Positions 1 through 40,660 of a DNA stretch of 40,660 bases are shown here, one piece after another. This stretch comes from Methylacidiphilum caldifontis (GTDB lineage Bacteria; Verrucomicrobiota; Verrucomicrobiia; Methylacidiphilales; CAMAQI01). Both the position numbers and the translations under genes were made by a program. The notes under the pieces are model-generated. The model was not told the DNA's origin. It worked only from the letters and a program-made list of their open reading frames with translations, and did not search any database. The DNA is taken from the NCBI GenBank assembly GCA_945877805.1, contig CAMCSM010000017.1, positions 1 through 40,660 on the forward strand. Reading direction: 5' to 3'. How positions within the stretch are numbered: the stretch's first letter is position 1; every line of letters begins with the position of its first letter.

Positions 1-53
1 CGTTTTTTTCATAAGAGAACAGTGATTCAATTTTTAGAAAGGAATGGGAAAAA

Positions 54-227
54 TTATTTCGCTTTCTCTTTTTTCGAGGAAGAGGGCTTAAGGGGTTGGG
101 TCACCGTTGTTTTCTCTTTTTCGCCGGGACTTGGAGTTGGAACATCAGGGGAACCACACTCATCAGAAAATAAAGGGGCAAGGGAGAGGAGAAATACCCC
201 TAGAATGGTATGTGTGACTTTTTTCAT
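54..227 (-). CDS. Small putative exported protein, 57 aa (MKKVTHTILGVFLLSLAPLFSDECGSPDVPTPSPGEKEKTTVTQPLKPSSSKKEKAK)
   Basis: Read by hand on the minus strand (below the ORF-track length cutoff). Signal-peptide-like N-terminus, then a Pro/Lys-rich tail. Lies just downstream of an 11-nt homopolymer. Confidence 0.5.
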   Translation of the reverse strand: MKKVTHTILGVFLLSLAPLFSDECGSPDVPTPSPGEKEKTTVTQPLKPSSSKKEKAK

Positions 228-248
228 ATTGCGGCACTTTCTAGACTA

Positions 249-259
249 GGGGGGGGGGG
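249..259. repeat. Poly-G/poly-C homopolymer of 11 nt
   Basis: ctagactaGGGGGGGGGGGcgtc in the sequence. Confidence 0.9.
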
Positions 260-440
260 CGTCAACTGGAAAAGAAAATAAATACTGTAACGTTTCTGCA
301 ACGGCCTATGACAGAGTGGCAAAATTGCCCAATAGCCTGATCGCTTGAATGCATTTAAACCAGCTTTTGCCCAAATCCATCGATGAAGGAGGCCCTGTAA
401 TCCTCACTTGATTGCTGGGTCTAACCATGTAAAATGAATC

Positions 441-710
441 ATGCCTGAAATCTCTCGTTTTTTTAGCATTATTATTCGAATGTATCCTGAACCTTCAAAA
501 GGACATCATTCCCCTCATTTTCATGCCTACTATCAAGAGTTTTCAGCCGTTATAGGAATTAATCCCATTGGACTGATCGCAGGATATCTCCCTCAGCGCC
601 AACTCCGACTTGTTGAGGCGTGGGGAGAGCTCCACCAAATAGAACTACAAAACGACTGGGAAAAATTACTTGAAGGCAAAGCCCCAATTCCTATTAAACC
701 ATTGGAATAA
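441..710 (+). CDS. DUF4160-like protein
   Basis: MPEISRFFSIIIRMYPEPSKGHHSPHFHAYY pattern typical of DUF4160; followed 4 nt later by a DUF2442-like gene. Confidence 0.7.
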   Translation: MPEISRFFSIIIRMYPEPSKGHHSPHFHAYYQEFSAVIGINPIGLIAGYLPQRQLRLVEAWGELHQIELQNDWEKLLEGKAPIPIKPLE

Positions 711-714
711 AAAT

Positions 715-1041
715 ATGATTCATCCTATTTATAAAATTAGAAAATGTGAGGTCGTTCCCCCTTACTCACTTCAACTCCTCTTTGATGATGGAGTCAATAG
801 GATCGTTGATTTGGAAAATATTTTAGAAGGAGAAATTTTCGGCAAATTAAAAGATCCCTTTATCTTTTCTCAAGTTGTTATTGATCCTGAGATTGGGACT
901 GTCGTTTGGCCGAATGGAGCTGACTTTGATCCTGCCATTTTGCATGATTGGTCAAACCATTCAGAGTCATTTATCGCTGCTGCGAAAAAATGGAAAATTT
1001 TGGGTACTCCTCCTGCTCCCTCCCTGATCCTTCCCTCATGA
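715..1041 (+). CDS. DUF2442-like protein (start moved to ATG 715)
   Basis: LQLLFDDGVNRIVDLENIL...GTVVWPNGADFDPAILHDW is the DUF2442 pattern; pairs with the upstream DUF4160 gene. Confidence 0.7.
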   Translation: MIHPIYKIRKCEVVPPYSLQLLFDDGVNRIVDLENILEGEIFGKLKDPFIFSQVVIDPEIGTVVWPNGADFDPAILHDWSNHSESFIAAAKKWKILGTPPAPSLILPS

Positions 1042-1066
1042 AAAATCCAATAATCTTAGGGAAATA

Positions 1067-1462
1067 GGAGTTAACCGCCAAGAGTGAGGCATCCTGCCGA
1101 CGCCAAGGCTAACACCTTCGTCCCGCACTGAGGGACTATGGCGTTCTCGATGGCGGACAATTGCAGAAAAAGGCAAAGTTTTTAAACCGCTGATTAACAC
1201 TGATCTTCGCTGATTGAATGCTTTTAAAAACGAGGAAGATTCGTCTGGCGGCCAGAACGAATCCAAACCCATGAGATACATCACTCTCTAAAACGAGTTT
1301 TAAGAGATGATTTATCTCTTGGGTTGAATTCCGATCGAGATCGGAATTTGTACTGTTTTGGGGCTCCCCATGAGTGAGGATAAGTGAAGATAAGTGGTTA
1401 AAAACTGAATTTTAAACTCTGCGACCCTCTGTGTCCTCTGTGGTGAAAATTGCCTTTAAGGT
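1067..1462. repeat. Intergenic block of leader/phrase repeats (several units, both orientations)
   Basis: AAAGGCAAAGTTTTTAAACC+GCTGATTAACACTGATCTTCGCTGATT (plus); CTTAAAGGCAATTTTCACCAC+AGAGGACACAGAGGGTCGCAGAG (minus); CAGTTTTTAACC+ACTTATCTTCACTTATCCTCACT (minus). Confidence 0.6.
1327..1348. repeat. Perfect dyad AATTCCGATC-GA-GATCGGAATT
   Basis: 10-bp arms, 2-nt spacer, read directly. Confidence 0.9.
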
Positions 1463-1471
1463 TTGGCGATA

Positions 1472-2710
1472 CTAATGCTCTTCGTCCTTAAAGACGGAAC
1501 GGAACAATGACAATTCTTCGATCCAATTCGGCAAATAATCTCTTGCTCCCTCGACAATTTTCAAACTCCAGCCCGGATGAGCTTGAATCCATCGCTGCCA
1601 ATCGGCTTGGAGTGAGGGCTGAAAGTATTCCCCCATCAAGATCACTCCCCGGGCCGGAAACGGTTTCGCAGGATCAGGAATTGCCATTGGGTTCAGCCAG
1701 ATTCCCTCTTCCACGCCCTGCCAATTCCCCTCCCCGATACAAATCGTTTTTTTTCCTCCCCTTCCGACCACCCAATTTTTCCCGGAGGCTCGGAGTTGAT
1801 GTCCCCATTTATCACCGAGCACCGATTTCTGCGGCTGAGCTAAGAAAATCCTCTCCCCTTTTCCCTGAATTTCAGCGATTCCTTGGCCTTGATTTTTAAT
1901 GATCGATGATTGAGAAAAACCAAATAAAAGAATGATTGAAATCATCCCCAAAGTGAGCCCCAGCGATATTAAAATTTTAGATTTTGAAAACCACTCGCGC
2001 CAATGACTCTCCTCTCGCGTTAAGGCGTAAAGGAACCCTCCTATTGGAATCAACCACAGGGTCCATTCCTCAGCCACGGAGCTAAAGAAAGCATTCAGTC
2101 CAAAGCAGAGCCAAACCGCTCCCGCGACTCGAACTCTTCCCTCTTGAGTCAGGAGGAGAATCAATCCCAATACCCAACTCAAAAAATAGAGAAAACGTCC
2201 TGCCCACGAAAAAGAGACGAGCCAAGTCAAATGACTGTTCACCAAATGACGATAGTTCTCTCCCCGCCCAATCGGTTGATAGTACTGATGAAAGGCCTCC
2301 GCAGGATTCTCCCAGCCTTGCGGGGCATCAATCATCATTCGGGGAGCCTCTTTCCAGATCACCCACCGATTTTGGACCGAGGCATCTCCTTGCACTGCTT
2401 TGATAAATCGTCCCCCGGAAAGCGATAAGAGCAAAGCGATCGCCCCGATGACAGAGATCATCGCCACCCAACGCCGTTGACCTCTTGGGACTCCATGAGT
2501 TGCCCCCAAATAAAATAACGCAATCGCCGTTGAAACGATTCCTCCACGCGAGGCAGTTCCCATTAAGGCGACTCCTGTGAGGAGATTCAAGCCAAGGAGC
2601 GTTTGAAATCCGATTTTTGATTTATTCCAAAAGGCCCACGAGAGGACTATTAAACAGCCGAGCAAAGTTGCGGTTTCATTCGGGTTTCCATAGAGCCAGG
2701 CAACTCTCAT
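1472..2710 (-). CDS. O-antigen ligase-like (Wzy/WaaL) membrane protein, apparently short at the N-terminus, with a C-terminal extension
   Basis: GNPNETATLLGCLI..., GTASRGGIVSTAIAL, NSHLTWL plus multiple TM stretches; GGAGGT SD 6 nt upstream of ATG 2710, overlapping the previous stop. Confidence 0.65.
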   Translation of the reverse strand: MRVAWLYGNPNETATLLGCLIVLSWAFWNKSKIGFQTLLGLNLLTGVALMGTASRGGIVSTAIALFYLGATHGVPRGQRRWVAMISVIGAIALLLSLSGGRFIKAVQGDASVQNRWVIWKEAPRMMIDAPQGWENPAEAFHQYYQPIGRGENYRHLVNSHLTWLVSFSWAGRFLYFLSWVLGLILLLTQEGRVRVAGAVWLCFGLNAFFSSVAEEWTLWLIPIGGFLYALTREESHWREWFSKSKILISLGLTLGMISIILLFGFSQSSIIKNQGQGIAEIQGKGERIFLAQPQKSVLGDKWGHQLRASGKNWVVGRGGKKTICIGEGNWQGVEEGIWLNPMAIPDPAKPFPARGVILMGEYFQPSLQADWQRWIQAHPGWSLKIVEGARDYLPNWIEELSLFRSVFKDEEH

Positions 2711-2714
2711 CGGG

Positions 2715-3671
2715 TTACCTCCATAAATTTCGGATTGATTCTGTGGGGAGAGGAACTCGAAGCCGTTCAGGAATCTCCTCTTGATCCTCCATTACACATT
2801 GATTAAGCAGATCCCCATAGTAAGGGGGATTCCAAAAACCGTTATAGCGATCCTCCCGCTCCTCCATGGCAATCGCATAGCGGAAAAACTCAAATCCGAG
2901 TTTAATATTACGAGGATCAACGGAATGACCGACTTTCGGCAAGGCCTTAAAAAGAATCGAATAGCCCATCTCTCGAGATTTTTGATAAAATCGAATCGCT
3001 GCTTTATACCCCCATTCCAACTCACCGGTTGTGATCAACCAAAAGGGGCTCTTTCCCTTCTCCGTCGGCTCATCAAAACTAGAGTTAATATCGGCATGAA
3101 CCGCCAAAAACCGCTCCGGAGCCTCTAATCCCATTCGATGAGCCCACTGCCCCCCGCGAGAACTTCCTGAAAGCAAGTACGGTGTTCTCGGAAGTTTCTG
3201 CTTCATTGAAAAAATACCAATGGCTTTAAAGACCGTACGACTTAACCCCTCAAAACGCTCGTTCTGGGCCTTTCGCTCCTCCTTTTGCATCTCATCTTCA
3301 CTTTTATCAATTCGATAAACCGTTGTCGTCGTTCCTGTGATAATCGCCAGTTGTTGTTCATCGGCAAATGGAACTATCCAGGCGCCCATTCCCTCTCCGT
3401 TCAAAAGTTTTCTGAGATCCTCCGCCTTTGAAAGGTGGGTAAATAAAATCCAAACTCGTTTCACTGGGAGCGCTTCACCGTTCGGTCCTTGGGGAAGCCT
3501 CAGAAAGAAATGCATTTCAGGCAAGGCAGGGTCATCGGTCCTTAGTTTTTGCTCCTCGACGATTTGACCCCGTGCAACCGTTGCCAAAGCAAGGAAACAG
3601 AGGAGGAGGGAAACCAAGAGCAGAGAATATTGGAAGAATCTCCGCTTTGAAATGTATCGTTGTCTTTCCAT
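2715..3671 (-). CDS. Exported alpha/beta-hydrolase-like protein
   Basis: Signal peptide; YLLSGSSRGGQWAHRMGLEAPERF nucleophile-elbow-like segment; GHSVDP near the C-terminus. Confidence 0.6.
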   Translation of the reverse strand: MERQRYISKRRFFQYSLLLVSLLLCFLALATVARGQIVEEQKLRTDDPALPEMHFFLRLPQGPNGEALPVKRVWILFTHLSKAEDLRKLLNGEGMGAWIVPFADEQQLAIITGTTTTVYRIDKSEDEMQKEERKAQNERFEGLSRTVFKAIGIFSMKQKLPRTPYLLSGSSRGGQWAHRMGLEAPERFLAVHADINSSFDEPTEKGKSPFWLITTGELEWGYKAAIRFYQKSREMGYSILFKALPKVGHSVDPRNIKLGFEFFRYAIAMEEREDRYNGFWNPPYYGDLLNQCVMEDQEEIPERLRVPLPTESIRNLWR

Positions 3672-4411
3672 TGTTCTTTTTGGGTGAGGGAATCGATATT
3701 GGACTCCTTACTCGAGTTCTCTAACAGATCTTTAAAAAAATGTCGAACGAACGATTCCAAACCCTCATGCCTGGCATGATCTGTTTGACTTAAACTCACC
3801 CAGCACCAACGATTTTCTAGCTGTCGGCCTTTTTGAAAGTACAGCAGACTCGCTCCATATCGAGCTCCATCGTATTCACCGCAAGCAATCACACCAGGTG
3901 GCATTCCTTGAATCGGTTCCTCCCACCACCCCGCTGAATAGGCACAAAAACCGCCCACTAATTTTGGGTATTTTGCGACAAAGCGACTGACAAAATGGGC
4001 TCCTCCTGAAAGCCCAAAGAGATAAATCGGTTTTCCTTCTCCTCCCCCCTTTTGAATCGCTTGCAATAAATAACGACCCGAAACCCCTTCCGCTTCGTAA
4101 TAGCCTCGATTCGCTTGAAGCTCCTCGGGATCGGATACCAGATGAACCCCCACCAAAAGAAGCGACTCCTGCTCCGCAAAATCTCTCCAGCCCTTTTTCT
4201 GAATCCATTCTCCTCCATTCCCATTGTCTCCGGGAGATAAAACCAATACTCCCCTGATTTTCTCTGTGGGAGGTTTTACATAAAAGTCGGCTTTTAAGAT
4301 TCCTGCTTGTGGTTCAAAAGGAATTTTTAAATCCTCAGCAGGGAGAAACAGAATCCAAGCAAGAACTCCAAAGACCCCAATCATGTTACGAAAAAAGATC
4401 TTTCTGCACAT
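3542..4411 (-). CDS. Alpha/beta-hydrolase (esterase)-like exported protein
   Basis: Signal peptide; VLVLSPGDNGNGGEW; IYLFGLSGGAHFVSRF (GLSGG elbow); DHARHEG. The 3' end overlaps the next gene by 130 bp. Confidence 0.6.
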   Translation of the reverse strand: MCRKIFFRNMIGVFGVLAWILFLPAEDLKIPFEPQAGILKADFYVKPPTEKIRGVLVLSPGDNGNGGEWIQKKGWRDFAEQESLLLVGVHLVSDPEELQANRGYYEAEGVSGRYLLQAIQKGGGEGKPIYLFGLSGGAHFVSRFVAKYPKLVGGFCAYSAGWWEEPIQGMPPGVIACGEYDGARYGASLLYFQKGRQLENRWCWVSLSQTDHARHEGLESFVRHFFKDLLENSSKESNIDSLTQKEQWKDNDTFQSGDSSNILCSWFPSSSVSLLWQRLHGVKSSRSKN

Positions 4412-4460
4412 TTCAGAAATTAATGACTCATGAGTATTCGATTCACAAGATAAATTTTTC

Positions 4461-6356
4461 TTAGCTAATCGTCTCTTGAATTTTTTGATAAAGTTTTTGA
4501 ATTGTAAACGGCTTTGTTAAAATCGGAAGTCCTTTGGTATCCTCATTCGTATAACCGGAAACACAAAGAATCTTCTGTTCATGATTTAATTGCTGAACAC
4601 GGGAGATAAACTCCATCCCGCTAATTTTAGGCATCATTAAATCTGTTAAAATGAGCGAGTATTCGTGCGGTGATTTCTGGTACTTACTCCACGCAATCTC
4701 TCCATCTTCTGCAACGATCACTTGGTACCCCTTGATCTCTAAATTTCTTTTTACCAAGGTGCGAATCACCACATCATCTTCAGCGTATAAAATCTTGTGC
4801 CTTTTTTCTAAATATTGTTCAGTGGAGACCTCTTTAGGCTGTTCCTCGGCAATCTCCGTCCAAATCGGAAAAGCAATTTTAAAAGTCGTTCCTTGATGGA
4901 CCACGGAATGAATTTGAACAGTTGCTTTGGATTGCTGTAAAATCCCGTAAACGGAGGCGAGCCCCAAGCCAGTGCCGCGACCAATTTCTTTCGTCGTAAA
5001 AAAGGGATCAAAAACTTTCGCCTTAGTCTCCTCGCTCATCCCACAGCCGTTATCGGAGACCTCAAGGATCACCTCTTGAAGTGTGAGATCACAATAAGTC
5101 TTAATGACTAATCGAGGTAAAAAATCGGGCCGCTCTTGATCTTTAATCTCCTTTAAAAGTGCATCCCGTGCATTGACGACTAAATTCAAAAGAACCTGCT
5201 CAAGTTGAGATCGATCGACAAAAATAGGGGCCAACGGATTCGCTAATTGGCAATCGAGTTGAATGGAAGCCAACGGAAAGTCACTCGTTCTCAATGCCCC
5301 CACAAGAACTGAACTCATTCCTTGGATAATTTCATTCAATAAGGTCGACCTCATCTCCACCAGCTGTTTTCGTCCGACCGCAAGAAGTTTATGAGTCAAG
5401 ATCGCCGCTCGCTGACCGGCTTGTCGAATATCAGTGAATGTTTCTTTAATCTCTTTTATCTCATTCTCTTTGAGCGGCTGATTGGCTGTGATATTTTCCA
5501 GAATCATCGAGCCGGTATCCGCTAAACCGACCACGACCGTCAGCAGGTTATTAAAATCATGAGCAATTCCCCCAGCAAGAACACCGATTGATTCTAAACG
5601 TTGAACCTGACGTAGTTTCTCTTCCGATTTCACTCTCTGAGTCACATCTTGAGCAAGCCCAACGACCCCAATAATATTTTTTGTTAAAGGATCTTTAAAA
5701 GGAGTCTTTTTGATTTCGAACCATTGCCCGGGATGAAGTTCCACGGTTCGATTCAGTTCTGAAATCTCTCCCTTAATCAAAAGCTGGTTATCGGCAATAA
5801 AGTTTTTTGAAATTGTCGGCTCAAAAAAACAGCCCAAAGATTTTCCCGCTACCTCTTCCTGCTTGCTCGCCCCTAAAAATTGCAAATGACTCTTATTATT
5901 AAGAAGATAGTGATTATTTTCATCCAAGAGAAAAACCTGATCTTGAATTGCATTGATCACAGTGCTTAACAAATGTTTTTCTTTAAATAACTGATCTCGC
6001 AAACGATTTCGGATCGAAAGATCAATTAAAATAAAAATTGAACAATTTTCTGCGTACGGAATGACATTGATTTGCGCAGGGAAAACGCTCGAATCTTTGC
6101 GATTCACTAAAGCCTCAAAAATAAGAGCCTGATTGTAATTTCTAATTGGAACTCCTAAAAACTGCAAATAATCTTGAACATTCCCTCCGATCGACTCTTT
6201 TGAGTCGTAGCCCAAAAGAAGAGAGGCCGTCGGATTGATCTCCTGAATCATTCCCTCCCAGGTGAGAAAGATTAAGGGAAAATCAGACAAAAAACGATCA
6301 AAAACAACCTTTGTGACGGCGTTTAAATCAGAGGAATATTCAGGATCAGGATTCAT
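4461..6356 (-). CDS. PAS-containing hybrid sensor histidine kinase with C-terminal receiver domain
   Basis: GGIAHDFNNLLTVVVGLAD H-box, NGCGMSEETKAKVFDPFFTTKEIGRGTGLGLASVYGI ATPase motifs, ILYAEDDVVIRTLVKRNLE...LTDLMMPKISG receiver. Start 6356 chosen (MNPDPEYSSD) because the longer ORF overlaps ppc. Confidence 0.9.
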   Translation of the reverse strand: MNPDPEYSSDLNAVTKVVFDRFLSDFPLIFLTWEGMIQEINPTASLLLGYDSKESIGGNVQDYLQFLGVPIRNYNQALIFEALVNRKDSSVFPAQINVIPYAENCSIFILIDLSIRNRLRDQLFKEKHLLSTVINAIQDQVFLLDENNHYLLNNKSHLQFLGASKQEEVAGKSLGCFFEPTISKNFIADNQLLIKGEISELNRTVELHPGQWFEIKKTPFKDPLTKNIIGVVGLAQDVTQRVKSEEKLRQVQRLESIGVLAGGIAHDFNNLLTVVVGLADTGSMILENITANQPLKENEIKEIKETFTDIRQAGQRAAILTHKLLAVGRKQLVEMRSTLLNEIIQGMSSVLVGALRTSDFPLASIQLDCQLANPLAPIFVDRSQLEQVLLNLVVNARDALLKEIKDQERPDFLPRLVIKTYCDLTLQEVILEVSDNGCGMSEETKAKVFDPFFTTKEIGRGTGLGLASVYGILQQSKATVQIHSVVHQGTTFKIAFPIWTEIAEEQPKEVSTEQYLEKRHKILYAEDDVVIRTLVKRNLEIKGYQVIVAEDGEIAWSKYQKSPHEYSLILTDLMMPKISGMEFISRVQQLNHEQKILCVSGYTNEDTKGLPILTKPFTIQKLYQKIQETIS

Positions 6357-6369
6357 GATATCAAAGACT

Positions 6370-9174
6370 CTATCCGGTCGTCCCAAGACCACTGGCGATC
6401 GCATTAATCGAAAGTAAGATCTGCGGGAGCAACCGCCGTGTTGCCTCCTCATCTTGATCCAAAGAGGCAGCTCTCCAACGACCCAGCAGGTTCATTTGCT
6501 GATAATGAAGAAGCCTTAAGGCATCCGCTCTTAATTTCAAAGTCTTTGCCATTCGAGGGCGGCGTGCGGCAAAAGTTTTTCCGAAAACTTTTTCTAACAT
6601 GACTTGAGTCCTTTGATACTCTTCCGTAATCGTTTTCATAAAAATACGACGTACTTTTTCCTCTTTAACAAGCTCGGAGTAAGCAGTCATAATCTCAAGA
6701 TCAGCACTATAAATACTCGTTTCAACATTCGTCAAAAGATAATTTAAAAAAGCCCAATTTCGAACATTCCCGACCAGATTATTAAATTCCTCGGGATGAT
6801 GATCATGAAGCTCTTGGAGAGCCGATCCCACTCCATACCAGCCAGGAACATAAAATCGGGCTTGGTTCCAGCTAAAGACCCACGGAATAGCCCGTAAATC
6901 CCCTAAGGTTCTTGACCCTGTTCTCCGTGAAGGACGTGAACCAATACTGCTGTTCTCAAGTGCATCAATCGGCGTCGCTTGACCATAAAAGGTCATAAAT
7001 CCATCCATCTCTAACAGATCACGAAAAGCCTTTCGACTCTTCAAACAGAGTCGGTTCAAGGTCTTATCCATTCCATAGCTTCTTGCTTTGGTAAATCGAT
7101 GACGGACTGTTTGCGCCGTTGCCCCTGCGGTGAGGAGCTCTAAGTTATGAGTCGCCGTAATCAAATTTGCATATTTTTGAGCGACCGTCTCCCCTTGTTC
7201 CGTCACCCGAAAATCTCCCTCAATCGAATTTTTAGGAAGTGACTCTAAAAACCAATGCGTTGGACCGGCCCCACGACTAATCGTCCCCCCACGTCCGTGA
7301 AAGAAACGAATGTTTACTTTCGCTTTTCGTCCCGCTTGCGTGAGCAACTCCTGAGCCCGATGCAGTTCCCATTGCGCCGCTAAAATACCGCTTTCTTTAT
7401 TGCTATCGCTATAGCCAATCATGATCTGTTGACTCGGCAGCGGACGTGTTCTTCCTGAAGATTGATTGTCCTTCAATAACTGCGACTTTAAACTCCTCAA
7501 GACCACTGGATGAACCAGGTAGCGCTTCACAATCTCTTCGCTCGCACGTAAATCATCAACCGTTTCAAAAAGCGGAACTACCGGCAATTTGCAGAGCAAT
7601 CCCTCTTCCGTATGTTCCGTTAATCCTGCCTCACGAGCCAAGACATAAACCACAAGCAGATCCGAAAGTCGTCGCGTCATACTCACGATCAAGGCCCCGA
7701 TTCCTTCCTGACCATGCAACTTAATTTGTTCAAAGAGCACTCGGTAACAACTCAAGACCGCATCCGCCTCTTTACCAATCGAACCCTCACCATGGGTGAA
7801 AGGACGAGGAGATTTGAGCTCTTCATTCAGAAACTTAACTCGCTTCGCCTCAGGCCATGTTAAAAAAGCTTTTCCATTCAGCCCCGAAGCCTCCATCAAT
7901 TGACTTAAGGCAAGATCATGAAATTGACTGTTTTGTCGAATATCGAGCTGAGCGGAATGAAAGCCAAAGACCTCTAAAAGCCTTAAAACCGGACGCACAT
8001 CCGATTCCGCCACTCGTTCTGCCCCTACGTCGACCAAAGAGCGATAAAGAGCTCGAAGATCGTTACTCATTTGTTCCGGATAAGAATAAGAACCCTCCCG
8101 TTCGAGAATCTCAATTCGATTTCCACTGACTCGCTCCAGTGGAAGCTTTGATTGAATCAAAAGGGCAAACTGTCTCCACGGCTCTTCAGGATAGACCCCT
8201 AACAAACGTCCCCCGCGTTCTCCAATCTCCTCCGCCATTCTTGAAATAACCGCCGTCATCTCTAAAGAGGGCTTTTGAACAAAATGCGAGAGACTAAGGC
8301 GTTCGATCACCGTATTCATCTGTTGATGAAGCACATAAAGTGCATTTAAACGAAGTTCCTTAAAGGTCTCTCGGGTCACCTCTGCGGTCACAAACGGATG
8401 GCCATCTCGATCACCACCCACCCAAGTCCCAAATTGGATCATCGGCAGATTTTTCCAGTCTTTAAAACAGTCGACAGAATATCCAGCTTTTTCCCAAGCT
8501 TGGATCAGCCGAAGATCTAACATCGGTAATACCTTGGGAAAAACGTTCTTTAAATAGTGAACCACATTTCGGCGCTCTTCAGAAATCTCCGGTTTACGAA
8601 CCAAGATCTCCCCTGTTCTCCAAAGTCGCTCCAATGCCGATTTAACCTCTTCTTTGATCTGCTCCTGCTCAAAAGGGGTCCACATCGAATTCTCTCGCTT
8701 CACCAAGAGCTGATAAATCGCCCGGTGCTGCTCGAGAACTGAGGAACGTTTCGCCTCCGTAGGATGCGCCGTTAAAACGGTCTCAACCCTTACATTCGAT
8801 AATACCGAAAGAATTTGCTCCTCCGTCACTTTCCCTTCTTTAGAACGACGAAGTTCATAGCCCCATAACCCCGGCTCCTCAAATAACCCCAAAGTCGATT
8901 CCCGTAAGCGGCGTGTCTGAGCAGAGGCATTTTCCTCCACCATGTTCAGCAATTGAAAAGCCATCGAGTAAATCTGCCCCACTCGTTCTGGAAAGCGAGT
9001 GACGGATGAGGGATCTAACTCCGACTTCCAGGGAAGATAACGAGCGAGATGCTTCTCCCCGCACTCTGTTAAAACCTCTTCCAAACAATCTAAAAGAAAA
9101 AATAAATCGCGATCTACTTTGCTAAAGCCTAATCCCAAAAAATCAGGATTTATTTTTGATTTTATTTCACTCAT
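6370..9174 (-). CDS. ppc: Phosphoenolpyruvate carboxylase
   Basis: VLTAHPTEAKRSSV, GTWVGGDRDGHPFVTAEVTR, MIGYSDSNKESGILAAQWELHRAQ, FFHGRGGTISRGAGPTH. Confidence 0.95.
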   Translation of the reverse strand: MSEIKSKINPDFLGLGFSKVDRDLFFLLDCLEEVLTECGEKHLARYLPWKSELDPSSVTRFPERVGQIYSMAFQLLNMVEENASAQTRRLRESTLGLFEEPGLWGYELRRSKEGKVTEEQILSVLSNVRVETVLTAHPTEAKRSSVLEQHRAIYQLLVKRENSMWTPFEQEQIKEEVKSALERLWRTGEILVRKPEISEERRNVVHYLKNVFPKVLPMLDLRLIQAWEKAGYSVDCFKDWKNLPMIQFGTWVGGDRDGHPFVTAEVTRETFKELRLNALYVLHQQMNTVIERLSLSHFVQKPSLEMTAVISRMAEEIGERGGRLLGVYPEEPWRQFALLIQSKLPLERVSGNRIEILEREGSYSYPEQMSNDLRALYRSLVDVGAERVAESDVRPVLRLLEVFGFHSAQLDIRQNSQFHDLALSQLMEASGLNGKAFLTWPEAKRVKFLNEELKSPRPFTHGEGSIGKEADAVLSCYRVLFEQIKLHGQEGIGALIVSMTRRLSDLLVVYVLAREAGLTEHTEEGLLCKLPVVPLFETVDDLRASEEIVKRYLVHPVVLRSLKSQLLKDNQSSGRTRPLPSQQIMIGYSDSNKESGILAAQWELHRAQELLTQAGRKAKVNIRFFHGRGGTISRGAGPTHWFLESLPKNSIEGDFRVTEQGETVAQKYANLITATHNLELLTAGATAQTVRHRFTKARSYGMDKTLNRLCLKSRKAFRDLLEMDGFMTFYGQATPIDALENSSIGSRPSRRTGSRTLGDLRAIPWVFSWNQARFYVPGWYGVGSALQELHDHHPEEFNNLVGNVRNWAFLNYLLTNVETSIYSADLEIMTAYSELVKEEKVRRIFMKTITEEYQRTQVMLEKVFGKTFAARRPRMAKTLKLRADALRLLHYQQMNLLGRWRAASLDQDEEATRRLLPQILLSINAIASGLGTTG

Positions 9175-9213
9175 GATTTCTCCAGTTATGGTTTTCTGAC
9201 ACTATCGATCCCG

Positions 9214-10872
9214 TTATCCTTGACCAACAAATAATCTTACAAAAAACTGTGCCATGATCACTTTAATTAATAGAGCCATCGGAAATAAAGTCGCATAAGC
9301 AACCGCGATCGGCCCTCGATCCATCTTTTGCGAGGCAAAAGCTAACGCCGCAGGCTGCGTATGAAGCCCGCAACAGGAACCGACCCACATCTCGGGCGAG
9401 CGGAACCCAAATCGCCTTAAAACAAAACAAAGCACCGAATGGGCAACGATCGTGATCGTCACGACCGGAAGGAGAAAGGAAATTCCATTCGTTTTCACCA
9501 CTTCAATAAATCCTCCCCCCGCTTGAACGCCAATACTGGCTAAAAAAAAGAGAATCCCGAGCTGCCGTAACGCCATATTATTCGATTGAGGAATTAACCA
9601 AATCACTTTACCAAATCGCCCCCAAGCACCAAGCATCAGCCCCATCATCAAACAGCCCCCCGTCGTCCCTAATTTAAAGCTTCCCTCGATTCCGATTACA
9701 GAAAACGGAATCATCCCCACGAGTACCCCTAAAACAATCCCCAAGCCGAAGCTCGCATAGCCACTCTCAGAAAGGCTGTTCATCGAATTTCCAAATAACT
9801 TTCGAGTCTCTTTTTCGGTTTCCTTTAAGGAGATGACACGGATTCGATCCCCTAATTGAAGTTTCGTCTCGGGAGTGACCTCAAGATCGATATCTCCACG
9901 TCTCAACCGAGTAATAATCGCCCCATAAACTTCTAGTTTCAATTCACGAATCGGAATCTCAACCACTTGCGAATTCGAAACGTGATACCGATGAACCTCA
10001 AATCCCTCCATCTCGGAGGTGAGATCAATATCGCTGATTTTACCAACGGCATCCGCCAATGCCGCAATATGAGCCGGGGTTCCCACAGCAATAAAATAAG
10101 AGCCAACATCCAAAGGCAAATCCGGTTGCGTCATCAGCAGCATCTTTCCACTCATCGACTGATATCGAGTCACCTTAATCGAATAGTTTTTTTCCATGAT
10201 TTCTGCCGTCCATTCCGGAAATCCGTTCGGAAGATTGAGGATTTGCAATGTTTTCGCCGGATAAATAAAGTTGGGCTGTTTTCCGGATATCGATTTCCCT
10301 TTTCTCCATCGCATTAAAAGCTCCAAAAAAACAAGTAACGTGACCACCGAAATTGGATAGGCGATCCCAAATCCCTGCACTAACAGTTGCGTTTTCGTTC
10401 CCTCCCCTAGCTCCCGGAGGGTCTCGGTCGCAGCCGCTAAGGCCGGAGTGGAGGTCAGTGACCCACAAAAAACTCCTGCCCAGATCATCCGATCAAATTT
10501 AAAAAAATAGGAAAAAGACCAACAGACCGCAAAAGCGGCACTCAGCCCGACCACTAATGCGAAAATTGACTTTAAACCGCTCGATTTAAAATTCTGGAAA
10601 AAACCAGGACCAGACTCCAAACCAACACAATAGACAAAGAGCGCAAGTCCTAACCCAGAAATAATCGGAGGAAACTCAAACCGTGAATCCCACGCCCCAA
10701 ATGCTAACCCCACAAATAATACCGCAGAGACTCCTAATCGAAAACGCCCTCCCCAATGGATATCCCCCAACGCATAGCCCAACGCAATAATCAAAAATAA
10801 TCGCGCTAAAAGATTGTCGAGGAGAAATACCCGTGTCCAATCGAAAAGTTCAATGATAGTCATGAAAATCAT
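9214..10872 (-). CDS. AspT/YidE-type transporter with TrkA-C (RCK_C) domain
   Basis: Two hydrophobic halves flanking a soluble TrkA-C-like region (VEIPIRELKLEVYGAIITRLRRGDIDLEVTPETKLQLGDRIRVI). Confidence 0.8.
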   Translation of the reverse strand: MIFMTIIELFDWTRVFLLDNLLARLFLIIALGYALGDIHWGGRFRLGVSAVLFVGLAFGAWDSRFEFPPIISGLGLALFVYCVGLESGPGFFQNFKSSGLKSIFALVVGLSAAFAVCWSFSYFFKFDRMIWAGVFCGSLTSTPALAAATETLRELGEGTKTQLLVQGFGIAYPISVVTLLVFLELLMRWRKGKSISGKQPNFIYPAKTLQILNLPNGFPEWTAEIMEKNYSIKVTRYQSMSGKMLLMTQPDLPLDVGSYFIAVGTPAHIAALADAVGKISDIDLTSEMEGFEVHRYHVSNSQVVEIPIRELKLEVYGAIITRLRRGDIDLEVTPETKLQLGDRIRVISLKETEKETRKLFGNSMNSLSESGYASFGLGIVLGVLVGMIPFSVIGIEGSFKLGTTGGCLMMGLMLGAWGRFGKVIWLIPQSNNMALRQLGILFFLASIGVQAGGGFIEVVKTNGISFLLPVVTITIVAHSVLCFVLRRFGFRSPEMWVGSCCGLHTQPAALAFASQKMDRGPIAVAYATLFPMALLIKVIMAQFFVRLFVGQG

Positions 10873-12572
10873 AAGGGATGGTTCTTAATTAAAATTCGAC
10901 CGCCTGATCTTCCCTTCACGACTTCAACGAAATTCTCGCCCATGGCAGCTTTCCAAAACTCTCGATCTTTCTCATGAATAATCAAAAGCAGATTCTGTTC
11001 CGATTTCCAACGAGCAATTAAATCATTCAACTCCCAATAGTGCCCACGCCCTAATCCATAACGGCGAGTCGCAAATTCTGCCTCAGCATTGGCTCTGACA
11101 AAATCAATTCGCTCATCCAAATAATAAAAAAGACTTGAGGCCAACGGAGCCGACCCATCCACCACAACCGAGGAATGAGGGATCGAGGGAACGACCTTCG
11201 CCATTTTCTTCAATGAAAAGGAGTCTGAAAGAATTTTTACCCCTTGGGAGGCCCCCCATAATGGACCAAACATCGCAATCATAAAGGGCAGCACAATAAA
11301 AGTTTTACCCCCTTTACGCATCAGAAAAAGACCCACAAAACCCCCTCCCAATAAGGTTCCACCAGCGAGAAAAAAGAGCGGTCGAATCTCAATGGGAAGT
11401 TGAAAAAAGATTGAAAAAAGATGATCGGTGGCATCGGAGCGAAAAACAGCTTGGTTACTCCCCTTCCAAATACCCCCTAAAATAAGAAGAAAAAAACCTA
11501 AACCTAAAAAATACCAAAATGGAAAGGCCAACCAACCGGATCGACTCCTCGAGTGAATTCCGAGGACCCCCAAAATCGAGACCGCAAACCAAGAGGACAT
11601 CGTATAATAATCTTGTCGGGCAGAAAAAAGTGTCGTCACCAAAACCACCACGGGAAGCAGTAAAAGTAGTTTTCTCAACTCTCTTTGCTCAACAAGATCC
11701 TCGGTCAGATCAAAACTCTTGAGCGCATGGGGAATTAATAAGATAACTGGAAAAAGAAGAAAGAGATGTTGGAATAAAAAATGAATCAGGGAAACCCGAG
11801 AGTAAGTCAGCGGATAACGGAAATCAAGGCTATGCCCCATCTGCTCATTCCAAAGATTATCCCAAATAAAACCAGGGTATTTCGACTCAACAACGCAATA
11901 CCACGGAACGGTTATTGCACAAAATAAAATCAAATTTCTCCCCTTCCAAAATCCTCGCCAACGCTCCCGTTGAAAAAGATCAACTCCTCGTGCAAGAGCA
12001 AAAACAGTAAGAGGCCAAAAGAGCCCATGAAATCCCTTGGCAAAGGAGCCCAGCCCCATCATTCCCCAAGTCACGGTCCACCACCATTCACAGCAAGACA
12101 AAGAGTTCGACTTCAAAGCCTTGATCGCAGCCCAAAAACTCAAAGCAATAAAAAGGGAAAGCCAAATCTCGGGCATCACCATCCGCCCAAAAATAAAGAG
12201 CCCAAAACTCAATCCTAACAATACCATCGCCGCAACTCCTCGATCTGAATCCATGACCTCCACAGCGATCCCGTAAGTCGTCAACAGGAGCCCCAATAGC
12301 GCAATAATAAAAGGAACTCGCATCGCATATTCCTGATTCTCGATCCAAGCCGAGGAAAATTTCATCAACCAATAGGTCAGCGGGGGCTTTTGCAGCCGAG
12401 GAACCCCATTGTTCGTCGGAATCTCAAAATAGGAACCCATCGAGCGAACCGCCCCTGCATACTGACCCTCCGTCTCATCGTAGATCGGCGTCTCTTGAAT
12501 GGAAAAAAAATAAAAGAGCGCAAAGGCACTAAGCAGTCCTGTCACTTTAAGAATAGTTAAATTGAGGATCAC
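10869..12572 (-). CDS. Glycosyltransferase family 39 / ArnT-like membrane protein
   Basis: IYDETEGQYAGAVRSMGSYFEIPTNNGVPRLQKPPLTYWLMKFS is the ArnT/PMT-like first-loop motif; many TM segments. Confidence 0.85.
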   Translation of the reverse strand: MILNLTILKVTGLLSAFALFYFFSIQETPIYDETEGQYAGAVRSMGSYFEIPTNNGVPRLQKPPLTYWLMKFSSAWIENQEYAMRVPFIIALLGLLLTTYGIAVEVMDSDRGVAAMVLLGLSFGLFIFGRMVMPEIWLSLFIALSFWAAIKALKSNSLSCCEWWWTVTWGMMGLGSFAKGFHGLFWPLTVFALARGVDLFQRERWRGFWKGRNLILFCAITVPWYCVVESKYPGFIWDNLWNEQMGHSLDFRYPLTYSRVSLIHFLFQHLFLLFPVILLIPHALKSFDLTEDLVEQRELRKLLLLLPVVVLVTTLFSARQDYYTMSSWFAVSILGVLGIHSRSRSGWLAFPFWYFLGLGFFLLILGGIWKGSNQAVFRSDATDHLFSIFFQLPIEIRPLFFLAGGTLLGGGFVGLFLMRKGGKTFIVLPFMIAMFGPLWGASQGVKILSDSFSLKKMAKVVPSIPHSSVVVDGSAPLASSLFYYLDERIDFVRANAEAEFATRRYGLGRGHYWELNDLIARWKSEQNLLLIIHEKDREFWKAAMGENFVEVVKGRSGGRILIKNHPL

Positions 12573-12618
12573 GAAGAGAAAACACTAGGAATCTTCCCCT
12601 CTGTCACGCTTTAAAATG

Positions 12619-14547
12619 TTACTTTTTTCCGAAGCACCGATCAAAATGTTCTATTAGCCGAGTCCCCTTTTGGCGAAAACTCTCCGCCCCCTGAAGATCT
12701 CCCCGCCCCTCCGACTCTTGAGCCAACGAAAAGAGATAATCCGGATATCGAGAAAGCAACAATCTCGGATTCGCTAACTGCTTCGACCGTTCCAACCATT
12801 TCGCATGAAAACGCTTCGTATTCCGAGCGTGAATATCAAAAATCGATTCCTGATGATCAAAATAGTGAACGATCTTATTCGCTTTAATCGTTCCGCTCCA
12901 CTCATGATCGTATTCCGTCGTCGGAGCAATCCAACACTCTAACCCCTTCTCCCGACATTGAAGTCCTAAATCCCACTCCTCAAAATAGCACGGAGTATAA
13001 TCATCCTCAAACCGAAGATCCCCACTCGCAAAATGAGCTCGCTTTACCGCAAAGAAAAAACCGGAAATCGCATCGACCTGTAACGGCCGACTCGACATTC
13101 CACGATCAAAATACTGATAATCGGTACACCCAAAGAAATTAACAAATGACCCTTGCGGACCAGCAACCGCCGCTCGCTCAATTCGTTGCAAGGTACGCTC
13201 AATGATCGGAATCGATTTGGGGCGAAAATGAAGATCGGCATTGATCACAAAAACCGTCGGCGTTTCACTGAGATGAACCCCCACATTCCATGCCCGCGCC
13301 ACCCCGATATTTTGACTTAAGGTGGCCGATAAGGTCACTCGCGGATGCTTCGCATAACTGGCGGCCATTTTCTCTGAATTAAAAACGACAATCACGTTTC
13401 CGTCAACCGACTCTAAATCTTTGAGTAGCGTTTCAATATTAAAAGGACTTGCAGGAGATTTATCGAGTACCGGGATGACAAAAGACCGTTGAGGACGCGA
13501 TGGGAGAATCGCCCCGCGCCACGGATTTTCACCTAAGAAATAAGAGTCCGCCAACCCCAACGAACGATCACGCCATTGCCGCGCATCAGGAGTCGAAACG
13601 GTTTGACCAAAAACGACCTCCAAAAGAGCCTCGGCACGATGCCCATAAGTATGCGCACGCAAAACCTTTTCACGACCCGATTGAGCAATCCGCTCTCGCT
13701 CCTCTTCATTTTTTAAATAATAGCCAACTTGATCCACCAACGTCGCCGCATCGTAGACCCCCAGATCCTCTCCCGCAGTGAATAACTCCGCCTGACCGGA
13801 GGCCACCCCAGAATCATCCGTTAAAAGAAAGGAGCCCGAGGCCATCGCCTCGAAAACCCGCATATTCAAATCATGCCGAACACAGTTATTAAAAACAATT
13901 TTAGATCGAGAAAAAACCTCCGCCATCTCCGTCCAAAAACAACGTCGAACATGTAAATCGTACTGGGCCTTTATTTTCTCTAAAAGGGCACTCCGAGGAT
14001 GACCCTCCACAATCGATCCCACAAATCCGACCTCATACTCTTTTACAATCCCTTTTTGACCATGAATCTCCGGGTCACAGCCCAACGGAAGCCAATGCAC
14101 ATTCTGAACCCCCGCCGACTGAAAGGAAGGAACATACTCTCGCTGAGCAATAAAGACTAAATCAAACTGCTTTGCCCACTCCAAGTGCCAAGTCAGATTA
14201 ATATGAGAGTCGATTAAATAACAAACTCGCGGACAAGGAAGTTTATCGATATTTTGCGGAAAATGTCCATAGACCGACTCGATCCATAAGAAACAATCCG
14301 GCCGAAGCTCCACCGGAGTTTGATGATAGAGAGACTCCAGATCATATTCATAAGGCAACGGAAGATCATGATCGACCACAGGAACCTTCATGTTTTGAAG
14401 ATTCCAACTCTCAATCACAAACTCATCAATCTTAGGCCCTAACGTCGTTACCTTCATCAGCTTTCGAAAAGCCCGTTCGAAATAAACCGCCGTTGTGACC
14501 GGATAGGAAACATAGGAAAGCCAAAGCCGATGAGAGGAAAAATCCAT
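12619..14547 (-). CDS. Two-domain glycosyltransferase: N-terminal CgeB/GT4-like, C-terminal GT2-like
   Basis: N-terminal MRVFEAMASGSFLLTDDSG...LGVYDAATLVDQVGYYLKNEEERERIAQSGREKVLRAHTYGHRAEALL; C-terminal NIGVARAWNVGVHLSETPTVFVINADLHFRP...FFFAVKRA...CYFEEWDLGLQCREKGLE. Confidence 0.8.
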   Translation of the reverse strand: MDFSSHRLWLSYVSYPVTTAVYFERAFRKLMKVTTLGPKIDEFVIESWNLQNMKVPVVDHDLPLPYEYDLESLYHQTPVELRPDCFLWIESVYGHFPQNIDKLPCPRVCYLIDSHINLTWHLEWAKQFDLVFIAQREYVPSFQSAGVQNVHWLPLGCDPEIHGQKGIVKEYEVGFVGSIVEGHPRSALLEKIKAQYDLHVRRCFWTEMAEVFSRSKIVFNNCVRHDLNMRVFEAMASGSFLLTDDSGVASGQAELFTAGEDLGVYDAATLVDQVGYYLKNEEERERIAQSGREKVLRAHTYGHRAEALLEVVFGQTVSTPDARQWRDRSLGLADSYFLGENPWRGAILPSRPQRSFVIPVLDKSPASPFNIETLLKDLESVDGNVIVVFNSEKMAASYAKHPRVTLSATLSQNIGVARAWNVGVHLSETPTVFVINADLHFRPKSIPIIERTLQRIERAAVAGPQGSFVNFFGCTDYQYFDRGMSSRPLQVDAISGFFFAVKRAHFASGDLRFEDDYTPCYFEEWDLGLQCREKGLECWIAPTTEYDHEWSGTIKANKIVHYFDHQESIFDIHARNTKRFHAKWLERSKQLANPRLLLSRYPDYLFSLAQESEGRGDLQGAESFRQKGTRLIEHFDRCFGKK

Positions 14548-14551
14548 ACCA

Positions 14552-15037
14552 TTAACCCTTTTTAAACTTCTCTTTCAAAACGCTCTCCACATGCGGAGTC
14601 ACAAAATTCGAAATATCTCCCCCTAATTTCGCCACCTCACGAATAATCGAACTACTTAAATAGGTATAACTTTCTCGAGGCATTAAAAAAATCGTCTCCA
14701 CCTCCTGTCGAAGTTTTCGATTCATCAGCGCCATCTGAAATTCAAATTCAAAATCAGAGACCGCACGAAGCCCACGAATAATCGCACAGGCTCCTTGGGA
14801 CTGAACAAAATCAACCAACAATCCATCAAAGCAAAGCACTTCACACGGACTCTTTAAACTCTTTACCGACTCCTTCGCTAACTCAACTCGCTCCTCGACC
14901 GAAAACAACGGTGCCTTCCCCGTATTCACCGCCACCGCAATCACCACCTTATCAAAAAGGCGTTGCGCTCGCTCTAAGACATCAAGATGCCCTTTTGTAA
15001 TCGGATCAAAGGTCCCTGGATAAACAGCAATTCTCAT
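14552..15037 (-). CDS. coaD: Phosphopantetheine adenylyltransferase
   Basis: MRIAVYPGTFDPITKGHLDVLERA, IIRGLRAVSDFEFEFQMALMNR, YTYLSSSIIREVAKLGGDIS. Confidence 0.95.
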   Translation of the reverse strand: MRIAVYPGTFDPITKGHLDVLERAQRLFDKVVIAVAVNTGKAPLFSVEERVELAKESVKSLKSPCEVLCFDGLLVDFVQSQGACAIIRGLRAVSDFEFEFQMALMNRKLRQEVETIFLMPRESYTYLSSSIIREVAKLGGDISNFVTPHVESVLKEKFKKG

Positions 15038-15061
15038 TATTCCTCACTCTTTAAAATATTC

Positions 15062-15149
15062 ATAAATCGGAATCCAATGCCATTGAGCTTGGGGGAGACA
15101 ATCGTTCATTCATGAGCTCTTCCTTTTTTTTACTCTTTAACCGATTTAT
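15062..15149. repeat. ~88-bp element, copy A, ends ATAAATCGG...CCGATTTAT
   Basis: Inverted ends; homologous to 30707-30793; its end supplies the murA stop codon. Confidence 0.6.
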
Positions 15150-16405
15150 TCCTTTTGTCTTTCGATCACCGCACCCACAGAACGCAACTTCTCATCAATT
15201 TTTTCATACCCTCGATCGATGTGGTAAACCCGATTCACCGTCGTCACTCCCTTCGCCACCAATCCTGCAAGCACTAGCGCCGCAGAGGCCCGTAGATCAG
15301 AGGCCATCACTGGGGCTCCCCCAAGATGATCGACGCCATGAATGATCGCGGTGCTTCCCTCAAGATCGATCTTCGCTCCCATTCGTTTTAACTCACTTAA
15401 ATGCATAAAACGATTCGGAAAAACTTTTTCAGCAATCACACTGATCCCCGGAACAACGCACATCAACGCACAAAATTGCGCCTGCATATCGGTCGGAAAG
15501 CCAGGATAGGTCTCCGTAATCACTTCAATCGATTTCAATGGGCCTGTCGCCCGAATCTGCATCTCATTCCCTTGAATCGTAATCTCTGCCCCCGCCTGCT
15601 TCAATGCGTTGGTCACGCCCCCTAAATGTTCAGGAGCCAAATGAGTCAAGCGAAGATCTCCCCCGGAAATTAAAGCCCCCACCATAAAAGTTCCCGCCTC
15701 AATCCGATCCGGAATCACATGATGTTCAACGCCACGCAATGAATCAACTCCCTCAATTTCAATCCGCCGCGTTCCTTGCCCTTGAATCTTTGCCCCCATC
15801 TTCATCAAAAACTCCGCCAGATCCCGAACCTCTGGTTCACAGGCAGCGCTCTCAATAATCGTCATCCCTTTGGCTCGCGTCGCCGCCATCATGATATTAT
15901 CGGTCCCTAAAACCGTCGATCCGAACTTCCCCCCTAAAAAAACCTCCGCTCCAATTAATTGGGGAGCCGAGGCAATGACATTGCCCTTCTCCACTTCAAT
16001 CTCTGCCCCCAACGTTTCCAACCCCTTGAGATGAAGATCAATGGGACGATCCCCAATCACGCATCCCCCAGGAAGAGAGATTGTCGCCCGGCCTAATCGA
16101 GCGAGTAAAGGCCCTAACACACAAATGGAGGCTCTCATCTTTCGCACAAGATCATAGGAAGTTTCAGAATGGATATTTGCCGCACAAACGCGAACGGTCC
16201 CGTTCTCAAAAGTAACCTCTGCCCCTAAATGCTGCAAAATCTGCAGCATATAACGAATATCACTCAGATTCGGAACATTGTGAATAATACACAGCTCAGG
16301 AGTCAACAAGGTCGCCGCTAAAATCGGCAAGGCTGAATTCTTTGATCCACTAATTCTTAAACTCCCACGAAGTGGGTTTCCCCCATGTACCACAAATTTA
16401 TCCAT
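15146..16405 (-). CDS. murA: UDP-N-acetylglucosamine 1-carboxyvinyltransferase
   Basis: [76 protein letters not shown]. Confidence 0.95.
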
Positions 16406-16519
16406 ACAACCCTTATATCACACGGGGATATCGGCTTTAACAAGACGGAAATCGAATCGATTCCAATAAAAATCATTATTTTTTCTTTTGAATTTCAAAA
16501 TCGGCCTTACTTTTCCGCC

Positions 16520-17563
16520 ATGGCACTTCAGGAAAATCAAATCATCGAACTTCTCAAACAGATTAAATACCCAGGCTTTAGCCGCGATATTATCTCTTTC
16601 GGACTCGTCAAAAAAATCGAAATCTCCGAAGGCGATCTCAATATTCGAATCGAGATCACCACTGCCGATCAAAATATCCCCAAACAAATCCATCAAGAAG
16701 TCACGGCAATTCTTCAGAAACTCCCTGAAGTCACCAGTGTCGATCTCGATATTGCCGTCGCCGCTCCGCTTCAATCAGCCATGGAGGCCGGTGGACTTCC
16801 CCAAAATAAAATCCCCGGCATTCAACATATTATCGCCATCGCCTCCGGAAAAGGAGGGGTCGGAAAATCGACGGTCGCCGCCAACCTCGCTTGCGGTCTT
16901 GCGAAGTTAGGGAAAAAAGTCGGACTCTGTGATTGCGATATCTACGGCCCCAGCGTCGCCCTCATGTTCGGATCCAATGAGCGCCCGTACGCAAACGAGG
17001 AACAAAAAATCCTCCCCATTGAACGTCATGGAATCAAACTCATGAGTATGGGGTTCCTCCTCGACGAAGACTCCGCCGCGATTCTTCGCGGCCCCATGGT
17101 CACTCGTTACACACAACAATTTCTACGCAATGTTGAATGGGGAGAACTCGACATTCTCCTCCTCGATCTCCCCCCAGGAACTGGGGATATCCAACTCACG
17201 ATTGTTCAAACCGTCGCCCTCTCAGGGGCCATCGTCGTCACGACCCCACAGGAGGTCGCTCTCATCGACGCCCGCAAAGCAATCACGATGTTTAAAAAAG
17301 TAAATGTTCCTCTCCTAGGGATCATCGAAAACATGAGCTATTTCTTCTGCTCCGATAACGGAAAAAAATATCCAATCTTTGGAGAGGGCGGCGGAAAACG
17401 CGAAGCCGAAAAAAACGAAATTCCGCTTTTAGGGGAAATCCCCCTAGAGATGGAGACCCGAGAAGCGAGTGATCATGGGCTCCCCATCCTCCTGAGAAAT
17501 CCAAAACTTAAAAGCTCAGAAGATTTTTTATCGATTTCTAGTAAATTAATAGATATTTTGTAA
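16520..17563 (+). CDS. Mrp/NBP35-family Fe-S cluster carrier ATPase
   Basis: IIAIASGKGGVGKSTVAANLACGLAKLGKKVGLCDCDIYGPSVALMFG; N-terminal MIP18-like domain. Start at ATG 16520. Confidence 0.9.
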   Translation: MALQENQIIELLKQIKYPGFSRDIISFGLVKKIEISEGDLNIRIEITTADQNIPKQIHQEVTAILQKLPEVTSVDLDIAVAAPLQSAMEAGGLPQNKIPGIQHIIAIASGKGGVGKSTVAANLACGLAKLGKKVGLCDCDIYGPSVALMFGSNERPYANEEQKILPIERHGIKLMSMGFLLDEDSAAILRGPMVTRYTQQFLRNVEWGELDILLLDLPPGTGDIQLTIVQTVALSGAIVVTTPQEVALIDARKAITMFKKVNVPLLGIIENMSYFFCSDNGKKYPIFGEGGGKREAEKNEIPLLGEIPLEMETREASDHGLPILLRNPKLKSSEDFLSISSKLIDIL

Positions 17564-17632
17564 CTTAAGGACCGATTTTTACTTGATTCGACTTGAGCAT
17601 TACTTAACTTGTTCGATATTAATATCAATGCC

Positions 17633-17872
17633 ATGAACGAAAGTCCTAAGATAGGGGATACATTACTGAAGAATTCTGCTCTTTACCAAGAGTTTTTGGC
17701 TGAGCGCGAAGAGATTCTCAGACACAAATGGATTGAGAGCGAAAAACTCGGTCACGATATCGGATTTGAAAAAGCGTTGCTCGACTGGATCGTTCGTCAT
17801 CGTTCCACTTGGAGATCAAATCGCCACCCTTCCAATTCAATACGCTCCTCCAACATATCGCTTTCTCACTAA
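17633..17872 (+). CDS. Small hypothetical protein with LYQEFLAEREEILRHKWIESEKLGHDIGFEKALLDWIVRHRSTWR core
   Basis: Open frame with a charged, helical, natural-looking core; start at ATG 17633 or 17609. Confidence 0.55.
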   Translation: MNESPKIGDTLLKNSALYQEFLAEREEILRHKWIESEKLGHDIGFEKALLDWIVRHRSTWRSNRHPSNSIRSSNISLSH

Positions 17873-17877
17873 TCGAT

Positions 17878-19119
17878 TTAGGTTCCTTCCTGTTTGAAGG
17901 GGAAATGGGTTAAATATCGATCGACCCCTGCGGCCGTCACTGTCGCTCCACTAAAGCATCCCTGCAATAAATACCCCCCCGTAGGTGCCTCCCAATCCAG
18001 CATCTCTCCCACACAAAAAAGCCCCGGATATTGACAGATCATCCCCACCTCATTGAGCCCCTCTCCTCTCACTCCCCCCGCAGAGGAGATCGCCTCTTGA
18101 AGAGCACGAGGCCCCTTGAGTTTTATCGATAGCCCCTTCACAAGATCTAAAAAAGTAGCTAAATTGCGATCGGGATTTGAACGCAAAAGCAACCCCTTCG
18201 ACAAAGAATTTAAATTCCAACTCTTTTCGATATCTTTTAAAAAACCACGTTGAATTCGATAGCGTTTCTGAAGCTCCTCCTTTGAAAGATCCGGCTTTAA
18301 ATCGATCCAAATCCGAGGCTCCTTCTCCTCTCTCAAGGTTCTCGTCAGCGCATAGATCGGCCCCCCCTCTAATCCATAGCGCGTGACCATCAAATCCCCT
18401 CGCCTTCGCTCCGGAGAGGAATCAGACCAAACCTCAACCCCTTTGATCGCCTTCCCTTCAAATTTCTCTAAAAACCAAGAATCCCAAGCCACTTCCCAAC
18501 CACAATTCGCTGAGACCAAAGGAGTCACCGCAATCCCCTTGTTTAAAAAGGAATCAATCCAAACCCCATCGGAGCCGGTCTCCGGCCAACTCCCCCCACC
18601 CATCGCAAAAACGACCGCTTCAAAAAGAAGCTCTCTTTCTCCAGCCTCAGAATCCATTAATAAAGACCAGCCCGTTTCTTTTTTTTCAAAAGATTTCCAA
18701 CGATGTTTGAGCGAAAAAATAACCCCTTGTTTTTTAAGTCGTTCCACCCAAGCGAGGAGTAATTTAGCAGCAGAATCCCCTTGAGGATAGACCCGTCGAC
18801 TACTTCCGATATAGGTCTCGATCCCAAAGCTTTCTACCCATTTCTTAAGATCCAGAGGAGAAAAGAGCCGTAGCGCCGAGTTCCATCGTTCCTCCATGGA
18901 CTCGGTCGAAGTCGAAAAATATCTTTGAGCAAATAACTCCACCGGTTCGGAATGCGTAATATTGAGCCCTCCTCGACCGGCCACTAAAAACTTACGTCCG
19001 ACGGAGGATTTCTGATCGAAAAGCTCCACGCAATAACCATTCCGGCTAAGGATTTCAGCGGTATAAAGCCCCGAAGGTCCCCCTCCGATAATCGCAATTT
19101 TTTTTGATAAAGAACTCAC
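17878..19119 (-). CDS. HI0933/YhiN-family FAD-dependent flavoprotein
   Basis: KIAIIGGGPSGLYTAEILSRNGYCVELFDQ, VGRKFLVAGRGGLNITHSE, GLFCVGEMLDWEAPTGGYLLQGCFSGA. Confidence 0.9.
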   Translation of the reverse strand: MSSLSKKIAIIGGGPSGLYTAEILSRNGYCVELFDQKSSVGRKFLVAGRGGLNITHSEPVELFAQRYFSTSTESMEERWNSALRLFSPLDLKKWVESFGIETYIGSSRRVYPQGDSAAKLLLAWVERLKKQGVIFSLKHRWKSFEKKETGWSLLMDSEAGERELLFEAVVFAMGGGSWPETGSDGVWIDSFLNKGIAVTPLVSANCGWEVAWDSWFLEKFEGKAIKGVEVWSDSSPERRRGDLMVTRYGLEGGPIYALTRTLREEKEPRIWIDLKPDLSKEELQKRYRIQRGFLKDIEKSWNLNSLSKGLLLRSNPDRNLATFLDLVKGLSIKLKGPRALQEAISSAGGVRGEGLNEVGMICQYPGLFCVGEMLDWEAPTGGYLLQGCFSGATVTAAGVDRYLTHFPFKQEGT

Positions 19120-19181
19120 GGACCTCTATTCAATCGAAAAAAACGATCAGCGTCCACCTCCGGCTCATAAACCGATCTCAT

Positions 19182-19204
19182 TCATGAGAAACGACTTCTC
19201 ATGA
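19182..19204. repeat. Perfect hairpin TCATGAGAA-ACGAC-TTCTCATGA
   Basis: 9-bp arms, 5-nt loop, read directly. Confidence 0.8.
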
Positions 19205-19249
19205 CGAATCTGGAATTAACAAAGGAGTGTTTTAAAAAAACAATTCTTC

Positions 19250-19723
19250 TTAACCGCGAATTCTCTCTAAAGTAGAGGTCGTCGATTTCCCAGGAACCAA
19301 TTGAACAATTTGAATCTCAGCGCCGCATTCCAATAACGCCTCGCGCTCCCCCTGATCCAAGGTATCTATCGTATAATCCCCCCCCTTCACATAGACATCG
19401 GGCCGAACGATCTTAAGAAAATCAGTCGCCCGTACCCCTTGAAAAATCGTCACCGCATCGACCACCCGCAAAGCAGAAATAATCTCCGCTCGATCTCTCT
19501 CTGAATTCACGGGACGAGTAGGACCTTTAAGCTCGCTCACCGAGGCATCACTATTCAATCCAATCCAAAGCACATCCCCAAACTCTCTCGCCTCGGCTAA
19601 ATATCTCAAATGTCCGACATGCAATAAATCAAAACAACCATTCGTCACCACCACGCGCTGCTTTCTTTTTAAAAACTCCTCGCGCACCGAACAGACCTGA
19701 TCCCAATCAACAATTCGACTCAT
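19250..19723 (-). CDS. rfaE2: D-glycero-beta-D-manno-heptose 1-phosphate adenylyltransferase (RfaE2/HldE C-terminal type)
   Basis: VVVTNGCFDLLHVGHLRYLAEAREFGDVLWIGLNSDASVSELKGPTRPVNSERDRAEIISAL. Confidence 0.9.
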   Translation of the reverse strand: MSRIVDWDQVCSVREEFLKRKQRVVVTNGCFDLLHVGHLRYLAEAREFGDVLWIGLNSDASVSELKGPTRPVNSERDRAEIISALRVVDAVTIFQGVRATDFLKIVRPDVYVKGGDYTIDTLDQGEREALLECGAEIQIVQLVPGKSTTSTLERIRG

Positions 19724-19733
19724 ACCTTTGATC

Positions 19734-20759
19734 CTAAGGTCTTCGATCCGGAAAACCGATTTTTTTCTCAAGCTCTTTCAATCGTTCCCAAAACTCCGGG
19801 AGCTTCCGAATCATCGCCTCAACCTTTAAACTCTCCCGCAACGGAACGGCATGCCGGCCCGCGACCACCATTTTTGCAGGAACATCTTTACTGATTCCCG
19901 ATTGAGCGGCAACGGTCGCTTGATCCCCAATATGGATATGACCGACAAGCCCCGCTTGACCGGCAATCGTCACATAATTTCCAAGAGTCGTACTTCCGGA
20001 GATCCCACATTGCGCGACTAAAATAGAGTTTTTGCCGACAACGACATTATGCGCAATCATCACTAAATTATCGATCTTCGTTCCCTCTTGGATCCAAGTC
20101 CGATCAAAACGTCCTCGATCGATCGTCGCATTCGCCCCTACCTCAACATCATCATCGAGTTGAACAAATCCAACTTGTGGAATCTTCACAAAACGTCCCT
20201 TTTGTAATGAGTAGCCAAATCCATCCGAACCGATCACCGCCCCGCTTTGTAAAATAACCCGATTCCCGAGAACCGAACGCTCCCGAACAACCACCCGAGG
20301 ATAAATCAAACAATCCTCTCCAACCACGCTCTCCTGCCCAATGTAACTTCCCGCCCCAATGACCGTCCTTGCGCCAATTTTGACTCCAGATTCAATCACA
20401 ACGTTCGGCTGTATCGAAACCCCCTCACCAATCGCCACGTTCGCCCCAAGAACCGCTGTGGAGTGAATTCCCGGTTCAAAACGAATCTCTGCCGGAGCAA
20501 AAAAAGCACAGACCTGAGTAAAGGCATCGGAAGCAGAGGGGACACGAATCACAGGAACTGAAAACCTCTCGGTAACTTCAGAAGAGATCAAAAGAACCCC
20601 CGCTTTCGTGGTACGAGCCTGAGGTAAATACTTCTCATTCCCTAAAAACGAAATCTGGTGGGACTGCGCCGATTTGAGGTCAGAGACCCCAGAAATAGAA
20701 ATCCCGGGATCACCTTCGAGAGCCCCTTGTAAGCGCTCCGCAAGTTCCCGGGATGTCAT
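19734..20759 (-). CDS. lpxD: UDP-3-O-acylglucosamine N-acyltransferase
   Basis: Hexapeptide repeats; GSDGFGYSLQKGRFVKIPQVGFVQLDDDVEVGANATIDRGRFDRTWI; AHNVVVG; VAQCGISGSTTLGNYV. Confidence 0.95.
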   Translation of the reverse strand: MTSRELAERLQGALEGDPGISISGVSDLKSAQSHQISFLGNEKYLPQARTTKAGVLLISSEVTERFSVPVIRVPSASDAFTQVCAFFAPAEIRFEPGIHSTAVLGANVAIGEGVSIQPNVVIESGVKIGARTVIGAGSYIGQESVVGEDCLIYPRVVVRERSVLGNRVILQSGAVIGSDGFGYSLQKGRFVKIPQVGFVQLDDDVEVGANATIDRGRFDRTWIQEGTKIDNLVMIAHNVVVGKNSILVAQCGISGSTTLGNYVTIAGQAGLVGHIHIGDQATVAAQSGISKDVPAKMVVAGRHAVPLRESLKVEAMIRKLPEFWERLKELEKKIGFPDRRP

Positions 20760-20775
20760 TTAAAACCTAAACGTA

Positions 20776-21387
20776 TTATTTTTTAGCAGGAGCAGGAGTT
20801 GCTGTCGTCGAAGGAGCGCTACCAGCAGGCTTGCTTGCATTAATAATCTTAACCACTTCGTCCGTGATATCTTTCAAATCTTGAGAGTAAAGCACCACAG
20901 GAGTTTGACTCACCCCCGCTGCTGATTTATCGATCACCAAGTTAAACTTCTCTTTTGCTGAAAAGTCTTGAACCGCTTTGTTGATCTCATCCACAATCCC
21001 TTTACGCATCCGCATAAATTGGTCATCAAGTTGCTTTCCACGTTGTTGTTCAAATCCACGAATCTTATTTTCTTGATTACGAACATCTTGAACCTTCGTC
21101 TCGAAAGCCTTCATCTTCTCGGTACGAGCAGCCTCGGAAAGTGTTTTATCTTCTGCGGCCAATTTAAGCTTCTGAGTATCATCGACCATCTTTTGATAGT
21201 CAGTCATCATATCTTGGCGTTCTTTTTGGAAGGTGCCACGACGCTCGTTCAAGGTCTCTTCGGCCTCTTTTGTTTTATAATATTCAGTAAAGGCTTTCGA
21301 TAGATCGACAGTGCCGATCTTTAATTCCGCAGCGGCGAAAGTTGAAATTGCCAATAATCCCGATAATGCCAGAGTTAGTTTTTTCAT
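20776..21387 (-). CDS. OmpH/Skp-family periplasmic chaperone
   Basis: Signal peptide, KIGTVDLSKAFTEYYKTKEAEETLNERRGTF, long coiled coil, VIDKSAAGVSQTPVVLYSQDLKDIT. Confidence 0.9.
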   Translation of the reverse strand: MKKLTLALSGLLAISTFAAAELKIGTVDLSKAFTEYYKTKEAEETLNERRGTFQKERQDMMTDYQKMVDDTQKLKLAAEDKTLSEAARTEKMKAFETKVQDVRNQENKIRGFEQQRGKQLDDQFMRMRKGIVDEINKAVQDFSAKEKFNLVIDKSAAGVSQTPVVLYSQDLKDITDEVVKIINASKPAGSAPSTTATPAPAKK

Positions 21388-21416
21388 GATCATAAATTTA
21401 TGTTTGTTTGATACTG

Positions 21417-23822
21417 TTAGAATTGATAGCCGACGTCAAAGTGAAACTTGCCTGAAGATTCATTTTCTTTTGTTGCCTTGACAGGAACACCAAAATCAAG
21501 TCGAAGCGGGCCAATCGGAAGATTCAAACGGAGCCCCACACCACTTCCGATCTGAACCTCATTCCAGAGGCTTCCATAATCAAAATAGGAGGCATCGGCA
21601 AACCCTAAATCGGTAAAAACTGCAAATCGCACCCGATCAATAATCGGGAAGGTCATTTCGTAGTTCATATATCCGTAAGTTTTACCACCGCTCGGCTCGT
21701 TTTTGTCATCACGAGGGCCAACGTCACGGTAATCAAATCCACGAACTGAGCGAGATCCACCAATAAAGAAACGATCAAAGATCGGAACAAACTTGGAATC
21801 TCCATAGCGATCAACAACTCCCGTAGAGGCATTCACCGAGAAGATAATATCCCAAGGAAGCAGGAACCACTTTTGAGCATCGACACTGACTTTATGAATG
21901 TCGGTCTCTCCATAAAGAGGACCCCCGGCAAGTTCCGTAGAGAACTCTAAACGCTCTCCTTTTCGAGTCAGGAAAACGTTGTCTCGTGTATCATAGGTCA
22001 ACGCAAAGGTGACCGCACTCTTCGAACGACTTCCGGCTTCACGGGCCAACTCCGTCGAAACATTGCTATCCATGTCATAAATCTTGATGTTCTCGACCTG
22101 ATACTTCATCGAAGCCGTCCAGAAAGCATCCAATGGCTTCGCCAAACGAACTGCCGATCCAATGTTTTGCTGATTATACAGACTACTGAGATACTCCTTT
22201 TGACTCGCAAAGATATCAAACCCTAAGGAAAGCCGTTGATTCATAAACCAAGGCTCCGTGAAGGAGAGTAATAAATCTTTACGTTTTAATCCGTACTGAA
22301 CACGAGCTCGGAATTTTTGACCGGCTCCCGTGAAATAAGGGAAATTAGCGATATCGAAGTTTCCTTGTTGGAACTCCACAAATCCCAATAAACTTTCTAC
22401 CGAACTAAATCCAGCTCCAAAAGTAACCGATCCTGTTCGTTTCTCTTCAACCGTGACCACCATGTTTTTACGATTGGGAATATTGGTGTCTTGCGAGCTG
22501 ATATCGACTTTCTCAAAGTATCCTAAATTTTCCAAACGCTTCTTGCTCGCATCCCCACGAACGCTGTCATAAACGTCCCCTGGAGCCAAGGCGACCTCAC
22601 GTCTCAAAACCTTATCTTTCGTCTTATTGTTTCCTTGAACGACAATCTTATCGACATAAGACTGAGGGCCTTCGATGACCGAATAAATGAGATCGATCTT
22701 ACCGCTTTCAACATTCGCTTGACGCTCAGGATTGATATTCGCATCGATATATCCCTTTTCGCCATAAAGATCTTGAATCGCTTTCTTATCGGCCTCCATG
22801 CCTTGAGGGGAATAAACACCAGCATCTAACATTTTCAAACGACTCTTGATCTGAGCCGTATTAAAAAGAACATTTCCTTTAAATCCGACGGTGCCGACAT
22901 GATATTGAATTCCTTCAAATAGAGTCACTGTCAAATGGATCTCATTCTCGTTCGGATAGTCATATTTAACATCCTTGATCTCCATATCAATATAGCCCTT
23001 ACCTTGATAATAATCTTTGAGCTTTTGTTTATCGTCCTTAAATTGTTCCTCTTTAATCACTCCCGATTTCGTGAACCAAGTGAGCCAATCCTTTTCCTTT
23101 GTCTTAAGAACTTTTTGAAGCTCTTCTGTGGTCAGATTTTTATTTCCAATAAAATTAATCTTGGTGACGAATCCCTTCGAGGATTCATTAATTGAAAAGG
23201 TGATCACCGCACGACCAAACTCCTCATTGATATCAATCTTATAAGTGATTTCAGCACGACTAAATCCTTTATTCCGATAAAGCTCTTTGATCTTATCTGA
23301 ATCCTCAGAGACTTGCTGCTCGCTGAGAGCATCTCCGACCTTTGATTTGATCTCTTTACGAACCCGTTTCTCCTCAAGCTTTTTAGGCCCATTGACCACA
23401 ATCTCTTTGACGAGCGGCTTAGGCTGAACAATGACAACCACCTTGACTCCGTCTCCCAATGGCTCGTCGGTAATCCGTAAATTAGTAAAAAAACCGGTCG
23501 CATAAAGATTACGAATATCCTCTTCAACCGCGGCGGGGGAATAAGGCTGTCCGATTGTGGTTCGCATGTTCGAGAGAATCACACTACGATTGACCGATTT
23601 AGGGCCAACGTATTCGATTTGAATATCCTTAACGGCGGGACCCTGTTGAACATTCGAATTCGCCGAGGGGGCCTCGACTAATTTCTTTTCCTTAGGAGCA
23701 GGACCAACGGTTGCTTCTTGAGCAAAAATTGTTCCTAAAGAAATGATTAAAATTAAAAAAACAAAAATTGTTTTTTTAATTTCGATTCTATTGATCCGAC
23801 TTATTCTAGAAATAAGTTTCAA
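21417..23822 (-). CDS. bamA: Outer membrane assembly factor BamA (POTRA repeats + Omp85 barrel)
   Basis: Repeated POTRA modules; FFIGGSRSVRGFDYRDVGPRD; C-terminal FHFDVGYQF. Confidence 0.95.
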   Translation of the reverse strand: MKLISRISRINRIEIKKTIFVFLILIISLGTIFAQEATVGPAPKEKKLVEAPSANSNVQQGPAVKDIQIEYVGPKSVNRSVILSNMRTTIGQPYSPAAVEEDIRNLYATGFFTNLRITDEPLGDGVKVVVIVQPKPLVKEIVVNGPKKLEEKRVRKEIKSKVGDALSEQQVSEDSDKIKELYRNKGFSRAEITYKIDINEEFGRAVITFSINESSKGFVTKINFIGNKNLTTEELQKVLKTKEKDWLTWFTKSGVIKEEQFKDDKQKLKDYYQGKGYIDMEIKDVKYDYPNENEIHLTVTLFEGIQYHVGTVGFKGNVLFNTAQIKSRLKMLDAGVYSPQGMEADKKAIQDLYGEKGYIDANINPERQANVESGKIDLIYSVIEGPQSYVDKIVVQGNNKTKDKVLRREVALAPGDVYDSVRGDASKKRLENLGYFEKVDISSQDTNIPNRKNMVVTVEEKRTGSVTFGAGFSSVESLLGFVEFQQGNFDIANFPYFTGAGQKFRARVQYGLKRKDLLLSFTEPWFMNQRLSLGFDIFASQKEYLSSLYNQQNIGSAVRLAKPLDAFWTASMKYQVENIKIYDMDSNVSTELAREAGSRSKSAVTFALTYDTRDNVFLTRKGERLEFSTELAGGPLYGETDIHKVSVDAQKWFLLPWDIIFSVNASTGVVDRYGDSKFVPIFDRFFIGGSRSVRGFDYRDVGPRDDKNEPSGGKTYGYMNYEMTFPIIDRVRFAVFTDLGFADASYFDYGSLWNEVQIGSGVGLRLNLPIGPLRLDFGVPVKATKENESSGKFHFDVGYQF

Positions 23823-23886
23823 AACACACCTTTACTGTTTGATTTAGATCGACTTGCAGATGACTTCTGTAGTCGAATTTTTGCCA

Positions 23887-23915
23887 ACACTGGCGATCAT
23901 CATCGATGAGGTCAA
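23887..23915 (-). promoter_or_regulatory. Candidate promoter/operator TTGAC-N14-TCGCCAGTGT upstream of bamA
   Basis: Same architecture and 15 identical positions upstream of rplY (26676-26704). Confidence 0.45.
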
Positions 23916-23929
23916 GCCCGAAAACAAAA

Positions 23930-23953
23930 AGCCCCAAACTTTAGTTTGGGGCT
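23930..23953 (-). terminator. Rho-independent terminator downstream of rplI
   Basis: Minus strand AGCCCCAAACT-AA-AGTTTGGGGCT followed by TTTTGTTTT; 11-bp perfect stem. Confidence 0.9.
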
Positions 23954-23984
23954 CTTTATGAAATCTTAAATAAAAGTAAAAACT

Positions 23985-24545
23985 CTATTTTTTACTTTTC
24001 TTTTCATCGGAAGAACTCTTTTCATCGGAAGAGGCTTTCGCCTTTCCTTTGTAGGTTCTCTTCTCTTTTCCAGTGCTTTCTTCTGATTTCTCAGGAGCGG
24101 CACTTTCGACAATCAATTTCAATTTTGCGACGACTTCAGAATGGATCTTAATAATCAATTCGTGCTCACCTGCCGTTTTAATCGGTTTAGGAAGTTCAAT
24201 TTTCTTCTTATCGATATCAAAACCGGCGGCTTTAAGCTTATCCGCGATATCTTGAACCGTTACCGATCCGAATGCTTTATCGCGCTCTCCAACCAAAAGA
24301 GTGAAGTTAAGCTTTACCTTCGAAAGCTTATTCGCTTGCTCTTGAGCATCGTTCATCTCTTGAGCTTCACGTTGAGCCCGTTTTTTATTTAAGAGTTCAA
24401 CTTGCTTTTTCGAAGCTGAAGTCGCAGGTGCGGCCATGCCACGAGGGAATAAAAAATTACGTGCATATCCAGGACGAACCTTCACGATATCCGCTTCGAC
24501 TCCCAATCCTTCGACTTTCTCATTTAGAATGATTTCTACGACCAT
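23985..24545 (-). CDS. rplI: 50S ribosomal protein L9 with Lys/Ser-rich C-terminal tail
   Basis: VVEIILNEKVEGLGVEADIVKVRPGYARNFLFPRGMAAPAT. Confidence 0.95.
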   Translation of the reverse strand: MVVEIILNEKVEGLGVEADIVKVRPGYARNFLFPRGMAAPATSASKKQVELLNKKRAQREAQEMNDAQEQANKLSKVKLNFTLLVGERDKAFGSVTVQDIADKLKAAGFDIDKKKIELPKPIKTAGEHELIIKIHSEVVAKLKLIVESAAPEKSEESTGKEKRTYKGKAKASSDEKSSSDEKKSKK

Positions 24546-24591
24546 ATACTTTTCCTTATTTTAGTTAAACTGCTGACTTAAATTAATCTCA

Positions 24592-25044
24592 TTAAAAGGG
24601 AATATCATCCACTGCATGGGATTGATCAAAATGATCCTCATGAGGGACAGAGGCGGAACGTCCCGCACTCGAAGAATCTTGAGAGCCACCGGTGACACCC
24701 CCCGCGCCTTGCTTCGCTCGACCGAGAAATTGAATGCGTTCCGCACGGACTCGCAAGCGACTTCGTTTCTCTCCCTCTTTTGTCTCCCATTGATCGAGCT
24801 GAAGTCGACCTTCAACAAAAACCGGAGAGCCCTTGGTCAGATACTCCTTACAAGTCTCTGCCTGGCGACCCCATGTGACCACGTCAACATAGCAAACCTC
24901 TTCGCGAAGTTGTCCATCTTGAGCTTTATACGATTGGTTGATCGCCAAAGAAAGGTCGCCGACCGCAGTTCCTTTTGGGGTATGCCGCACCTCTGGATCT
25001 CTCGTGAGATTTCCCATCAACATCACTTTGTTTAGGTCCGGCAT
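24592..25044 (-). CDS. ssb: Single-stranded DNA-binding protein
   Basis: NKVMLMGNLTRDPEVRHTPKGTAVGDLSLAINQ...; acidic DDIPF tail. Confidence 0.95.
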   Translation of the reverse strand: MPDLNKVMLMGNLTRDPEVRHTPKGTAVGDLSLAINQSYKAQDGQLREEVCYVDVVTWGRQAETCKEYLTKGSPVFVEGRLQLDQWETKEGEKRSRLRVRAERIQFLGRAKQGAGGVTGGSQDSSSAGRSASVPHEDHFDQSHAVDDIPF

Positions 25045-25077
25045 AGTACTCCTTGTCGATCAATCTCTAAAAAACAA

Positions 25078-25383
25078 TTAAGCAGCGACTTCTGCTAACT
25101 CTTGTTTTTGTAAATAGAACTGGCGATAAACAACAGGATTTAATTTCAGCTTCTTTTGAAGAGGAGCAATTTGAGCTGGGTCCAATTGAAAAAGAATGTT
25201 GGTGTAAAAACCAGCATCCAATTCGCCCGCAACGCGTTCAAATTTCTTGCGATCCATCTTCTGAGATCCCTTAACTTTTCCGCCGTGAGAGATGATCTCT
25301 TTTTCGACGGAGGTCAACGCCTCTTTTAGTCCATCTTCTTTACCTTGGATATCCAAGATATAAAGTCCTTCATAAAAATTCAT
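25078..25383 (-). CDS. rpsF: 30S ribosomal protein S6
   Basis: MNFYEGLYILDIQGKEDGLKEALTSVEKEIISHGGKVKGSQKMDRKKF; position next to ssb. Confidence 0.9.
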   Translation of the reverse strand: MNFYEGLYILDIQGKEDGLKEALTSVEKEIISHGGKVKGSQKMDRKKFERVAGELDAGFYTNILFQLDPAQIAPLQKKLKLNPVVYRQFYLQKQELAEVAA

Positions 25384-25385
25384 AA

Positions 25386-25952
25386 TTACTCCTTTTTTCG
25401 GTTAAAGAGGTTCATCGCTTTTTCCAATCCCTCGGATTGGCAGCAATCAACCGCCTCCACCGCTTGTTCAATCAATCCCTTTACTGCCTCTTTTTGATCA
25501 GGAGTAAAGCTCTGAAGAACATAATCTTCTAGCGGACGATCTTGAGGGCATTTTCCAACGCCACACCGGATCCGAACATAGCGCTGAGTTCCCAGCACTT
25601 CTTCAATGGACCGAAGCCCATTATGTCCTCCACTTCCCCCTGATGCTCGAATCCGAATCTGACCCAGATCCAACTCCACATCATCCACGACCACTAATAC
25701 CTCTTCAATCGGCACTTGAAAGTAGCTCAGCCATTGTTGAAGCGGCTCTCCGCTTCGATTCATAAAGCTTTGCGGTTTTAAGTAGGAGACTCCCTGATGC
25801 TTACACATCCGAAGTGAGGCCCAAGCAAGAGTCTGGTAGGACCACCCTCCTCGCTCTGCCAACCGATCTAAAACTTGAAATCCAATATTGTGCCTCGTCT
25901 CAACATACTTCGAGCCGGGATTCCCCAATCCGACAATACATCGAAAAGGCAC
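25386..25952 (-). CDS. pth: Peptidyl-tRNA hydrolase
   Basis: CIVGLGNPGSKYVETRHNIGFQVLDRLA; LKPQSFMNRSGEPL; GGSGGHNGLRSI. Confidence 0.95.
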   Translation of the reverse strand: MPFRCIVGLGNPGSKYVETRHNIGFQVLDRLAERGGWSYQTLAWASLRMCKHQGVSYLKPQSFMNRSGEPLQQWLSYFQVPIEEVLVVVDDVELDLGQIRIRASGGSGGHNGLRSIEEVLGTQRYVRIRCGVGKCPQDRPLEDYVLQSFTPDQKEAVKGLIEQAVEAVDCCQSEGLEKAMNLFNRKKE

Positions 25953-25958
25953 AAATCG

Positions 25959-26645
25959 TTATTTCTTCGCTTTTGATTCGACCTTAGCCTTAGGATCGGC
26001 TTTAGCGTCGTCAGCTTTCTTTTCCTTAATTGCTTCAGGCTGCTTTGCGACGGCTGCCCCAGGGGCGACCACTTCTTCAACCTTAGGAGCAATAACGGAA
26101 ACGACAGGAAGATCTTTTGGATTTAAAACGGTAACACCCTTTGGCAAAACAACTTCACTGACGTGAACGGATTGTCCGACCTCAAGGTGAGAAACGTCGA
26201 TACGAATGATTTCTGGAAGATCCTGAGGCAGACACTCAACACGAAGATGACGCATGAAAAGCTCAAGCAATCCCCCTTGTTTAAGTCCGATCGGCTCTCC
26301 AAATTCTACAACTCGAACTTCCGCATGAAGCTTCTCGTCCTTAGCAACCTCATGAAGATCGACATGGATTACATAATCCTTAATCGGATCGACTTGAATT
26401 TCTTGAATCAACGCTAAGTGCTGACCTGATTTTCCAGCGTCATCTAATTCTAAGTCGATCAACAAATTACCTTCTGTTGATAAATGCAGAACAGGACTAA
26501 TATCTTTAATTGCGAACTGAACAGCGCGGGTTCCCTTTTTGCCATACATGATGCCAGGGATTAGTCCTAGAGCACGGGATGCTTTAGCAGCCTTGGTGCC
26601 GACTTGGGGACGCACTGATCCTTTTAATGAAACGGTTTTTGCCAT
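25959..26645 (-). CDS. rplY: 50S ribosomal protein L25/CTC with Lys/Ala-rich tail
   Basis: SKASRALGLIPGIMYGKKG; HVDLHEVAKDEKLHAEVRVVEFGEPIGLKQGGLLEL. Confidence 0.9.
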   Translation of the reverse strand: MAKTVSLKGSVRPQVGTKAAKASRALGLIPGIMYGKKGTRAVQFAIKDISPVLHLSTEGNLLIDLELDDAGKSGQHLALIQEIQVDPIKDYVIHVDLHEVAKDEKLHAEVRVVEFGEPIGLKQGGLLELFMRHLRVECLPQDLPEIIRIDVSHLEVGQSVHVSEVVLPKGVTVLNPKDLPVVSVIAPKVEEVVAPGAAVAKQPEAIKEKKADDAKADPKAKVESKAKK

Positions 26646-26675
26646 AAATTCCTCTTTTTTTGATGAAAGTTTGTG

Positions 26676-26704
26676 ACACTGGCGAAATCGCCTGCTGTCG
26701 TCAA
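26676..26704 (-). promoter_or_regulatory. Candidate promoter/operator TTGAC-N14-TCGCCAGTGT upstream of rplY
   Basis: Matches the bamA upstream motif with identical spacing. Confidence 0.45.
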
Positions 26705-26718
26705 ATAAAATTACAATA

Positions 26719-26753
26719 AATTTATAAGCCCCCCAGAGGGAAGCTTATAAATT
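26719..26753. terminator. Inverted repeat AATTTATAAGC...GCTTATAAATT between glgP and rplY
   Basis: 11-bp perfect arms, 13-nt spacer ccccccagaggga-type; lies just downstream of the glgP stop. Confidence 0.5.
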
Positions 26754-26780
26754 CTTCTTCTTAAGTCCTGTAACTCCCGA

Positions 26781-29252
26781 TCAGATCGGGACTTGGGAAA
26801 GTTTCCAGGTGTTTCGAGCGTACTCGTGGATTGTTCGATCACTCGAAAACTTACCGACACGTGCCGTGTTCAAGATCGCCATTTTCGCCCAAGCCGCATG
26901 ATTGCGATAGGCAACTCCGACCTTTTCCTGACATTCAATATATTGAGCGTAATCGGCTAAAACCAAGTACCGATCCCCTCCCTCCAAAAGACTCCATCTT
27001 AAAGGAGCAAGGATCCCGGAATGTTCATCAGGAGTAAAATAGTTCGATCCAATCCAATCGACGACGGCCTTCAATTCCTCATTGGCATGATAGTAATCAA
27101 AGGAATTATACCCTTTTTTACGAATCTCTTCCACCTCATCAACGGTATGACCAAAGATAAAGATATTCTCATCTCCTACCTCCTCTTTAATCTCAATATT
27201 TGCCCCATCTAAGGTTCCAATCGTCAGGGCTCCATTCAAAGCCAACTTCATATTCCCTGTCCCAGAGGCCTCCGTTCCTGCTGTCGAGATTTGTTCGGAC
27301 AAATCCGCGGCCGGAATAATTCTTTGCGCAAGGGAAACACGATAGTTTGGCAGAAAAACTACCTTGATCCGATTTTCGACCCTTGGATCGTTGTTGATCT
27401 TTTCGCCGACAGCATTAATCGCCTTAATAATGGTCTTGGCCATGTCATATCCGGGAGCTGCCTTTGCCGCAAAAATAAAAACACGCGGCTGAATATCGAG
27501 ATTCGGATTTTGAATAATCCGTCGATATAAGGTCAAGATATGAAGTAAATTGAGCTGCTGACGTTTGTACTCGTGCAATCGCTTAATCTGAACATCAAAA
27601 AGAGCGCTGGGGTCAACCGTCACGCCACAATCTTTTTCGATAATAGCACTCAATCTCTTTTTGTTTTCAAACTTGATTCTCATGAACTCTTTTTGGAATT
27701 CAGCATCCTCGGCAAAAGCCTCCAGTTTTTTCAACTCATCGATATTTTTAGGCCAACTCTTGCCAATCTTTGAGGAAATTAAATTCGACAAGAGGGGGTT
27801 ACAGGCCTGGAGCCATCTTCGGGGAGTAATTCCGTTGGTTTTATTATTAAACTTCGTCGGATTTAATTCAAAGAACTCCGGAAAGAGGGTCTTTTTTAAG
27901 AGCTCGGTATGAATTGCCGCAACTCCATTCACCGAATAACTTCCAACGACAGCCAGATGCGCCATTCGCACCATCTTCGGGTGACCCTCTTCGATAATCG
28001 AAAGAATTCTTTTCTTTTCATTATCTCCAGGCCAATGCCTCTCAATTTGCTCCATATGGTGCTTATTGATTTCAAAAATAATTTGAAGATGACGAGGAAG
28101 CACACGGCCAAATAAATCGACACTCCATTTTTCAAGTGCCTCTGGCATCAAGGTATGATTCGTATAGGCAAAGGTCTGCGTCACGATCTCCCATGTTTTC
28201 TCCCAACTCAAATTCTCTTCGTCGTATAAAATGCGACTGAGCTCCGCAATCGCAATCGCAGGGTGAGTGTCATTGAGTTGAACGGCTACTTTCGAGGAGA
28301 AAAGCTCCCAACCTCCAGGATTCTCCGCTTTAAATCGACGGATAATATCTCTCAAGGAGCAAGAGACAAAGAAGTACTGCTGAACTAATCGAAGCTCTTT
28401 TCCGTTTTCAGTCTTATCATTTGGATATAAAACTTTAGAGATCGATTCTCCAATCGATTTCTCACGTACCGCCTCAACATATCCCCCTTGATTAAAGGTC
28501 TCTAAATTAAACTCCTCAAAAGCACGGGATCTCCAAAGTCGAAGTAAAATCACGGTTCCTGTATCATAGCCCGGCACCGGAATATCATACGGAACTCCCA
28601 TCACTTTCTTTGAATTCACCCATTTCGGGCGATAGTTTCCGAGATCATCAAAAATGTACTCCACTTCGCCATACATTTCGATCGTCTGGATATATTCTGG
28701 ACGAACAATCTCCCACGGATTTCCAAATTTCAACCAATTATCAGGATGTTCAATTTGATATCCATTGACAAATTCTTGTCGAAAAAGCCCATACTCATAG
28801 TAAATTCCATAGCCGATCGCTGGGTAATCTAAGGTGGCTAAGGAATCTAAAAAACAGGCGGCCAAACGACCTAAGCCTCCGTTCCCAAGACCCATATCGT
28901 TCTCTTCATTGCGGAGCTCCTCAAGATTTAATCCCAGTTCCTCCACCGCTTTTGTTAAATTATCAAAAATGCCAAGATTATAGAGCCCGTTTGAAAGCAT
29001 TCGCCCCATTAAAAACTCCAACGAAAGATAGTAAACTCGACGAACCTTGTTCTTCTGATGGGTTGATTGAGTCGCTTGGAGACGCTCTAAAATGCGATCC
29101 CTTGCCGTATAACTCACGGCCAACATCCAATCACGCTTTGTCGCTCGATTCGGAAATCGTGCTAAACGATAAGTCAGATTTTGTAAAATTGACTCCTTCA
29201 GCGCTGATACGGAGTTATCTAAAGTCGTTTGAAATTCTGAAGTCGATGACAT
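26781..29252 (-). CDS. glgP: Glycogen/alpha-glucan phosphorylase
   Basis: [85 protein letters not shown]. Confidence 0.97.
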
Positions 29253-29331
29253 TTAATTCCCTTTGGTTATTGAGTCTCTCTTTTTAGGCACCTTCTCTAG
29301 GCGAAGCAAGAAAAGAGCCAAGCTTTGTCGG

Positions 29332-30600
29332 TTACTTTCCTGCAACAGGAACTAAGATCGCCTCTTTCATTCCATGAATCCGCTTTTTATCCAATGGACA
29401 AATCGTCGCTAAAGCCCCCCCCATCACCACCTGATCATCCGAAACAAAATAATATGGGGAAATTCGAGCCCGACCTTTCATTTCAATGACCTGCCCTTTT
29501 TCATCCCAATAGGGAAAGGAAAAAGCGGCCCCTTTTACAAATCGTTGAAGGAGCCGAGGAGCACTCTCAAAGGAACGCAACGCCTCATCGACTACGACCC
29601 CCCACTCCTCGGTTGAGAGGTCTGATCCGATCCAGACCCCTCTCGATCCCCAGGCTAAAGGGGAAAATCCGGAAACTTTAATCACAAGTTCTCGCTCTTT
29701 TTGACTCATTGCTTTTAATTCATTCCAATCTTGGATCCCCAGTCCAGGAAGAACCGCATGGGGAGGTAAGGGGGTCGACTCCATGACCCAAGACTCCGGG
29801 ATCACACTTTGTAAAATTCCAAATCCCTTCTCCCCCAGTTCCCTTCTCCAAAAATCGCGAAGCGGTCTCATCCCTAAGAGCGCCAACCATAATTTCTCCT
29901 CAAGATACGGTTTTAAGGGAGGGGTCATCGAAACCCCTTCCTGCAAAGATTGCTTCAAACCTTGAATTTTATTCCAATCAAAAGCTTCAAAAAAACGGTA
30001 GACTTGCGGCGATCTCCCCATACCCTGCTCCGCTTTTTTTACTCGCTCCTTGCCGCATAACCACTCGAATTCAGGACGATAATCGGAAGCCTCCTCTGAA
30101 ATTAAAATCTCCCCTTCAGGAAATATCGACTGAAATCCAACCCGCATTCCAAAATCTCCTCCAAAAATCGAGAAGCCAAATTTCGCATAACTCTCCTGTA
30201 ACCATGCCGTCAACCCAATCCCTCCGGGGATCGAATCGATTTCACAAAGAGCAAATCCCTCCTCGGTTAACACTAAGTCGGGACGAAGGACTCGAGGGAT
30301 CTCATTTTTAAAAACCGCAGATCGAGAGATCTCAATCAGCTCCTGTGGTTTCCCAAAATCCATCCACCGTGCAATCCATGGAGGCCGCCTCCCCTCTACG
30401 CTATGCCGATAAAGTAAATTACAACAACGAACAAAAGCCGCTAAAAGAGGCCCTAATTGATCGAGCAGCTGAAGATGTTTCTCTGAAAGTTGAAGTGGCG
30501 TTGGGGAGGATCGCCACGCCTTCCCGTCAAAAAGAGTCTGATCAGGAAGTTGGGATTGAAACTCTCCCCAAGTCACTTTCGGAATTCGCTCTTCACTCAT
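29332..30600 (-). CDS. Uncharacterised protein, possibly ATP-grasp/glutathionylspermidine-synthase-like
   Basis: VLRPDLVLTEEGFALCEIDSIPGGIGLTAWLQE; LVIKVSGFSPLAWGSRGVWIG; LQRFVKGAAF resemble ATP-grasp elements. Confidence 0.45.
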   Translation of the reverse strand: MSEERIPKVTWGEFQSQLPDQTLFDGKAWRSSPTPLQLSEKHLQLLDQLGPLLAAFVRCCNLLYRHSVEGRRPPWIARWMDFGKPQELIEISRSAVFKNEIPRVLRPDLVLTEEGFALCEIDSIPGGIGLTAWLQESYAKFGFSIFGGDFGMRVGFQSIFPEGEILISEEASDYRPEFEWLCGKERVKKAEQGMGRSPQVYRFFEAFDWNKIQGLKQSLQEGVSMTPPLKPYLEEKLWLALLGMRPLRDFWRRELGEKGFGILQSVIPESWVMESTPLPPHAVLPGLGIQDWNELKAMSQKERELVIKVSGFSPLAWGSRGVWIGSDLSTEEWGVVVDEALRSFESAPRLLQRFVKGAAFSFPYWDEKGQVIEMKGRARISPYYFVSDDQVVMGGALATICPLDKKRIHGMKEAILVPVAGK

Positions 30601-30706
30601 GACTTATCGATTCTCTTCATTTGAGGCCTGACTTTTCATAAGTTTAATCAAGCAGAACTTCAATAAAGATCCAACTGAATCAATATAAACTGTATTTTTA
30701 AAATTT

Positions 30707-30793
30707 ATAAATCGGAATTCAATGCGATTGAAATGGGGAGGAGAATGTTTTCATTGAAGAGAAATCATTGGTTTCGGTCTTTGACCGATTTAT
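30707..30793. repeat. ~87-bp element, copy B, ends ATAAATCGG...CCGATTTAT
   Basis: Homologous to 15062-15149; abuts the stop codon of the 30795-32033 gene. Confidence 0.6.
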
Positions 30794-30794
30794 G

Positions 30795-32033
30795 TTAGTA
30801 AGTACCGCGAATACTGAGATAAAGCTGATTACGATCAAACTCACGACTGACCAGATCAGAAGTAACAATACTATAGCTGTACCCCGCTTCAAAATCGATA
30901 TACTGAGAGATCTTGTAGCCGAGCGCTCCATCCATTCCCAAAACATCCTCGGAAATTGTTGTCGTTCCCGATCCAACTCCCAAATCAGAATCGAAGGAAC
31001 CGAGCGTTAAACGACCTCCTAAACGACCGTAAAACTGGGGAGTAAATTGATAGCGACCGGTTAATGAAAAAACATCGGATTCTTGCATATAGTAAGCTCC
31101 ATTATCGGTCTCTGTAACTGAATGCGTATAGCTTGCCTCAATATTCGTCCGCGCTCCAACCGTCCAATTTCCGAAAACTGTTCCATAAGGATTAAAGTAA
31201 CTTCCTCCTTGATCTAAATCGGTAAACGAAGGACCCACTCGCCCTCCGACAGTGATTTGAGGACTTAAGGAGTAATCAGCTCCGACAGTTCCACCAATAG
31301 TCGTCGAATCCCTTTTTGCAAAAAAGTAATCATTATCAGAGGCATTCCCCCCTGCAACAAGCGTAATTGTCGGAGTCAAGAGATAACGAAAATCATGACT
31401 CAACGAGTTAACCATACGACCAATTTCGCGATCTAAAGCGACATCATCATAGCTTAACCAGTCATTCGTAAAAATAGTCGCAGAGCCAAATTTAGGAGTC
31501 CATTGAGCATTTCCTTGAATCGATCCGACATTACTTAAAAAAGTGCTGTCCGTCCGTCTTGCACGAGCATCCCCCCCAATCACATCCGGCTCTTGAGTAT
31601 AACGAAGACGATCTCTAACATCGACATTGAAGCGTGATGAAAAGGAATGATCAATACGACCAATCCACTCGTGGCGATGATCGAAATCTTCCTTGCCACG
31701 ATCAGGAAAATAAGTGAGCCCATAGGTGTATCGAGCAGAAAGAAGGGTGTTTTCTAAAGGAAGATTGTAAATTAAGGAGGGCTCAATCAAGGTCTTAAAT
31801 TGTGATTTTTTATTTTTCTTCGTCGTAAAAATATTATCATCATACTCCTCCCGCAATTGGGCCGTCACGGTAATCGGACGCTTCGTTTGCGCTTTAGTAT
31901 CCTTGGCAGCAGAAACTCCTTGAGTCTCTTGAGCACGATATTCTGTCCCAGCAGCAACGTTCGATTGAGCTTGTAAATGGAAAAGAGCTCCAAAGCTAAT
32001 TAATAGAACCAAATAAAAAGAGGTGAAATTCAT
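30795..32033 (-). CDS. Outer-membrane beta-barrel protein
   Basis: Signal peptide; alternating beta-strand pattern throughout (e.g. TNIEASYTHSVTETDNGAYYMQESDVFSLTGRYQFTPQFYGRLGGRLTLG); aromatic C-terminus. Confidence 0.75.
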   Translation of the reverse strand: MNFTSFYLVLLISFGALFHLQAQSNVAAGTEYRAQETQGVSAAKDTKAQTKRPITVTAQLREEYDDNIFTTKKNKKSQFKTLIEPSLIYNLPLENTLLSARYTYGLTYFPDRGKEDFDHRHEWIGRIDHSFSSRFNVDVRDRLRYTQEPDVIGGDARARRTDSTFLSNVGSIQGNAQWTPKFGSATIFTNDWLSYDDVALDREIGRMVNSLSHDFRYLLTPTITLVAGGNASDNDYFFAKRDSTTIGGTVGADYSLSPQITVGGRVGPSFTDLDQGGSYFNPYGTVFGNWTVGARTNIEASYTHSVTETDNGAYYMQESDVFSLTGRYQFTPQFYGRLGGRLTLGSFDSDLGVGSGTTTISEDVLGMDGALGYKISQYIDFEAGYSYSIVTSDLVSREFDRNQLYLSIRGTY

Positions 32034-32128
32034 TATTCAATGACTTTAAGTAAAAACTATTAAAAAGCAACAAAATTTATAGTCGAAATAACTCTCGCGC
32101 CCTTTATCTGAAAAATGCCTTAATTTAT

Positions 32129-32626
32129 TTAAGATAAAAACAATTTATAAATATAATAAAAAAAGGCACTGATAAAAAGTAGCCAACCGCAAATTAGTCC
32201 GATCGATAGACCTTCTGATCCCGGTAATATCTTCGGAATAAGCGAGGCATTTTTGAAGTGAGCGGGCAATCCCTTAAAACCACTGCCGCTCAAATTAATG
32301 GCGGGATTACTATCCGGCAATGGCTTCACATCGGGGGCAAACTCAGACTCGTAGATCATCTCGATATTTCCAACCCGGACAAAATCTCCCTTTCTTAGCT
32401 TTACCGATTTTACCCGCTCTCCATTCACACGGGTTCCATTAGTAGAATCAAGATCCTTAATTAAATAGTCGTTTCCATCGAGAATAAACTCCGCGTGATG
32501 ACTTGAGATACTTTTATGTTGAATCACGATCTCATTCTCATTGATTCGACCGACTCGAGAGCTCTCCCCATTCAAATTAAAAATTTGACCGGCTTGCTCT
32601 TCAGACTGAACGATGAGGCGTGGCAT
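32129..32626 (-). CDS. FHA-domain protein with C-terminal TM helix
   Basis: SRVGRINENEIVIQHKSISSHHAEFILDGNDYLIKDLDSTNGTRVNGERV; C-terminal hydrophobic helix. Confidence 0.9.
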   Translation of the reverse strand: MPRLIVQSEEQAGQIFNLNGESSRVGRINENEIVIQHKSISSHHAEFILDGNDYLIKDLDSTNGTRVNGERVKSVKLRKGDFVRVGNIEMIYESEFAPDVKPLPDSNPAINLSGSGFKGLPAHFKNASLIPKILPGSEGLSIGLICGWLLFISAFFYYIYKLFLS

Positions 32627-32635
32627 AAATAAATA

Positions 32636-33820
32636 CTAGAGTAATGGCTTCCCAGTTTCAATCATTTTACCAAACTGTTCAAAAAAATAAGTCGTATCAT
32701 GGGGTCCTGGAGAAGCCTCTGGATGATATTGAACGGTAAAAAGAGGGTATTTCAGGTGGGTAATCCCTTCACAAGTCTGATCGTTCAAATTGATCTGGGT
32801 GACTTTAACCTCTTTGGAGGGAAGTGAATCAGGATCAACTGAAAAACCGTGGTTTTGAGAGGTAATATTGACCCGGCCCGTCACGAGATCTTTCACCGGC
32901 TGGTTTCCACCTCGATGTCCAAATTTTAACTTGAAGGTCCTCCCGCCTAGAGCGCAGCTCGTAATTTGATGCCCCAAACAGATCCCAAAGATCGGTTTTT
33001 TTCCTAAAAGATCTTTGACAATGTCATGGGCGTAGGTCAATGCCTCTGGATCTCCAGGGCCGTTCGATAAAAAAACCGCATCCGGATTATCCTTTAAAAC
33101 CTCCGCGGCGGGAGTCTTTGCAGGGACTACCTTGACTTGGAATCCATGCTGACGAAGTCGACGTAAAATATTGTACTTAATTCCGAAGTCATAGGCGGTG
33201 ATTTTATACTTCACCGGAGGCAAAGGCACTCGATAGTCCTCTCCCGTGGGGACAGGGGCATTCAGCGGTCGCGTGCCTTGAACTAAAGACCATTTTCTGC
33301 TCAGTTGACCCTCCGGATCCCAAAGATACGACTGCTTACAGGTCACCTCTTGAACAAAATCACGACCCACATAACTAAAGGATTTTGCCTTATCAACGGC
33401 GGCGAGATCAGAAATCTTTTCCGTCGTAATCACCCCTCGCATCGCCCCATGCGTACGAAGATGCTTGGTTAACGCACGGGTATCAATTCCCGAGATCCCA
33501 GGAACCTCATACCGTTTCAGGTAGTCATCAAGGGACTCCACCGCTCTCCAACTGCTCTTTCTTGGGGAAAGCTCCCGAACCACAAAGCCGGAAACTTGAA
33601 CGCGATCTGACTCCACATCCAGATCATTCACTCCATAATTTCCAATATGAGGATAGGTCATGGTGATGATCTGCCCCCGATAGGAGGGATCGGTCAAAAT
33701 CTCCTGATATCCCGTCATTGAGGTATTAAAGCAAACCTCTCCAAGACTCTCTTTCTCAGATCCAAAAGAGATTCCATGAAATAGAGTTCCATCTTCCAAT
33801 GCCAATATCGCTTTCTTCAT
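32636..33820 (-). CDS. carA: Carbamoyl-phosphate synthase small subunit
   Basis: LEDGTLFHGISFG, FNTSMTGYQEILTDPSYRGQI, PIFGICLGHQITSCALGG, QYHPEASPGPHD. Confidence 0.95.
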   Translation of the reverse strand: MKKAILALEDGTLFHGISFGSEKESLGEVCFNTSMTGYQEILTDPSYRGQIITMTYPHIGNYGVNDLDVESDRVQVSGFVVRELSPRKSSWRAVESLDDYLKRYEVPGISGIDTRALTKHLRTHGAMRGVITTEKISDLAAVDKAKSFSYVGRDFVQEVTCKQSYLWDPEGQLSRKWSLVQGTRPLNAPVPTGEDYRVPLPPVKYKITAYDFGIKYNILRRLRQHGFQVKVVPAKTPAAEVLKDNPDAVFLSNGPGDPEALTYAHDIVKDLLGKKPIFGICLGHQITSCALGGRTFKLKFGHRGGNQPVKDLVTGRVNITSQNHGFSVDPDSLPSKEVKVTQINLNDQTCEGITHLKYPLFTVQYHPEASPGPHDTTYFFEQFGKMIETGKPLL

Positions 33821-33827
33821 AGTCTCC

Positions 33828-35135
33828 TCAAATACTCCAAATCAAATTTCCATTTACAAAAGTTTTGACCGCTCTTCCTTTCACTGACACTTGATCAAAA
33901 CAGGTGTTCTTTGAAAGAGAGAGACTCTCCTCCGCTCGAATCACCCACTCCAACCCTGGATCAATGACGGTAATATCTGCATCCACTCCAAAGGAAAGGG
34001 TTCCTTTCTCTAGTTTTAGAAGTTTAGCAGGATTGACGGTCAACATCGCAATCATTCGTTTCCAGTCAATCACTTGTTCATCGATCAACGTTTTAATATA
34101 AATCGCCAGCTCGGTCTCAAGTCCTAAAACGCCAAAGGGGGCATGATCAAACTCAACCTCTTTCTCATAGGTACAATGTGGGGCGTGATCGCTCGCAAGA
34201 ATCTCGATCGTTCCATCCGCAATCCCTTGCTTAAGGGCCTCCTGATCCCGCTTGGTTCGAACGGGAGGATTCATCTTAAAATTCGTGTTGTAACCTTGAA
34301 TGCTGTCATCGGTCAAAAAAAGATGGTGAGGAGTGACTTCCCCATAAATCGAAACCCCACGCTCTTTTGCCTCGCGAAGTAAACGAATCGATCCAATACT
34401 TGAAAGATGTTGGCAGTGCACTTTTGCCTGTGTCATTTCTGCTAAAAGAATATTTCGACCGACAATAATCTCCTCAGCGAGTGCAGGCCATCCCTTTAAT
34501 CCTAAAACCGTACTCCAATACCCCTCGTTCATCACCCCTCCTGAGGTCAGGGAGTAGTCTTGGCAATGATCAAATAACGGAAGATCGAGCATCGAGGCGT
34601 ACTCAAGGGCACGGCGCATCAGCTCATTATTCTGAATGCAATGACCATCATCGGTGATCGCAACGATCCCCGCCTTTTTCATCGAGCCGATCGGTGCCAG
34701 AAGCTCTCCTTGCATTTTTTGGGAGATACAGCCGGTGACAAAAACGTTCACAAGAGCGGTTTTCTCAATCCGATCGAGAAGCCAAGCAATCGTATTCGGT
34801 CCATCCACGGGTGGATTGGTATTCGGCATCGCCACGATCGAAGTAAATCCACCCGCTGCCGCTGCCTTTGTTCCGGAGGCAATAGTCTCCTTTGCCGACT
34901 GACCCGGCTCACGAAGATGCACATGAATATCGATCAATCCGGGGGCCACGATCTTTCCCGCAACAGAGATCCTCTTCCATTGGGGAGAAGGAGAAAGTTG
35001 AGTTGGATCAACAATTTTTCCGCCTAAAACATAGAGGTCCCCCTCTTCATCGCGACCATTGGCGGGGTCGATAATTCGTCCTCCTTGCAAACAAAAGGGC
35101 GGGTGCTCATCACGAGGTTTGGTATTTTGAATCAT
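33828..35135 (-). CDS. pyrC: Dihydroorotase
   Basis: APGLIDIHVHLREPGQSAKETIASGTKAAAAGGFT; ASDHAPH. Confidence 0.95.
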   Translation of the reverse strand: MIQNTKPRDEHPPFCLQGGRIIDPANGRDEEGDLYVLGGKIVDPTQLSPSPQWKRISVAGKIVAPGLIDIHVHLREPGQSAKETIASGTKAAAAGGFTSIVAMPNTNPPVDGPNTIAWLLDRIEKTALVNVFVTGCISQKMQGELLAPIGSMKKAGIVAITDDGHCIQNNELMRRALEYASMLDLPLFDHCQDYSLTSGGVMNEGYWSTVLGLKGWPALAEEIIVGRNILLAEMTQAKVHCQHLSSIGSIRLLREAKERGVSIYGEVTPHHLFLTDDSIQGYNTNFKMNPPVRTKRDQEALKQGIADGTIEILASDHAPHCTYEKEVEFDHAPFGVLGLETELAIYIKTLIDEQVIDWKRMIAMLTVNPAKLLKLEKGTLSFGVDADITVIDPGLEWVIRAEESLSLSKNTCFDQVSVKGRAVKTFVNGNLIWSI

Positions 35136-36076
35136 GAAACTAACTCCTGAGGGCCTTTGCCTCCTCCTAGTAAATAAAGAACTGCCATTCGAATCGCAAT
35201 GCCATTGGTCACTTGCTCCAAAATAACGGAGTTTAAACCATCCGCGAGCTCGCTATCGACCTCCACTCCGCGATTGATCGGACCGGGGTGCATAATAAGA
35301 ACATCCGATTTACATTTTTGAAATCGATTCTTCGTCAAGCCAAACAATGAGATATATTCGCCGACGGAAGGAAACATCACCTGTCGTTGTCGCTCATGTT
35401 GAATCCGTAAAAGCATCACGACATCGGCCGCAGGAAGAACTTTGTCGAGGTCGTACTCGATCTTCACCCCTAACCCGCGAAAGTCCTCGGGAACAAGGGT
35501 CTTCGGCCCGACGAGCGTCACCTCGGCCCCCGATTTCGTCAACGCCCAGATATTAGATCGCGCCACACGACTAAAAAGAATATCCCCACAAATAATGACC
35601 TTTAGCCCTTGAATGTTTCCTTTTCGCTCCCGGATCGTAAAAAGATCGAGTAACCCTTGAGTGGGATGTTCATGGGCTCCATCACCCGCATTGATAATAC
35701 TTGCCTTTAAACGTTCCGATAGAAATTGAGCCGCCCCCGCTGCCGAATGCCGAAGAATGATATAATCAACGTTCATCGCCTGCAAGTTCAGGGCGGTGTC
35801 TTTAAGGGTCTCTCCTTTTTTAAAGGAGCTCGATTCACTCTCCATCGAAACCACATCGGCACTCAAACGCTTGGCTGCAAGCTCAAAGGAGATTCGAGTC
35901 CGTGTACTCGGCTCGACAAAAAGATTCACGACCGTTTTCCCTCGTAGTGAAGGGACTTTTTTGATCGGTCGATTTAAAACCTCTTTAAAAGCCCTCGCGG
36001 TATCGAGGATTAAATAAATCTCCGCAGAGGAAAGCTCTCTCAAAGAAACCAAATCTTTTCTTGTCCATGACGTCAT
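35132..36076 (-). CDS. pyrB: Aspartate carbamoyltransferase catalytic subunit
   Basis: LFVEPSTRTRISFELAAKRL; HEHPTQGLLDLFTI; MHPGPINRGVEV. Start at MTSWTRKDL (36076). Confidence 0.95.
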   Translation of the reverse strand: MTSWTRKDLVSLRELSSAEIYLILDTARAFKEVLNRPIKKVPSLRGKTVVNLFVEPSTRTRISFELAAKRLSADVVSMESESSSFKKGETLKDTALNLQAMNVDYIILRHSAAGAAQFLSERLKASIINAGDGAHEHPTQGLLDLFTIRERKGNIQGLKVIICGDILFSRVARSNIWALTKSGAEVTLVGPKTLVPEDFRGLGVKIEYDLDKVLPAADVVMLLRIQHERQRQVMFPSVGEYISLFGLTKNRFQKCKSDVLIMHPGPINRGVEVDSELADGLNSVILEQVTNGIAIRMAVLYLLGGGKGPQELVS

Positions 36077-36210
36077 TAAAATTGTGGTTATAGCGTCCAA
36101 ATAGCTTACGTAAAATGATTTTTCATAAAACTTTCAACTTCTCCCCCAACTCTCTAAAAGAAAACACTGGATTTTTTCTTGCACTCGACCAGTGTACCCC
36201 TCTCTTTCTT

Positions 36211-37083
36211 ATGGAAATCTACATTGACGGCACATTTTACAAAAAAGAGGAGGCGAAAATCTCGGTTTTCGACCACGGACTCCTCTATGGCGACGGCATC
36301 TTTGAAGGCATTCGTGCCTACAACGGTAAAGTCTTCTTTTTAATGGAACATTTGGATCGTCTCTACGACTCCGCAAAAGCGATTATGCTCCAGATCCCCT
36401 TGAACAAGGAGGAGATAAAAGAGGTCGTTCTTGAAACCTGTCGTCGCAGCAAAATCGAAAATGGGTATATCCGACTCGTTGTCACCCGCGGGATTGGTGA
36501 TCTGGGAATGAACCCGGATAAATGCCCGAAAGCAACGATCTTTTGTATCGCAGCGACGATCCAACTTTACCCTGAAAAATATTACCGAGAAGGGCTCAAG
36601 GTCAATACAGGGGCGACGCAACGGATCTCCCCCGCAGCACTAAGTCCCTCGATTAAGTCCCTGAATTATCTCAATAATATCATGGCGAAAATCGAAGGAA
36701 ATCTCGCCGGAGCTCAAGAGACCATCATGCTGAATGCCGAGGGATATGTCGCCGAGTGTACCGGCGACAATATCTTCATCGTCAAAAAAGGACAGATCTT
36801 CACCCCCACCGTTTATGCAGGAGCCCTCGCAGGGATCACTCGCAAGGCGATTATCACGCTCTGCGAAGAGATTGGAAAACCGGTGATTGAAACCCAATTG
36901 ACTCGTTACGATCTCTTTGTGGCTGATGAGATTTTCCTTACCGGAACAGGAGCTGAACTCGTTCCCGTCCGCGAAGTCGATGGACGGATCATCGGATCGC
37001 AAACTCCAGGCCCGGTCACTCTTCAACTCTTGGAAAAGTTCCGTCATCTCACCCAAACCAACGGAGTTCCGATCTTTGTTTAA
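36211..37083 (+). CDS. ilvE: Branched-chain amino acid aminotransferase (class IV)
   Basis: ISVFDHGLLYGDGIFEGIRAYNGKVF; IKSLNYLNNIMAKIEG; LTGTGAELVPVREVDGRIIG. Start at ATG 36211. Confidence 0.93.
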   Translation: MEIYIDGTFYKKEEAKISVFDHGLLYGDGIFEGIRAYNGKVFFLMEHLDRLYDSAKAIMLQIPLNKEEIKEVVLETCRRSKIENGYIRLVVTRGIGDLGMNPDKCPKATIFCIAATIQLYPEKYYREGLKVNTGATQRISPAALSPSIKSLNYLNNIMAKIEGNLAGAQETIMLNAEGYVAECTGDNIFIVKKGQIFTPTVYAGALAGITRKAIITLCEEIGKPVIETQLTRYDLFVADEIFLTGTGAELVPVREVDGRIIGSQTPGPVTLQLLEKFRHLTQTNGVPIFV

Positions 37084-37100
37084 AAGAGGAAAAAGACCCA

Positions 37101-37595
37101 ATGAAATGCCAACTTTGTGACTCCCTGTCAAATGTCCATCTTACCCAGATCGTTGCTGGAAAAATGCAAAAAATTGATCTTTGCGACAAGTGCGCCAAAG
37201 AAAAGGGAGTAAACGATCCAACGGGATTTTCCCTTGCGGACATGCTCTTAGGAATTGGGGCGACAGAAAACATGAAAGCCGGAAGTCCCGAAGATCTTCA
37301 ATGTCCCGACTGTGGATTTAGCCAGCAGGATTTCAAGAAAACAGGCCGATTAGGCTGCCCTACCTGCTATGATACTTTTCATGAGGGACTCCAATTGGTC
37401 CTCAAAGATATGCACAAAGACACCGTGCATAAGGGAAAAATCCCGGCAAAGCTGCAAAAGTCGAAGATTTATCAGACCCGGATTTTAGAACTTCAAACCA
37501 ATCTCCAAGAGGCGGTACGCACTGAGAAATATGAACTTGCGGCATCGCTTCGAGATCAGATTCAACAAGTTCAAAATCAAATGAGCGCTCCCTAA
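37101..37595 (+). CDS. McsA-like protein (CxxC zinc motifs + UvrB/UvrC motif)
   Basis: MKCQLCDS...LCDKCAKEKG...LQCPDCGFSQQDFKKTGRLGCPTCYDTF; C-terminal YELAASLRDQIQQVQNQ UVR motif. Confidence 0.88.
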   Translation: MKCQLCDSLSNVHLTQIVAGKMQKIDLCDKCAKEKGVNDPTGFSLADMLLGIGATENMKAGSPEDLQCPDCGFSQQDFKKTGRLGCPTCYDTFHEGLQLVLKDMHKDTVHKGKIPAKLQKSKIYQTRILELQTNLQEAVRTEKYELAASLRDQIQQVQNQMSAP

Positions 37596-37611
37596 AAAAT
37601 CATTTTACTGA

Positions 37612-37758
37612 TCAAGACAATTCAAAGGCATTTTGAACCACCGATGGACACGGATTAACGCTGATTGCTGAGACTTTCGCACCTTCGGCAAGTGTTGGCG
37701 CTATCGAAACAAGGATGGTGGCAAGGAAACCGATCACGATCTTGACCGTATTTATCAT
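37612..37758 (-). pseudogene. Signal-peptide-bearing 48-aa ORF fused to repeat sequence (MINTVKIVIGFLATILVSIAPTLAEGAKVSAISVNPCPSVVQNAFELS); remnant or tiny exported protein
   Basis: Read by hand; typical signal peptide, but the C-terminal half is the leader/phrase repeat. Confidence 0.4.
37619..37667 (+). repeat. Leader/phrase repeat unit CAAAGGCATTTTGAACC + ACCGATGGACACGGATTAACGCTGATT
   Basis: Same leader as units near 1.17, 1.46, 39.3 and 40.2 kb. Confidence 0.6.
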
Positions 37759-37871
37759 CGCACACCTGCTTTGATTTTAGCGGTCATTCGCCGACGGCAC
37801 ATGCTGTGCCCATGCGTTTACAATGCCTGCACCTACCTAAAAGATATCTAAAAGTAGACAAATTAAAAAAC

Positions 37872-38141
37872 TCAACAAGCTTTAGAGACCAAGGGATACC
37901 TCTCAGGATGATCCAAGCTCTCCAATTCAAGATCCAGATCCAGTTTTTCCCAATGTAGGAAACGGTGATGAAGAAGTTTCACATTCATTAAGTCCTTTAA
38001 CGATGCTGTCTCAAACCAAGGAAATGTTTCGAAGTCCAAAAAAAACTCACGATCCCCAACAAACATCCAGATGCCATGTGAAGAGCAATGGGTAATCTCA
38101 ATGGGAGAAGAAGTGCTTTTTCCACGCTTTTTTAATTTCAT
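37872..38141 (-). CDS. DUF2442-like protein
   Basis: GIWMFVGDREFFLDFETFPWFETASLKDLMNVKLLHHRFLHWEKLDLDLELESLDHPERYPL. Confidence 0.65.
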   Translation of the reverse strand: MKLKKRGKSTSSPIEITHCSSHGIWMFVGDREFFLDFETFPWFETASLKDLMNVKLLHHRFLHWEKLDLDLELESLDHPERYPLVSKAC

Positions 38142-38538
38142 TCAACCTCCCTTTTATCTCTTTTTCAATTTTAACCAACTCGCGATCACTCAAACCTGTT
38201 GAATTCGCATACGAAACAATCGGTTCAACCCAAAACTTAGCTTCCCCGTCTGATGAAATAACATGGATATGCATTCGCTCCTCTTCTCGTGAAAAGAAGA
38301 AATACCGATAGGATCCAGATTTAAAAACAGTGGGTGCCACCTTTTCTAAATTATCCCTGAATTTGTCTGGAGCAAGAAAAGAAATCACGGAGGGTACGCC
38401 TTTACGCCTCAGTCTTTTCCGTTGGGAACGAAAAAGATGACCCACAACGACTTTGTCGTGGAGGTCGCACAAAACCAAGAGGAACATAGTGACGAAGAGA
38501 AAAAATGAATTTTTGATCGCCCTTCGAACCCTCTCCAC
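38098..38538 (-). CDS. DUF4160-like protein (N-terminal ~50 aa of this ORF doubtful)
   Basis: SGSYRYFFFSREEERMHIHVISSDGEAKFWVEPIVSYANSTGLSDRELVKIEKEIKGRLNEIKKAWKKHF. Confidence 0.65.
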   Translation of the reverse strand: MERVRRAIKNSFFLFVTMFLLVLCDLHDKVVVGHLFRSQRKRLRRKGVPSVISFLAPDKFRDNLEKVAPTVFKSGSYRYFFFSREEERMHIHVISSDGEAKFWVEPIVSYANSTGLSDRELVKIEKEIKGRLNEIKKAWKKHFFSH

Positions 38539-38552
38539 TACTGTTTCGAGTC

Positions 38553-39233
38553 ATGAAACTTTTACTCTGGGATATCGACGGAACTCTCATCTGTAATGGC
38601 GCCGCTGGGGAGCGCGCCTTAATTCGTGTTTTTAAAGAGATTTTTAAAATAGAGACCACTCTTGACCCGTTCGATTATCGAGGGAGAACAGATCGCAGAA
38701 TCGCTCTCATGATGTTGGAATACTTTCACCTCCCTCACGATGAAAAAGCACTCCACGATTTTCTCGAGCACTACCTGAGAACCCTTAAGGAGGAACTTCC
38801 TCTCGGAGAGGGAGGAACTCATCCGGGAATACAGGAAATTCTCGAAACGATTAAAAATCGCTCCGATCTTGCACAAGGGCTACTCACCGGAAATATGATT
38901 CGTGGGGCAGAACTTAAACTTGGTCACTACGATGTCTGGGATTATTTTGAATTTGGAGCCTTTGCGGACGACAGCATGAACCGCAATGATCTTGGTCCTT
39001 ATGCTGTCCAACGGGCCTCAGAGAAATATGCCTTCACTTTTTCCCCTCAGAATGTCTTTATCATTGGGGATACCCCTCATGATATCGAATGCGGACGAGT
39101 GATCGGGGCAAAAACAATCGCCGTAGCGACGGGAGCCTTCTCCGTCGAGGACCTGAAATCCCACCAGCCGACCTATCTCTTTCACGACCTCAGTGACTCC
39201 CAAGCTTTTTTTGCTGCGATTGATCAAAATTAG
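38553..39233 (+). CDS. HAD-family phosphatase (phosphoglycolate phosphatase-like)
   Basis: LLLWDIDGTLI; GLLTGNM; VFIIGDTPHDIECGRVIGAKTIAVATG. Confidence 0.9.
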   Translation: MKLLLWDIDGTLICNGAAGERALIRVFKEIFKIETTLDPFDYRGRTDRRIALMMLEYFHLPHDEKALHDFLEHYLRTLKEELPLGEGGTHPGIQEILETIKNRSDLAQGLLTGNMIRGAELKLGHYDVWDYFEFGAFADDSMNRNDLGPYAVQRASEKYAFTFSPQNVFIIGDTPHDIECGRVIGAKTIAVATGAFSVEDLKSHQPTYLFHDLSDSQAFFAAIDQN

Positions 39234-39281
39234 CTCCAGCCCCCCCGACATAAAAATCGGGGCAAGGCGAGGCAGAGAAAG

Positions 39282-39376
39282 AGAGGTTTAACCGCTAAGG
39301 GGCGCCAAATACGCCAAGGAAAGGCAGATTTAACAGGGATGGATAGGATTCACAGGATGTTTTAAAGACAATTTTC
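39282..39376 (+). repeat. Tandem leader/phrase repeat units
   Basis: GGTTTAACC+GCTAAGGGGCGCCAAATACGCCAAGG; GGAAAGGCAGATTTAAC+AGGGATGGATAGGATTCACAGGATG; TTTAAAGACAATTTTC. Confidence 0.6.
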
Positions 39377-39453
39377 TGAATTTTCTTACGCGAAGCAACT
39401 GTCCCCATGGAATGGGGAATGGCACGGGAGTGAAGGGAACTTAAAAACCATCG

Positions 39454-39530
39454 AATAGGGAAATCAGGAAAAAAGGAATTTAAAACCAAAAATTCGGAGT
39501 TCTTTTTCCTATTTTCCAGCTTTCCCTATT
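39454..39530. repeat. 77-bp inverted-repeat element, 25-bp imperfect arms
   Basis: AATAGGGAAATCAGGAAAAAAGGAA versus reverse complement of TTCCTATTTTCCAGCTTTCCCTATT, 22/25 identical by hand. Confidence 0.75.
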
Positions 39531-39582
39531 AAAACGGTATTTTCTCTCTTTCTATCCCGTAGCGCTCCTCGCGAAGCGACTC

Positions 39583-39622
39583 ATTTTATTTCATCGCGAT
39601 TCTGCGAGCGATGAAATAAAAT
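39583..39622 (-). terminator. 15-bp perfect hairpin at the stop codon of the exported hypothetical
   Basis: ATTTTATTTCATCGC-gattctgcga-GCGATGAAATAAAAT. Confidence 0.65.
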
Positions 39623-40095
39623 TACTCGATCCAATCTTTGAAGCCGTCATCAAAGACGACATCAATCAAAATCCATGAGGTCTGAGGCTTGTAACAGATC
39701 ACTTTCCAACGTAACGGAGCTCGCTGATGGAAGGTTAAATAGGTAATCGAGAGAATTCGTGACCCGATACTCTTCGTGTCGACAAGCTCACTCCCTGTCG
39801 ATTTCCCATAAAGAGTCAACGCCTGCTGCGTCATATTCGACATGAACTTCATCTCCTCCTCCTTCTCGGAAAGAGGCTGTGCCTTAACGAGTCCCTCATA
39901 GGCCTTCACCGCATTTCCTTCCGCTAAACCAGCAAAGAAATCGTCGATGTTTTTCTTTAATTCTGCGGGGGCAGGAGAGGGAGTTAACGGAAGATGAAAC
40001 GGTTTTGCCGTTCCAATTTCCCGTGCGGTTCTCGTTTTTTCCTCAGAAAAGGAGACTCCACAGAGTAAGAGAAAAAAAAGAATGGATCTTTGCAT
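39622..40095 (-). CDS. Exported hypothetical protein, 157 aa
   Basis: Signal peptide (MQRSILFFLLLCGVSFSEE), then a soluble domain rich in natural-looking strands (LRWKVICYKPQTSWILIDVVFDDGFKDWIE). Confidence 0.7.
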   Translation of the reverse strand: MQRSILFFLLLCGVSFSEEKTRTAREIGTAKPFHLPLTPSPAPAELKKNIDDFFAGLAEGNAVKAYEGLVKAQPLSEKEEEMKFMSNMTQQALTLYGKSTGSELVDTKSIGSRILSITYLTFHQRAPLRWKVICYKPQTSWILIDVVFDDGFKDWIE

Positions 40096-40140
40096 ATTCA
40101 GAAAATATCAATCCCTACGAGATTGAAAATACAATTTAAA

Positions 40141-40271
40141 ACATTTTCACACAAAGCCGCAAAGTTGCCCAAGGCTCCTCCCGAAATACAAATTATTTTT
40201 TTTGATTTTCTCTTTTCCAAATTCCTACGGGGAGAAACTTGGGAAGCTTTGCGGCTTCGCGTGAAAATTGT
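40141..40271. repeat. 131-bp inverted-repeat (MITE-like) element built from leader/phrase repeats
   Basis: TTTTCACACAAAGCCGCAAAGTTGCCCAAG versus reverse complement TTTTCACGCGAAGCCGCAAAGCTTCCCAAG, 26/30 identical by hand. Confidence 0.7.
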
Positions 40272-40350
40272 CTTTATCCCTTTTCTTCTATGAATGCCGA
40301 TGCGAAGTATTTCGTGACTGAGTTCAGAAAACAGAAATTTTGGTTTTTAT

Positions 40351-40530
40351 GTTTCGGGCTTTGCCGAAACTCGCAGTCCCTCACGAAAATCACAAAATGT
40401 TGACCGTTTTACGAAAGATTTCAAGAGTGAGGGACTAAGAGATAATTTTTAAGTATGAGTCATTGATAATGATATGTTTTTAGCTTTTCATGAATTAGCC
40501 CTGCTGAATATCCAGGGCTTTTTGTTTTGA
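40351..40530 (+). ncRNA. Candidate structured small RNA ending in an intrinsic terminator
   Basis: Hairpin GTTTCGGgctttgCCGAAAC; AGTCCCTCAC...GTGAGGGACT; terminator AGCCCTG-N9-CAGGGCT-TTTTGTTTT. Confidence 0.35.
40497..40528 (+). terminator. Intrinsic terminator
   Basis: AGCCCTGctgaatatcCAGGGCTTTTTGTTTT. Confidence 0.75.
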
Positions 40531-40532
40531 GT

Positions 40533-40660
40533 TCATAAGACTTTGTTGATGAGTTTGAGGGATTGGCCTGGATGAGATCGATAGAACTCGATGGCATGAG
40601 GGAACGTGGGGAACTGTTTCTCTTGCAGAAGGACGAGCACAGCATTTCTAAGAAGAGCGA
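40533..40660 (-). CDS. Partial CDS running off the window edge (C-terminus ...ALLRNAVLVLLQEKQFPTFPHAIEFYRSHPGQSLKLINKVL)
   Basis: Open minus-strand frame to the window edge with protein-like composition; differs from the frame in the ORF track. Confidence 0.45.
   Translation of the reverse strand, partial: ALLRNAVLVLLQEKQFPTFPHAIEFYRSHPGQSLKLINKVL

Follow-up and report, generated by a model that had tools for sequence, protein, structure and literature searches.

The 23S rRNA intervening sequences encode four-helix-bundle proteins and place one small gene between complementary ends, inside a transcribed unit. MITEs and other non-autonomous transposons with terminal inverted repeats form small gene-less copies with inverted ends beside gene-bearing copies. 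In REPIN-RAYT systems, REP doublets occur with a REP-associated Y1 transposase (Bertels and Rainey 2011, PMC3116915). TAACTGA direct repeats were described in Beggiatoaceae, Cyanobacteria and Bacteroidetes (MacGregor 2015, PMC4679880).

The repeats considered here were found in a window of 40,660 nucleotides, the whole stretch of DNA that was analysed. They are likely to be the inverted terminal arms of tiny mobile elements (~0.45 kb) carrying a GxxExxY gene only, together with gene-less derivatives of these elements. With REPIN-RAYT they share a repeat-flanked gene, many gene-less inverted intergenic doublets, hairpin or clover-like folds, and several repeat flavours, each bound to its own gene copy (PMC3116915); convergent pairs, folds and matches of phrases to individual genes were all found. 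Unlike in REPIN-RAYT, the linked protein is GxxExxY, of the predicted PD-(D/E)XK fold, and the flanked genes do not encode a Y1 (HUH) transposase; the loci of two Y1 transposase genes in the genome are free of arms. The ends differ as well, being built of about three 8-10 bp periods with element-specific words and not of one REP palindrome. Like MITEs, the elements include gene-less copies with inverted ends; unlike MITEs, they have no known transposase and no consistent target-site duplication, and their ends are periodic and diverse. TAACTGA repeats resemble the phrase arms as short intergenic words near start codons that are scattered across phyla and missing at the equivalent sites of close relatives, but they are a single fixed heptamer in direct orientation, with no linked gene proposed (PMC4679880). 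In common with the rRNA intervening sequences, one small gene stands between complementary ends within a transcribed unit, whereas the protein family is another one and the elements lie between protein genes.

An earlier note on this DNA had described a modular repeat at 1067-1462, made of a constant leader and an interchangeable phrase of about three 10-bp periods. The phrases are present there, and that the repeats of the window are real is practically certain. The three-period pattern ACC(CRCNNAK NNN)x3 matches at 1186-1214 (+), 1370-1398 (-) and 37637-37665 (+), and a CACAGAG phrase lies at about 1412-1444 (-). Allowing at most two mismatches, ACCRCNNAKNNNCRCNNAKNNNCRCNNAK has three matches in the window against 0.09 expected, and none of 100 shuffles gave three. 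Genome-wide (2.94 Mb), where copy numbers come from pattern searches and the control is the pattern read backwards, ACC(CRCNNAK NNN)x3 has 134 matches and the control 11. Being short and periodic, the units resemble what chance or local slippage would produce as short tandem duplications in low-complexity intergenic DNA; the probability of this explanation is negligible, given the excess over the reversed control and given that slippage leaves the inverted pairing, the cross-phylum recurrence of words and the gene association unexplained.

The leader proved the weaker part of the description. With at most three mismatches, AAAGRCAATTTTCACC gives six window matches against 1.83 expected, and a genome search by leader returned just two weak matches; the long leader varies. 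The recurrent part is a short edge, TTTAACC, TTTCACC or TCTCAC, with three periods after it. One of the six window matches to the leader, at 39364, has no phrase downstream. The period depends on the class: it is about 10 bp, as proposed, in the CRCNNAT phrases of this genome, but mostly 8-9 bp in the CRCNNAG phrases at GxxExxY genes. The units are usually not free-standing; each is typically one of two inverted arms, and arms of this sort flank GxxExxY genes. Many of the units listed genome-wide converge in pairs, with a spacing of about 95 to 460 bp. The arms and the core of the window are as follows.

1072-1124, plus strand: U4, a weak degenerate remnant, AACCGCCAAG...GACGCCAAGG, read from the sequence.
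1168-1216, plus strand: U1, edge AAAAGGCAAAGTTTTTAA and phrase ACCGCTGATTAACACTGATCTTCGCTGATT in three 10-bp periods, the left arm of the composite (exact pattern match).
1227-1359, plus strand: cloverleaf-like palindromic core of 133 bp, an outer stem and three hairpins, between U1 and U2.
1370-1404, minus strand: U2, the right arm ACCACTTATCTTCACTTATCCTCACTCAT with edge TTTTTA (exact pattern match).
1412-1457, minus strand: U3, a second inverted arm, AAAGGCAATTTTCACCACAGAGGACACAGAGGGTCGCAGAG, with an exact leader at 1442-1457, read from the sequence.
37619-37665, plus strand: U5, edge GACAATTCAAAGGCATTTTGA and ACCACCGATGGACACGGATTAACGCTGAT, a member of the genome-wide family (exact pattern match).
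39286-39321, plus strand: U6, TTTAACCGCTAAGGGGCGCCAAATACGCCAAGG, a diverged CGCCAAG arm, from a periodic-triple scan and reading of the sequence.
39330-39359, plus strand: U7, the arm TTAACAGGGATGGATAGGATTCACAGGATG of the ACAGGAT class, matched to the arms of L034.
40144-40174, plus strand: U8, TTTTCACACAAAGCCGCAAAGTTGCCCAAGG, the left arm of a gene-less hairpin, pairing with U9.
40236-40275, minus strand: U9, AAAGACAATTTTCACGCGAAGCCGCAAAGCTTCCCAAG, the right arm of the same hairpin, pairing with U8.

These units lie between long ORFs and not in recognisable coding DNA. The view that neither CRISPR nor a known IS explains the modular phrase unit was upheld: the units are dispersed and inverted with periods of 8-10 bp, and they do not form an array of identical ~30 bp repeats with unique spacers. 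Comparison of positions 1000-1600 with Rfam gave sub-threshold chance matches only, the exact phrase strings retrieved only unrelated matches in full-text literature, and viral contigs scanned with one window protein yielded nothing. Two other places in the window carry related structures. A further inverted pair with another phrase (AATAGGGAAATCAGGAAAAAAGG ... TTTTTCCTATTTTCCAGCTTTCCCTATT) lies at 39454-39531, and at 40340-40440 the hairpins TTTCGGGCTTTGCCGAAA and AGTCCCTCAC...GTGAGGGACT adjoin U8/U9 and are perhaps related to the cloverleaf core, in diverged form.

The gene-less forms are of more than one kind. Positions 1165-1455 fold into one long hairpin (single-strand DNA fold, z=-7.0), and U8/U9 (40144-40275) represent the simple hairpin form (z=-5.1 in the same kind of fold). 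The consensus structure of the cloverleaf core from six copies has 56 pairs, 20 of them with compensatory changes, and a covariance model found about 15-17 copies in the genome. A phrase arm lies within 75 nt of the core on the left in 13 and on the right in 9 of the 14 well-defined copies, compared with 0.6% of random 75-mers from the same loci; by eye, the remaining right ends are mostly arms too, at irregular spacing. The arms on the two sides of a cloverleaf copy often differ in phrase class, which suggests that elements were inserted into or beside one another, or that recombination took place at the arms. Such copies are not predicted by a simple two-end transposon, and this counts against the reading of the units as ends of mobile elements. 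Adjacent arms and cloverleaf cores of this genome are connected by the near-palindromic linker TTTAAATGCATT and close variants (L008, L185, L186), which may be a true junction sequence. A further phrase type, GATAGCTGGATAGCTGAATAGC, was seen near arms and cloverleaf cores of the same genome (L190, L027, L029).

One convergent pair of arms in this genome (L023/L033) surrounds a 133-codon ORF for a GxxExxY protein (TIGR04256 E=1e-41, PF13366 E=2e-41). The family has five matches in the genome, and four of the five genes have inverted arms near their ends, each with its own phrase: CTGAT/CTAAT at L033, ACAGGAT at L034, CGCAGAG at L035 and CACAAAG at L037, the last being a partial family match with one stop. 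No arms were found beside L036. Several window units match these arms well above the 95th percentile of the background: U1 scores 19 against the L033 arms (background 8), U2 21 against an L033 arm (background 9), U7 21 against the arms of L034 (background 8), whose ACAGGAT class is rare in the genome, and U8 13 against the L037 arms (background 8). Neither U3 nor U4 strongly matches any arm of the GxxExxY genes in this genome, and for U4 no match is significant. The phrase of U3 belongs to the ACCACAGAG class, which brackets GxxExxY genes in other genomes (L118, L132, L200).

The arrangement extends to many phyla. GxxExxY loci were taken from named genomes (80 loci, 79 of them measured), and the groups sampled include Verrucomicrobia, Bacteroidetes, Desulfobacteraceae, Geobacter, Planctomycetes, Chloroflexi, Cyanobacteria, Acidobacteria and Lentisphaerae. 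The inverted-repeat score was the best ungapped inverted match between the upstream and downstream flank. Terminal inverted repeats by this measure (score of at least 14) are present at 78% of the 79 loci, against 3% of windows about 700-900 bp away at the same loci; in a second, independent sample, drawn by family profile alone within the phylum, the figures were 64% of 25 loci and 4% of controls. Periodic triples occur in 54/79 and 57/79 flanks against 4/70 and 5/70 controls, with the periods left free and the detection rule fixed after the flanks had been seen. A rule demanding a period near 10 bp passes over the majority of loci, since the period of many classes is 8 or 9 bp. Most elements have their own phrase at both ends, and the phrase varies between elements: arms are alike in 78% within one element and in 23% when paired from different loci. 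The impression in the earlier note that this phrase style recurs in intergenic DNA of unrelated bacteria was sound, the units bracketing GxxExxY genes in many phyla, and the phrase arms very probably belong with these genes. The start codon can come directly after the left arm (L132), and the purine-rich arm may also be a ribosome-binding region. Seven plasmid records carry GxxExxY, and none was found in phages. Variant arms ACCACCCGCTTCGCTGGAG... contain an extra palindromic insert, CCGCTTCGCTGG, within the arm (L136, L140, L144, L145).

Arm similarity rises with protein identity. Over 64 loci, the Mantel Spearman correlation was r=0.40 (permutation maximum 0.27, p=0.0005); matching arms were found in 5% of locus pairs at 35-45% protein identity, in 63% at 65-80% and in all pairs above 80%. 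This covariation, in which host relatedness was left in, supports recognition of the phrase by the protein, short of proof; common ancestry of whole elements and of hosts may explain part of it. The number of arms also follows the gene. GxxExxY proteins are widespread, with matches in 135 of the 241 genomes compared within the phylum, and the median number of AG-type phrase arms is 25 with the gene and 1 without it (Mann-Whitney p=6e-28, the genomes being non-independent); the reversed pattern gives medians of 2 and 0. Exceptions occur in both directions, since at least 10 arms are present in 6 of the 106 genomes that lack GxxExxY, and 18 of the 135 that have it show 0-2. Many phrase arms without a detected GxxExxY gene were seen in G071, G142, G115, G199 and G231, where the gene may have been lost or missed, or another gene may serve the arms.

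Genomes of this kind would suit the idea that another enzyme, of the host or of another element, moves the repeats and that GxxExxY is mere cargo of some copies, as would the mixed phrases at cloverleaf cores and the second gene family with the same layout described below. This idea appears quite unlikely, as phrase type tracks GxxExxY identity, the phrase classes in this genome match individual GxxExxY genes, and the local Y1 transposase genes have no arms nearby.

GxxExxY (TIGR04256/PF13366) is a protein of predicted PD-(D/E)XK fold. Residues G24, E27 and Y30, which form the GxxExxY motif, are invariant in 72 sequences, as are D67, E77 and K79 of the PD-(D/E)XK signature. The AlphaFold model has a pLDDT of 95.7 and a pTM of 0.89; its top PDB folds are SSO0001, a Cas4-family nuclease (probability 1.00, TMq 0.56, weak E=0.009), and lambda-type exonucleases. 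A sequence search of the PDB with GxxExxY gave no match. Assignment to the PD-(D/E)XK nuclease fold class is credible on the basis of the model, with no close relative solved, and the D...E-x-K catalytic signature together with this fold makes the protein a predicted nuclease. That it acts as a nuclease at the arms is somewhat favoured. Open-access literature mentions GxxExxY/PF13366 in passing, with nothing on function or repeats; most subscription journals are outside this coverage.

In a full element, a GxxExxY gene of ~125 codons stands between a left arm, made of a short T-rich edge and about three periods of 8-10 bp, and an inverted right arm that carries the same phrase. The gene-less forms are back-to-back arms that make a hairpin, two arms around a cloverleaf core, or single arms. 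GxxExxY would recognise its own phrase by repeated contacts along the three periods and would cut at the arms, starting the copying or moving of the element. Copies with related phrases, among them gene-less hairpins and cloverleaf copies, would be moved in trans, which would account for the many gene-less copies. GxxExxY genes apparently reside on elements whose two ends bear a readable recognition code, which makes the function of the protein directly testable. The finding also points to a means of predicting the protein that acts on a given repeat, many anonymous intergenic repeats gain a candidate owner, and GxxExxY could supply small nucleases with naturally diversified sequence preferences.

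Presence and absence at one junction were compared within one family, the gene names being read by eye from the flanking translations. Between gatA and gatB, G164 and G247 have a GxxExxY element with ACCACAGAG arms, G246 has a gene-less ACCACAGAG hairpin, G229 a gene-less hairpin with the very different phrase AATGGTTAAATGGCTAAAG, and G128, a congener of G164, has an unrelated ORF there without arms. Three other genera also have GxxExxY elements between gatA and gatB (L124, L127, L141), and elements occur at the trpE-trpG (L061, L070) and nuoF-nuoG (L103) junctions. No consistent target-site duplication was found, direct repeats adjoining the arms being at background level; an apparent duplication at trpE-trpG was rejected as a single element seen twice. 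Repeated GxxExxY elements or gene-less hairpins between gatA and gatB were observed in Verrucomicrobiota (L124, L127, L132, L141, L197-L206), and the junction is possibly an insertion hot spot in that group.

Mobility of the elements is likely. Periods of 8-10 bp in intergenic position would also fit fixed regulatory or chromosome-organising sites, bound by protein on one helix face and immobile, yet gain and loss at an orthologous junction, nesting, inverted pairing around a gene and the strong dependence on GxxExxY presence make this very improbable. The position of elements between co-directional genes (gatA-gatB, trpE-trpG, nuoF-nuoG) and the strong pairing of the arms may instead point to a role as RNA: a transcript stem at operon junctions, cut by RNase III or controlling stability or translation, with GxxExxY as passenger or RNA-processing partner, as in 23S rRNA intervening sequences, whose four-helix-bundle proteins come from genes that show the same layout. 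Such a role is unlikely, since a stem needs no periodic repeats, the two arms of a cloverleaf copy frequently have unlike phrases, and PD-(D/E)XK proteins are mostly DNA nucleases. The GxxExxY elements appear to form a hitherto undescribed family of tiny mobile elements, spread across many bacterial phyla.

The four-helix-bundle genes (TIGR02436) were picked as a comparison set. They have inverted periodic flanks, with a score of at least 14 in 13 of 17 cases against 12% of control windows; their arms have a 7-bp period, to which the TAACTGA repeats are closer in pitch, and words unlike those of GxxExxY arms. No TIGR02436 gene was found in the genome of the window. The periodic inverted layout may therefore be more general than GxxExxY. 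Since TIGR02436 genes have a like layout, association alone is no proof that GxxExxY is the enzyme, and since they share it without a nuclease, the ends may have another recogniser. The chances are about even for a wider proposal, namely that these are formerly unrecognised minimal mobile elements spread across phyla, with 'phrase-coded' ends: both would bear one word, specific to the element and occurring about three times with a pitch of 7-10 bp, for a small protein encoded by the element to read. At least two unrelated families, GxxExxY and the four-helix-bundle proteins, would have converged on this layout, and the gene-less offspring would account for an appreciable share of the intergenic repeats of bacteria that lack an explanation. 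In other genomes, inverted 7-bp tandem repeats were seen to bracket TIGR02436 genes at L217-L246, the word being specific to the element.
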